DNA from: a virus
Length of the DNA stretch: 45,452 nt
Strand: one strand, 5' to 3'
IMG/VR virus record: IMGVR_UViG_3300045935_000007
Coordinates: 1-45,452 of that record
Every line of letters begins with the position of its first letter. Positions within the stretch are counted from its first letter, which is position 1. Under the pieces are notes generated by a model. It was given only the letters and a program-made list of their open reading frames with translations, was not told where the DNA came from and searched no databases. Position numbers and translations under genes: made by a program. Positions 1 to 45,452 of this stretch are shown piece after piece.

Positions 1-127
1 ACGACGATAGCTTGCATGTCGAAGTAGTTGAATTAGATTGGTTGATCGGCGAAGAAACAGAAAAAAAGGCCGAATATATTATCATGTCGCAAACGGCTCC
101 GAAGAAACTTTCTGAATCAGCGGCGTA
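1..127. repeat. Terminal direct repeat, left copy (circular closure)
   Basis: These 127 bases are identical to 45326-45452. They lie inside the Cas4-like nuclease gene, and the reading frame is continuous across the join. A 127-bp overlap is the usual maximum k-mer of short-read assemblers, so I read this as assembly overlap of a circular or circularly permuted molecule, not a biological terminal repeat. The unique length is then 45,325 bp. Confidence 0.93.
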
Positions 128-314
128 TCAACAGTGTGCTTGGTGCGATATGAAGGGCATTTGCCATCAAAACGTGCCTATTGAAAAGAACTGTCGTTCA
201 TGTTCTTTTGCGCAACCTGTTGAAGATGGCCAATGGCATTGCAATAAACACGAAGCAATTATTCCGCGCGAATTTATACCAAACGCGTGCCCCGAATACA
301 ATCCGATTGCATAA
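3..314 (+). CDS. Cas4-like PD-(D/E)XK nuclease, C-terminal part (gene starts at 44692)
   Basis: This is the 3' part of the gene that begins at 44692 and runs off the right end of the window. Joined across the circle it encodes 315 residues. This part carries the cysteine-rich C-terminus. A CX2CX5C set (Cys257, Cys260, Cys266 of the joined protein) matches the C-terminal half of the 4Fe-4S ligand pattern of Cas4 and AddB nucleases. Four further cysteines (276, 279, 292, 308) form a second cluster. The stop TAA overlaps the helicase start ATG as TAATG, so the two are translationally coupled. See 44692 for the catalytic core. Confidence 0.85.
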   Translation, partial: DDSLHVEVVELDWLIGEETEKKAEYIIMSQTAPKKLSESAAYQQCAWCDMKGICHQNVPIEKNCRSCSFAQPVEDGQWHCNKHEAIIPREFIPNACPEYNPIA

Positions 315-1993
315 TGGAATTCCGACCCTATCAAGATGCCGCAATACAGAGCATTTTCGACTACTTTGATGAACCGACACCGAAGAAGTCCAAGGGTCGG
401 AATCCTATCGTCGCGATGCCCACAGGAACAGGCAAATCTGTCGTAATTGCGGGTTTCGCGACTCGCGCGCTGCATATGTTTCCGCAGTGCCGAATTATGA
501 TCTTGACTCACGTAAAAGAGTTAATTAGACAAAATTCCGAAAAGTTATCGTTAGTTTGGCCTAATGCACCATTTGGCATTTATTCAGCAGGTTTGAAAAA
601 GCGTGAATCGTCCAATCCTATAGTATTCGGCGGCATTGCAACAGTTCACGACAACGAAGACGCATTCGGCGAGATTCATTTAGTTTTGATCGATGAGTGT
701 CACTTGCTTTCGCCAAATACTGCAACGATGTATCAGCAGACAATCGAACGGTTGAAGAAAAAGAATCCGTTTTTGAAAGTCTGTGGGTTTACTGCAACTC
801 CGTATCGTATCGGGCAAGGTGCCTTAACTGATGAAGGTCTATTTACAGATATTTGCTACGATATAACCGGGGTTGAATCATTTAATCGGCTTATTGCTGA
901 AGGCTATTTGTCACCACTATTTCCATTGCGAACGCAAATTACGCTAGACGTAAACGGAATAAAGCTGGGATATGATGGTGACTACGATAAAGAAGCATTG
1001 GAAACTGCCACACTAAAAATGATGTGGCAAGGTATGCAAGAATTCGTCCAATATGGATGGAATCGTAAATGCTGGATGGTGTTTGTGCCTAACGTTAAAA
1101 GTGCCGAAGCTGGCGCAGAAATGCTTAGGGCGTTAGGTGTATCGGCAACCTGCGTTCATGGGGGCAATAAAGAATTTTCGCTAACGCAGAAGGAATCGGA
1201 TCAACGGCTTGCCGATTTCAAAGCCGGTAAATACAAGGCGATTGTAAATGCGAATAAGCTCACGACGGGTTTCGATCATCCTCCGATTGATCTTATTGGT
1301 ATGTTTAGGGCTAGCACAAGCACTGGTTTATGGGTGCAAATGCTTGGCCGCGGAACTAGGCCATTTGATTGGTTTAGACTAAAAGCATCGGAGCGAGCGC
1401 AATATGCAGCATACGAAGGATTCGTTAAGCAAAATTGCCTTGTCGCAGATTTCGCAGGCAATACGCGACGGCTTGGTCCCATCAATGATCCGATCAAACC
1501 TAGGAAGCCCGGCGATAAAGGTGGCGACGCACCTGTTCGTATTTGCGACAATTGCGGCATATACAATCCAGCCAGCGCACGATTTTGCATGGCATGCGGA
1601 CTTGAATTTCCAAGAGAAACCAAACTTGTAAGTGCCGCATCGGATGCGCCTTTGATTGCAAATGATGTTCCAGAACTCGAATGGTTTGATGTCAAATTTG
1701 TAATCTATCGCAGACATGAAAAAGCTAACAAACCATCATCGGTTGCCGTCTCATATCAAACTGGGCTTTTGAGCAAGCCATATAGAAAATGGATTTGCCC
1801 GGAACATACCGGTTTAGCTCGCAAGGAATTCGTTGATTGGTGGCGCAAAGTTGCAAATACAGCCGCAACTGATGAACCGCCAAAAAGCGTAGATGAATTC
1901 ATTGTTAGGCAAAACGAGTTGAAAATGGTTAAACGAATTAAAGTTTGGACCAATGCACCCGGATTTCCGCAGGTGATGAATGATGAATACTAG
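314..1993 (+). CDS. Superfamily II DEAD/DEAH-type helicase with C-terminal zinc ribbon
   Basis: The 559-residue protein shows the SF2 motifs in order: an RPYQ Q-motif at residues 4-7, Walker A PTGTGKS at 36-42, DECH box at 127-130, motif III FTATP at 159-163 and motif VI QMLGRGTRP at 342-350. A CX2C...CX2C zinc ribbon lies at 411-428. It should use ATP hydrolysis to move on or unwind DNA in phage replication or recombination. The ATG at 314 is chosen because it overlaps the upstream nuclease stop (TAATG); longer starts would run into that gene. It belongs to the replication operon, upstream of clamp and polymerase. The exact role (replicative, branch migration or restart) cannot be told from sequence. 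Confidence 0.93.
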   Translation: MEFRPYQDAAIQSIFDYFDEPTPKKSKGRNPIVAMPTGTGKSVVIAGFATRALHMFPQCRIMILTHVKELIRQNSEKLSLVWPNAPFGIYSAGLKKRESSNPIVFGGIATVHDNEDAFGEIHLVLIDECHLLSPNTATMYQQTIERLKKKNPFLKVCGFTATPYRIGQGALTDEGLFTDICYDITGVESFNRLIAEGYLSPLFPLRTQITLDVNGIKLGYDGDYDKEALETATLKMMWQGMQEFVQYGWNRKCWMVFVPNVKSAEAGAEMLRALGVSATCVHGGNKEFSLTQKESDQRLADFKAGKYKAIVNANKLTTGFDHPPIDLIGMFRASTSTGLWVQMLGRGTRPFDWFRLKASERAQYAAYEGFVKQNCLVADFAGNTRRLGPINDPIKPRKPGDKGGDAPVRICDNCGIYNPASARFCMACGLEFPRETKLVSAASDAPLIANDVPELEWFDVKFVIYRRHEKANKPSSVAVSYQTGLLSKPYRKWICPEHTGLARKEFVDWWRKVANTAATDEPPKSVDEFIVRQNELKMVKRIKVWTNAPGFPQVMNDEY

Positions 1994-2228
1994 GCTTCGT
2001 AATGGCGAAAACGATACGCTGCATCTTTACGTTAAAGCTGCAATAAATGATTTCGTAAGTGATTCGAAGAATGGTATAATGCGAAGTTGCATTAACTGTC
2101 AAAACTTTGACGAAAAAGGGGTGTTTGGCCCTGCTGAGTTTTGCAAGATAGCCAGTTGTCGGCCGCCTGCGCGAGTCATCGCATTCGGCTGCTCGCAACA
2201 TTTGGACGAAGAATCAATTCCGTTTTAA
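1980..2228 (+). CDS. Cys-rich small protein with SSB-like C-terminal tail
   Basis: This 82-residue protein of unknown function overlaps the end of the helicase gene by 14 nt. An AGGTG ribosome-binding site at 1971-1975 precedes two tandem ATGs at 1980 and 1983, and either could be used. It has a CX2C pair (CINC) and later cysteines in FCKIASC and FGC, so a zinc site is plausible. The last residues are DEESIPF, which resembles the DDDIPF tail by which bacterial SSB recruits repair and replication proteins. The spaced-cysteine pattern also resembles the C-terminal cluster of the nearby Cas4-like nuclease. A role in recruiting host replication proteins is inference. Confidence 0.75.
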   Translation: MMNTRLRNGENDTLHLYVKAAINDFVSDSKNGIMRSCINCQNFDEKGVFGPAEFCKIASCRPPARVIAFGCSQHLDEESIPF

Positions 2229-2237
2229 GGTTTTAAT

Positions 2238-3311
2238 ATGGCAACGCGTGGAAGACGTAAGGCAGACAGCACAAGCAAAATTTCACTTGTGCAGGCACTT
2301 GCATTCGCCGAAGGTGTATTGAAGTCGGACCGTGATTTCAAGCAAAAGCACGTCTATATTGGACATGGAATGCTTGTGGGCTTTGACGGTACGCTGGCTG
2401 CAGGTCATCCAATTAGCGAAGATATAGAGGCTGTACCGCATTCTGGCAAGTTACTAAAGGCGCTCGAAAGATCAGATGAAACCGTACAGGTAACGTTGAA
2501 TGATTCAAAGCGGCTTAGTGTTAAAGCTGGCAAGTTTCGCGCAGTCATCGAATGTTTGGATGTAGGTGAGTTTTATTCCCCACAGGGTGACAAGTCGATT
2601 GCTGTCATCGGCGAAACTTTACGCGACGGATTCAAGGCAATAACACATATCGTAAATCACGAAGCCGATAAAGTGCATTTTGCAACAGTGCTCATACGCG
2701 CCGGTTCAATGATGACAACCGACGGTAGAACATTATTTGAATATTGGCACGGAATTGATTTGCCGGAAATGGCACTTCCGAAAGCCGCAGCTACAGCAAT
2801 AACGAAGACTGATAAGAAACTTGTAGGCTTCGGATTCAGCGGGCATTCGGCAACGTTTCATTTTGAAGGCGGCGCCTGGATTCGCAGCCAGCTTTTTGCC
2901 GACCGCTGGCCGGACGTGAGCCGTGTTCTAGACGTTAAAACGAACGCATGGCCTGTATCCCCTACCCTCTTCGCTGCGGCACGCGCTGTGCGCCCTTTCT
3001 GCAAGCCGGATGATGAGGCGCTGACCTTCTTTGACGAGGCGATAGGCTCGCACAGTTTGCTCACCGAGGGGGCAGTACACGAGGTTCCAGGGCTGCTCGC
3101 AGGGCCAGTATTCAACGCCGAACAACTGGCGCAAATTGAACCACTTGTAAAGACGATTGATTTCACAACGAAGCGAGGGCATGCTTACTTTTTCGGGGAT
3201 AATGTTCGCGGTGCGATTGCTGGAATGGGAAAGTCGGAGCAAGCGAAACCAGCCCCGAAAACATTAACAACCGAAGAACTTAAAGACATGCGTAACGATA
3301 TTCCGTATTGA
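2238..3311 (+). CDS. DNA polymerase sliding clamp-like protein (beta-clamp fold)
   Basis: The 357-residue protein is close to the usual length of bacterial DnaN. It has beta-clamp-like stretches: an LRDGFKAITHIV segment followed by a TDGRTLF segment (residues ~130-170), as in domain 2 of DnaN. It also has a lysine-rich strand followed by an IRSQLFADRWPDV segment that parallels the family's I-x-S-x-L-x-x-G-x-x-P-D. The ring would tether the phage polymerase to DNA. The next gene is a family B polymerase that ends in QAALFF, a clamp-binding-type peptide, which supports the call. The C-terminus is NDIPY, similar to an SSB tail. AAGG lies 7 nt before the ATG. Sequence similarity to DnaN is remote, so the fold is a strong inference. 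Confidence 0.72.
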   Translation: MATRGRRKADSTSKISLVQALAFAEGVLKSDRDFKQKHVYIGHGMLVGFDGTLAAGHPISEDIEAVPHSGKLLKALERSDETVQVTLNDSKRLSVKAGKFRAVIECLDVGEFYSPQGDKSIAVIGETLRDGFKAITHIVNHEADKVHFATVLIRAGSMMTTDGRTLFEYWHGIDLPEMALPKAAATAITKTDKKLVGFGFSGHSATFHFEGGAWIRSQLFADRWPDVSRVLDVKTNAWPVSPTLFAAARAVRPFCKPDDEALTFFDEAIGSHSLLTEGAVHEVPGLLAGPVFNAEQLAQIEPLVKTIDFTTKRGHAYFFGDNVRGAIAGMGKSEQAKPAPKTLTTEELKDMRNDIPY

Positions 3312-3313
3312 CT

Positions 3314-5272
3314 ATGTTCTTCAACGAATCCCCACAGTTCAAGCGCAAACGTGGTCAGCCTGGACCGAAGCGAGAATTGCACCGTGCCGAACGACCGACT
3401 AAGGCGCTCGATTTCCTGACGTATGAGGAAATCCGTGCTTCTGTGGGTAATGAATACACGGTTGACGTGGAGTGCGCTCCGAACTTCTTTTTTGTTGGCA
3501 TGAAGCATAAGGCTTCTGGCAAAGTTACATCGGTTGAGTTATCTCCTGATGTTCCTGTGCTTGATCGGGATTTGCTAGGCTTTATTTTGTTTGGATGTCT
3601 GAATGTGACGTTCAACGGTAATAAATACGATATGCTCATGATGTTTGGGGCTATGTCAGGCTTGAATAATGAATCGTTGAAAGAACTTAATGATTTCATT
3701 ATTCTTGAGGGTGCTACAGCGTATGACGTGCAAAAGCGATATGGTTTTCGTGTCCCGCGCCACATTAATCATATCGACTTAATTGAAGTTGCACCGTTAT
3801 CTGAATCGCTGAAAACTTACGCAGGTCGGTTGCATTGCAAGCGAATGCAGGATTTGCCGTTTAGCCCTAACGATCCACTTACAGCAGAAAACGCAATGAT
3901 TACGCGCCACTACTGTATCAACGACTTAGATAATACCGAATTGCTTCGCGATGAACTGCGCCCGCATATTGAACTGCGCGAAAAATTAGGTAACGAATTT
4001 GAGCTAGATTTGCGCTCTATGTCGGATGCGCAGTTGGCAGAAAAGATTATTTGTCGTGAGTATCATCGTATTACAGGCGAATGGCCGAAACGTCCGGGAT
4101 TCTTTCCCGGCGCTACATTCAAATATGAAGCACCTTCATATATTGCGTTTAGAACACCTACATTGCAAAAGATGCTTGCGGATATTCTTGGTGCGACAAT
4201 TACAGTTGGCGAATCTGGACATGTTGAATGCCCGCCTGAAATTGAAGGCGTAACAATTCAAGTGGGCGATAACATATATAAAATCGGCATGGGCGGCTTG
4301 CATTCTCAAGAGAAATCCCAAACGATTCGCGCTGATTCAGAGTACGGTGTTTTTGACCGTGACGTCACCGGTTATTACCCAAATCTTATCCTTAAAAATG
4401 GATTCTATCCAAAGCACTTGGGATTAGAGTTTCTAACAGCATTACAATCGATTGTCGATAAGCGATATGCGGCGAAAAAAGCTAAGGAAATGGTTACCGC
4501 CGACAGTTTGAAGATTGCCAGTAACGGAACCTTCGGCAAACTATCTGATCCGTATTCGACAATGTACGATCCTAAGATGATGGTTCAAACTACGTTGACT
4601 GGTCAATTGTCTCTGCTGATGATAATTGAATATTTGGAAGAAATCGGAATTCGCGTTATGTCCGCAAACACGGACGGTATTGTTATTCATTGCTTGCGAG
4701 GTCGCTATGCAGAAATGGTCAAAGCGTTCCAAGTTTGGGAACAAATCACCAAGTTGGAAACAGAAGAAACCGAATACACCGGCTTATATAGCCGCGATGT
4801 CAACAATTACTTTGCTGTCAAACCTGACGGAGAAGTCAAGAGTAAAGGAGTCTATACCGAAAAAGGCTCTGCGCTTAACAGTCGTCTTTCAAAGAACCCT
4901 GAATCGCTTATTTGTTCCGATGCTGTCAAAGCTTTTCTATCGAAAGGCGCGTCAATCGAATCATTCATCCGAGATTCCAGAGATATACGACGTTTTGTAA
5001 GTATTCGAAAAGTTAAAGGTGGTGCCCACAAGGATGGCGAATATCTCGGCAAAGTCGTTCGGTTCTACTATTCAAAAGAAGAACGCGGGTGCATTCAAAC
5101 AGTCGAATCTGGCGGCAAAGTTCCAAAGACAGACGGTGCTCGACCATTAATGGATTTGCCCGACAGCATCCCGTCAGATTTGAATTATGAATATTATGTA
5201 AAGGAGGCTACCGATATTCTCCACGATATAGGATACTTCCCGAAGCCTAAACAGGCTGCGCTTTTCTTTTAA
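3314..5272 (+). CDS. Family B DNA polymerase with 3'-5' exonuclease
   Basis: The 652-residue protein has an N-terminal proofreading domain: Exo I DVE with Asp51 and Glu53, Exo II NGNKYD at 101-106, Exo III YCIND at 200-204. The palm motifs of family B follow: motif A DVTGYYP at 350-356, motif B KIASNGTFG at 400-408, and motif C NTDG at 452-455 in place of the usual DTD. The C-terminus, KQAALFF, looks like a clamp-binding motif. The start is uncertain. ATG 3314 lies just after the clamp gene stop, and an in-frame TTG at 3308 is an alternative; neither has a clear Shine-Dalgarno. It is the presumed replicative polymerase, coupled to the clamp gene. I see no terminal-protein gene that would indicate protein priming. 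Confidence 0.93.
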   Translation: MFFNESPQFKRKRGQPGPKRELHRAERPTKALDFLTYEEIRASVGNEYTVDVECAPNFFFVGMKHKASGKVTSVELSPDVPVLDRDLLGFILFGCLNVTFNGNKYDMLMMFGAMSGLNNESLKELNDFIILEGATAYDVQKRYGFRVPRHINHIDLIEVAPLSESLKTYAGRLHCKRMQDLPFSPNDPLTAENAMITRHYCINDLDNTELLRDELRPHIELREKLGNEFELDLRSMSDAQLAEKIICREYHRITGEWPKRPGFFPGATFKYEAPSYIAFRTPTLQKMLADILGATITVGESGHVECPPEIEGVTIQVGDNIYKIGMGGLHSQEKSQTIRADSEYGVFDRDVTGYYPNLILKNGFYPKHLGLEFLTALQSIVDKRYAAKKAKEMVTADSLKIASNGTFGKLSDPYSTMYDPKMMVQTTLTGQLSLLMIIEYLEEIGIRVMSANTDGIVIHCLRGRYAEMVKAFQVWEQITKLETEETEYTGLYSRDVNNYFAVKPDGEVKSKGVYTEKGSALNSRLSKNPESLICSDAVKAFLSKGASIESFIRDSRDIRRFVSIRKVKGGAHKDGEYLGKVVRFYYSKEERGCIQTVESGGKVPKTDGARPLMDLPDSIPSDLNYEYYVKEATDILHDIGYFPKPKQAALFF

Positions 5273-5286
5273 CTCATGAGGTTGTT

Positions 5287-5637
5287 ATGTCCGCTGTTAA
5301 GCTTTCCTTTCTGTTTGCCCCTACGGATGTTGCTGCGAGTGCCGCTGTCGCGTCTTTTGCCGTTTCGACTGTTGGTTCCGACGGTGTTGCGCAATCTGCA
5401 ACTATTGCACTTGGTCAACTGCAAGCGCAAACCGATGGCACGTTTGTCGCCACCGTTGACATTGCCGATGGCGTGCTGCCCGTAGGCGCGTTCTCCGGGT
5501 CCATCCAGGCGCTTGACGCTTCGGCCACTGCTGTGGGCACCTCGGTGTCGTATTCGGGTGAAATTCCCGCTGTTGTGCCAGTTAATCCGGTCAACTTGCA
5601 ACCGATTCCGGTTAGCGTTACGGTGACGGTTGCTTAA
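5287..5637 (+). CDS. Small beta-rich protein of unknown function
   Basis: This 116-residue protein follows the polymerase gene after 14 nt, with a GAGG site 7 nt before the ATG. It is rich in Ala, Val, Thr and Ser and almost lacks basic residues. Its alternating pattern suggests an immunoglobulin-like beta-sandwich, such as a decoration or tail accessory protein. It ends with NLQPIPVSVTVTVA, and a very similar ending (NLQPIPVAVVV) occurs in the 33-residue protein directly downstream. I do not recognise a family. GC content is higher than in the polymerase gene. Confidence 0.75.
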   Translation: MSAVKLSFLFAPTDVAASAAVASFAVSTVGSDGVAQSATIALGQLQAQTDGTFVATVDIADGVLPVGAFSGSIQALDASATAVGTSVSYSGEIPAVVPVNPVNLQPIPVSVTVTVA

Positions 5638-5739
5638 ATGGTTTATTGGCTTTGCAGGCTGATTAGATGGGCCTTTGGCAAGCCTAAACCAAATTTGCAG
5701 CCGATTCCAGTTGCCGTAGTCGTCAGAGTGCGACACTAA
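5638..5739 (+). CDS. Very small protein sharing a C-terminal motif with its upstream neighbour
   Basis: A 33-codon frame starts at the ATG immediately after the TAA of the preceding gene and stops just before the terminator. The N-terminus is hydrophobic and aromatic (MVYWLCRLIRW). The end reads NLQPIPVAVVVRVRH, repeating the NLQPIPV[AS]V motif of the upstream protein. There is no independent ribosome-binding site, so expression would depend on re-initiation. The shared motif, in frame in both, is the main argument that it is real. Confidence 0.5.
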   Translation: MVYWLCRLIRWAFGKPKPNLQPIPVAVVVRVRH

Positions 5740-5741
5740 AC

Positions 5742-5766
5742 AAAAAGCCCCTTTCGGGGCTTTTTT
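5742..5766. terminator. Bidirectional rho-independent terminator
   Basis: AAAAAGCCCC-TTT-CGGGGCTTTTTT forms a GC-rich stem flanked by A and T runs, so it can end transcription from both sides. It separates the plus-strand replication operon from the minus-strand tail operon, and it overlaps the stop codon of the tail-tip gene. Confidence 0.93.
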
Positions 5767-8327
5767 CATGGGACCATGTCGTGTATCGGGTTAGGTATTG
5801 TTGCTCGCTGTGGATCATTTTCATAATAGCGATCATCGTAATTAATCGCTGTAATTTCAACTTGTTGTTTTTCTTTTGATTTTTTTTCACTAACCAAGAA
5901 TGCTTGCTGTCTTGGTTTACTGTCCCATGTAATTAAATATGTAGTTTTTGCATAGTTATCTACTGAAGTAATCAGTGTCAAACGTGGCGCAGTTGCCAAT
6001 GTCAATTGAAGTTGATTGTTAATTGTGCAATTGATACTTTGCACAGAACCATCCGACAATTGCAAGAAAATTACGATCTGCTCATCGCCTGCTAGTGAAC
6101 GTGCTTTACCAATCGGCTGCGATGTTGTCAAAGTCAACCCATCAACTTTTACTATTTCACCGTCAAAAGTTTCAGTGCGCGTATTGTCTGCAACTAAAAT
6201 TCGGTCATTCGTTACAAGCATTTCTGATTCTTGCGTTGCTGTAAATTGAGTTGTCGTATTTTGATACCGTATTTTATTCCACGCACGATATGCTTGTAAA
6301 TACGCTTGATTATAGTTTCTAACACCTACAGACTTAATTTCTTTCGGGTTTACTGCCGATTGATCTTCTGGAACGTAATAAACTACAGACGATTCATCAG
6401 TTGGATCGATCCATGTATAATTTACACCATCGACATTATCTTCATTGCCGAATCTAACCGATCGTGTTTCTGATCCCGGTAATTTATTGCGATGATTGAA
6501 AAGAAGTAAACTGTTTTCAGTTTTACGCTCAAGTGACAATTTGATAACATTACCGCGACGATATGCTGTGCAAAAACATGCTTGCGCAATATAAGTCAAT
6601 GTTTCTTCGGCTGAAACATTAGTATCATCAAATGTATAACAAAATTCTCCGGCTTGTGCATTAGCTCCAAAGTACGAAATAATTTCTGACGATGCATTGT
6701 AAAAACTATCGAAGTCAATTTCGGCGGCAGTTCTACCACCAATCTTTGGATCAAGACATACAAATGACATAATGTCAGCAACGTCATTTGTACCCACAAG
6801 AGTCGTGCTGAATGTCGATCCGCTAATGCGCTGCGGCAATTTCCGTGTAACAAGCATATTTAACTTGCGATCTTTGACCGAAAGTGCACCTTCGGTTGCA
6901 ATCGTCACCGATTGCACCGTTGTTACGTTGCCGAAGTCCCTTTGCGTTATCGGATAGACGCCGTACATATCGCGCCATTTAATCTCATCAACAGTCGTTC
7001 CGCTAAAGGTCGATTTGTTAGTTGTTCTACGCATGCGAACACTACAGCGACCCGGTGTTGGTAAATCGACAACCGAGGTAAATCCCTTTGAAGTTCTAGT
7101 TGTTCCGCCGCTACTCACTCCACCTGTAAACGTTGCCGCGGCACCCGTGGGCACGTTGTGGATATCAACGGGTGTAACTTCGATTAAATATTCTGATTTT
7201 GTACCGTATACACCATCGTTATCTTCTTTGTACATTCCATTTTCAGCAGCGACGTTTATATATAACTGCGTGGCGTCGCTTTTTGCCATAATGAATGGAC
7301 CAACCCACGGAATTGCAGGATTGGTTACTCGAACATTCGAACCGGGCGCACCTGTGGTCGAATTTATAGAATCCCATGCTGAGTTTACCAACTGAGGATT
7401 CAAAAGCGTTATTGTATCTGAACTTGATGACGCAACTTGATAAGTTCCAGCAATATCAACGAAACCCGAACTTACGCCAACGTATGTAGTCCCGATCACT
7501 AGTGCGTCACCGATGCTAAACATATCGCTAAAGGTAACATCGTTTTCAGTAGCGACAATTTTATAATTACCGCTGCCGTATACGTCCATATGATCTGAAT
7601 AATATGTATTAGCATCGGGCGCAATTAGCGTTTGACCGTTAACCGATGTATATCTAGTTACGCCGACAACTAGTCTATTTGCGGCAGTTCCAATCGTTAA
7701 TTGCGGAGCAGGTGTTACCGAATTTGGCGAATTTCCAGGCGGAAATATCTTAACGGATGCTCCGTCGATTTGACTGATTAATGTGGTGTCGTCACATACG
7801 TCCGAAACATTGTAAGCACCTTTCCCAATGCACATAAAGCTATGTTCAACTTCAACGTTGTTTTCGAAAATCTTATAAGGGTTGGCTAACAAGTCTGGAA
7901 CGCTTCGCACAGTTCCAAAAATATCGGGAATCCGTGCATTTGGTCGCGCGGTATTTGTGCGATCACTTAATGAGTTATTTGGTGATGTTGCAGTGGTGCC
8001 GGACGTAGTCGGTACAGCAGTTTTAATTGATAAAACCACTGCAACCGCAATTAACGCTACAATGATATATCCAATGTATGGAATTAGCGGAGCACCCGGA
8101 TATGTCACAACATAAAACGGCCCTTCCATTTCTGTAAACTTTGCAAAGTCTTTTTCGCAACGAGGGGTAACATCGGTTTCTTCAGAAATGTTATTGTTAT
8201 AGATACACAATGTTTCAGGCATTTTTCCCGGAAACTGTTGCATTACAAAATCTAAAACATTTTCGCATTCGTGTTCACTGAATTCTGTGAAATCTAACGG
8301 ATTTGAAAATAGCGTTACTTTTTTCAT
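5766..8327 (-). CDS. Tail tip / host specificity protein, lambda J (TipJ) type
   Basis: The 853-residue protein contains a J-family central segment around residues 120-150 (NSLSDRTNTARPNARIPDIF). J-like domains rich in beta-strand follow, with ADIMSFVCLDPKIGGR and a later ESEMLVTNDRILVADN segment. A hydrophobic stretch lies at about residues 78-103 (IGYIIVALIAVAVVLSI), a feature of TipJ proteins whose N-terminus carries a tail-assembly-like hydrophobic segment. It is expected to form the distal baseplate hub that contacts the receptor and starts DNA release. It lacks the usual C-terminal fibre region; a DUF1983-like segment is encoded separately at 9936-11669. Its start overlaps the NlpC gene by 4 nt (ATGA). 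Confidence 0.88.
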   Translation of the reverse strand: MKKVTLFSNPLDFTEFSEHECENVLDFVMQQFPGKMPETLCIYNNNISEETDVTPRCEKDFAKFTEMEGPFYVVTYPGAPLIPYIGYIIVALIAVAVVLSIKTAVPTTSGTTATSPNNSLSDRTNTARPNARIPDIFGTVRSVPDLLANPYKIFENNVEVEHSFMCIGKGAYNVSDVCDDTTLISQIDGASVKIFPPGNSPNSVTPAPQLTIGTAANRLVVGVTRYTSVNGQTLIAPDANTYYSDHMDVYGSGNYKIVATENDVTFSDMFSIGDALVIGTTYVGVSSGFVDIAGTYQVASSSSDTITLLNPQLVNSAWDSINSTTGAPGSNVRVTNPAIPWVGPFIMAKSDATQLYINVAAENGMYKEDNDGVYGTKSEYLIEVTPVDIHNVPTGAAATFTGGVSSGGTTRTSKGFTSVVDLPTPGRCSVRMRRTTNKSTFSGTTVDEIKWRDMYGVYPITQRDFGNVTTVQSVTIATEGALSVKDRKLNMLVTRKLPQRISGSTFSTTLVGTNDVADIMSFVCLDPKIGGRTAAEIDFDSFYNASSEIISYFGANAQAGEFCYTFDDTNVSAEETLTYIAQACFCTAYRRGNVIKLSLERKTENSLLLFNHRNKLPGSETRSVRFGNEDNVDGVNYTWIDPTDESSVVYYVPEDQSAVNPKEIKSVGVRNYNQAYLQAYRAWNKIRYQNTTTQFTATQESEMLVTNDRILVADNTRTETFDGEIVKVDGLTLTTSQPIGKARSLAGDEQIVIFLQLSDGSVQSINCTINNQLQLTLATAPRLTLITSVDNYAKTTYLITWDSKPRQQAFLVSEKKSKEKQQVEITAINYDDRYYENDPQRATIPNPIHDMVP

Positions 8328-8674
8328 TTGTAAAAACCGATTCGTTTGAATGGAAGCATTGCAAGTTCCAACGGTTCAAATTTTACGCCGTTGCGATCAA
8401 TATGCAAGATGCGACCGTTTTTAAAAATGCCCACATGGGGGGCTGCGCCAGTTGCACGCATGAGCGCTAGACAAGGCGAAACCGGGCCATCTTGGCGTTT
8501 AAATGCGCGACGTAGGGGGTAGGTAGCATGGCGCGCGCTACGGGGCAAGAGGAAGGATTCCAGGCGGTCACGCATCGGTTCGCCCGTGAATTCATCCCAA
8601 ACTTCGCAAACGAAATGAGCGCAGTTATATAAATCGGGATCGTATTTGCGACCTAGATATTTATCGATGCTCAT
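8324..8674 (-). CDS. NlpC/P60-type tail-associated peptidase
   Basis: This 116-residue protein has the thiol peptidase pattern: Cys18 in LYNCAHFV, His80 in APHVGIF and a polar third residue near His91/Asp93. Such proteins sit at the tail tip of lambda-like phages (gpK) and cut peptide crosslinks in peptidoglycan during DNA entry. ATGA overlaps with both neighbours show translational coupling to the DUF1833 protein and the tip protein. The middle of the gene (about 8430-8540) is more GC-rich than its surroundings. Confidence 0.88.
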   Translation of the reverse strand: MSIDKYLGRKYDPDLYNCAHFVCEVWDEFTGEPMRDRLESFLLPRSARHATYPLRRAFKRQDGPVSPCLALMRATGAAPHVGIFKNGRILHIDRNGVKFEPLELAMLPFKRIGFYK

Positions 8675-9171
8675 AAAAAGCCGCGAAGCGATGGGAACCT
8701 GTCCATAGAATACACTTCGCCAGTCTTATTAATATTCATTGATGGGGCTTGCGCATCAAATGCAGCCCCTTCGCGCGTCATTGCAAGGGTGACAATTTGC
8801 AAAACAACTGGACCAAAAAGAGGGGCGCTTAAATCATCAGAACGATATGTTCGATATGTGCAAACTGGATTGACATCAAATGTATTAGCAGCTTCAACTA
8901 AGTCTAATTCCGTGGGAATCAATTCTCCCAAATCACCGAGAGTAATTGAAATCTTTTGATCTAGATTGTCGCGAACGCCAGTGTCGCTAATTTTCAATGG
9001 ATAATACTCAAAAGTTTGTGTTACTCCAGTTTCTAACGTTGCAGTCAAACCCGCAACGTTATTTCGCACGATCCATTTCGTTGACGAAAACGACGGATGC
9101 GAAATTTCAATCGTCTCTAGTTGAACGATTGACGACGACGAATTTAAGAAATACTCGGCGTATGCTGACAT
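8671..9171 (-). CDS. DUF1833-family tail tip assembly protein
   Basis: The 166-residue protein matches the DUF1833 pattern: a small beta-rich protein with PL-I-SDTGVRDNLDQ-I-ITLGDLGELIP and a closing YSMDRFPSLRGFL. The family is encoded beside NlpC/P60 and TipJ genes in siphophages and is thought to occupy the lambda gpL-like position of the tail tip. The gene order here fits exactly. Confidence 0.85.
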   Translation of the reverse strand: MSAYAEYFLNSSSSIVQLETIEISHPSFSSTKWIVRNNVAGLTATLETGVTQTFEYYPLKISDTGVRDNLDQKISITLGDLGELIPTELDLVEAANTFDVNPVCTYRTYRSDDLSAPLFGPVVLQIVTLAMTREGAAFDAQAPSMNINKTGEVYSMDRFPSLRGFL

Positions 9172-9172
9172 T

Positions 9173-9400
9173 TTATTTCTTCATATCGCTATTAGAACGT
9201 CGATCATAGTGATATGCATTCTTGCAATGATCGGGCTCCCAAAAGAACAAAGTTTCAATAAATTTCTTAGTCCATTTGAAATTACCGCTATCTCTATTAA
9301 TTCGATAAGCGACGGACGAAAGCGTTTCACGATCATCACCGCCGATTAGCGCATTTACTCCACGATCAAATGCGATTAAAAAATTCAGGATGCGAGCCAT
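9173..9400 (-). CDS. Conserved small phage protein of unknown function
   Basis: This 75-residue protein has the pattern FDRGVNALIGGDDRETLSSVAYRI ... ETLFFWEPDHCKNAY. I recall the same pattern from small proteins next to tail-fibre genes in other phages of Proteobacteria, but I cannot assign a function. It overlaps the DUF4376 gene upstream by 16 nt and ends 1 nt before the DUF1833 gene. It is probably accessory to tail fibre or tip assembly, by position only. Confidence 0.75.
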   Translation of the reverse strand: MARILNFLIAFDRGVNALIGGDDRETLSSVAYRINRDSGNFKWTKKFIETLFFWEPDHCKNAYHYDRRSNSDMKK

Positions 9401-9939
9401 ACAATCGCCTTTACTTGTTCAATAGCTGTTGCCGAATTAACTTGCGAAATTAAACTGTCGTATGTATTGAAAGAACCTTGAACTAAAGAATCTAACGCAG
9501 TACCCACAGCAATCATATCCGATGCCGAAAGGCTTGCGGTAGAGTTGTCAGCCAAAATCCATGTTTTTGGAAAGGCTGTAGCTGCGGTTGTGCTATTGCT
9601 AGCTAGCGCAAATGCGCCAGAAATTCTAACTTGGGAAACGGCATTGCTATCGAATGTTTTACTATTCCAAGTGAATCCGCCATAAACAACAGCATCCCGT
9701 GCAGACTTCAGCAATTCTTTTTGACTTGCTTTTACGTCATCCAACGAACGATCATCGATTGCACCAGCGATAAGCGATTTAGTTGTTAAATCTACGTGCC
9801 AAGACCCGTCAAGCATCTTATCGATTTCAATCCAAGAACAATTGGTCGGAGTGCTCGCATCAATGTTTTCCGGAGAACTGTTTAAGCAATAGCGAACAGA
9901 ACCATTGGATTTCTTGTAAATTGCATAGAAATTTTTCAT
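9385..9939 (-). CDS. DUF4376-domain tail-fibre-associated protein
   Basis: The 184-residue protein has a variable N-terminal half. Its C-terminal half, from about residue 80, is DUF4376-like: VYGGFTWNSKTFDSNAVSQ, then a Trp-Ile-Leu-Ala-Asp-Asn segment, then a helical end. Such domains are found in proteins adjacent to tail fibres, where they may act as fibre chaperones or tip extensions. It overlaps the tail-fibre gene by 4 nt (ATGA) and lies directly downstream of it. Confidence 0.8.
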   Translation of the reverse strand: MKNFYAIYKKSNGSVRYCLNSSPENIDASTPTNCSWIEIDKMLDGSWHVDLTTKSLIAGAIDDRSLDDVKASQKELLKSARDAVVYGGFTWNSKTFDSNAVSQVRISGAFALASNSTTAATAFPKTWILADNSTASLSASDMIAVGTALDSLVQGSFNTYDSLISQVNSATAIEQVKAIVWLAS

Positions 9940-11669
9940 TTCTGATACTCCACCATCGATATATAACGTTGACCCGCGTATGTGGTAGCTGAAAATGTCA
10001 ACCCTAGTTTAAGATCGGGGGTTGTGCCGTTTGAGATTGCCGAAACACCTCTAATTGCAACATCGTAATATAAACTAACTGCTGTTCCTGGGGAACCTAA
10101 AGAATCGCTATCTAGAATAGTAATTGCTTTACCTGTTATGGGCACATTGTTTCCAGTGCCAGCCACGAGGTATCCGTATTCTCCAATCGCTTGACTGGAC
10201 CAGATTATTGTAGCAACACCGTTAACCACTCGACGCACAACGACGTCATATGTAATAGTTCCGCTCCAGCTTGTTGCCGTAGAACTATTGGTATAAAAAT
10301 TGCCACCGAATCCAACGACATTTATTTGACGAGAGCCGTAACAATATGTGGTGTAACTACTTGTCTGACAAAAAGAATTGTATATTGTTGAATTTGTGCT
10401 TGGAGTAATGTAAGCAAATTCAACATATTCATTAGTACCGCCCGGATAAGCAGTGCTATAAACTTGACAAATAGCACCGCCGTTAATGGATTTTGTAGTA
10501 ATCGAATCCGTTTCGATTTTATTTCCGTGCAACGTTGCGATGTATGCGGTATCGATGTAAACGCCAGCACTAACGGTAATGCCGTTAATGACCGTGTTTG
10601 TCGTTTGAACAATAAACGGAATCGATGTGCTCAATCCATCCGAACTAGGCGCAGCAATCGCAAATCTGTCAGCACGAACAATAAATTCGCTGCTCGGTGT
10701 TCCATTTCCAGCGGTGCTGTATAAGCCAAATCCGCTAACGTAGCCATCGACATCAACTTTTACGTAATACTGCGCTTCAAGCTGCCCGTTCAAAGTCGCT
10801 TGCGTTCCTGCGAACGTTGACAATGAACTATTTACACCGTTTATTGCAGTTGTTAATGTTGTGGCCGAAGATGCAATTGCACCATCAATGGTCGATGTTG
10901 AATAGGTGTAACTGTTTACATAAGATTCAGCAGAAACAACAGCGGCATTAGCTGCACCGTTTGCATAAGATTGATATGCTGTTGTTAAAGTTGACGATAG
11001 GCTGGACAACGCGCCGTCAGTGGCAGTTTTGCTATATGCGTATGTTTGAACATACGATTCAGCATTGCTCAATACTGTAGAACCTACACCATTCGCATAC
11101 GTTTGATAATTAGTCGTAAGCGTTGATGCCGAAGCAGCAACGGCACTATCGATAGCCGATTTAGAGTAAGTGTAATTATTTGCGCTTGCTAGCGTAGCTG
11201 AATCGGCAGATTGGTAGGCGGTCGTTAAATCAGTTCCCGCTTGAGCAATTGCGTTGTCAACTGTGACTTTGTTATATGCGTAATTGCCAACATAAGTTGA
11301 GGCGTAGGTTTGGGCGGTGCTTAAAGTATTCGTATCGCCAGTTTCACGCGCTGTTACTTCATCGCTAAGTGCACTCACTCTAGCGTCAGTTTCAGCCTTA
11401 ACACGAGCGGCAACGGAACCGGCAGTGGTCGAAGCTGCATCGATCAAGTCAATGCGAGAGCCTAATTCGCTGTATAACTGCGACTCTGTAATTTGACCAG
11501 TCAACAAAGTCAACAGTTGGTCAACTGTTGTTCCAGTTGCAGCCAATGCCGCAATCTGCGCAACTGTCAATGTAACAGTAGCACCATTTTGATCGACGGG
11601 GATAATTTCCGTACCTGTCGGGGTGCTACCTGTGGGCAACTGACTAATCTTGTAAGCTTCGAGTGTCAT
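9936..11669 (-). CDS. Tail fibre with coiled repeats and DUF1983-like J C-terminal segment
   Basis: The 577-residue protein starts with a short attachment-like region (KISQLPTG, residues 7-14) typical of phage fibre N-termini. Four internal repeats follow, beginning at residues 130, 167, 210 and 254, each starting Y[AT]YSK or similar and containing TLTTAYQ. These should form an elongated trimeric shaft. Residues ~300-345 match the J-protein DUF1983 segment (VDGYVSGFGLYS ... EFIVRADRFAIA). The C-terminal 180 residues are Gly/Ser/Tyr-rich and may bind the receptor. A J-type C-terminal segment as a separate gene from TipJ (5766-8327) suggests a split tip protein. Confidence 0.85.
   Translation of the reverse strand: MTLEAYKISQLPTGSTPTGTEIIPVDQNGATVTLTVAQIAALAATGTTVDQLLTLLTGQITESQLYSELGSRIDLIDAASTTAGSVAARVKAETDARVSALSDEVTARETGDTNTLSTAQTYASTYVGNYAYNKVTVDNAIAQAGTDLTTAYQSADSATLASANNYTYSKSAIDSAVAASASTLTTNYQTYANGVGSTVLSNAESYVQTYAYSKTATDGALSSLSSTLTTAYQSYANGAANAAVVSAESYVNSYTYSTSTIDGAIASSATTLTTAINGVNSSLSTFAGTQATLNGQLEAQYYVKVDVDGYVSGFGLYSTAGNGTPSSEFIVRADRFAIAAPSSDGLSTSIPFIVQTTNTVINGITVSAGVYIDTAYIATLHGNKIETDSITTKSINGGAICQVYSTAYPGGTNEYVEFAYITPSTNSTIYNSFCQTSSYTTYCYGSRQINVVGFGGNFYTNSSTATSWSGTITYDVVVRRVVNGVATIIWSSQAIGEYGYLVAGTGNNVPITGKAITILDSDSLGSPGTAVSLYYDVAIRGVSAISNGTTPDLKLGLTFSATTYAGQRYISMVEYQK
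10830..11282 (-). repeat. Protein-level tandem repeats in the tail fibre shaft
   Basis: Four degenerate repeats of 37-44 codons encode Y[AT]Y[SN]K-x4-D-A-x-LTT[AN]YQ-x-ANG-ESY units. They are diverged at DNA level, so they are not an assembly artefact. They likely form a triple-helical or beta-helical shaft and could set fibre length through unit gain or loss. Confidence 0.8.
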
Positions 11670-12164
11670 TTAATATTCCCCGTTAATCGTGCCACCGTTT
11701 TCGGTAAGCAAGATAGAACCGTCTTCCAAAAGAATCGTGTAGTTCGAAATCGAACTGTAAATATCGGACGCATAATTTTCTAAGAAATCAAGGTCCGTTT
11801 GTGTATACGAAAGTCTTTCAAGTTCTAAAGTAGCTGATAGAACAAATTGCAAACCACTTTGCGATTTAAGTTTAAGCGAACCTGACTTGAATTTTGTAAA
11901 ATACATGCGTGGCGCTTCGAAGTCCAAATACAGCGGGCAGTAAAATCCAATCGCGCCTTCGGCAGCTACATTGCGATAAAACATTCGCATGTATTTATAC
12001 GCGTTAGCGTCACAAGTCCATTGGCAATCAACATATGACGAAGCATTTAAAATATCTCGCCGGCTGCGAGACATACCGCCATCTAATTGTGTAGCTACGA
12101 CAGTTTCATTGTCGTACGTCGTATAACCAGACTGATCCGGCGCTCTAAGCAGAACTGTTGTCAT
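11670..12164 (-). CDS. Minor tail protein, unknown family
   Basis: The 164-residue protein lies between the tape measure gene and the fibre gene with no gap on either side. This is the place where lambda-like phages encode the M-type minor tail protein that caps the tube. It is beta-rich with many aromatic residues (RMFYRNVAAEGAIGFYCPLYL). The C-terminus, ILLEDGSILLTENGG, resembles small surface repeat segments seen in other phage tail proteins. The assignment is by position; no motif decides it. Confidence 0.7.
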   Translation of the reverse strand: MTTVLLRAPDQSGYTTYDNETVVATQLDGGMSRSRRDILNASSYVDCQWTCDANAYKYMRMFYRNVAAEGAIGFYCPLYLDFEAPRMYFTKFKSGSLKLKSQSGLQFVLSATLELERLSYTQTDLDFLENYASDIYSSISNYTILLEDGSILLTENGGTINGEY

Positions 12165-15100
12165 TTAACGCGCTCGTCTTGTGGATGTGTTGCGATTTAA
12201 ACTCTGCGAAATTTTGCTATTTGCATCGGAAATATGCGATGACACTAAATCAGGAACTTGCGTTTGAACTGCCTTCGCAGATTCTTGCTTAGCAATAATT
12301 CGCACTTCATCTGCACTAATTTGTTCAACGGAAACATTGGCGGATGTGTAATTATGGACATTCACCTTCATTTGCGTTCCGCCGGAACTAGATGACTTAG
12401 ACGAGCTACCCACAGTGGACCCCGAATTCATCGCCTCCAGTGTGGCACGGTTCTTTGCGGTCGCAGCGGCATTAACTACGAATTCTTGACCGTGCACAAC
12501 GCCTGCAACTTGCGACGTTCCACCGTCGCCAGTATAGCCGCCAGATTCAAAGCCAAAAATTGCTTTAGCTCCAAGCACCGCAGCAATGCCAATCGCAGCG
12601 GCTTCTCCGAACGATCCGATAGACGAGAAGATCGCAGCAGGGGTCCAGGCTGTCGCCGTGGTCGCAGCAGCAGCTACACTAGCTGCTGTTTGCGTAGCTG
12701 TGCCTGTGACACTTGCGGCTGTCGTTGCGGCAATTACGGCAGTTTGTGTGGCACCTACGGTTGTCGCACTAGTTATGCCAAGTGCTTGATTAATCAAATA
12801 CTGACTGCCCATTTTAACAAGCGATGAGATGATAGACGAAAGCCCTTGTTTTGCAACATCCTGCAAACCTTCCTTTAACGATTTAGCACCGACAATTGCT
12901 TGTCCAATGCTATTAGCAAAACCGTCTTGAATGCCAGTAAAGAAAGTATCGAAAGCCTGCGTGGCCCCATCCAATCCGTTCGTATATCCCTTTGTCAAAC
13001 TTCCAGTCAATGAGCCTAAAACATCTTGCGAAGTTCCATTGCCTTGCGCAAGATTATTATTAGCTTTAGCTGTATTGTTATCACGCGTGCCGTTTGCATA
13101 TTGCTGCTGGTTAATAGTTCCATCGGCATATGCTTTATTTAAAGCCTCTTGTTTTACAGTTAATTCTTCTGTTTGACCCTTAGTTTCATTGTAAAGCGAA
13201 TTCAACGCCGACTGGATTTGAGCTTCGGACTGTTGAACTATTAATCGTTGCTGCAAGGCTCGACCATCGGCAGTAAGCGCGCCCGTTGAATCAGTTAGGT
13301 TATTTACACCCTCAGCAGTGCGCTTATTTGCTTCGGCTGTAATCTGCGCAGCAATTGTCGCTTGCGGTCCGTATAGCTTCAGCGCCGCATCTTGCTCGTC
13401 AAGCGACTTATTGTATTGGCGCAGCGGATCAATCGCATTTTCGTATGCTTCTTTACCTGCGTTCAATGTCTTATTAAATGTGGCAGTTGTGATATCACCG
13501 TTAGCAATTAAATCAAATGCTGCATTTTGTAAAGCCGTATAGGTTTGCAGCGGCCCAATTTGTGATTGGTAAATGGATTCTTCAGAATTGCTTTGCCGCT
13601 TGTTAGCTGACGAATCTAAAGAGTTTTGGCGGATAGTTTTAGTTTCACCGGGTGAAAGATTTCGCTTGCCTTCACCTGTCAACTTCGCGTTTTCCTGATC
13701 GATCTTTAATTGTGCTTCGCGTTGATCGCCAACAAGACCAAGCAGCTTAGACTCGCTTGTCAATTGTTGATTAAGTTTTGCAATATCCTCAGCACGCTTT
13801 TGCTCAGAATTATTTGTCTTTATATCTTGTTTGCTTGTGTACTGACGACGGATTGCGTCTTCAATTTTCGAAGAATTCTTCTGATTGGATAAGCCAATAG
13901 TATCGTTTGGATTGGCAGCAAGCAAATCGGCAGTTGTCTTACGAAACTCTTTAATCTTGATGTCGGCAAGATCAGTGTTCGTAATCATTCGCGCAAAGTT
14001 TTGCGCTGTCGTCAATGCAGCTTTACCTAAAGCTTGCGTTTGCACAGCAGCGGCTTGATTTGCGGCACCAATTTCTTTCAAATGCTCGGCTTGGCGCAAA
14101 TCGTCTTGCTGCGATTTTAACGATTGAATCTGATCGTCTCTATTTGTTCCAACGGCAGTAGGCATACGCCCGAAACCGCTAGTATTAAGTTGCAGCGATT
14201 CAATCTGCGATTGCAAAGCGGCAATCTTTCCCCCTGTTGTCTGGGGATTAACGGCTTCCTGAAATGCGGCTTTGTATCGGCTTAATGCCGCAGTCAACTC
14301 GTCCCATGCCGAAGTGGTCGCAGAAACGTTATCCGGTGCTTGCTTCCCAAGATAATCGTAAAGGTCTTGCGATAAAGCCTTAGTTGCACCAGCTTTATCG
14401 CCTGCTTCTTCCAGCAACTTGATATTTTCAAGCTGCGCGACGGTAAGGAAATTCAACGACTTATCAAGTTCCTGTGCAGTCTTTGTGGGTTCTTCACCAG
14501 CTTTGGCAAACACCTTAACAATATCGTCCGCAGATTGACCGCTCAATTTCGATAATTGTTGCGCACTAGTTGCGAACTGTTGAACCTGTTGCTTTTGAAT
14601 TGTTCCGGTGCTTGCCAGTGCAGTGACAATTTCGCGGGAGCTACCCACAGTGCTCTTGCTCTGCGTCGCTACGGCATCGGACATCGCATACAGTTCGTCA
14701 GTCGTTGCACCGATGAAATTGTTTGTGCTTTGCAGCGCACGCGAAAGCGTTTGCGTTTCGTTTGCCGAAGAAACAACTAAGGCAACATAGCCCGTAAGCG
14801 CAGCGCCAACTGCAATAACACTTAAACCAAGAGCGCTAAACAATACACTCGCTGCTCCGGTTTGTTCGGCCAAGACGAGCATTGAGCCGGCAAAACGCTT
14901 GTAATTGCCTTGCGACAATTCATGTGCAAGCACAAGCAATTCACGCTTGCTGGCTGCGGTTGCAAAACTAAATTCGTGTGTTCCAGCAGTTGCAGCGGCA
15001 AGTTCAACAGCCGCTTTCTTTGCCGCTGCCTCTTCAGCCTTGAATGCTTCAGCAAACACCGATGCGGATGCCGCAGCACTGTTTGTAGTAGTGCTACTTA

Positions 15101-15545
15101 CACCAAGCAATTTATTAAAATCTTGCTGCGCCGCACTTGCAGCCTCTGCGCTGCGCTGCTTTTGAATTGAGTTATAAACCTTAGTGTGGGAATCGGCTAG
15201 CTTTTGATTTGCAGCCGCCGATTTGTTTGCCTGATCCGTTGCCTTTTGCTGAGCCGATTCAAGTTGCACAGTAGCTTTTTGTGCATTTGTTTCAGCAATG
15301 ATAGCCTGATTCAACGCCTTTTCTTGCTGCAAATAGGCGTTTTGATTCTTTAGAATTTGATCGTTTAGCGTTGAATACGCTTTCGCCAATTGAACAAAAG
15401 GCTGCGAATCAATTTGACTCAGCATCTTTTGCAGGCGTTGAACTGCGGCGTAGCCCTTATCTGCGCTGTCGGCAATCCCATCCAGTTTGGTTTGAATTGA
15501 CGGGGCAATTCCGTCAGTAATTTCTACGTCAATTCTATTAACCAT
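12165..15545 (-). CDS. Tail length tape measure protein
   Basis: This is the largest protein of the genome, 1126 residues. Its helical N-terminus is rich in Ala, Gln and Lys (coiled coil to about residue 180). The prophage-tail-length signature follows around residues 200-400 (TAASKRELLVLAHELSQGNY; SSREIVTALASTG). A hydrophobic segment lies near residues 230-260 and another near the end. The C-terminal GGYTGDGG ... VVHGQEFVVNAAAT block is typical of these proteins. It sets tail length and is ejected during infection. At about 0.15 nm per residue the tail would be roughly 165-170 nm, by the usual rule. It overlaps the upstream gene by 8 nt. Confidence 0.93.
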   Translation of the reverse strand: MVNRIDVEITDGIAPSIQTKLDGIADSADKGYAAVQRLQKMLSQIDSQPFVQLAKAYSTLNDQILKNQNAYLQQEKALNQAIIAETNAQKATVQLESAQQKATDQANKSAAANQKLADSHTKVYNSIQKQRSAEAASAAQQDFNKLLGVSSTTTNSAAASASVFAEAFKAEEAAAKKAAVELAAATAGTHEFSFATAASKRELLVLAHELSQGNYKRFAGSMLVLAEQTGAASVLFSALGLSVIAVGAALTGYVALVVSSANETQTLSRALQSTNNFIGATTDELYAMSDAVATQSKSTVGSSREIVTALASTGTIQKQQVQQFATSAQQLSKLSGQSADDIVKVFAKAGEEPTKTAQELDKSLNFLTVAQLENIKLLEEAGDKAGATKALSQDLYDYLGKQAPDNVSATTSAWDELTAALSRYKAAFQEAVNPQTTGGKIAALQSQIESLQLNTSGFGRMPTAVGTNRDDQIQSLKSQQDDLRQAEHLKEIGAANQAAAVQTQALGKAALTTAQNFARMITNTDLADIKIKEFRKTTADLLAANPNDTIGLSNQKNSSKIEDAIRRQYTSKQDIKTNNSEQKRAEDIAKLNQQLTSESKLLGLVGDQREAQLKIDQENAKLTGEGKRNLSPGETKTIRQNSLDSSANKRQSNSEESIYQSQIGPLQTYTALQNAAFDLIANGDITTATFNKTLNAGKEAYENAIDPLRQYNKSLDEQDAALKLYGPQATIAAQITAEANKRTAEGVNNLTDSTGALTADGRALQQRLIVQQSEAQIQSALNSLYNETKGQTEELTVKQEALNKAYADGTINQQQYANGTRDNNTAKANNNLAQGNGTSQDVLGSLTGSLTKGYTNGLDGATQAFDTFFTGIQDGFANSIGQAIVGAKSLKEGLQDVAKQGLSSIISSLVKMGSQYLINQALGITSATTVGATQTAVIAATTAASVTGTATQTAASVAAAATTATAWTPAAIFSSIGSFGEAAAIGIAAVLGAKAIFGFESGGYTGDGGTSQVAGVVHGQEFVVNAAATAKNRATLEAMNSGSTVGSSSKSSSSGGTQMKVNVHNYTSANVSVEQISADEVRIIAKQESAKAVQTQVPDLVSSHISDANSKISQSLNRNTSTRRAR

Positions 15546-15981
15546 TTTTCAACTTTATGTTTACGCGTTCGAACATTTTCCGACCAATGAGAACTGCGCG
15601 TTCTACGAATCCAGCCGGTGCTTGTGTTGAACTGCCTTTGTTTAGCAAGTCGATATACGGCAACACATTCGAAATCCAAACGATGTCGCCGGGTTTCTTT
15701 GTCGCCAATGCTAGGCGCGCGGCTTCAATTGTAGCCTGCGCGCTTTCGGTTTGGGTGCTTCCTTGCTTGCCTGGATTAAACGCATTGATTGCCAATGCTG
15801 GACGCTGATTGATACCGATTCGCCAGTTAGAAAGCGCCTTCGAAGTATCAACAGGGGTAACGGTTGCAAGGTCCGTTACTATAGCAATAGCTGCTTCTTT
15901 TGAAGCATCGCTAACAGCCTTGGAAAGCTGCGGAGAAATGGCCCGTAACTCTGTTGCAAGATCGCTAAGATTACCGGCCAT
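15538..15981 (-). CDS. HK97 gp10-like neck/tail completion protein
   Basis: The 147-residue protein has the gp10-like pattern: helical N-terminus, TPVDTSKALSNWRIGIN, then IVWISNVLPYIDLLNKGSSTQAPAGFVERAV. HK97 gp10-like proteins are normally encoded between connector and tail tube genes. Here the gene sits between the tail chaperones and the tape measure. It overlaps the tape measure start by 8 nt. The family is recognised by pattern; the unusual order is noted as an oddity. Confidence 0.75.
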   Translation of the reverse strand: MAGNLSDLATELRAISPQLSKAVSDASKEAAIAIVTDLATVTPVDTSKALSNWRIGINQRPALAINAFNPGKQGSTQTESAQATIEAARLALATKKPGDIVWISNVLPYIDLLNKGSSTQAPAGFVERAVLIGRKMFERVNIKLKNG

Positions 15982-15993
15982 TTGTTCGCACCT

Positions 15994-16326
15994 CTATTTG
16001 GATTTTCGATTTTGATATTTAACGTATTCAATATCCATTCGTTTTACTAAATGAATGAATTCTTGCGTCGTTTCATCGTCTATTCCGTATAACCGACAAT
16101 AAGTCAGCATTGCCGTCATTGGGATGTTACCCACAGAACCAAAGCCCTGATGTCTTTCAGAATCCAAATCAAAGAATCCGCAAAAGAACAGATTTAGTCG
16201 ATCTTCCAGAAGCGGGGCGTTTACAATTGAATCTGGAATTGGACGATTGAACTGCAACGCCTGTCTAATATAGCCTTGCTCTTTACTGGATGGCATTTCC
16301 AGCGAATATAGCAAGGCTTCAATTAG
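15994..16326 (-). CDS. Tail assembly chaperone, T-like frame expressed by -1 frameshift
   Basis: This frame has no good start of its own; its only early in-frame candidates are a TTG at 16314 and a later internal ATG. It is open back to the slippery heptamer at 16326-16332 in the -1 frame relative to the upstream chaperone gene. Frameshifting would make a G-GT-type fusion of about 259 residues, as in phage lambda, where the fusion recruits the tail tube and the free G protein coats the tape measure. The 110-residue extension ends VKRMDIEYVKYQNRKSK, just before the gp10-like gene. Confidence 0.85.
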   Translation of the reverse strand, partial: LIEALLYSLEMPSSKEQGYIRQALQFNRPIPDSIVNAPLLEDRLNLFFCGFFDLDSERHQGFGSVGNIPMTAMLTYCRLYGIDDETTQEFIHLVKRMDIEYVKYQNRKSK

Positions 16327-16772
16327 TTTTTTGCGTCGGCTTCCAATGCTTCGGCAAGGTAGTTAGAAAGATCGGCCGACTTTTCCGACAGTTCGAAATA
16401 CAGTTCGGGAAGACGTTCAAACAGCGTTTCGGCATTGGTTTCATTGTAATCGGCAAAACCATCTGATTCGCTGTTTCCGCTAACGTCAGACTTCAGGATA
16501 TTTTCCCAAGAAATCAATGCACCTTCAATGAAGATTTGGCGTTGCAACTTAGCAAAGGTTGCTGTAGGGATTGCACCCTTTGCAGCGAGCGTCTTGTAAG
16601 GCCCCATGATGCGCGCAGCGGCAGCAAGATACTTCGGATTGGCGCGCGACGAACGCGAAATGACAAACGTCGGAATCGAACCGTCATCATTAGGTGCCAT
16701 TTTGATACGAATACCGTTTTGTTCTTTAACGGAATCGGTTTGATAGGAACGGGAAAGGGACATTTCAAGCAC
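16323..16772 (-). CDS. Tail assembly chaperone, G-like
   Basis: This 149-residue acidic, helical protein is encoded between tail tube and tape measure, the canonical G position. The ATG is preceded by a purine-rich region but also by a terminator hairpin, so its expression is lower than that of the tail tube. The last sense codons GCA AAA AAC before the TAA form a perfect A-AAA-AAC slippery heptamer. Most ribosomes would stop here and give the short form; a fraction would shift -1 to make the G-GT fusion. Confidence 0.88.
   Translation of the reverse strand: MLEMSLSRSYQTDSVKEQNGIRIKMAPNDDGSIPTFVISRSSRANPKYLAAAARIMGPYKTLAAKGAIPTATFAKLQRQIFIEGALISWENILKSDVSGNSESDGFADYNETNAETLFERLPELYFELSEKSADLSNYLAEALEADAKN
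16326..16332 (-). other. Programmed -1 ribosomal frameshift site (A AAA AAC)
   Basis: On the minus strand the sequence AAAAAAC is read as AAA AAC in the zero frame, directly followed by TAA. A tandem -1 slip gives AAA AAA and continues CTA ATT GAA GCC in the frame of the downstream chaperone. The heptamer fits the X XXY YYZ rule, lies at the exact end of the G-like gene, and the downstream frame is open through it. Confidence 0.88.
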
Positions 16773-16779
16773 TCCAATA

Positions 16780-16800
16780 AAATAGGCCCCGAAGGGCCGT
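16780..16800 (-). terminator. Intra-operon terminator after the tail tube gene
   Basis: Read on the minus strand, GGCCC-TTCG-GGGCC is followed by TATTTTATT. It lies between the tail tube stop and the chaperone start, so it may reduce expression of downstream assembly genes relative to the tail tube, which is needed in hundreds of copies. Confidence 0.75.
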
Positions 16801-16825
16801 TGAGGGGATTCGGTAAGCCCGTAGC

Positions 16826-18355
16826 TTACACGAAAACAGGCATTGCGACGGTAGGCAGGTACGCAAATTGTGTCAGGGACAGCGTGTAATTCAGGTCACC
16901 TGCTGCGGCTTTAAGGTCAACCGGAATTGTGATTTCCTTATCCTTCGTCACAGCAATTTTGCCGCCGCCGAGTCCAAGCATCGGCGCGTCGAAAACGCAA
17001 CCTTGGTTATTCGCTGCCATGATGGCATTGAATTCCATATCTGTGTTGTTATTGATCGCAATGCAAGATGCAACGTCAGTAAAATACGCTGTGATGCTGC
17101 CAGAGAAATCGAAGTTGCCGGCTGTCGTATCAACGGCATACAAGCCAGCGCCGATAGCCTTTGTTGCAGCAACAGAATTCTTAATTGCCAACTTTGCTTC
17201 GTTGACGTAACCGAAAGCACCAGCAGCATTTAGCGAACCAGCATAAGCCGGTGCAACTTGTAAGCGATAAACATCGCTGGAAGTGTTATAAGCCTTCGAA
17301 ACTGTCTGTGCAACGCGCGTTCCAAACTTCAAACCCTGCGTGCCATTACGAACCGTGTGGGCACACGAAACGAACTTGAAATCGGCCGTCGCAATAGCTT
17401 CCAAACCAAGCGTGAAATCAACTTCGTCGGCAACAGAACCTTCCAAGTATTCGGCTTGCTGTCCGGTGCCGTTATTTCCGAGCGTGCGTTCCAGATTGTA
17501 AGTCCGACGCTTAATCAAAGTCGGATCGCTTTCATTACGGAGAAACTTGCCGAAATAAAGATCAACAAGCTTTGCGGTACCTGCATCGTTAACAGGCGTG
17601 AATGTAGTTTCGTCAAACGTGATTGCATGGGCGGCAATCGAACGAATACGAGCGAAACCCTTGTTTGCAGCGGAAACAAATTGATTAACCGAAGCATCAC
17701 CACCGATGAACAACCATTCGCCGAGATTTAAACCGAGCGTTGTGAAGTCGAGCGCGGTGGAACTCATGGTGAGAACTGACGCTGAAACAGTCAGCGTCAA
17801 ATCGCCGGAAGCAGCACGATAACCGACTTGTTCAAGCTTGGCAGTTGCAGGGGGCGAAGCTTCAGCAACCAAACCAGCAGCAGAAAGCGAACCAGCAGCG
17901 GACGCCGTAACCAACTTCAAACCGTTGTTTGCAGAATTGGTGAAATGCGAAGCCAGAACAAGTGCATTAACCGGGAAGCCGGCAAGACCAGTAGTGGCTT
18001 CATACGCTGTGCTTGTAACATCAATCAATGCAACGCTAGTTGCAGTCTTTGTCGGTTGCGTATCGGCCTTTTCATGTGCATCGGCAAACATGTAGCCTTG
18101 CATGAGGCGGAACATGCCGGCTTGCAAGAAATCGGAATTGAAACCGCCGCTCGCATCTTGTCCAGTGACGACAGAGCGAAAGTTTTGGCGACCCGCGTTA
18201 ATCGGAGCGCGCTCTGCGGTCTTCGTATCGCCTGCGAAATCGCTGTACGAATTTGGCTCCAACGGAAACCAAACCGGAGTACCCGGAAGTGTCCGTAACG
18301 TCGCTTCTTCGGCAATAGAAAGGCCCGATTGGTTGCTGTCGAGTTTGTTGACCAT
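16826..18355 (-). CDS. Major tail tube protein
   Basis: The 509-residue protein is placed directly before the chaperone pair and after the tail terminator, which is the tail tube slot. It is long for the family. The N-terminal part (VWFPLEPNSYSDF, GQDASGGFNSDFLQ) and C-terminal part (YNLERTLGNN through YTLSLTQFAYLP) resemble tail tube proteins of YSD1-type siphophages. The Ala/Thr/Ser-rich middle (about residues 110-260) may be an exposed inserted domain. Hundreds of copies form the tube. A terminator downstream fits high expression. Confidence 0.85.
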   Translation of the reverse strand: MVNKLDSNQSGLSIAEEATLRTLPGTPVWFPLEPNSYSDFAGDTKTAERAPINAGRQNFRSVVTGQDASGGFNSDFLQAGMFRLMQGYMFADAHEKADTQPTKTATSVALIDVTSTAYEATTGLAGFPVNALVLASHFTNSANNGLKLVTASAAGSLSAAGLVAEASPPATAKLEQVGYRAASGDLTLTVSASVLTMSSTALDFTTLGLNLGEWLFIGGDASVNQFVSAANKGFARIRSIAAHAITFDETTFTPVNDAGTAKLVDLYFGKFLRNESDPTLIKRRTYNLERTLGNNGTGQQAEYLEGSVADEVDFTLGLEAIATADFKFVSCAHTVRNGTQGLKFGTRVAQTVSKAYNTSSDVYRLQVAPAYAGSLNAAGAFGYVNEAKLAIKNSVAATKAIGAGLYAVDTTAGNFDFSGSITAYFTDVASCIAINNNTDMEFNAIMAANNQGCVFDAPMLGLGGGKIAVTKDKEITIPVDLKAAAGDLNYTLSLTQFAYLPTVAMPVFV

Positions 18356-18358
18356 ACA

Positions 18359-18787
18359 TTATCCTCTGAGTTCGGTATAGTCGTATTCGACTACGGTATT
18401 GAAACGGTAAAAACCTTTTTCGTCGGCAACCTGCGTTGCGCGCGAATTCTTGAAACTGACGAGCGCATTTTGCGCGCGGAACGCATCGCGCGCAAGGTTC
18501 GCCAACTCGCGGCAGTTATTGAAGCCTTGGGCATCGGTTTGCGGTGCGAATATTTGCACGTAAACTAAACCGCTCGATTCATACAATTTGTTTCCAATTG
18601 CATGGGCTTGTTCCATGACTGTTTGTTCGGAAACACGACACCAATATTTGGAACCATCAGGTATTGACGATTCCTTGACACCTTGCCAACGAATCTCGGG
18701 CGCATACCCACAGATAGCAGCCGCGTTAGACTGCCACGCAGTATTGAACTGTGTGAACATTGAATCGATTGCGGCTTTTGCTGTCAT
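18359..18787 (-). CDS. Tail terminator / tail completion protein, gpU-like
   Basis: The 142-residue protein lies directly upstream of the tail tube gene. It has the alpha/beta layout of tail terminators: an N-terminal helix (DSMFTQFNTAWQS), a WCRVSEQTVMEQA segment, then LVYVQIFAPQTDAQG and a helix NCRELANLARDAFRA. Such proteins form the hexameric ring that stops tube growth and joins head to tail. It overlaps the upstream gene by 4 nt (ATGA). Confidence 0.75.
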   Translation of the reverse strand: MTAKAAIDSMFTQFNTAWQSNAAAICGYAPEIRWQGVKESSIPDGSKYWCRVSEQTVMEQAHAIGNKLYESSGLVYVQIFAPQTDAQGFNNCRELANLARDAFRAQNALVSFKNSRATQVADEKGFYRFNTVVEYDYTELRG

Positions 18788-19176
18788 CGCGAAAGAATCA
18801 TTGTATGTAAAACTGCAATCTCGGCAGGGCGCAACGTTTCAAGTTTCGTTACGCGAAGTGTCTCTGTTTGGCCGTATTCATCGACCGTGATGCAAACATC
18901 GTTCAACGTTGGCACAAACTCGTCGTTGCCTGCGAGCAATGCCTGTGTGGAGCCCGTAGGAACGTCCAGGGCTGCGATCATCGCGGCCATTGAGGGGTTG
19001 GCCGTCCCCAGGGTCAGAAACGCCACGTAGGGGCTGAAATCGACGTGCGCACCCGTGGGATCGGGAGTCCACCCTTGGGCAGCAGTAGACGGCGCAGGAA
19101 ACTGCCGCCATGTGACCAATCGTCCATTCTTTTTTATGATTCGTTGCGCTGTTGCGCGTGCCCGAACGTAGTCCAT
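18784..19176 (-). CDS. Head-tail connector / stopper-like protein
   Basis: This 130-residue protein is beta-rich. It has an N-terminal helix (RARATAQRIIKKNGRLVTWR) and a C-terminal strand pattern (YGQTETLRVTKLETLRPAEI) like the FII or gp16-type head completion proteins that close the connector. Its stop overlaps the tail terminator start by 4 nt and its start shares one base with the upstream stop. A GC-rich stretch (18890-19110) interrupts the otherwise AT-richer operon, a possible sign of recombination. Confidence 0.65.
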   Translation of the reverse strand: MDYVRARATAQRIIKKNGRLVTWRQFPAPSTAAQGWTPDPTGAHVDFSPYVAFLTLGTANPSMAAMIAALDVPTGSTQALLAGNDEFVPTLNDVCITVDEYGQTETLRVTKLETLRPAEIAVLHTMILSR

Positions 19177-19703
19177 TAGATTCGAACCGTTGTTAGTGCA
19201 AAGCCACTGTCATCTTTAAACAAGATAGAAAGAAGCGAATCAACCTTAGATAACGTTGGTCCAGAAGTACCAATCGTTTCCGAATATTGGGTTTCTAACG
19301 ATCCAACCTTCTCACGAAGCACGAATTGCCCCGTTTGTGTGGGCATCAAATCAACATCGTTAAAAAGTTCAATGCACAATTGGCACTGTGCATTTTTAAG
19401 TTCCTGCGGAATTACATTGAATTCAACGGGATAATTGTCAATCAGCACTCCGCGACGTGGCCATTGCAATGGCTGCGGAACAGGCAAAGAACCATCATCG
19501 CCTGGATAATTGGATTTACATCCTTGAAACTGCTTACGCAACGCTTCGATATAATCCATCGCTTTTAATGCATGAGCATTCAGCGAATCATCAACAGCGG
19601 AAAGCGTGACTCCGCGCGCTAAAGCATACGCACGAATTGTAGCCAAATCGCAATATGAATTTGCGCCAGCAACGTTCGAACCATCTTCAATGATTAGAGC
19701 CAC
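19176..19703 (-). CDS. Head-tail adaptor, of the type often labelled DnaT-like
   Basis: The 175-residue protein starts MALIIEDGSNVAGANSYCDL and continues with LKAMDYIEALRKQFQG and PLQWPRRGVLID. This is the pattern of a phage family that databases label putative DnaT-like ssDNA-binding protein. Its position between major capsid and tail terminator, and its helical adaptor-like fold pattern, indicate a gp6/gp15-type connector adaptor. I treat the DnaT label as misleading for this context. Confidence 0.8.
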   Translation of the reverse strand: MALIIEDGSNVAGANSYCDLATIRAYALARGVTLSAVDDSLNAHALKAMDYIEALRKQFQGCKSNYPGDDGSLPVPQPLQWPRRGVLIDNYPVEFNVIPQELKNAQCQLCIELFNDVDLMPTQTGQFVLREKVGSLETQYSETIGTSGPTLSKVDSLLSILFKDDSGFALTTVRI

Positions 19704-19712
19704 GTTGATACC

Positions 19713-20072
19713 TTACTTTTGCGGCACCCAAGCCGGTGCAGTAGCGGATTGCTTAGGCGCAACAGGGGCTTTCTTTTGCGGCGTTTCTTGCACTTCATCT
19801 TCGGCAATTTGTTCCGGTTCAAGACCAGACAAAATTGCATCGCGATGCGCCTTCAAAACATCGGCACCGCGAGGATAACTTTGATACGCTTCGGGAATCG
19901 CCTTACCGGCAACGCCGGCGGCCTTTTCCGGTGCGGAACCGCCTGGATCAATCGAACCATTGCGAACACGAACGCGACCACCCAAATCGAAGATTTCGAT
20001 TTGCTCTTCACGCGTAGGGATTGCACCCTTTGCGAAGTAAAGAATTTCTGGGTCTTTTTGTGCGGAAATCAT
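19713..20072 (-). CDS. Small head-region protein of unknown function
   Basis: The 119-residue protein follows the capsid gene after a terminator. It starts MISAQKDPEILYFAKGAIPTREEQIEIFD. The second half is low-complexity, rich in Pro, Ala, Gln and Lys (PEQIAEDEVQETPQKKAPVAPK), and so probably disordered. It could be a head decoration or connector accessory protein by position. I recognise no family. Confidence 0.7.
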   Translation of the reverse strand: MISAQKDPEILYFAKGAIPTREEQIEIFDLGGRVRVRNGSIDPGGSAPEKAAGVAGKAIPEAYQSYPRGADVLKAHRDAILSGLEPEQIAEDEVQETPQKKAPVAPKQSATAPAWVPQK

Positions 20073-20087
20073 AATTCAATCCTTTAT

Positions 20088-20117
20088 TTAAAAACAGGGG
20101 CATTGCGCCCCTGTTTC
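20088..20117 (-). terminator. Terminator after the major capsid gene
   Basis: On the minus strand AAACAGGGGC-GCAAT-GCCCCTGTTT is followed by TTAAATA. The long perfect stem lies between the capsid stop and the next gene. It should trim the capsid transcript and lower readthrough into the connector genes. Confidence 0.88.
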
Positions 20118-20142
20118 GTTCACAACTACTTTGTATTAGCTG

Positions 20143-21099
20143 TTACTGCGACAGCCCGACAACACCAGCCAAATCCTTGTTGGATGTAACGATCTTGTCC
20201 CAATTCGTTGCCGTTTGCAGCGCCGAATCATTGGGCGACTTCCCGCCGTTGGTCTTGTCCCAGGTGAAGCCCTTAATGCCGAGTTGATACGTCCATTCCG
20301 ATTGGTACGTGCGAGCGATGTTTTCATCACCGTTACGGGTATCCCAATTGTCCTCGAAATCGCCGTTTTGTTCGACAGTAATTGCGTTTTGAGTCAAGCC
20401 GAGCGTGCGATACTTCGTGCCCGAAGACGTGTAGGTAAGGCCCGGCGCATCGGTAACGATATACACGCGGCCGAACGGGTCTTGCGAAATAGCAACCGTG
20501 CCGTATTTGAACAGCAATTGCGTATTCGTCAACGCATTCGCCCACAGGTCAAACATCACCTTGGAATGAAGCACCCAAGCGGCGATTTGCGTAGCGCGGT
20601 CACCGAACTTCGCAGCCGTGTTGTTCAAGAACAGTTGCGAAGCAACGGCCGAAGTACCGTCATAGGTGACGGCCGCTTGATTCGCAAGCGCAATGCCACC
20701 GCAAGAAATCGCGGTATTGAGCATATCTGCCATCGAATCGCCGGCCAACTGTTGACCGAGTGCAGCGCCAGCAACCTGCGGATTCATTTGAATCCACTTA
20801 AATTGCTGCGGGTCCATTTGCACAGGAACCGAACCGCCTGCAATCTTGACCATCGTATCAACAAGCTGGGTCATTTGCTTGTTCGTTTGTGCACCAGTAC
20901 CATAGGCATTACGACGCTTCACAAGGCCGGCGATCTTGGCAAAGAATGCCTTATCGCTGTAGTCGCCTTGGTGCGCACCTTGCCCGAGGGTAATAGTGCC
21001 TTGCGAGTTTTCATTGAAAACTGCAATATTCTGCGCTTGAACTTCCGTCATTGCGGAATAAGCGTATTCGGAGAAAACTGCTAAGTCGGAAAGTGCCAC
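20143..21099 (-). CDS. Major capsid protein
   Basis: This 318-residue protein lies directly after the scaffold gene in transcription order. It starts MALSDLAVFSEYAYSAMTEV and shows the composition of capsid proteins of BcepNazgul/Sano-type siphophages (pattern recalled from knowledge of those phages, not searched). Features include an N-terminal helix, AWVLHSKVMFDLWANALTN in the middle and GLTYTSSGTKYRTLGLTQNAI near the A-domain. It builds the icosahedral shell. A strong terminator follows. No cleavage protease gene is evident, and a separate scaffold is present. Confidence 0.85.
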   Translation of the reverse strand: MALSDLAVFSEYAYSAMTEVQAQNIAVFNENSQGTITLGQGAHQGDYSDKAFFAKIAGLVKRRNAYGTGAQTNKQMTQLVDTMVKIAGGSVPVQMDPQQFKWIQMNPQVAGAALGQQLAGDSMADMLNTAISCGGIALANQAAVTYDGTSAVASQLFLNNTAAKFGDRATQIAAWVLHSKVMFDLWANALTNTQLLFKYGTVAISQDPFGRVYIVTDAPGLTYTSSGTKYRTLGLTQNAITVEQNGDFEDNWDTRNGDENIARTYQSEWTYQLGIKGFTWDKTNGGKSPNDSALQTATNWDKIVTSNKDLAGVVGLSQ

Positions 21100-21126
21100 G
21101 ATGATACCTCTTTGGATTCGTGCGGT

Positions 21127-21858
21127 TTAAGTTGCGGCCTTTTTCGAGTCGATAAGTGCAACCAAATCAGCCGGCGCAGCTTTCGCTAAATTAAGTGCCT
21201 TTCCATCGCCGCCCGTACCGGCACCGCCGAAACGAGATTGCGCATTAGGGGCCTGCACGTTACTGGCACCGCCAGAACCGCCGCCCCTGTTCGCGATAAT
21301 TATAGGGGCGAATTCCTTGTTCCCTGCAATCTCTTTTTGCAGGTCTTCCATAGTCAACGCAGAAATTTTGCCCTCGGCATCAAGAATTCGGGTAACTGGA
21401 CTATCTCCGGTCAAATCGACCTTGATTCGCGGCAGAATATGCGGCATCAAAAGCGATGGAGAATTGCTGATCTTACTGGCCAATTCACGCGCAACATTCT
21501 GGCGCAAATGTGTATCAAGCATTCCAGTCAACTTACCAGTAGTTGCCTTATGCTCGTTTTCACGCTCAGCCAACTTTGCTTTCCACGATTCATCCAGCGT
21601 CTTAACATCGCCATTCTTACGTGCGTCATTGCCCTTCAATTCTTCCATTTCGGCTTTAAGCTTTGCAGCTTCAGCCTTTGCAGCCTTTGCATCTTCCTTT
21701 TCACGATCACGAGCGCGGCGCAATGCATCCGGGGAATCATCCGGCGATTCGCCATCAATGTCGAGAATGTAATCTTCTCCAACCTTCTTGTATTCAGTTT
21801 TGATACCGTCGGATAGCTTTTCGAAATCAGCCGCTGTAATCTTACGCTTGAGAGCCAT
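21127..21858 (-). CDS. Capsid scaffolding protein
   Basis: The 243-residue protein is highly charged and helical. A central coiled coil at about residues 45-110 is rich in Ala, Lys and Glu (DREKEDAKAAKAEAAKL). The C-terminus is Gly/Asn-rich with an ALNLAKAAPADLVALIDS helix. It lies between minor head protein and capsid, where phage scaffolds are encoded. The ATG at 21858 (MALKRKITAADF) is preferred; a GTG 12 nt upstream is possible. Scaffold proteins guide procapsid assembly and then leave. Confidence 0.85.
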   Translation of the reverse strand: MALKRKITAADFEKLSDGIKTEYKKVGEDYILDIDGESPDDSPDALRRARDREKEDAKAAKAEAAKLKAEMEELKGNDARKNGDVKTLDESWKAKLAERENEHKATTGKLTGMLDTHLRQNVARELASKISNSPSLLMPHILPRIKVDLTGDSPVTRILDAEGKISALTMEDLQKEIAGNKEFAPIIIANRGGGSGGASNVQAPNAQSRFGGAGTGGDGKALNLAKAAPADLVALIDSKKAAT

Positions 21859-21892
21859 TTTTGGCACCACTTAATTTAAGTAACGCACCGCG

Positions 21893-22981
21893 TTACGGAT
21901 TGAGAATCAATGAAAGTTTTTGCGCAAATTGCGATATTGTAATTGGCGTTGCATCCTCGAACTTAGGAACATCCTTTGCGCGAAGTTTGCCGGACTCCAA
22001 TGCTTGCAACTTGCTAGGCGACAGTATATCCGACAGAAACGCGCTAGGTTGCGATTTAAGCCAGTTATACCATGTGTAATTTGGCGACTCTGAGTCTGTG
22101 CCCACAGAAGGAACGATGTCAGAGCGACAGCCGATATGGGCAGGCGGTAGCGGTCCCTCGCCGAAGCGATAGCGATTTCCATCGCGCTCTTGACAAATTA
22201 CTGTCGTTTTGCCATCAATGATCGAAGACCAAAAATAGTAGTCGAAATAACTCGACATTGTTGCAGCTTTAACAACGCTAGTTGCATGCTGCGCAAGTGT
22301 ATTGATTACCGCGCTTTGTTGATTGAATACGCGAGCAATTACACCATCTTGATTATTCTTTGAAGTTGTTCCGACAATCGTGTTTACGACATCAGCAACC
22401 TTGGAACGATTGGCGTACCCTTTTCGAATTTCACTTTCAACCGACGCCATCGCTGAAACTGTCGATCCACTCAGAAACTGCATTGGCATCGCACCGTTGG
22501 CAGGTAATGGTGAATTCGTAATGATTGCCCAAAGTCGTGTATTGCCCGCACCACTACCGGCTAACAATGCCAAACCGAACAACCCTGCACCGATGACTTT
22601 GCCTAACGTATCGTCTTCTTTAGTTTTGTCCGGTATTGTGGGCAATTGCTCGCTTGAATCTTCGGCTTGCAGATACTTAAAAACAAACTTTGTCACAGCC
22701 AAATCAGCGAATGCAAAATCCCGCAATTGCTCATGCGCTGCAACAATATATTCGTTATAAATGCCAAGCTGGTCAGAATGAATTTGCCTTATAAGCAACT
22801 GTAATTGAACCTTTGTTAATTGGTCCAAACTGGTTACGTTTAAATTGTTTAAACGGCGACGAATTAATGCAACAAGTTTAGATGCAAATGCATTAAAACT
22901 TGCAGCAATTCCCAACTTAACACATTCAACATAAATTTGATGTCGTGTCATAACATCGTGATAGCGGCTTTGTTTTGTCAC
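21893..22981 (-). CDS. Minor head / head morphogenesis protein, Mu gpF / SPP1 gp7 type
   Basis: The 362-residue protein has the C-terminal signature of the family: YYFWSSIIDGKTTVICQERDG followed by GPLPPAHIGCRSDIVP (residues ~250-300). The N-terminal half is helical. Such proteins bind the portal and are present in a few copies in the head, where they help genome ejection. The gene overlaps the portal stop by 4 nt (ATGA), so portal and minor head protein are coupled. Confidence 0.9.
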   Translation of the reverse strand: MTKQSRYHDVMTRHQIYVECVKLGIAASFNAFASKLVALIRRRLNNLNVTSLDQLTKVQLQLLIRQIHSDQLGIYNEYIVAAHEQLRDFAFADLAVTKFVFKYLQAEDSSEQLPTIPDKTKEDDTLGKVIGAGLFGLALLAGSGAGNTRLWAIITNSPLPANGAMPMQFLSGSTVSAMASVESEIRKGYANRSKVADVVNTIVGTTSKNNQDGVIARVFNQQSAVINTLAQHATSVVKAATMSSYFDYYFWSSIIDGKTTVICQERDGNRYRFGEGPLPPAHIGCRSDIVPSVGTDSESPNYTWYNWLKSQPSAFLSDILSPSKLQALESGKLRAKDVPKFEDATPITISQFAQKLSLILNP

Positions 22982-24549
22982 GATGCTGCCTTTTTATCGG
23001 CAGGCTGTTGATTAGCAGCGGGATCATTTGTAGAACCTGGAACAATAGGCGCAACACTGTTTTCTGCAACAAGCTGCAATTGGTCGGCTTGTTCGTTAGC
23101 AATGTCTTCTTTAGCCAAGTCATCGTCTTCGGTAGCAATGCCGGCTTGATGATATGCAGCACGCATTTCATTCCACGTAATTGCACCAGCTTGCCATTCA
23201 GCAATTAACTGCGCCCGATCAAGCGATGTCATTTGCGACAACCCTAAATCAGCGTGAACCTCAAAATCAATCTTTCCAGTTTCCCCAACAAACCTAGCGC
23301 ACCATCCGAGAGCCTTTGTAAAGCCCATTGATACATTTCGCGCAACATTAGATAGAACTGATGTTTCTGAAACGTTATTGATGCTTGCTTCTGTAGCTGT
23401 TTTGTCCGGAGCGGACTTATCGCTATTGGCAACCAGCTTTGCACCGATAGCCCGCATTTGCTGTTCCTTCGAATCCATTGCCTCTTTAGGCATGATATTT
23501 GGAGCAGCTTGCAGCAAACCAGCAGCGCCATTAACCGGCAGCGGAATTAAACCTCGCGAACCAATTGCAATCTTTCCATGCAGGATGTCTTTAACCCATG
23601 CCTCGGTTAAACCGCTGGCCCAAGGTGTAGGCTGTCCAACAATAAAACAAGACTCTTCGTAATCGGCTGAATTGCGATAATGAGCCAAATTCAAAACAGA
23701 CATGTCATAAAGCGGGGGTTGATCCGGCTTTGCAACATTCTTCCAAACACCTAAAAATTCAAACGGAATTTCTTTGAATGTATTTCCATCAGCATCCGTA
23801 GGAATAACTGTCGATTCTACGATTTGAAACAATGACTGCAAACCGGCCGGTGTTGGTTGCGCTTGCAGCACGCCAGCAACAGGGCGACGCCAAACTGTCA
23901 CAGCGTAATCACCAGCATCATTCAATTCAAGCACACGATATTGAATAACACGCATCATTTCGAATCGATTAATTGCAAGCGGCAAATCAATGATTTCGCG
24001 CAACACAACTAACACAAGCTGCCAAACACCGCCCTTTTTCTCATAGCGCCAATTAATCATATCTTGCGCTTCATATACGCGCAATGTCGGTTGAATTCCA
24101 CCTGTTTCTAAATCTGCAACGGTTACACTACCGTCTGTCTTTGGATAATCTGCCCACAGGCCAGCACGTCCATTCGCAATCATTTGCGCCACGGCTTGCT
24201 TTGTCGCCTGCACGAGAGGGACGCCTTCGCCCGTTGCGTCCTCTGCAAGCACATTCAATTTAGGCGGCAACTTCACGACCGGATCGCGAAGGAACATAAA
24301 ACCGACCGCACCTCCGTGGGTACGCGCTGTTACGTTAAAAAATACAGCACGACGTAGGTATGCCTCATACCTTGCCATATTTTCCGATGATTGATCGTCG
24401 GCATTCGGCATTGGGAGATATTTCCACTTACGATGCTTTACAGCATGTTCGCCTTTCAAGCAATCTGCGATTTGTTCGTAAATTGGAAGCATTTCAACGA
24501 CTTCAGGTCGAATAAATTCAACGCCGTTTAATTTTCCGACTGTAGCCAT
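22978..24549 (-). CDS. Portal protein, DUF4055 type
   Basis: This 523-residue protein follows the large terminase and has the DUF4055 pattern: YLPMPNAD near residue 45, AYLRRAVFFNVTARTHGG at ~65-83, GRAGLWADYP and RVYEAQDMINWRYE. The helical C-terminus has an acidic tail. It forms the dodecameric ring at the packaging vertex. The end of the gene overlaps the minor head protein by 4 nt. Confidence 0.9.
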   Translation of the reverse strand: MATVGKLNGVEFIRPEVVEMLPIYEQIADCLKGEHAVKHRKWKYLPMPNADDQSSENMARYEAYLRRAVFFNVTARTHGGAVGFMFLRDPVVKLPPKLNVLAEDATGEGVPLVQATKQAVAQMIANGRAGLWADYPKTDGSVTVADLETGGIQPTLRVYEAQDMINWRYEKKGGVWQLVLVVLREIIDLPLAINRFEMMRVIQYRVLELNDAGDYAVTVWRRPVAGVLQAQPTPAGLQSLFQIVESTVIPTDADGNTFKEIPFEFLGVWKNVAKPDQPPLYDMSVLNLAHYRNSADYEESCFIVGQPTPWASGLTEAWVKDILHGKIAIGSRGLIPLPVNGAAGLLQAAPNIMPKEAMDSKEQQMRAIGAKLVANSDKSAPDKTATEASINNVSETSVLSNVARNVSMGFTKALGWCARFVGETGKIDFEVHADLGLSQMTSLDRAQLIAEWQAGAITWNEMRAAYHQAGIATEDDDLAKEDIANEQADQLQLVAENSVAPIVPGSTNDPAANQQPADKKAAS

Positions 24550-24557
24550 TTGTTATC

Positions 24558-26126
24558 CTAATGCGCGAATGATGTAGAAATCTTTGTAGCGTAGCGGTTG
24601 CTAGACGTTAAAACTCGATATCGAATTGAATCCCAAATGTGGTCTTCAGAATCGGTATCAATATCGTCTGGCTTATCAATGTCTCTTTCGAGAGATGGCA
24701 GAATGTCTAGCGTAGCTTTGCAATTTCGTGTGAAGTATATCCCCGCGCCTTCACGCCGCACAGCAGATTCCAGCCGATCCCGCATCAATTGCAGCCCGAT
24801 AATCCGCGAACCTGGAGATTTATCGCTTACTGTCCATATAACACCCTTATCGCGCATTTTCTTTGCAATAGTATCAACGTCAACTTCGCGAACTTGATCG
24901 ATTTGATTATCTGCTGGACCGCTGCGAGGTTGAGTTAAAATCCAACCTTCTTGCATTAATGATATTTCACGTTCAATGATACCGATTGCAATATCACCGG
25001 CGGACATTTTAATACCTTTGTTTAATCCAATTTCCTTGCAGCCATACCATTCAGCGATTGCTATCAGCGAACCAGCGGCGGGGCAAAATATTGTGCCATC
25101 GGGCATTGTCGCTTCGGTGCCGTCTGCTTCAGCCCACCAATGAACTGCGAAAGGATGTGTTGATCCCCAATCGAACGAACGATTGATGTGCCAATCTTTA
25201 GGCACAACAAAACGATTGACAATGTGAATATCGTTCTTCCATACATCGTCAAATGCACCGCCAGATACGACATCCCAGCTTCCTAACAACCACGCCTTGC
25301 GCAAGTTCTCATCGGTGATTGAATCTAATTCAGCAATATATTCTTTAGCAAGATAAATGTTCTCTCGCCAACTACCGAAAATTGCAACCTGCGTTTTTGT
25401 TACTATTACTTCAGTCTGCGAACGTGGATCAAAAACTTCTGAATGCTTATATACAATCTCACCATGTCCAGCAATATCGATGAATCGACGTTTAACCCAA
25501 TTGTGACCAGGGCCATTACTATTCGTTGTGCTGAATACCTCTAAAGGGATTTCAGGCACAACCATTCTAATGCCGGCTTTTTCATCAATAAACGGCGCAT
25601 GCAATGCAGGAACAAACGATGACCGATTACACGACATGAACTTTTCATACAGGTCTGGCGTCGGATATTTTGTCAGTTCGTTCCAACCTAAAAATGGGTA
25701 TTCGTGACCATGGAAATCGTCATAATCTTCCAACTTCTTAACATGGCGAAATAGCAGTTCTTCACCTGTCGGCCAAACCCATTTATATTCTTGAGCACTT
25801 GCTAAAAACTTTGCACCGTCGTTGAAACGTTTAAATTCACGTTTCGATTGATTAACTAAATCCGATAAATTTTTGAATTCGCGATCAAAGATGACACCGC
25901 GCCAATATTGACCGTAGCCGATACCCACACGACGACGGAACCGCATCAACTGCGTAATCGTTTTGCCTGGACCGCGCGCGCCGTGGAATAGGATGTGATC
26001 GCACGGACATGACAATGCCAATTCCTGCGATGTGCCTGGAATTGGTTGCCAAATTATCGAAGATACAATTAGAGCCGCTTTACTTAATGCGCTCTTAATT
26101 GGCCCTCTAATGGGTGCTACGCGCAT
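24558..26126 (-). CDS. terL: Terminase large subunit
   Basis: The 522-residue packaging motor has Walker A GARGPGKT at residues 49-56, a Walker B-like segment PFLGWNEL with the catalytic Glu near residue 150, and a C-terminal RNase H-like nuclease starting RSFDWGSTHPFAVHWW. The ATG at 26126 is preferred because the only upstream in-frame start is a TTG at 26177 deep inside the small subunit gene. With this start it overlaps that gene by 20 nt. Packaging mode (headful or cohesive end) cannot be read from the sequence; circular assembly fits a permuted headful genome. Confidence 0.93.
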   Translation of the reverse strand: MRVAPIRGPIKSALSKAALIVSSIIWQPIPGTSQELALSCPCDHILFHGARGPGKTITQLMRFRRRVGIGYGQYWRGVIFDREFKNLSDLVNQSKREFKRFNDGAKFLASAQEYKWVWPTGEELLFRHVKKLEDYDDFHGHEYPFLGWNELTKYPTPDLYEKFMSCNRSSFVPALHAPFIDEKAGIRMVVPEIPLEVFSTTNSNGPGHNWVKRRFIDIAGHGEIVYKHSEVFDPRSQTEVIVTKTQVAIFGSWRENIYLAKEYIAELDSITDENLRKAWLLGSWDVVSGGAFDDVWKNDIHIVNRFVVPKDWHINRSFDWGSTHPFAVHWWAEADGTEATMPDGTIFCPAAGSLIAIAEWYGCKEIGLNKGIKMSAGDIAIGIIEREISLMQEGWILTQPRSGPADNQIDQVREVDVDTIAKKMRDKGVIWTVSDKSPGSRIIGLQLMRDRLESAVRREGAGIYFTRNCKATLDILPSLERDIDKPDDIDTDSEDHIWDSIRYRVLTSSNRYATKISTSFAH

Positions 26127-26577
26127 TTTCGACCAACTGGCGTTGCTGGAACTTAGCTTTCTCTTGCCATTCGTCAATGCTAGCTGGCATTGGAACCTGC
26201 ATCACATTGCTGGTCAAACTCTTGACGCTATTGTCAATGGTAACGTTAGTTCCGCCCTTGCTAACGAATCCACGCAATTCAGAGAACAAAGCAAGAGCGG
26301 CGACACGCTCTCTTACCGGCACTGTTTCAGTTTGTGCCATCTTCCAAGCGAGCTTCACAGCATCGCCTTTTGTTGGAAGAAATGCCTCTTCACCGTATTC
26401 TGCTAAAACTTCATCCCGAAGTTTCAATACTTCATCACTATGCGACCATTCGTGCGAATATCGTAATGCAGCGGACGTATCGGCGCCGAACACTTTAAGC
26501 GCAGCGCCGAATGCGTCACCATCTTCGTCTTGCAACCAAGCGTAAACGAACGCTCGTTTTTGGTCGGCCATTTCCAT
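26107..26577 (-). CDS. terS: Terminase small subunit
   Basis: The 156-residue, mostly helical protein lies immediately before the large subunit. It starts QKRAFVYAWLQDEDGDAFGAALKVFG, a helix-turn-helix-like DNA-recognition region of the family. A central helical part (VPVRERVAALALFSELRGFV) could form the oligomerisation hairpins. The start is either 26577 or 26571 (tandem ATGs); no clear Shine-Dalgarno decides. It should recognise the packaging site and load the motor. Confidence 0.83.
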   Translation of the reverse strand: MEMADQKRAFVYAWLQDEDGDAFGAALKVFGADTSAALRYSHEWSHSDEVLKLRDEVLAEYGEEAFLPTKGDAVKLAWKMAQTETVPVRERVAALALFSELRGFVSKGGTNVTIDNSVKSLTSNVMQVPMPASIDEWQEKAKFQQRQLVENARSTH

Positions 26578-26599
26578 GATTAGACATACTGCGAAATAT

Positions 26600-27088
26600 T
26601 TAGTTATCCGCAGTATAGCCGGGTTCGCTCAAAATGGTGCGTTGCAATTCGTTTACTTTGACGGCAAGTCGGCCGTTCTCAGCCCCAAGTCGGACAATTG
26701 CTGCCGCAGTTGCGCTAAGATCAATTGAGCCGTCGTCAAGCCTGAATTGGGGTCTTCCGGTTCCATCAATCGCGGGTCTGCTTGCTGCGGTTTGGGGCAC
26801 ACTGCCACCGGCACAGGTGCGGTAGCGCATCCGTGTATCAATGACAGCAGCGGAAGCGCTGATAGCAACAGCGCTTGCCGCATATGCTGCGCCATGCGAC
26901 GCGTTATCTTTGCGTTGAGCATTTTCGGTTCCTTCTTTCTGCGTCATCAAAGTAATCGTTGCTGATTTCGAAACCGAATCGTCAACTTCTTTTTGTACGT
27001 GGATACCGTAGAAATACCCACAGAAAGCCGTCAGGCAGGCCAGCGCAAGCGCCGCCAAGGCTTCGTACAGCATCGTCAAGGGGTTCAT
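26600..27088 (-). CDS. Rz: Rz-like inner-membrane spanin
   Basis: The 162-residue protein has an N-terminal membrane helix (LTMLYEALAALALACLTAFCGYF). The periplasmic part is helical and ends in a coiled segment (AIVRLGAENGRLAVKVNELQRTI). The ATG at 27088 is chosen because GGGAG lies 7 nt upstream and it overlaps the lysozyme stop as ATGA; an ATG at 27094 is too close to that site. It pairs with the Rz1 lipoprotein encoded inside it in another frame, to fuse inner and outer membranes in the last step of lysis. Confidence 0.9.
   Translation of the reverse strand: MNPLTMLYEALAALALACLTAFCGYFYGIHVQKEVDDSVSKSATITLMTQKEGTENAQRKDNASHGAAYAASAVAISASAAVIDTRMRYRTCAGGSVPQTAASRPAIDGTGRPQFRLDDGSIDLSATAAAIVRLGAENGRLAVKVNELQRTILSEPGYTADN
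26653..26922 (-). CDS. Rz1: Rz1-like outer-membrane spanin lipoprotein, nested in Rz
   Basis: The 89-residue frame lies entirely inside Rz in a different frame. Its N-terminus is positive, followed by a hydrophobic core and a lipobox-like LSLIHGC, with Cys32 as the lipidated residue. A Pro-rich mature region follows (APVPVAVCPKPQQADPR), typical of Rz1. GAAGGAAC about 7 nt before the ATG at 26922 supports this start. The nested arrangement is the lambda Rz/Rz1 type and is strong evidence for a Gram-negative host. Confidence 0.9.
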   Translation of the reverse strand: MLNAKITRRMAQHMRQALLLSALPLLSLIHGCATAPVPVAVCPKPQQADPRLMEPEDPNSGLTTAQLILAQLRQQLSDLGLRTADLPSK

Positions 27089-27531
27089 TGCCATGCTCCC
27101 GTTTCAAAGGCTACAGCAGCCCGTTCCGCACGGTCGTGAGTCTGGCCGTACCACTTCGAATGCCGAACGCCAGCAGCGGCATCCATCCATTGCTTTAGAC
27201 GTAGACAATCCAGCGTGTTATGGAATCCAAGTGCGCCAGTCAATCCCATTTGAAACGCCATTGAAACGACGTAGGCTTGCCTTACTGAATCCAATCCCCC
27301 AAACCATGGCAAGGCGCGCGTAAGGCCGGTAACTTTGTCAATGTAATCCGCCTCAAACATCGTATTGATTTTCTCTTCATTCCATGTCGTAGCGCCAAGT
27401 ACCATAGTCCGATCTTTGTGACCGATACCAATTGTGGGTATTCCGTATTGATCGGGATATGCGACATGTTTTCTACCCTCTTCCATTGCAATTAATTCGC
27501 GTGCGCTAGTAGGCGGAATACGTTTGTTCAT
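27085..27531 (-). CDS. Endolysin, GH24 (T4-type) lysozyme
   Basis: The 148-residue protein shows the GH24 catalytic triad Glu18, Asp27 and Thr33 with exact T4 lysozyme spacing (EEG ... YPDQYGIPTIGIGH). It should cut the glycan backbone of peptidoglycan. No signal-anchor sequence is visible, so it depends on the holin for release. It overlaps both neighbours by 4 nt (ATGA), tying holin, lysozyme and spanins into one cassette. Confidence 0.95.
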   Translation of the reverse strand: MNKRIPPTSARELIAMEEGRKHVAYPDQYGIPTIGIGHKDRTMVLGATTWNEEKINTMFEADYIDKVTGLTRALPWFGGLDSVRQAYVVSMAFQMGLTGALGFHNTLDCLRLKQWMDAAAGVRHSKWYGQTHDRAERAAVAFETGAWQ

Positions 27532-27788
27532 TTGGACTCATCTTTCGGCGTTTGATCCAATGCACGCAAAACTGGAATAGCAACAATCAATGCAGTGACT
27601 GTATATGCAATAAGTTTTGGAGCAAATGGTGGCAATTCAGCCTTTGCCCAATCTGGAATAATGGTCCATGTTCCCTGAATCGATGCAGCAAGTCCAGCAG
27701 CTTGAACACTCCAGGCACGGCGCAGCTTGGTCCAATCTTCAATTAACCATTTGTCCCTGAAATTACTCCAGCTTTCAATGATTCTCAC
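27528..27788 (-). CDS. Holin-like membrane protein
   Basis: The 86-residue protein has a weak hydrophobic segment around residues 25-45 (WSVQAAGLAASIQGTW) and a clear membrane helix near residues 58-75 (LIAYTVTALIVAIPVL). It resembles small Trp-rich phage proteins (DUF7940 type) encoded just before lysozymes. It is the likely holin because it directly precedes the lysozyme with an ATGA overlap. The neighbouring 78-residue protein is the alternative. Confidence 0.75.
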   Translation of the reverse strand: MRIIESWSNFRDKWLIEDWTKLRRAWSVQAAGLAASIQGTWTIIPDWAKAELPPFAPKLIAYTVTALIVAIPVLRALDQTPKDESK

Positions 27789-28011
27789 TTACTGCCATCC
27801 TTTGTAAAATCTGCTTTTGATCGTCGCGAATCTCTTTTAAATCTTCGCGAATTTCACGCCATTTATCATTGCGATCAATTTGCATCATTTCCAGTTTGGT
27901 CTTTTGCTCAGTAACTTGTGACTGAAGCGTAGCCCATGAAGTACCCATTGCACCCAGCAATCCTACAAGAGCAACGACTGTCGAAACGTTGATAGTTTTG
28001 TCAAATTCCAC
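27775..28011 (-). CDS. Small membrane protein with coiled coil, second holin or antiholin
   Basis: This 78-residue protein is the first gene of the lysis and structural operon. A membrane helix at residues 10-28 (VSTVVALVGLLGAMGTSWA) is followed by a charged coiled coil (KLEMMQIDRNDKWREIRED). It starts with GTG at 28011, supported by AGGGG 7 nt upstream; a nearby ATG is out of frame. It overlaps the holin-like gene by 14 nt. The single-helix plus coil design is common among auxiliary holins. Confidence 0.7.
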   Translation of the reverse strand: MEFDKTINVSTVVALVGLLGAMGTSWATLQSQVTEQKTKLEMMQIDRNDKWREIREDLKEIRDDQKQILQRMAVSENH

Positions 28012-28033
28012 AACATGCCCCTAGATTTGCAGC

Positions 28034-28062
28034 ATTATGGCCCCTGCAACAAAAATAGGCAA
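28034..28062 (-). promoter_or_regulatory. Candidate promoter of the lysis/structural operon
   Basis: On the minus strand TTGCCT (28062-28057), a 17-bp spacer and CATAAT (28039-28034) resemble a sigma70 promoter. It lies between a terminator and the first lysis gene, so it could drive the whole late unit down to 5766. It may alternatively need a phage activator. Confidence 0.5.
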
Positions 28063-28090
28063 AGAAAAAGCCGCCCTCGGGCGGCTTGAT
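28063..28090 (-). terminator. Rho-independent terminator
   Basis: On the minus strand AAGCCGCCC-GA-GGGCGGCTT is followed by TTTCTTT. The stem is strong and GC-rich. It ends the single-gene transcript of the 235-residue protein at 28107-28814 and insulates the late operon. Confidence 0.92.
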
Positions 28091-28106
28091 TGTAAAGTGC
28101 GGGTGT

Positions 28107-28814
28107 TTATTCGGCGGTCGGAACTGCAACGCGACCGATGAAGGCACCTTCTTCGCCAGTCTTCGGATGCTTGCCAGCGCGAACTTGGAACTTGCGAACC
28201 AGCTTCGTGGCATTCGTCACGTTACCCTTGCGATTCGTGCGGGTAACCGGAGTGCCATCGGGGTGCTTAATCACTTCGGCGTAACGAGCGTTTGCGCTGG
28301 CAACGGTCGAGGCGAGCGCCTTGACACTGCCACCGGGAACGAAGAACGCGCCACCGATTTCGAGCGATTCAAACGGGTACTTGGTGTTTCCGTTGCCGGG
28401 TTTGCGACCCTTCGGCAGTTCGAAGTTTTCAAAGACTTCGAAATTGGCCTTCGGCTTTTCAGCAACGGTTTCGGCGGCTTGCGTTTGGACTTCAGACATT
28501 TCGGTTTCCTGGGGAGCAATGTCGCCGGTTTCGGCAACGGGGTTTTGAGGGGTACTTGCGCTTGCACGAGCCGCAACGTAGTCACCATTATGCACAAGTG
28601 CGGGATTTGTTTCAACCGAAATGCCGAAAATTTCGACTTGTTCGGGAGCGAGATAGACGAACGAACCAGAGATGGTCGCCTCTTGAATTCGTTCAAGAGT
28701 GACGATCAGCACCGGATTGCCTTCGGCCGTGAAACCTTGCGGCTTCGCGTCAGGAGCAACATCGGTTGCACGAGTGTTCTTGTCGGCTGCGCGACGGCGG
28801 GGAGCGGTTGCCAT
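28107..28814 (-). CDS. Phage protein of unknown function with its own promoter and terminator
   Basis: The 235-residue protein starts at 28814 (MATAPRRRAADK), with AGGAAA about 7 nt upstream. Longer in-frame starts overlap the promoter and lack a binding site. The middle (about residues 80-130) is low-complexity and acidic. The C-terminal ~100 residues form a compact region (KYPFESLEIGGAFFVPGG, then NRKGNVTNATKLVRKFQVRAG, then GAFIGRVAVP), resembling small beta domains fused to phage regulatory or DNA-binding proteins (DUF7303-like by recall). A perfect -35 box upstream and a strong terminator downstream mark it as a monocistronic, probably abundant product. Confidence 0.8.
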   Translation of the reverse strand: MATAPRRRAADKNTRATDVAPDAKPQGFTAEGNPVLIVTLERIQEATISGSFVYLAPEQVEIFGISVETNPALVHNGDYVAARASASTPQNPVAETGDIAPQETEMSEVQTQAAETVAEKPKANFEVFENFELPKGRKPGNGNTKYPFESLEIGGAFFVPGGSVKALASTVASANARYAEVIKHPDGTPVTRTNRKGNVTNATKLVRKFQVRAGKHPKTGEEGAFIGRVAVPTAE

Positions 28815-28864
28815 GATTGAATTTCCTATAAAGGGTTGAATGATTGATGAGGACTGAGGACTCG

Positions 28865-28892
28865 ACTTTAACTTCGCTGCGAACATTGTCAA
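28865..28892 (-). promoter_or_regulatory. Candidate sigma70 promoter
   Basis: On the minus strand a perfect TTGACA (28892-28887), a 16-bp spacer and TAAAGT (28870-28865) precede the 235-residue protein gene by about 50 nt. Confidence 0.65.
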
Positions 28893-28897
28893 GTGTT

Positions 28898-29092
28898 TTA
28901 AGTGAAAAGTTTTACGACGAATGTGACGATGAGCAAAACTGCAATGTATCTGCCAATCCGATAGGACGGCACTCGCTTAGGGGCATGCAGAGTGCCCACA
29001 GGAACGCCGTAGAACCCCGGAATATCGGTGCATTCGCCACTGCGTGAGGGGTCATCCCTAGATGCACGAGGGAAGCGGCTGTTATGGGTCAT
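28898..29092 (-). CDS. Small membrane protein of unknown function
   Basis: The 64-residue protein overlaps its upstream neighbour by 4 nt (ATGA). The N-terminal two thirds is basic and polar. The C-terminus is a single membrane helix (YIAVLLIVTFVVKLF), giving a tail-anchored topology. It is the last gene before the promoter at 28865-28892. No family recognised. Confidence 0.55.
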   Translation of the reverse strand: MTHNSRFPRASRDDPSRSGECTDIPGFYGVPVGTLHAPKRVPSYRIGRYIAVLLIVTFVVKLFT

Positions 29093-29334
29093 TCTTGACC
29101 TTCGAAGTAGCGAAGTTCCGACAAACTCTGCAAAATATGCTCGTTTTCTTTGTCAGATTCGGCAATCAAAAGTTCAAGAACCTTGCACTCATCTTCGGTA
29201 AGATCAAGTTTTGTTTGATGATCGAATGCCCCCAGCAACTCAAAACTTTGAAAGCCTTCAATATCACTTTCCCAATAGCTACCTTCAACTTCAATTTCAT
29301 ATCTATCAAATACTGGCAAAATTGCGGTGGTCAT
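29089..29334 (-). CDS. Small acidic protein of unknown function
   Basis: This 81-residue protein has AGGGGA before its ATG. It is acidic, with an aromatic beta-rich N-terminus (LPVFDRYEIEVEGSYWESD) and a helical C-terminus (EDECKVLELLIAESDKENEH). It is coupled by ATGA to the membrane protein downstream. No family recognised. Confidence 0.7.
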   Translation of the reverse strand: MTTAILPVFDRYEIEVEGSYWESDIEGFQSFELLGAFDHQTKLDLTEDECKVLELLIAESDKENEHILQSLSELRYFEGQE

Positions 29335-29370
29335 GAAAGTCCCCTGTTGCGTTGCGATGATGCAATCATA

Positions 29371-29559
29371 TCACGGTCTTTTATCGCTTGCAAGCCATGT
29401 TCCGTTTGTTGCGTAACCGAGACACTTCGAACCTTTGAACGGTTCAACCAAAATGCAAGTAATGCCATACTCTTTAACCACGTTAACGTAGCGGTCTTTT
29501 CCGTCTACCTCCGAAAGTTCCATAGCCCTTTCGATAGCTTGGCTTTCGGTTGTGTACAT
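29371..29559 (-). CDS. Small protein of unknown function
   Basis: The 62-residue protein starts MYTTESQAIERAMELSEVDG. Its ATG at 29559 shares a base with the upstream stop (TGATG), so translation is coupled. The pattern (YVNVVKEYGITCILVEPFKG) suggests a small alpha/beta fold. No family recognised. Confidence 0.7.
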   Translation of the reverse strand: MYTTESQAIERAMELSEVDGKDRYVNVVKEYGITCILVEPFKGSKCLGYATNGTWLASDKRP

Positions 29560-29759
29560 CACCGTTCCACGTAGCTGAAGAAGCGTTCGCGTGTCACGTC
29601 GCCAACTTTGAACATTTCCACAAGCGTACCGCGTGAACGTTGCCATGCGTACTCGCCGCCGAATTCCCCTTCCAGAAAGTCGCATATTTCCGATGCGTTG
29701 TGGCCTTCCTTGTAAAGACGAAACGCGACCGAGTGAAGAGCATCTGTTTGCTTAGACAT
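29559..29759 (-). CDS. Small protein, possibly helical DNA-binding
   Basis: The 66-residue protein starts at MSKQTDALHSVAFRLY; GAGGTTGTT lies shortly upstream. The segment RLYKEGHNASEICDFLEGEFGG has the spacing of a helix-turn-helix or a small helical bundle. It is the first of a two-gene unit downstream of the tailspike terminator. Confidence 0.65.
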   Translation of the reverse strand: MSKQTDALHSVAFRLYKEGHNASEICDFLEGEFGGEYAWQRSRGTLVEMFKVGDVTRERFFSYVER

Positions 29760-29794
29760 AACAACCTCTAACGTAGTGGTGAACAAGTGTAAAC

Positions 29795-29820
29795 GAAAAA
29801 AGCGCCTTGCGGCGCTTTTT
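29795..29820. terminator. Terminator after the tailspike gene
   Basis: AAAAAAGCGCC-TTGC-GGCGCTTTTT has A and T runs on both sides and can act in either direction. On the minus strand it ends the tailspike transcript. Confidence 0.9.
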
Positions 29821-29839
29821 GTTGAAAAAGATTGACTGC

Positions 29840-32287
29840 TTATGCCCAACCTGTTCCGATGACTGCACCCGGTGTAACGGTAGCGCCCGATGTGTTTGCA
29901 GCGGTGAAAGCAAACCACAAATCAGCATTCGACGTTGCAGCGAATTGATGGATATCAATCCAAGTTGTGGGTGTGCTAGAACGAGCAATCTGACCCTTGA
30001 TAACGCCAGCGCTCCGCGTAAAGCGCATGATATCGCCATTTTGAACGGCAGTTGTGGAGCTAAGATTGCCTGCAGTTGAAGAAGCAGCGCCGTCAACAAT
30101 GACACGATAGATGAGCGAACCGTGTGCCTGAAGACCGAACTTATAGCCAGTTGCACCGGCAGAGAAGACCGGATCAGATTGGGCCGTAACAAGACCGATG
30201 ATGAATGTATCGGTAGAGGAAGGCGCAATACTCGGATACGCCATGCGAATGGCACCATCAACACCAGCCGGCATCTTAGTTGACGAAGTACCGGCCGAAT
30301 CAGTGCCGAATGCTGCGGCTGTTGCAACGGTGTAAACCCAGCCAGCACCGGAGCTACCAGTTTCGGTAATCTTTGTGCCGGTAATGTGAGTTAACCGAAC
30401 ATTCGAATCAGTCAACGAACTGGAAGCAGTTGCAACTGTAACAGTTGAAGACCACGCACCGTTAGGATTCGTACCGTAGTTATTTGCACGAATACGGAAA
30501 TCGTACGTCGTTGAAGACGTTAAACCAGTAACATTTATTGAGGTTGATATGCCGAAACCATCAACAAAATCAACCCAAGTTCCTGCACCAGTTGGCGAAA
30601 CTTGCATTTGATAATCCGAAACACTTCCACCGCTAGAGGGGGCTGTAAAAGTGAACGGGATCGAAGTTGCAGTTGAAGTGCCGGCAGTTAGTCCGGTTAC
30701 CTGACCAGGCGCAACCGTTTGACCTGCATTCGCAAGAGCGGTTGCGCGCGCTGCATACATCGAAGTACCGGTTGCACGTGCTTGCGCCGCGTTATAGTGC
30801 AGATTGTCGCTCGTCTGACCAGACACGCCAGCGATGATTGTGGTTTTGGCAATATCAGCAACAGAACTTAATGCTGCATCAACTTCTGCATAACTGCCAA
30901 CTTGATTAGCAATAGTTTCAGGCACAAGATGCGAAGCAATAATTGGCACATTTGCTGCACCTGTAATACCAGCACGCAAGCCGGCAAAAACGTCTTTAAC
31001 TGCTTGCGCATAAGCCGGCCCTGTCACAAAGTTGCTGGCATCTCCTTCACCTTGGAACCAAAGGATTGCAGAAACTGTACTTCCGGGTGCAGCGGCAATA
31101 GCACGATTGACTTGATCGATAGCATTCAAGAAATCGCGATTGTTTCCCGATCCGTATGGGCTCCAAGTTGAATTGGCTCCTGTTCCAAGAATGGAAGTGC
31201 CACCCCATGCAACAGGAACCAGTAACACCTTACGACCTGTTGCCGCAGCATGAGCCTTGCCATAAAACATTCCAGGGCCAACAAGTGTCTGACCTGGAGA
31301 AAGCGCCGTCAACTCTGGGTGCTTAAGTCGATCTTGCGCTTGAATGATTGTGCGATAAGTTGGCGAATCGGCCCATCCATCAAACTGGAATACGTTTGCA
31401 TCAACCGTGTCGATGCTCGAATTATAAACACCACGCCCCGCCATATTAGATTGTCCCATAAGCGGGATAATATCGTAAGTGACAGTCGGTGCAGTTGCTG
31501 TGATAGTCGGGCAACTTGCGCTAACAGCAGGTCCAACACCGTTAAATGCAGTTGTTAACAAATCGAAGTAATCACCGGCAACAAAGTTAGTATAAGAACC
31601 TGAAGTAGCCGAAGTAGAAACGACAGTTCCATTCTTCGAAAGTTGATAAGTAACTGTAGGCGTCGGTGAACCTGTCACAACAGCACCAGACCATGCAACA
31701 GCGGATGCAGTGGAAATTGCCTGAAGAATACCAGCCGTCGTAATTTGCGCTTGAACAGGCAATGTAATTGCAGCACCTGCTACACCATTGCAAGTCCAAA
31801 ACTTCGAATTGCCAGAGCGACGAAGTTTGATTTCGTTGTGGGCACCGGACGTCGTGACCCAGCCAGAGATTGCAACACCATCGACAGTAGGTGTATGGGA
31901 GCCGTCGGCAACGAATGTGGCGACTGTATAGCCGCCAACATTTGAATCGACATCGGACGAGATTAAAGCGACCGCCGCAGTAATCGTTTGCTCGCCCATA
32001 TCCTTTGCAGCGTTCGTATCCCAAGTTAAAGCGAAATCAACTTGTTTTAGCTCAAGATTTGCAACGCGATTAATCACGTTATAAATCATCCCTGCTGACA
32101 ATTGAACGATAGCACCCAAGCTTCCAACAGGGCCGAGTGTCATAGTGCGATTGCCATTGAAATACGGCGCTGCACCTTCATAGCCTTTAATGCCATAAAG
32201 CACAGTAGCGGTTCCGCTACCGGATAACGTAATCGATTGACCTTTTTGCAGCGCAATTTGCGTTGTGCTTGATACGGTAGTGCCCAT
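29840..32287 (-). CDS. Tailspike/tail fibre with SASA-type carbohydrate acetylesterase domain and FN3
   Basis: The 815-residue protein has a beta-rich virion-attachment half (1-260). An SGNH/SASA esterase domain follows (about 270-520): GQSN at 278-281 with Ser280 as nucleophile, AWGGTSI, WFQGEGD at 410-416, and DNLH at 494-497 giving the catalytic Asp and His. A fibronectin III-like domain lies at ~526-622, followed by a C-terminal beta-rich domain of about 190 residues. It likely removes acetyl groups from capsule, exopolysaccharide or O-antigen as the first receptor contact. AGGGG lies 7 nt before the ATG. It has its own promoter and terminator, 18 kb from the other tail-fibre genes, suggesting independent gain. 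Confidence 0.88.
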   Translation of the reverse strand: MGTTVSSTTQIALQKGQSITLSGSGTATVLYGIKGYEGAAPYFNGNRTMTLGPVGSLGAIVQLSAGMIYNVINRVANLELKQVDFALTWDTNAAKDMGEQTITAAVALISSDVDSNVGGYTVATFVADGSHTPTVDGVAISGWVTTSGAHNEIKLRRSGNSKFWTCNGVAGAAITLPVQAQITTAGILQAISTASAVAWSGAVVTGSPTPTVTYQLSKNGTVVSTSATSGSYTNFVAGDYFDLLTTAFNGVGPAVSASCPTITATAPTVTYDIIPLMGQSNMAGRGVYNSSIDTVDANVFQFDGWADSPTYRTIIQAQDRLKHPELTALSPGQTLVGPGMFYGKAHAAATGRKVLLVPVAWGGTSILGTGANSTWSPYGSGNNRDFLNAIDQVNRAIAAAPGSTVSAILWFQGEGDASNFVTGPAYAQAVKDVFAGLRAGITGAANVPIIASHLVPETIANQVGSYAEVDAALSSVADIAKTTIIAGVSGQTSDNLHYNAAQARATGTSMYAARATALANAGQTVAPGQVTGLTAGTSTATSIPFTFTAPSSGGSVSDYQMQVSPTGAGTWVDFVDGFGISTSINVTGLTSSTTYDFRIRANNYGTNPNGAWSSTVTVATASSSLTDSNVRLTHITGTKITETGSSGAGWVYTVATAAAFGTDSAGTSSTKMPAGVDGAIRMAYPSIAPSSTDTFIIGLVTAQSDPVFSAGATGYKFGLQAHGSLIYRVIVDGAASSTAGNLSSTTAVQNGDIMRFTRSAGVIKGQIARSSTPTTWIDIHQFAATSNADLWFAFTAANTSGATVTPGAVIGTGWA

Positions 32288-32312
32288 TTGATACCCCTGT
32301 TAAGTTGTGCGG

Positions 32313-32342
32313 AGTCTATTCGAGCGCACTCCAGGCAGTCAA
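32313..32342 (-). promoter_or_regulatory. Candidate promoter of the tailspike gene
   Basis: On the minus strand TTGACT (32342-32337), an 18-bp spacer and TAGACT (32318-32313) lie about 25 nt before the tailspike start. It gives the tailspike its own transcript. Confidence 0.55.
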
Positions 32343-32369
32343 TAGATAAATGGGAATTGTTCGCAACAA

Positions 32370-32400
32370 ACGAAAATAGCCCCAATCGGAGCTATTTTCA
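32370..32400 (-). terminator. Terminator after the small-gene operon
   Basis: GAAAATAGC and GCTATTTTC form a perfect 9-bp stem around a CC...GG inner stem. On the minus strand the hairpin is followed by GTTTGTT. It ends the operon whose last gene is the VRR-NUC nuclease at 32464. Confidence 0.75.
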
Positions 32401-32463
32401 ACCTTTCTTTGCAGTCACACTGCCCTATAAGCTGCGGCAGCTACTAGCATGCAAAGCAGGAAA

Positions 32464-32910
32464 TTACATGTACTCTCTTACGATAGCTTTGCCGCTATTG
32501 TAATCGGCGAATGCTTGCGCAGCACCGCGCCAACTATAGCACGTACAGGCCGCGTAACCATCACCACATGCTGTATAAATCCACTCTGATTGATTAACCT
32601 GTTCTTTGCCAGAAGCCTTTTTAAATTCAATCCAAAGACCTGCGTAACGAGCCATTCCGCCGTCGTAATAGCGTTGCACAGGATAGAACGTATCGGGAAC
32701 ACCTGCTTTTACACCTTCGGCCTTCAATCGCGCTGCTGTGATCTTATCACGCAATCCGCCATTCGGAATAGCGAACATGCGATCAGAACGAGGATAGATA
32801 TTCTCACGCTTCATCCAAGCGAGCCAAGCGAAGAATGCACGTTGATGAGCATGCTCCGTTCCCGACTTCGCTAAGACATCGCAACTCTTTTCGATGTTTT
32901 CGATGTCCAT
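32464..32910 (-). CDS. VRR-NUC domain nuclease
   Basis: The 148-residue protein has the VRR-NUC form of the PD-(D/E)XK fold: FAIPNGGLRDKITAARLKAEGVKAGVPD, with Asp73, then LWIEFKK with Glu95 and Lys97, then QVNQSEW. Family members cut structured DNA such as junctions. The start at 32910 (MDIENIEKSC) lies 1 nt after the upstream stop; longer starts are rejected because they run through that gene. It may resolve replication or recombination intermediates before packaging. Confidence 0.9.
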   Translation of the reverse strand: MDIENIEKSCDVLAKSGTEHAHQRAFFAWLAWMKRENIYPRSDRMFAIPNGGLRDKITAARLKAEGVKAGVPDTFYPVQRYYDGGMARYAGLWIEFKKASGKEQVNQSEWIYTACGDGYAACTCYSWRGAAQAFADYNSGKAIVREYM

Positions 32911-32911
32911 T

Positions 32912-33403
32912 TCAATACCTACCCGGCTCGACTTCTTGGCAATCAACGCATGCCCACAGGACACGCCGGTTATCGTTGCGCTTGACGTAAAACGAATTAA
33001 TAGCCACCTGCGGTTCGCCAACTCCAACAGAATCGTTGGCCTTTAGATATTCCAGCACAAGTGCCGTCGTTCCAGTGCGCTTGTTTTCTACACGCTTTCC
33101 AACAAGATTCGACGGATGGCAAACATTACACTCATCCTTACCGCAATTTGGAGGTGCGATATCAAGTCCTGTTTCAAAGTCTTCGATTCGCACGCTGTAA
33201 TTGCTTGCGCCTTTTACCTTAAGACGTTCGGCAAATTCAGAATTGCGTTTATGTAATGCTTCCAACTCCGATTGCGGTGCAAGTATGCCACTGAATTTCG
33301 TTCCAATCGCGATGAAATCTCCTTCTGGATGCGGTGCACGTACAGCCTTGAATCTGTCGATATCGCGAGCGCGCTCAGCAACTCGCCTTTGATGTGCATT
33401 CAT
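32912..33403 (-). CDS. Cys-rich protein of unknown function
   Basis: The 163-residue protein has a zinc-like cluster in the middle (NCGKDECNVCH) and a second pair near the end (WACVDC). Between them is a KOW- or SH3-like stretch (LVGKRVENKRTGTTALVLEYL). Its ATG overlaps the preceding 44-residue gene as ATGA, and it ends 1 nt before the nuclease gene. It may be a partner of that nuclease, by position only. Confidence 0.75.
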   Translation of the reverse strand: MNAHQRRVAERARDIDRFKAVRAPHPEGDFIAIGTKFSGILAPQSELEALHKRNSEFAERLKVKGASNYSVRIEDFETGLDIAPPNCGKDECNVCHPSNLVGKRVENKRTGTTALVLEYLKANDSVGVGEPQVAINSFYVKRNDNRRVLWACVDCQEVEPGRY

Positions 33404-33534
33404 TCTTCAATCTCCTTTAGCGCCTCTACGATAGCCTTTTCAAGCATTTGCTTTTGAACAGTGCCAACAGCATACCAATAGTCGACCAAACGACACATGA
33501 TTGCGGCGATAGCCTTTGCTTGATGTTCGGTCAT
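33400..33534 (-). CDS. 44-residue helical protein
   Basis: The frame MTEHQAKAIAAIMCRLVDYW...EALKEIEE is linked to both neighbours by ATGA overlaps (33531-33534 and 33400-33403). AAGGAG at its end serves as the ribosome-binding site of the next gene. The sequence predicts two amphipathic helices. The double coupling argues that it is translated. Confidence 0.65.
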   Translation of the reverse strand: MTEHQAKAIAAIMCRLVDYWYAVGTVQKQMLEKAIVEALKEIEE

Positions 33535-33725
33535 TCGCACACCTCTTCTTTGCTTGCCTTTGACATTGCAAGAGCAATTGCAACGTTATCCAAAATGCGA
33601 CGTTGAATCTGCGATGCCTTAAGAACACGCCATTCAAGCAGCGTGCAACAATCGCCAGCTTGGCAATGCTTGCGATGTTCCTTATGCTCAGCAAGTTGTG
33701 CCAAGCTATGATGCCGATTACTCAT
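33531..33725 (-). CDS. Small His/Cys-rich protein
   Basis: The 64-residue protein starts MSNRHHSLAQLAEHKEHRKH, followed by CQAGDCC. The clustered His and Cys residues could bind a metal. The ATG at 33725 is preferred over an upstream in-frame start that overlaps the neighbouring gene. It is coupled by ATGA to the 44-residue protein. Confidence 0.65.
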   Translation of the reverse strand: MSNRHHSLAQLAEHKEHRKHCQAGDCCTLLEWRVLKASQIQRRILDNVAIALAMSKASKEEVCE

Positions 33726-33759
33726 GTGAATACCTTTCGTTGATTGAATCTGTATCCTA

Positions 33760-33984
33760 CTATTGCTTTTCGTAGGCGTCAAGCACTATCGTTAGTTCTT
33801 GCGGTTCAATGCCACCTTCACAACCTTCGATGATTCGTTCGCAAAGCATGTTCATGTCCGATGCAACTCGACGCGCATCCGCCTCAGTGCAACATTGAAT
33901 CACTCCACCATCAGGCGTCAACACGCGATGAACGTATGCGCCATTGTGCTTAATGTAATGCGGTTCTAGATATTTGTATTTCAT
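33760..33984 (-). CDS. Small protein of unknown function
   Basis: The 74-residue protein begins MKYKYLEPHYIKHNGAYVHR. It has an alpha/beta pattern with an acidic C-terminal helix (ELTIVLDAYEKQ). It starts 5 nt after the upstream stop. No family recognised. Confidence 0.65.
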   Translation of the reverse strand: MKYKYLEPHYIKHNGAYVHRVLTPDGGVIQCCTEADARRVASDMNMLCERIIEGCEGGIEPQELTIVLDAYEKQ

Positions 33985-33989
33985 TTATT

Positions 33990-34157
33990 TCAAACAGACT
34001 TTACTTTGGCATTCGGCTTATTTGCAAACCATTTAACTGAATCAACAATGCAGCATGCAATGTAAATAAGACCTGCGACAACTGCGCCATCATTTCTATT
34101 AAACGACAAAAGCAGCACAGCTAGTGCGGCCCAAATAGTTCTTTTGTTAACTTGCAT
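33990..34157 (-). CDS. Small membrane protein
   Basis: The 55-residue protein has two hydrophobic stretches (IWAALAVLLLSF and AVVAGLIYIACCIVDSV) and a basic tail, so it should span the inner membrane twice or as a hairpin. The ATG at 34157 lies 1 nt after the upstream stop. Confidence 0.65.
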   Translation of the reverse strand: MQVNKRTIWAALAVLLLSFNRNDGAVVAGLIYIACCIVDSVKWFANKPNAKVKSV

Positions 34158-34158
34158 T

Positions 34159-34317
34159 TTAATGCACCCCTCGACGCGCTGCGTAAAATCCATACATGTC
34201 GAAAACTTCAACCGCGTTTCCAAAGTCATCCATCACGCAAAGCAAATGAACATCCTTTGTACCGAAACTCCAATAAGTGAAACCGAAGCAAGTGTAATCG
34301 TAATCAGGTTCAATCAT
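34159..34317 (-). CDS. Small aromatic protein of unknown function
   Basis: The 52-residue protein (MIEPDYDYTCFGFTYWSFG...) is rich in Tyr, Phe and Asp. Its ATG lies inside the end of the upstream gene (8-nt overlap). No family recognised. Confidence 0.6.
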   Translation of the reverse strand: MIEPDYDYTCFGFTYWSFGTKDVHLLCVMDDFGNAVEVFDMYGFYAARRGVH

Positions 34318-34540
34318 TTTGCCACCCATTGATAATTTTATCAGCAGCCAATGCGCTAAGGAGTATACGCAATGCTGCATATTCTCCGCGAAGCCTGGAC
34401 ACTTTCAACGCCTTCACTGGCTCAGGAATTGAGCGTTTACGTTGAAGGATTGTAATTTCAATTGACAATTTGTACATCGCTTTTTGCAAAGCGATGGAGG
34501 CGTCTTGTGCCTCTTGATCCGTCAATTTAATGTTTGCCAT
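34310..34540 (-). CDS. Small helical protein of unknown function
   Basis: The 76-residue protein starts MANIKLTDQEAQDASIAL. It is predicted to be a helical hairpin (AMYKLSIEITILQ; SRLRGEYAALRILLSAL). Its ATG shares a base with the upstream stop (TAATG). Confidence 0.68.
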   Translation of the reverse strand: MANIKLTDQEAQDASIALQKAMYKLSIEITILQRKRSIPEPVKALKVSRLRGEYAALRILLSALAADKIINGWQND

Positions 34541-34659
34541 TAATTGCGCTCCCATCCAAAACTGACATGAAAAGGTTTCAAAAAGATATAGCTGTAAAAC
34601 TTACCAATTTGAAGTTCATAACTATTCATCAACTTGTTATGACGTAATATCAGTGCCAT
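34540..34659 (-). CDS. 39-residue protein of unknown function
   Basis: The frame MALILRHNKLMNSYELQIGKF... ends GWERN. AAAGGTAG lies 5-6 nt before the ATG, and the TAA overlaps the next start as TAATG. It is aromatic-rich and probably a beta hairpin. The good ribosome-binding site and coupling support it despite its size. Confidence 0.6.
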   Translation of the reverse strand: MALILRHNKLMNSYELQIGKFYSYIFLKPFHVSFGWERN

Positions 34660-34696
34660 TTGGCTACCTTTCGTTTGAAGTCTCGACTATAGCAGC

Positions 34697-35071
34697 TTAC
34701 GAACCGCCAGACAAGCCTAATTTTCGATTTGTCATCCCTAGGTTGAAGACGCTAACGGATTGACGCTTCTTGCGTTCGCGATGATAGAAAGCGTTCTTTT
34801 GTTCCTGGGGGTCACGCGGCAGTGGCTTAGGCGAATTCCTGCGATCACCCAGCGCATATACAGCACGTAGGTAATCAATCTCACCGTCCACACTGTACAC
34901 CCATGTGCAAATATGAATTCGTTTCGGAATAGTCTTTTGCTCATGAGCCATACGCGAAATAACACGCGTTATATTATTTAGCGTGCATCCGATGTGCTTT
35001 GCAATTTCAATCGAAGATGCTTCGCCTAGCTCTTCCAACGCTTCTGTGATTTGTCTAACTCGATAGCTCAT
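34697..35071 (-). CDS. Winged helix-turn-helix protein, candidate regulator
   Basis: The 124-residue protein starts with a helix (VRQITEALEELGE) followed by a clear HTH (SSIEIAKHIGCTLNNITRVISRMAHE, residues ~18-43) and a wing-like strand (IHICTWVYSVDG). The C-terminal third is basic (HRERKKRQ). It likely binds DNA and could control the early-to-late switch. It overlaps the upstream gene by ATGA. Confidence 0.78.
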   Translation of the reverse strand: MSYRVRQITEALEELGEASSIEIAKHIGCTLNNITRVISRMAHEQKTIPKRIHICTWVYSVDGEIDYLRAVYALGDRRNSPKPLPRDPQEQKNAFYHRERKKRQSVSVFNLGMTNRKLGLSGGS

Positions 35072-35331
35072 TTCGAATCGCGCGCTTTAACTAGTTGCAA
35101 AAATTCAGAAACTTCGCCTTTAATAATTTCCGGCAAAATCACCCCACCTTTACTAAGTCTATGAATCTTTGGCTGCTTCGGCCTTTGTTCACGTTCAAGC
35201 ATTAAACCCATATTCAGCAGTTTACACAAGCGCAGCGCGCCTTGTGCCGAACGTGCTTCGCATACAATATCACGACCGAACCAAATGCGCAATGCATTAT
35301 CGTCTTTAACTAAATAAACGTTCATACTCAT
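35068..35331 (-). CDS. Small basic protein of unknown function
   Basis: The 87-residue protein starts MSMNVYLVKDDNALRIWFG with AAAGGG about 6 nt before the ATG. Its basic middle (REQRPKQPKIHRLSKGG) is followed by an amphipathic helix. It overlaps the upstream gene by 26 nt and the HTH gene by 4 nt. Confidence 0.68.
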   Translation of the reverse strand: MSMNVYLVKDDNALRIWFGRDIVCEARSAQGALRLCKLLNMGLMLEREQRPKQPKIHRLSKGGVILPEIIKGEVSEFLQLVKARDSK

Positions 35332-35755
35332 TTTGACCCTTTGCTTTATTTAACTTATTTACAAATTTAATTGCTTTCCAAGTAAGCCGCTTTTCTGCTT
35401 GACTCAAATCACGCCAATAAAAACCACCAATATCGATGTACCAAAACAATTTCTTTGGCTTTGGATTCCAACGTTGACGAATGATTGGCTTAATCATTGC
35501 TTTTTCTCGGAAGAATGCAATTACGGCGCAATCGTCACAATGATAGATTGAACGAATGCCATGTGGGCAACGCGCATCCACCGCCGGCCGCTCGGCCTTC
35601 TCGGCAGTCGGGGCGGCGTCGTGCTTGACCTGTTCCAAATAGCGATACAAAAGTTCTCGCGGACCGCTTGCGTTGATGCCGATGGTCATTCGTGCGCAGT
35701 CGTCAAGGTTTTCAATGGCGTCCGCAGCTTCCTGCCAAGTGATCTTTTTAGCCAT
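35306..35755 (-). CDS. Zinc-site-containing protein of unknown function
   Basis: The 149-residue protein has a helical N-terminus, then CPHGIRSIYHCDDC (a Cys/His knuckle, residues ~63-76), then a Trp/Lys-rich basic C-terminus (KPKKLFWYIDIGGFYWRDL). Its first 60 codons are GC-rich and host-like while the rest is AT-rich, so the gene looks mosaic. It overlaps the upstream gene by 8 nt. Confidence 0.7.
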   Translation of the reverse strand: MAKKITWQEAADAIENLDDCARMTIGINASGPRELLYRYLEQVKHDAAPTAEKAERPAVDARCPHGIRSIYHCDDCAVIAFFREKAMIKPIIRQRWNPKPKKLFWYIDIGGFYWRDLSQAEKRLTWKAIKFVNKLNKAKGQNEYERLFS

Positions 35756-36116
35756 GCTTGCGCTCCTCTGCTACCGGCCGGCTCTCCGCTGCGGGAGCGG
35801 CTACTCCCTGGGGTGCAGCAGGCGGGGTGGCGAGAGCGGTCAGGAGTTCGTCGCGGCGCGCGTTGGCGAAGCTGTGCGCGTGATCTTCGCGAACGGTCAG
35901 ATGGGCGCGCCCGTGGTGGTAGGCAGCGTTAAGCGCATCCTTTGCCAGATCGACGATCTTGTTCGGCACCACTGCTGCGCTCGCCTGGGCCACAGCGGCT
36001 TGCGAAGCCTCAATACAAGCGCGAGCAAACATTCGCATATCCAATCGATCGCAAACTTGACCAAATTGTTTGTATTGACGATCAAAGATCGCATCAATTT
36101 CTTCGTCTGAAATCAT
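35748..36116 (-). CDS. Protein with GC-rich, disordered C-terminus
   Basis: The 122-residue protein starts at 36116. AAGGAG lies 8 nt upstream of this ATG; the in-frame TTG at 36122 is too close to that site. The N-terminal 50 residues are AT-rich coding and helical (MISDEEIDAIFDRQYKQFG). The rest is GC-rich and ends PAAPQGVAAPAAESRPVAEE, a style common in Burkholderiales prophage proteins. The change in composition within one gene suggests recombination. Confidence 0.7.
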   Translation of the reverse strand: MISDEEIDAIFDRQYKQFGQVCDRLDMRMFARACIEASQAAVAQASAAVVPNKIVDLAKDALNAAYHHGRAHLTVREDHAHSFANARRDELLTALATPPAAPQGVAAPAAESRPVAEERKHG

Positions 36117-36235
36117 CTCCAATACTCCTTTGGACAGTCAGTACTATCTTTGCACCAATGTGCCGCATCAACGCTGCATTTTACAAGCGAAAAGCACAAT
36201 ATGGCAAGCGCAAAATAAACAATTGTTTTAGTCAT
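36113..36235 (-). CDS. 40-residue secreted or membrane-anchored Cys-rich peptide
   Basis: The frame MTKTIVYFALAILCFSLVKC... has a positive start and a hydrophobic core like a signal peptide. A short polar mature part has spaced cysteines (HWCKDSTDC). ATGA overlaps link it to both neighbours (36232-36235 and 36113-36116), and the ribosome-binding site of the next gene lies in its last codons. It could act in the periplasm or envelope, for instance in lysis control or superinfection exclusion; that role is speculation. Confidence 0.6.
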   Translation of the reverse strand: MTKTIVYFALAILCFSLVKCSVDAAHWCKDSTDCPKEYWR

Positions 36236-36354
36236 TCTTGCACCTCGTGAGTTTGCCGAAACTCTTCGGCGTTGCGTTCGATCCATTCTTCAGCAGTAAG
36301 ACCACTCTCCCGAATGGCCTTCATTTGCTCTTCCATGAATTGAGAGAACGACAT
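36232..36354 (-). CDS. 40-residue acidic helical protein
   Basis: The frame MSFSQFMEEQMKAIRESGLT... is acidic and helical. Its ATG overlaps the upstream stop as TAATG, and its stop overlaps the next start as ATGA. No family recognised. Confidence 0.62.
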   Translation of the reverse strand: MSFSQFMEEQMKAIRESGLTAEEWIERNAEEFRQTHEVQE

Positions 36355-36470
36355 TATGCACCTACCACAAGCAACGCAATTCCATACGCTACAATAAACG
36401 ATGGAATCATCAGAATCAAAACTAACATGATCCATAGTACAAATGCAATTGTTGATAGGATTTTGAACAT
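36354..36470 (-). CDS. 38-residue membrane protein
   Basis: Almost the whole protein is hydrophobic (FVLWIMLVLILMIPSFIVAY), one long or two short membrane helices. GGAGAG lies before the ATG at 36470. It is the first gene after a near-consensus promoter (36498-36526), so it is probably made early and in quantity. Confidence 0.68.
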   Translation of the reverse strand: MFKILSTIAFVLWIMLVLILMIPSFIVAYGIALLVVGA

Positions 36471-36497
36471 TTGTTCTCTCCGATTGCTAATGTAGCA

Positions 36498-36526
36498 ATG
36501 ATAACGATATGCAATGTGGTTGTCAA
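36498..36526 (-). promoter_or_regulatory. Strong sigma70 promoter
   Basis: On the minus strand a perfect TTGACA (36526-36521), a 17-bp spacer and TATCAT (36503-36498) lie about 30 nt before the 38-residue membrane protein. This is the best host-type promoter I found and should fire early from the small-gene operon. Confidence 0.8.
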
Positions 36527-36538
36527 ACGTCTTTACAT

Positions 36539-36676
36539 TCAACCAGCAAACTTAGCTGACCATTCGTTTTCATCACCACCGAACGTCTTGATGCAATAGT
36601 CAATTGCATCTTGTTCACAACCACAGTTCAAAATGGTTGTCCAATAAATACCTTTAAAATAAACTTCGAAATTCAT
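36539..36676 (-). CDS. 45-residue protein of unknown function
   Basis: The frame MNFEVYFKGIYWTTILNCGC... has GGAG about 9 nt before its ATG and lies just downstream of a promoter. It is acidic with a beta-alpha pattern and a CGC pair. No family recognised. Confidence 0.65.
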   Translation of the reverse strand: MNFEVYFKGIYWTTILNCGCEQDAIDYCIKTFGGDENEWSAKFAG

Positions 36677-36714
36677 GATTGCTTCTCCGATTCGTTTCGT
36701 AATTCGATGTGGTG

Positions 36715-36743
36715 ACTATAACGATGAACGAACCGACGCACAA
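36715..36743 (-). promoter_or_regulatory. Candidate sigma70 promoter
   Basis: On the minus strand TTGTGC (36743-36738), a 17-bp spacer and TATAGT (36720-36715) precede the 45-residue gene by about 40 nt. Confidence 0.55.
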
Positions 36744-36749
36744 GCAACT

Positions 36750-37169
36750 TTACAATCGAGCGCAGTTCTTCCATGCTTGCGCTGCTGTTTCACAAGACGA
36801 ACAGACAACGAAACCGCTACGGCATTCACACTTCGAATCGTTCTCAATCGGCACCAAATCAGGGAACAAAACTTGTCGTTCTTCGTGCGAGATGCCCACA
36901 GACATCGGCGGTTCATCCATCGCTACAAAGTCATCCGTTGGCAACCCGGCCAGCTTAGCACGGATCGATTCCTGACTCTCAAGCACCTCAATGCTAGGTA
37001 CCCCACGGGCATCAAGAAATAACCGCGTTTTGGCCCCATTCTGGCGGCGCTGGGGCCTGTCTACCCCGCCAATGCTGACCATGATCGGCTGCATCATGCG
37101 GATCGAACTGGATTCGACCTGAATTTCAGCAGTGTTGCCCTGAAGCACTTGATTCAAAGTGATGAACAT
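36750..37169 (-). CDS. Protein of unknown function with C-terminal Cys cluster
   Basis: The 139-residue protein starts MFITLNQVLQGNTAEIQVES with AGAGGAAAC before the ATG. The N-terminal half looks beta-rich (IMVSIGGVDRPQ). The C-terminus has CECRSGFVVCSSC, a possible zinc site. A GC-richer patch covers 36940-37080. The opposite strand is also open over part of this region, but lacks a ribosome-binding site and fits the operon poorly. Confidence 0.65.
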   Translation of the reverse strand: MFITLNQVLQGNTAEIQVESSSIRMMQPIMVSIGGVDRPQRRQNGAKTRLFLDARGVPSIEVLESQESIRAKLAGLPTDDFVAMDEPPMSVGISHEERQVLFPDLVPIENDSKCECRSGFVVCSSCETAAQAWKNCARL

Positions 37170-37288
37170 GTTTCCTCTATCGATGGTTTGTTTCGTTAGC
37201 CATCCCTCTTTTGAGGGGTGCCCCTAGTGTCGAGGCTTGCAGAAAAATTTGCAACAGTGTTTGTACTTATTTCAATAGTTTCGTTGTT

Positions 37289-37504
37289 CTAAAGCAAATC
37301 AATCGCTTCGATAGTTATCGGCGGATGTACATCGCCAATCGTTGAAAACATCACACAACCATTTGCATTCAATACGGCCAATTCTTGCGGCGTAGGTTTC
37401 CAAAAAGATGCGACCTGCATCGGACCTTTCATCTTGTCTTTGTATTTTGTGACAGCGTTGCCGCTTGATGTTGCATTGTTTGTTGAATGTTCAATAAATT
37501 TCAT
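37289..37504 (-). CDS. Small conserved-looking phage protein
   Basis: The 71-residue protein starts at 37504 (MKFIEHSTNN); AAAGG lies about 8 nt upstream. The C-terminal part (FWKPTPQELAVLNANGCVMFS through HPPITIEAI) resembles a small protein seen in other proteobacterial phages whose function is unknown to me. It is the first gene after the iteron-like region. Confidence 0.7.
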   Translation of the reverse strand: MKFIEHSTNNATSSGNAVTKYKDKMKGPMQVASFWKPTPQELAVLNANGCVMFSTIGDVHPPITIEAIDLL

Positions 37505-37545
37505 TGCTTTTACCTTTGACTGCTGATTTTGCACCAAAATAGTGC

Positions 37546-37778
37546 AAGTGATAAAAAGTGATGTTAGCGTGATAGCTAAGTTGTTGATTTATATAGATTA
37601 GTGATGAAGTGATAAAAGTGATACTAGCAAAGTCTTAAGATATATCTCAGGAATAGGGGAGATAGAGAGTTTTCGTATCACTTTTATCACTTTCACTTCA
37701 CCCCTCGCTAAGTCCTTGATTTCATTAGACTAGTGATAGATGCACCAAAGTGATGCGTATCACTTTCTATCACTTTGG
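37546..37778. repeat. Iteron-like cluster of GTGAT repeats, candidate origin or operator
   Basis: This AT-rich gap between the primase gene and the small-gene operon contains about 12 copies of GTGAT or its complement. They include AAGTGATAAAAAGTGAT (37546-37562), an 18-bp unit AAGTGATAAAAGTGATAC (37607-37624) and its perfect inverted copy (37675-37692), and a palindrome AAAGTGAT-gcgt-ATCACTTT (37747-37766) followed by another ATCACTTT. Direct plus inverted repeats in an AT-rich gap beside a primase gene suggest a replication origin or a cooperative operator. No gene fits in this 288-bp gap. Confidence 0.75.
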
Positions 37779-37792
37779 GCCGAATCGCATCA

Positions 37793-40171
37793 TCAAAACA
37801 ACTTGGAAACGTCCATCACCGCATAAAGCTTGCCGGATGTACCGTATTTTGCCAATGTTGCTTGGTCGATTTCCTTTAAGCAACCTTCAAAACAGAGAGA
37901 TTGAACGCAACGCATGAAAGATTGAGAAGAACCACCAACACCTAAACGAAACGCCGCGAGTTGAATTAAATTTTGACGCAGGTACGAATAAGAGATTATT
38001 TTGTTATTATGCAATGCTTTATCAAATGTATGTTTCGGCAAAGTAGTTGCACTTTCACCAACGTAACGACGTAAGAACTTCTTCGCATCTGCTGTTTGAC
38101 GTGCATCCCCTTCGCCAACTTCACCACGTTCGAATCGATCAAGCATGCGCTTTGTTCCATCATTGATGATCGTTACAGCCCATCGATATGCGTGGGCATC
38201 GATCATCGGATTAAATGGATTGTTGCCAATCGCAACCAACGCTGCAAGTTTCATTGCTTTAACGTGAGCGCGCGACCACACTTGACGTGCTGATTCTTTC
38301 GATTCACCTTCCAATGCTCGTTTAGTCACCGACCGATATTGCTCGTTAAGGTGTTGCGCCTCAGCATCCATAAGCACATGTACTGCACGATTCATATGAT
38401 CCATCTTTAGAATCGTGGTCATGAGTGTTGCAATCTTCGTCAACAGGTCTTGACTAGGTCGCGTTGTGTGAGCCCATGCGTTATAAGTTTCGCTACCCGA
38501 ATCCTGTTCGATCAAGGTGAAGCGCGGTAATAGGCCGTCGGCCATCATCGTTTCGTTGAGCGCATCCCACAGGTGGACCGGCGCTGTTTCGCCGAGCAAT
38601 GTGAGTGCTGGCGATTGAATGCTTTCGGTGTTCTTCAGTTTGTCAGCAAACAACGATGCACCTAGATATTGACCTTCGCCGGATTTGGTGAACAGTTCTA
38701 GATATGCTTTCTTCAGCAGCTTTATCGGAGATGGGGCACGAGGATGCGTGAGGTTTTGTAATTCAATCCCAAATTCAGTTTGAATTGAAAGGCACGATTT
38801 GCGTTCCTTAATTGCAGCATATAAGGCTTGTCCTGACGCAATTTGATCCGCGCCAAAGTACGATTTAGAACCGGGTAAAATCTCGCCGATAGCATTAGCA
38901 AGTTTCGATATCCCTCCTGCCATAGCTTCTTTACCCGTACCGGTCGGAGCAACCAGTAGAAGATATAGATTGCATCCCAATCCGTTAACGTTGAAGGCAC
39001 GGCCACAGATTGCGGAAAGGAATGCGATCGATGCTGTGAGCGCAGTTCGCGGCAAAGGATACGCGCTCTGTGCGTACATGAATTTTGCAATTTCGCCAAG
39101 CAAACCCGGCGGCGAATCGAAATCGTCATCCGAACGAATTGCAGGTGCGATGGTGAACGGAGTATCGGCCTTTTCTTGCTCTTTTTGTTCAATTTGCTGT
39201 TTAGCGATTTGTGCATTGCGCTCATGATGTTCCCTAAGTTGTCGCTCGATACCGGCAAGTCGCTTTTGTTCTAGCTCTGCTTTTTCGCGAGCTATTTCAG
39301 TTAGTATGCGATTGCCTTCAGCGATAAGTGCATCAATATTAATAAGTTCTACTTGCTGATCCAGTGCCTTGTCGATTGTCTTTTGCAAATAGTCTTTACG
39401 ATATGCTTTATCGCGCTTGCCAAGAACGGACATATGGAAGATGCGGGCAAGCTGCTGATGATTCTGCGTATAGAACGCAAGAATATTCATCAACGCTTGA
39501 TCGGCATCCGATTGCGATCCCCATGTGCCTTGCCATTCGCCTTTGAATAGTTGAATGAACAAGTGTCCATTTTTGGCAGCATAGGCGCGGTCGCAAATCG
39601 ATGAATCATCGTCAGTCTGATTACGACTGATTACCGGCGCATCGTCCTTTTGTCCAGCAAGTTCACCGTACAGCGAATCAATAACCTGTTGGCATTCACC
39701 AATGGGATCATTACGATAGACATTGCCAGTCATCGTCATATAGCGAAGTTCACTATACATTTCGACGCCCGGTTTGCGCTTGTTGATACCCACAGGTACA
39801 GCACCGCGGGCGATGATGTGCAGGCCCTTACCGCTGGGGCTGATTTCTTGATACGTGGCGAATGCAGCGGAAATCTTTTGCTGCGCTTCTTTGAACTTAG
39901 CTAGTTCTTCGCCTTCGGCCTTTGGTTCATCTAGATCGATGAAACAATACGGGTCATCTTTCGTCAGTACGAAACCAATGCCGTCAAATCCTTGCACGTC
40001 ACATGCGAATTCGAATGAAGCCCATGTTTGCGGATTATTAACTTCGGCTTTCAGCCCTTGAACGCACGGCGAATACGGAACCTTTGTAGGCTTTGATCCA
40101 TTACGATCTTCATAACGCCAAACGACCCATTGCGCTCTATCGCGCAGTTCTTGCGGGATATTTGCGAACAT
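37793..40171 (-). CDS. Primase-helicase: PrimPol-like N-terminus with DUF3987-type ATPase
   Basis: The 792-residue protein starts with a PrimPol-like domain of the NrS-1 type. It has WVVWRYEDRNG near residue 15, acidic FIDLD at 77-81, a SGKGLHI motif at 113-119 and RYMTMTGN at 143-150. A charged coiled coil (283-337) links it to a DUF3987-type ATPase with Walker A APTGTGKE at 408-415 and TEFGIELQNL as a Walker B-like segment. It should prime and unwind DNA at the fork, and it sits next to the repeat cluster at 37546-37778. The ATG shares a base with the upstream HTH gene stop (TGATG). It is on the opposite strand to the rest of the replication genes. Confidence 0.87.
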   Translation of the reverse strand: MFANIPQELRDRAQWVVWRYEDRNGSKPTKVPYSPCVQGLKAEVNNPQTWASFEFACDVQGFDGIGFVLTKDDPYCFIDLDEPKAEGEELAKFKEAQQKISAAFATYQEISPSGKGLHIIARGAVPVGINKRKPGVEMYSELRYMTMTGNVYRNDPIGECQQVIDSLYGELAGQKDDAPVISRNQTDDDSSICDRAYAAKNGHLFIQLFKGEWQGTWGSQSDADQALMNILAFYTQNHQQLARIFHMSVLGKRDKAYRKDYLQKTIDKALDQQVELINIDALIAEGNRILTEIAREKAELEQKRLAGIERQLREHHERNAQIAKQQIEQKEQEKADTPFTIAPAIRSDDDFDSPPGLLGEIAKFMYAQSAYPLPRTALTASIAFLSAICGRAFNVNGLGCNLYLLLVAPTGTGKEAMAGGISKLANAIGEILPGSKSYFGADQIASGQALYAAIKERKSCLSIQTEFGIELQNLTHPRAPSPIKLLKKAYLELFTKSGEGQYLGASLFADKLKNTESIQSPALTLLGETAPVHLWDALNETMMADGLLPRFTLIEQDSGSETYNAWAHTTRPSQDLLTKIATLMTTILKMDHMNRAVHVLMDAEAQHLNEQYRSVTKRALEGESKESARQVWSRAHVKAMKLAALVAIGNNPFNPMIDAHAYRWAVTIINDGTKRMLDRFERGEVGEGDARQTADAKKFLRRYVGESATTLPKHTFDKALHNNKIISYSYLRQNLIQLAAFRLGVGGSSQSFMRCVQSLCFEGCLKEIDQATLAKYGTSGKLYAVMDVSKLF

Positions 40172-40374
40172 CAGGCCCCCAGCAACTTGCGGCCGCTGAG
40201 ACGTTCATAGAGAACCTGCACTCTATCCGCCGAACCCTTCTTTATATGCTTACATGCAAACTTCGTAAGCCAATCGATGCTTATGCCTAGTTCGGCCGAT
40301 AGCTGTTCGTATGTCAGTTCGCGAGGGCGATTGCACAGCATTTCGCGCGTCGCTTCTGTTAGTGATGTGGTCAT
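40171..40374 (-). CDS. Small helix-turn-helix DNA-binding protein
   Basis: The 67-residue protein starts at 40374 (MTTSLTEATREML). An HTH-like segment (TYEQLSAELGISIDWLTKFAC) covers about residues 22-42, followed by a basic helix. It is the first minus-strand gene after the divergent regulatory gap and is coupled to the primase by TGATG. It could autoregulate both divergent units or help load the primase. A longer frame to 40503 would cover the promoter region and is rejected. Confidence 0.72.
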   Translation of the reverse strand: MTTSLTEATREMLCNRPRELTYEQLSAELGISIDWLTKFACKHIKKGSADRVQVLYERLSGRKLLGA

Positions 40375-40405
40375 TGGGACTCGGTAGCCTCTTGGATGCG
40401 GGGCG

Positions 40406-40415
40406 ATGTTAACAT
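40406..40415. promoter_or_regulatory. Palindromic operator candidate ATGTTAACAT
   Basis: A perfect 10-bp palindrome lies between the divergent starts, 32 nt upstream of the small HTH gene. It fits a dimeric HTH protein, possibly the one encoded next to it. Confidence 0.4.
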
Positions 40416-40447
40416 GGCTTTCCGCAAGATCGGCAGCAAAAAAAGCA

Positions 40448-40476
40448 TAGACAGCACAAAGCGACCCTGATAGAGT
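40448..40476 (+). promoter_or_regulatory. Candidate promoter of the replication operon
   Basis: TAGACA, a 17-bp spacer and TAGAGT lie about 45 nt before the MazG-like gene start. It is the only plus-strand promoter candidate in the divergent gap. Confidence 0.5.
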
Positions 40477-40521
40477 CCGTTCCGTGGGATGTCCCCGCAG
40501 CAACGTTTAGGGAAAACACCG

Positions 40522-41169
40522 ATGCAAGACCATGACACCATCGCCGCTTTCAATGCCGAAAGCACCGCCGCAGAAACGAAGTCTTCAGCGTTTTATGGCA
40601 ACCTTGTGCCGTTGGATGATCTTTCATTAGCACTTGCACAATTCATTGAAGCTGGCAACAAGCTAGACAAGATGAAAAAGTCGCTTTTCTATGGGCGTGC
40701 TTACGAATCGTTCCGCACTGAAATGGGTTATGTGGAACATCCGTTGAAATGCGAAGATTTGCCAGAAACAGTTTTCCCCGGTTTCGAATCGCAAGGTCGT
40801 GACATCATTCATGCGATCATCGGTAAGGCTACAGAAGCCGTCGAGTTGTGCGAACTGCTCGAAACATCGATTCAATCGCACCAACCTGTCGATCAAGTTG
40901 GTTATGTGGAAGAAATCGGCGATTCCCGTTGGTATGATCGCATCGGCCTACCAGCCGTGGGCATTACTTGCCGTGAGGCTGACCAGGGCAACTATCGCAA
41001 GTTGTCGGCGAAGGCAGCGGCGCAGGCCCGCACGCATGCACGATACGCCGAAGGCTTCAGCGAGAAAGAGGCGATTGTGCGTGATATTCCGGCAGAACGT
41101 GCGGGCCTGGAAGCAACGATGCAAGCGCGCGGCGTATGGCCGTTTCCGAAGGCAAACATTCAGCGTTAA
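40522..41169 (+). CDS. MazG-like nucleotide pyrophosphohydrolase
   Basis: The 215-residue protein has the all-alpha NTP pyrophosphatase metal motif: EAVE with Glu105 and Glu108, then after a spacer VEEIGD with Glu130, Glu131 and Asp134. Phage MazG-like enzymes hydrolyse dNTPs or alarmone-like nucleotides; the substrate cannot be read here. The ATG at 40522 has AGGGA about 9 nt upstream; an ATG at 40489 is less well placed. It is the first gene of the plus-strand operon, so early expression is likely. The 3' third is GC-richer. Confidence 0.82.
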   Translation: MQDHDTIAAFNAESTAAETKSSAFYGNLVPLDDLSLALAQFIEAGNKLDKMKKSLFYGRAYESFRTEMGYVEHPLKCEDLPETVFPGFESQGRDIIHAIIGKATEAVELCELLETSIQSHQPVDQVGYVEEIGDSRWYDRIGLPAVGITCREADQGNYRKLSAKAAAQARTHARYAEGFSEKEAIVRDIPAERAGLEATMQARGVWPFPKANIQR

Positions 41170-41174
41170 ATAGC

Positions 41175-41203
41175 TTGCATGATGCTGCGATGTGTTCTAT
41201 ACT
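41175..41203 (+). promoter_or_regulatory. Candidate sigma70 promoter
   Basis: TTGCAT (41175-41180), a 17-bp spacer and TATACT (41198-41203) lie 50 nt before the 154-residue protein gene. It could also transcribe the tRNAs and the recombination genes downstream. Confidence 0.6.
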
Positions 41204-41252
41204 GAATGCGTCGCAGCAATCAAGCAACGACACAAGCAAAGGAATCAAAACC

Positions 41253-41717
41253 ATGTCTGAAGAAGATCGCAACGCCCTGATTGTTCAATGGCGCGAAGCA
41301 CAAAGACAACTCAATATTTTTAAGGATGCCGAAGCGACATTGCGCGCGCAAATCGTTGCAACCTACTTTGATCCAGCCAAGGAAAAGGGTACTGAGCATC
41401 TTCAACTTGGCGAAGGCTACAAGTTGACCTGTGTTAAGAAGTTGACTGCAAAGATTGACCGTTCGCGTATCGATGAAAAGTTGAACGAAATTGAAACTGT
41501 CAACGCCGAAGCGAAGTTCATCGCTGACCGTTTGTTCAAGTGGAATCCAGAACTATCCACCACCGAATGGAATGATGTTTCCGAACGCGCCGAAGGTGGC
41601 AACGAAACCTGCCAAAAGATCATGGAAATTTTGATCGGCGGTCCGAAGGATATTCCCGTTGTGACGTTTGCACCGGGCATGCCGTCGCTTACCTTCGTTG
41701 AACCGAAAGCGAAGTAA
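41253..41717 (+). CDS. Protein of unknown function upstream of the recombination genes
   Basis: The 154-residue protein starts at 41253 (MSEEDRNALIVQW) with AAAGGA about 9 nt upstream. It has a helical N-terminus (REAQRQLNIFKDAEATLRAQI), a beta hairpin (HLQLGEGYKLTCVKKLT) and a helical middle. Similar proteins are common next to Sak4 and DUF669 genes in phages. A role in DNA metabolism is inferred from position only. Confidence 0.78.
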   Translation: MSEEDRNALIVQWREAQRQLNIFKDAEATLRAQIVATYFDPAKEKGTEHLQLGEGYKLTCVKKLTAKIDRSRIDEKLNEIETVNAEAKFIADRLFKWNPELSTTEWNDVSERAEGGNETCQKIMEILIGGPKDIPVVTFAPGMPSLTFVEPKAK

Positions 41718-41723
41718 AAGTTT

Positions 41724-41800
41724 ACGACACTAGCTCAATCGGATAGAGCATTCGTTTTCTAAACGATAGGTTGCCAGTTCGAATCCAGCGTGTCGTACCA
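41724..41800 (+). tRNA. tRNA-Arg (anticodon TCT)
   Basis: The 77-nt gene has a perfect 7-bp acceptor stem (ACGACAC with GTGTCGT), D-stem GCTC/GAGC, anticodon loop TTTCTAA, T-loop TTCGAAT and encoded CCA. It reads AGA, a rare codon in GC-rich bacteria. The T-stem (GCCAG with CCAGC) has two A-C mismatches and the anticodon stem has one T-T mismatch at 27-43, so it may fold poorly or depend on modification. Confidence 0.83.
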
Positions 41801-41804
41801 ATTC

Positions 41805-41882
41805 GCCGATTTAGCTCCAATTGGCTAGAGCATCCGCCTTGTAAGCGGGAGGTTTTCGGTTCGAATCCGAACATCGGCACCA
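41805..41882 (+). tRNA. tRNA-Thr (anticodon TGT)
   Basis: The cloverleaf has D-stem GCTC/GAGC, anticodon stem TCCGC/GCGGG around CTTGTAA, T-arm TTCGG-TTCGAAT-CCGAA, a 6-bp acceptor with one mismatch at its base, and encoded CCA. It reads ACA. It follows tRNA-Arg after 4 nt, so the two are probably processed from one transcript. Confidence 0.92.
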
Positions 41883-41899
41883 ATACCCACAGGAACAAT

Positions 41900-42178
41900 A
41901 TGTATTCAGATAGCGACCCGATTGCGCGTGCAAATGATGCTGTTGCGAGAATTGAAGCCTATATGGCATTGGCTCCGAACGGCTTGGGCGCTACTGTCAA
42001 GTCAACGACTGAAAAATATTTGGATAGTTTTGACACGATTGGAGAATTCAGCATTGACGCCAAAATAATGATTCAGCAATATTTGATCGCGAGATTGGCA
42101 GTTAGAAATGCACAAGACGTTGACGCATTTTTAGCAATGTGTGACGCAATTTTGAAGGCAGCGCAACGTGGCAATTAA
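41900..42178 (+). CDS. Small helical protein of unknown function
   Basis: The 92-residue protein starts at 41900 (MYSDSDPIARAND) with AGGAA 5-6 nt upstream, in the gap right after tRNA-Thr. It is all-helical (MIQQYLIARLAVRN; AFLAMCDAILKAAQ). Its stop overlaps the GTG of the Sak4-like gene by 11 nt. An upstream in-frame start would cover the tRNAs and is rejected. Confidence 0.75.
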   Translation: MYSDSDPIARANDAVARIEAYMALAPNGLGATVKSTTEKYLDSFDTIGEFSIDAKIMIQQYLIARLAVRNAQDVDAFLAMCDAILKAAQRGN

Positions 42179-42845
42179 AGTCCAATATACCAACGATGCG
42201 CGCGTATTTAATGGGGTTAAATGCGCAGTGTATGGACGTTCAGGGGCGGGTAAAACTCGTCTCGCCGGCACAGGTCCACGCCCGTTCATCTTCAGCGCTG
42301 AATCTGGCTTACTGTCACTTCGCAAAGAACGCATTCCATACACGGTAATTAAAACGCTGAAAGAGTTGGAAGATGCCCGAGAATGGGCATTAAAGTCTTC
42401 AGAAGCGCGCAATTTTGATACGCTATCGCTTGATTCTGTTTCAGAAATTGCCGAAGTGCTATTGGCAAGCGAGAAGGAAAAGACTCGTGATCCGCGCAAG
42501 GCATACGGCGAGTTGAGCACGAAGGTTATCGAAGTGCTACGAGACTTTCGGGATATGCCGCAAAAGCATGTCCTATTCATTGCCAAAGAAGAACAATTGG
42601 AAGTGAACGGGGCACGGGTGGCACGTCCGTCGTTTCCGGGGCAGCAATTGTCGCAGCAAATGCCATACTTCTTTGATGAAGTGTTCCAGATTGTTCCATT
42701 TGAAGACCCTGCAACCAAGGCTTGGTCGGCGGCATTGAAGACTCGCACGGATCAATACTCCGAAGCGAAAGACCGAAGCGGCGCATTGGACTTGTGGGAA
42801 CCTCCCAATCTAACGCATATTTTTAACAAAATCATGGCGGCATAA
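42168..42845 (+). CDS. Sak4-like RecA-fold ATPase, single-strand annealing/recombination
   Basis: The 225-residue protein has Walker A GRSGAGKT at 23-30 and a Walker B-like FDTLSLDS at ~83-90, in the RecA-like AAA_24 form (Sak4 class). Such phage ATPases stimulate strand annealing with an SSB partner. The SSB-like DUF669 protein is three genes downstream, the usual association. The start is GTG 42168: AAGG lies ~10 nt upstream and no ATG occurs before the P-loop. Confidence 0.88.
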   Translation: MAIKVQYTNDARVFNGVKCAVYGRSGAGKTRLAGTGPRPFIFSAESGLLSLRKERIPYTVIKTLKELEDAREWALKSSEARNFDTLSLDSVSEIAEVLLASEKEKTRDPRKAYGELSTKVIEVLRDFRDMPQKHVLFIAKEEQLEVNGARVARPSFPGQQLSQQMPYFFDEVFQIVPFEDPATKAWSAALKTRTDQYSEAKDRSGALDLWEPPNLTHIFNKIMAA

Positions 42846-43174
42846 TGGAAGAAAATAGACCAGCTAAAGAGTTTTTCATGTCAAATATGTCGAATAAAAA
42901 TCCTTTTAGCGAACCTGCTCCAACACCACCCAATACAATGCCAATTAGGGCACACGGTCACTACTTCAAAGATGTTTCGCATTTAAAGTTGATTGACATA
43001 TACAGAGTATTGCAACTTTTTGAAGTTAACGATCCATGTTTGCAACACGCAATTAAGAAATTGCTTGTCGCTGGCGGACGCGGTGCAAAAGACACTGAAA
43101 AAGACATTCGAGAGGCAATTGATTCATTGTATCGATTCCTGCAAATGCAATCGGAAAATTCAAATGGCCGATAA
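42845..43174 (+). CDS. Small protein of unknown function in the recombination module
   Basis: The 109-residue protein starts with TAATG overlap from the Sak4-like gene. The first 35 residues are polar and Pro-rich; the rest is helical (LKLIDIYRVLQLFEVNDPCLQHAIKKLLVAGG). It overlaps the next gene by 11 nt. The helical part, KKLLVAGGRGAKDTEKDIREA, is of a type repeated in phage proteins next to recombination genes, but I cannot name it. Confidence 0.72.
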   Translation: MEENRPAKEFFMSNMSNKNPFSEPAPTPPNTMPIRAHGHYFKDVSHLKLIDIYRVLQLFEVNDPCLQHAIKKLLVAGGRGAKDTEKDIREAIDSLYRFLQMQSENSNGR

Positions 43175-43376
43175 AGTTTCCGCAATTTGCGGGGATAATG
43201 TTTCCGTAATTAGAAACGGTCAAATGATGATCGTTTCCTTTGTCGGTGCAAACGAAATTGAACAACTTCAAAAGGCAATCGATGGGTATTTGAATACTCG
43301 TGCCGATGCACCGCGATGGATGTTCGATTTGTCCGATGCGCTGAATCCTATTCCTGTTCCACAACGGCGTATTTAA
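43164..43376 (+). CDS. Small protein of unknown function
   Basis: The 70-residue protein starts at 43164 (MADKVSAICGDNVSVIRNGQ) inside the end of the previous gene. It has a short beta region (GQMMIVSFVGANEIEQL) followed by a helix and a Pro-rich end. It directly precedes the SSB-like gene. Confidence 0.68.
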   Translation: MADKVSAICGDNVSVIRNGQMMIVSFVGANEIEQLQKAIDGYLNTRADAPRWMFDLSDALNPIPVPQRRI

Positions 43377-43400
43377 ACGTCACAATTGAAAGAGTAAGAA

Positions 43401-44129
43401 ATGTCCAAACTTGGTATGAACTTCAATTTCCGTGCTGCCGATTACGATCCCACGCAAGGTGCTGGATCGATGCCGGTCGGTCAGCATCCGGTAATCATCA
43501 AAGAATACAAGATTGAACCGACGAAGAACGGCGATGGTGGAATGCTGGTTCTTACGCTGGAAGTAATTGACGGACCCAGCAAGGGTGTCACCGGCCCCCA
43601 TCGGTTGAATTTGTGGAATCCGAGCGAAGCTGCGGCACGCATTGCCCATTCGCAACTTTCCGCAATTTGCCATGCCGTTGGCGTTGCCGAACTGCAAGAC
43701 GAAATTACACCGATTCTTGGTCGTCCGTTCCAAGTTGTCGTAACGACTCAACCACAAAACGAAAAGTACACGCAAGTTTCGAAGATTTTGAACATGCAAG
43801 GTCAAGAACCGAAGCGTGGCGAATTCGCAAACGGCGGTGCGGCTCTGCAGGGCAACGGCATGCCGCCGCAAGGTTTTGCTGGTCAACCGGCGCAACAAGC
43901 ACCGCAACAAGCACCGCAACAGGCATTCCAGCCCCCGCAGCCCGCACCGGCGCAAGGTAGCCAACCGTGGGCACAGCCCGCTCCGCAGCAACAGCAAGCC
44001 CCTGCTCCTGCTCAATGGGCGCCGCCTGCCGCGCAACCCGCCGCGCAACCCGCCGCAGCAGTTCCCGCCGTTGGCGGATGGCAACAAGGTGCCACGCCAG
44101 CCGGTGGCGCAATGCCTTGGCAAAAGTAA
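43401..44129 (+). CDS. SSB-like DUF669 protein
   Basis: The 242-residue protein has the DUF669 N-terminal domain, an OB-like fold: FNFRAADYDPTQGAGSMPVG, then VIIKEYKIEPTKNGDGGMLVLTLEVIDG, then HRLNLWNPSEAAARIAHSQLSAICHAVG. After about residue 150 the chain is low-complexity, rich in Gln, Pro and Ala, as in SSB linkers. It ends AMPWQK and lacks the acidic SSB tail. It likely binds single-stranded DNA and partners the Sak4-like ATPase. AAAGAGTAAGA precedes the ATG. Confidence 0.88.
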   Translation: MSKLGMNFNFRAADYDPTQGAGSMPVGQHPVIIKEYKIEPTKNGDGGMLVLTLEVIDGPSKGVTGPHRLNLWNPSEAAARIAHSQLSAICHAVGVAELQDEITPILGRPFQVVVTTQPQNEKYTQVSKILNMQGQEPKRGEFANGGAALQGNGMPPQGFAGQPAQQAPQQAPQQAFQPPQPAPAQGSQPWAQPAPQQQQAPAPAQWAPPAAQPAAQPAAAVPAVGGWQQGATPAGGAMPWQK

Positions 44130-44135
44130 CGTAAC

Positions 44136-44158
44136 GATAGGGGCTTCGGCCCTTATTT
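44136..44158 (+). terminator. Weak terminator-like hairpin
   Basis: AGGGGC-TTCG-GCCCTT is followed by ATTTCT. The stem is short with a stable tetraloop. It lies between the SSB-like gene and tRNA-Leu and may act as an attenuator or a tRNA processing boundary. Confidence 0.55.
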
Positions 44159-44165
44159 CTAATCA

Positions 44166-44250
44166 GCCCCGATGGTGAAATTGGTAGACACAAGGGACTT
44201 AAAATCCCTCACCGCAAGGTATATCGGTTCGATTCCGATTCGGGGCACCA
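44166..44250 (+). tRNA. tRNA-Leu (anticodon TAA)
   Basis: The 85-nt class II tRNA has a perfect acceptor (GCCCCGA with TCGGGGC), anticodon stem AGGGA/TCCCT around CTTAAAA, a long variable arm, T-arm ATCGG-TTCGATT-CCGAT and encoded CCA. It reads TTA, the leucine codon that GC-rich hosts use least. Confidence 0.95.
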
Positions 44251-44264
44251 CAGAGTAAAACAAA

Positions 44265-44777
44265 ATGAATATGCGGGCTGTACTCCCCGAACCTATCAAT
44301 TGCGATATGTGTGCGTCATTCAATATCGTATTTGAAGAGTACAAAAATGCAGGCCATGAGAATCAATGGCCGTGGATTTGGCGTTGCAACGATTGTAAGG
44401 CATTTGTTGGATGCCACAATCAAACTCGAATTCCGATGGGGCGTATTGCCGATGCCAACACAAGGCGACTTAGGGCACATGCTCATATTGCATTCGATCC
44501 AATATGGCATGAGTTTAAGCTGCTGAGTCGTGTAAAAGCGTATAACTGGTTGGCTAGACAAATGTCGATTGAATCTAGCGAATGTCACTTCGCATGGATG
44601 ACTGCTGAGCAATTACAAAAAGCCATCGAGTTATCCAAGATTTATATTTTAGAAAACTCACATAAGGCCGATAAGCGGCAGGCAAAACGACATGAGCAAA
44701 AACGTAGAACTATTCAATTCGAGCGAGATGCAATCAATCGAAGAAAAGGCGGAACAAAAACCAGAAGAAGCCGTTAA
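44265..44777 (+). CDS. Zinc-finger-containing phage protein (DUF3268-like)
   Basis: The 170-residue protein has an N-terminal zinc ribbon: CDMCASFNIVF at residues 13-23 and CNDCKAFVGCH at 41-51. PMGRIADANTRRLRAHAHIAFDP follows, the pattern of the zinc-finger-containing DUF3268 family. The C-terminus is a basic helix (KADKRQAKRHEQKRR). It probably binds DNA or RNA. It overlaps the next gene by 86 nt, an unusually large overlap. Confidence 0.82.
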   Translation: MNMRAVLPEPINCDMCASFNIVFEEYKNAGHENQWPWIWRCNDCKAFVGCHNQTRIPMGRIADANTRRLRAHAHIAFDPIWHEFKLLSRVKAYNWLARQMSIESSECHFAWMTAEQLQKAIELSKIYILENSHKADKRQAKRHEQKRRTIQFERDAINRRKGGTKTRRSR

Positions 44778-45452
44778 ATTGATTAGCCTTTCGGCACCCG
44801 GTGCACAGCGCGCATTAGCTGCAAAGATTCTGGCTGATATCGATAACTATTGCGCCACAAAATACGACGATGGTCACCGTTGGCATTTAGGTTCATCGTT
44901 AATGGGGCGCGATTGCACGCGTTACCTGTGGTATACGTTTCGCTGGTGCTATCACAAAAAGCATGATGGCCGTCAACAAAGGTTGTTTAATCGCGGGCAT
45001 TTGGAAGAGCATCGTTTTATTGAATGGTTGAAGGGAATTGGTTGTGAGACGTGGAATGAAACAGAGGATGGCAAGCAGTTTCGGATTAGTGGCGTTATGG
45101 GCCACTACGGCGGCAGTTTGGATGGCATTTTGCGCCTCCCTGCCTCTTATGGTGTTGACTGCGCCGCATTCCTCAATGAATTCAAAACCAGCGGAACCGG
45201 CCGAAAGTTCGATGAGTTGTGTAAACAAGGTGTCAAGATTGCCAAATATGAACATTATGTTCAAATGTGCCAATACGGCCGGCAATATAAATTTAAATAC
45301 GCCGTTTACATGTCCATCAACAAAAACGACGATAGCTTGCATGTCGAAGTAGTTGAATTAGATTGGTTGATCGGCGAAGAAACAGAAAAAAAGGCCGAAT
45401 ATATTATCATGTCGCAAACGGCTCCGAAGAAACTTTCTGAATCAGCGGCGTA
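44692..45452 (+). CDS. Cas4-like PD-(D/E)XK nuclease, N-terminal part (continues at position 1)
   Basis: Joined across the circle the gene encodes 315 residues. The core motifs are Cys75 in GRDCTRYLW, HLEEHR at 103-108, Asp144 in GSLDG and EFK at 163-165 (the D...ExK set). The C-terminal CX2CX5C at 257-266 and Cys75 give the four ligands of the 4Fe-4S cluster of Cas4/AddB-type nucleases. It likely works with the Sak4-like ATPase and SSB-like protein in end resection. The start at 44692 lies inside the previous gene with a weak AGG; ATG 44728 is an alternative. Confidence 0.85.
   Translation, partial: MSKNVELFNSSEMQSIEEKAEQKPEEAVKLISLSAPGAQRALAAKILADIDNYCATKYDDGHRWHLGSSLMGRDCTRYLWYTFRWCYHKKHDGRQQRLFNRGHLEEHRFIEWLKGIGCETWNETEDGKQFRISGVMGHYGGSLDGILRLPASYGVDCAAFLNEFKTSGTGRKFDELCKQGVKIAKYEHYVQMCQYGRQYKFKYAVYMSINKNDDSLHVEVVELDWLIGEETEKKAEYIIMSQTAPKKLSESAA
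45326..45452. repeat. Terminal direct repeat, right copy
   Basis: Identical to 1-127; see that entry. The duplicated bases encode the same codons of the Cas4-like nuclease. Confidence 0.93.

Follow-up and report, generated by a model that had tools for sequence, protein, structure and literature searches.

Viral DNA polymerases of family B can be held to a clamp encoded by the same virus, as in T4 and RB69, where gp43 is attached to gp45 through its extreme C-terminus; the clamp gp45 is a trimer of the PCNA type and has a loader of its own, gp44/62. A C-terminal clamp-binding peptide (TLMTGQLGLF) is likewise present on another family B enzyme, E. coli DNA polymerase II, and the host beta-clamp consensus is QL[S/D]LF (PMC3716654). 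The consensus is given as QxxLF in a review that also lists the pocket residues of E. coli beta and states that the glutamine matters for binding to E. coli beta, yet is not strictly required (PMC11139829). Among 42-kb siphophages, DLP1 and DLP2 carry a polymerase (gp27) and a replicative clamp (gp28) (PMC4559383). A different C-terminal peptide, the SSB-Ct, is found on SSB as MDFDDDIPF and is bound by E. coli RadD via R21, R49 and R145 (PMC10238739); the chi subunit of the host clamp loader is cited in the same paper as binding the SSB-Ct.

Genome and gene order

We analysed virus record IMGVR_UViG_3300045935_000007, a stretch of 45,452 bases referred to here as the window. A Cas4-type exonuclease gene spans the junction of its circular ends and is followed, in order, by genes for a RadD-like helicase, a small Cys-rich protein, a clamp and a polymerase. 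The features of the window that bear on replication are as follows.

1-127 and 45326-45452: terminal direct repeat, identical, 127 nt (circular, complete assembly)
287-1993, + strand: RadD-like SF2 helicase with zinc ribbon (best PDB relative E. coli RadD, 6jde)
1980-2228, + strand: small Cys-rich protein, 82 aa (PHROG 23504, unknown function)
2202-2225, + strand: SSB-Ct-like peptide LDEESIPF, C-terminal end of the small Cys-rich protein
2238-3311, + strand: predicted beta/DnaN-type sliding clamp, 357 aa (AlphaFold2, VIA and family profile)
3234-3308, + strand: C-terminal extension of the clamp, residues 333-357, ending NDIPY, past the canonical beta C-terminus
3308-5272, + strand: frame of a family B polymerase with 3'-5' exonuclease domain, 654 aa from TTG 3308, with a likelier start at ATG 3314
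5249-5269, + strand (5249-5272 with the stop): polymerase C-terminal tail KQAALFF, a QxxLF-type motif
43401-44129, + strand: phage SSB-like protein (PHROG 6015), ending GGAMPWQK, without a DDIPF tail

The clamp and polymerase frames overlap by 4 bases; since relatives begin MFF-, the polymerase more probably starts at ATG 3314. Elsewhere in the window, a primase/helicase-like protein (37793-40171, - strand) matches the NrS-1 polymerase HBD domain and has a possible further clamp-binding end, DVSKLF; no relatives of this SKLF-ended primase were found in our scan. At 29840-32287 (- strand) lies a frame whose product combines a SASA acetylesterase domain with a fibronectin III domain and has no PHROG match.

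We consider it likely that the locus encodes a phage beta clamp which is loaded by the host and serves as a hub for peptides, with the polymerase tethered to it by its tail, all of these contacts being predicted ones. A preliminary description of the window had already paired a clamp with a family B polymerase ending in a clamp-binding peptide. Both the pair and the polymerase tail stand, but the SSB-like C-terminal peptides had been overlooked, as had a DpdA-like enzyme that bears a clamp-binding-type tail in DNA-modifying relatives.

The sliding clamp and its peptide pocket

As a single sequence, the 357-aa protein encoded at 2238-3311 gave no clamp match in Pfam or the PDB. It did match PHROG 947, 'DNA polymerase processivity factor' (E 2e-54), and a PDB search with a 22-member clamp profile returned bacterial beta clamps only (best E 2.8e-6), with hhalign giving a probability of 93% for the clamp profile against E. 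coli DnaN. The AlphaFold2 model (monomer, 56 sequences, mean pLDDT 93.3) aligned by VIA-align with the C. crescentus clamp 5wce over 319 residues and all three domains (Z 27.7, rmsd 2.6). Residues 8-332 of the model align with residues 3-366 of E. coli beta, its whole length, and values across beta clamps ranged from 26 to 28 for Z and from 2.4 to 3.3 for rmsd. All Foldseek and VIA-align matches listed for the model were beta clamps; a PCNA-type clamp was set aside, as no PCNA stood among the leading structural matches listed. By its predicted structure, which matches DnaN-type clamps along the full length, the protein is a DnaN/beta-type sliding clamp of unambiguous fold, in agreement with the beta-clamp-like segments first noted in its sequence. 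The family-wide clamp alignment was too diverse to serve as a query for scanning contigs.

The peptide pocket of the phage clamp appears, from alignment and model, to be partly conserved. Thr172 and Pro242 of E. coli beta correspond in the profile alignment to T161 and P225, the 11th and 17th most conserved of the 357 positions. Equivalents of Leu177, Val247, Val360 and Val361 fall mostly in hydrophobic columns of the phage clamps, the alignment of domain 3 being uncertain; profile alignment with E. coli DnaN broke down in that domain, and for this reason the pocket there was mapped from structural end-points. Equivalents of Leu155, His175 and Met364 vary among phage clamps, which points against our preferred reading.

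The family B polymerase

The polymerase matches PHROG 1252 (E 5e-183), and its AlphaFold2 model (pLDDT 93.0) found family B polymerases as top Foldseek matches, among them an archaeal PolB (E 1e-15) and E. coli Pol II (E ~1e-12). Superposition on these structures gave a global TM of ~0.45 and an rmsd of ~10, and its domains are therefore placed differently from those of solved family B structures. Eleven residues are invariant across 56 polymerase sequences (D53, E55, D108, Y202, D206, D350, D352, K402, N406, T455 and D456), and these belong to motifs Exo I-III and Pol A, B and C. The protein has a PolB fold and intact catalytic residues and is a member of the family B polymerases.

SSB-Ct-like tails around the clamp

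The small Cys-rich protein upstream of the window clamp ends LDEESIPF, in which acidic residues are followed by Pro-Phe at the extreme C-terminus, as in the SSB-Ct. The NDIPY end of the window clamp itself is a poor match, which again points against our preferred reading. Many clamps of relatives end DDDIPF, EDDIPF, DDVPF or DDEIPF, and where the clamp has no such tail the small upstream protein usually bears one; in Stenotrophomonas phage BUCT626 the RadD-like helicase (L023:3366-5195) itself ends YEDDDIPF. In phage Halfdan the small protein ends DFDIPF, and the polymerase has KRPDLF near its end. Of 65 clamp loci that include a RadD-like helicase, 53 have a tail of the DDIPF type, compared with one among 2710 other frames and one among the 17 clamp loci lacking the helicase; in a larger set, 52/76 helicase-bearing clamp loci had one. 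When 53 loci dereplicated at 80% were sorted by carrier, the tail was on the clamp only in 14, on the small protein or helicase only in 26, on both in 2 and on neither in 11. Tails on the clamp and on the small protein thus tend to be mutually exclusive (Fisher p 2e-4, with no correction for shared descent), and the state with the tail on the clamp only requires three or more changes on the tree. That an SSB-like tail is kept while its carrier changes between clamp and neighbour points to a physical link. Phage SSBs mostly end in sequences like PWGQR (the APWGQR type) and carry no DDIPF tail. Among the papers listed by a literature search, none joined the SSB-Ct with phage clamps.

As a separate observation, a Pam3_Gp34-like protein of 302 aa (L094:8063-8971) ends SDDVPF in a locus that has no clamp and whose polymerase ends RTLFDKAA.

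The SSB-Ct-like tails could recruit the phage's own RadD-like helicase, not host proteins, an explanation to which we give some credence while regarding it, on balance, as doubtful. E. coli RadD binds the SSB-Ct (PMC10238739), and RadD is the nearest characterised structure to the phage helicase (best PDB relative 6jde, E 5.9e-45, related in sequence over residues 9-359). The phage protein is called RadD-like only, because its full-length score against the NCBIfam RadD model (E 5e-62, 210 bits) lies below the curated cut-off of 720. The restriction of the tails almost entirely to helicase-bearing clamp loci would also fit, but tail and helicase share descent as well, and of the three RadD contacts only the one at position 145 is as a rule a basic residue in the phage proteins (58/62 aligned), the equivalents of R21 and R49 not being kept. 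The idea that conservation of the RadD pocket might prove the helicase to be the SSB-Ct partner is unsupported.

The polymerase C-terminal tail

The polymerase ends KQAALFF in frame, directly before a stop at 5272, and QAALFF has the Q, L and F of a clamp-binding-type motif in place, with Ala at position 2 as in QADMF (PMC11139829). In the model the tail follows the last helix (627-640) and has no predicted secondary structure, the last block having a pLDDT of 67.

Virus contigs, phage records and genomes supplied the polymerase relatives, which were dereplicated at 90% identity, and endings in LF, MF, FF, SFF and similar, or LI/LL, were counted as LF-type. The C-terminal QxxLF-type peptide proved to be conserved among clamp-bearing relatives: an LF-type ending was present in 75/101 clamp loci compared with 7/61 clamp-less relatives. 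All 75 fall among the 83 clamp loci that have no adjacent DpdA-like gene, and none among the 18 that have one. A strict [LMI]F or FF pair closes 64 of these 83 tails, compared with a mean of 21.7 and a maximum of 34 when these tails were shuffled 2000 times. Glutamine stands at a fitting place in just 29/83, which points against our preferred reading. The polymerase tree shows only about three changes in clamp presence, and the tail and clamp counts are therefore not independent; statistical independence of the association was dropped for this reason, and phylogenetically independent pairs neither supported nor opposed it. From these sequence comparisons, the polymerase probably holds the phage clamp by its last few residues.

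It is unlikely, in our estimate, that the tail binds the host beta clamp instead of, or besides, that of the phage. In its favour, QxxLF is the host consensus (PMC3716654, PMC11139829), and beta clamps from different bacteria bind the same ligands (PMC11139829). Clamp-less relatives should be the likeliest users of a host clamp, yet 54 of the 61 lack the tail, a figure that reflects few evolutionary events, and key pocket positions are kept in the phage clamp.

A DpdA-like enzyme with the same ending

In those 18 clamp loci, where the polymerase is untailed, an upstream gene codes for the DpdA-like enzyme, which resembles queuine tRNA-ribosyltransferases. All 18 have an LF motif at or near the C-terminus of this enzyme, one of them a few residues before the stop. 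An alignment of 11 sequences showed that the final L and F are invariant and preceded by approximately 20 variable residues, and in a wider dereplicated set 65 of the 69 clamp-adjacent DpdA-like proteins had [LMI]F no more than two residues from the stop, the other four being near variants. Many of these ends are exact QxxLF motifs (DQIGLF, DQMGLF, DQLGLF and DQPLLF). The LF-ended enzymes beside a phage clamp are located as follows.

L017, 5063-6001: DpdA-like enzyme beside phage clamp, LF-ended
L019, 4854-5774: DpdA-like enzyme beside phage clamp, LF-ended
L022, 5039-5992: DpdA-like enzyme beside phage clamp, LF-ended
L301-L380: further loci with such enzymes

The DpdA of phage 9g, which inserts a modified base (PMC6884629), ends LQDLFDE. 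The queuine transferase of Streptococcus phage Dp-1 (L295:1042-1977) ends QRRLF, and three genes downstream of it the phage encodes a DnaN of its own. Five DpdA-like proteins of actinobacterial and Cellulophaga phages had no LF-type end; we took these five as clamp-less because their phages were absent from the organisms matched by the clamp search. The word 'clamp' is absent from the phage DpdA paper (PMC6884629), and among the papers listed by a literature search none linked DpdA to clamps.

The LF ending of the DpdA-like enzymes is a finding in its own right, and it suggests that DNA modification is coupled to the clamp. It also supports, indirectly, the view that the phage clamps have a functional pocket of the bacterial type, and it bears on a further explanation of the polymerase tail, namely that the LF ending does not bind a clamp at all and packs on the polymerase or serves another partner. 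The absence of the canonical Gln from many tails would agree with this, clamp binding being a deduction in any case, but the tail lies past the last helix without secondary structure, an unrelated enzyme encoded next to the same clamp bears this ending in loci whose polymerase is without it, and the ending is missing from the five DpdA-like proteins of phages unmatched by the clamp search. We regard this explanation as highly unlikely.

Clamp loading and proposed mechanism

Searches of the complete genome with PF13177, PF00004 and PF06144 detected the controls and no recognisable clamp loader. For this reason a host loader is probably needed, and we infer that the host gamma/tau complex would load the phage clamp; the same lack makes recruitment of the host loader by an SSB-like tail an attractive idea. 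The hosts most often named for clamp-bearing phages are Proteobacteria, and among 14 control genomes the chi family was present in E. coli and Caulobacter.

In the mechanism that we favour, the beta clamp and the family B polymerase would together form the phage replicase, with the flexible C-terminal QxxLF(F) peptide acting as a tether that docks in the peptide pocket of the phage clamp. The SSB-Ct-like peptide of the small protein, and weakly that of the clamp, would bring SSB-interacting factors to the clamp, the candidate partners being chi of the host loader, further SSB-binding proteins of the host and the phage's own RadD-like helicase. This would make the clamp a hub with two peptide codes, in which QxxLF peptides bind in and an SSB-like peptide reaches out from the clamp or its neighbour. 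A more specific version, which we put forward only tentatively, is that the codes are interchangeable: either the polymerase or a DpdA-like enzyme may be the client that plugs in by a QxxLF tail, while the SSB-Ct-like tail may recruit SSB-binding proteins, such as chi, so that the ring of a loaderless phage gets loaded. That the clamp is a decoy or inhibitor of host replication and not a processivity factor is scarcely credible, in spite of the missing loader, given that the phage polymerase is its constant neighbour though the clamps are often only 25-40% identical, and that the polymerase tail is conserved.

If our preferred reading holds, the locus would provide a small model replisome in which a family B polymerase of viral origin works with a clamp of bacterial type and a loader borrowed from the host. 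The clamp-binding-type end of the DpdA-like enzymes predicts how phage DNA modification may be coupled to replication: with the clamp as hub, 7-deazaguanine would be written into DNA at the fork by a DpdA-like enzyme plugged into the clamp. A comparable coupling in animals is that of DNMT1 with PCNA.

Comparison with known systems

The clamp and polymerase had been thought to form a dedicated phage processivity system of a kind undescribed in small siphophages. The phage does bring its own clamp and polymerase, but not a loader that can be recognised in its complete genome, and the claim of novelty was wrong because 297 phage records and the DLP1/DLP2 paper already carry or annotate such clamps. 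In the regions examined, the polymerase was adjacent to the homologous clamp or a few hundred bases off, and the pair is mostly annotated as clamp and polymerase, the clamp as 'replicative clamp', 'DNA polymerase III beta subunit' or 'processivity factor'. The same neighbouring pair is found in KL1, PA73, DLP1/DLP2, Halfdan, Loki and RcTitan (siphophages of ~42 kb) and in Queuovirinae of ~60 kb. The PHROG 947 clamps (KL1, PA73, Kakheti25, DLP1/2, Halfdan, Loki and Queuovirinae) belong to the same family as the window clamp and lie just upstream of a family B polymerase; the window clamp is at most ~39% identical to those in the phage records found, and has a tailed neighbour together with a weak tail of its own.

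Bacterial beta clamps (E. coli 2pol and C. crescentus 5wce) share the three-domain fold (Z ~27) and several pocket positions with the window clamp, at ~15% identity and with 325 residues compared with 366. Unlike them, the window clamp has a C-terminal extension with a weak SSB-Ct-like end and no loader in its genome. The window polymerase differs from E. coli Pol II in belonging to another sequence subfamily and in having a phage-encoded clamp beside it, and from the T4/RB69 arrangement the locus differs in that the clamp is of the beta type, in contrast to gp45, and no loader is encoded. The phage tails share with the SSB-Ct (MDFDDDIPF) an acidic stretch followed by [I/V]PF at the extreme C-terminus, but unlike the SSB-borne original they are carried by the clamp or by the small Cys-rich protein. 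Two C-terminal hooks on neighbouring proteins, one of clamp-binding type and one SSB-like, appear to be previously undescribed, and what is new with respect to the known systems is that two such mobile peptide codes, both C-terminal, are grouped about the clamp.
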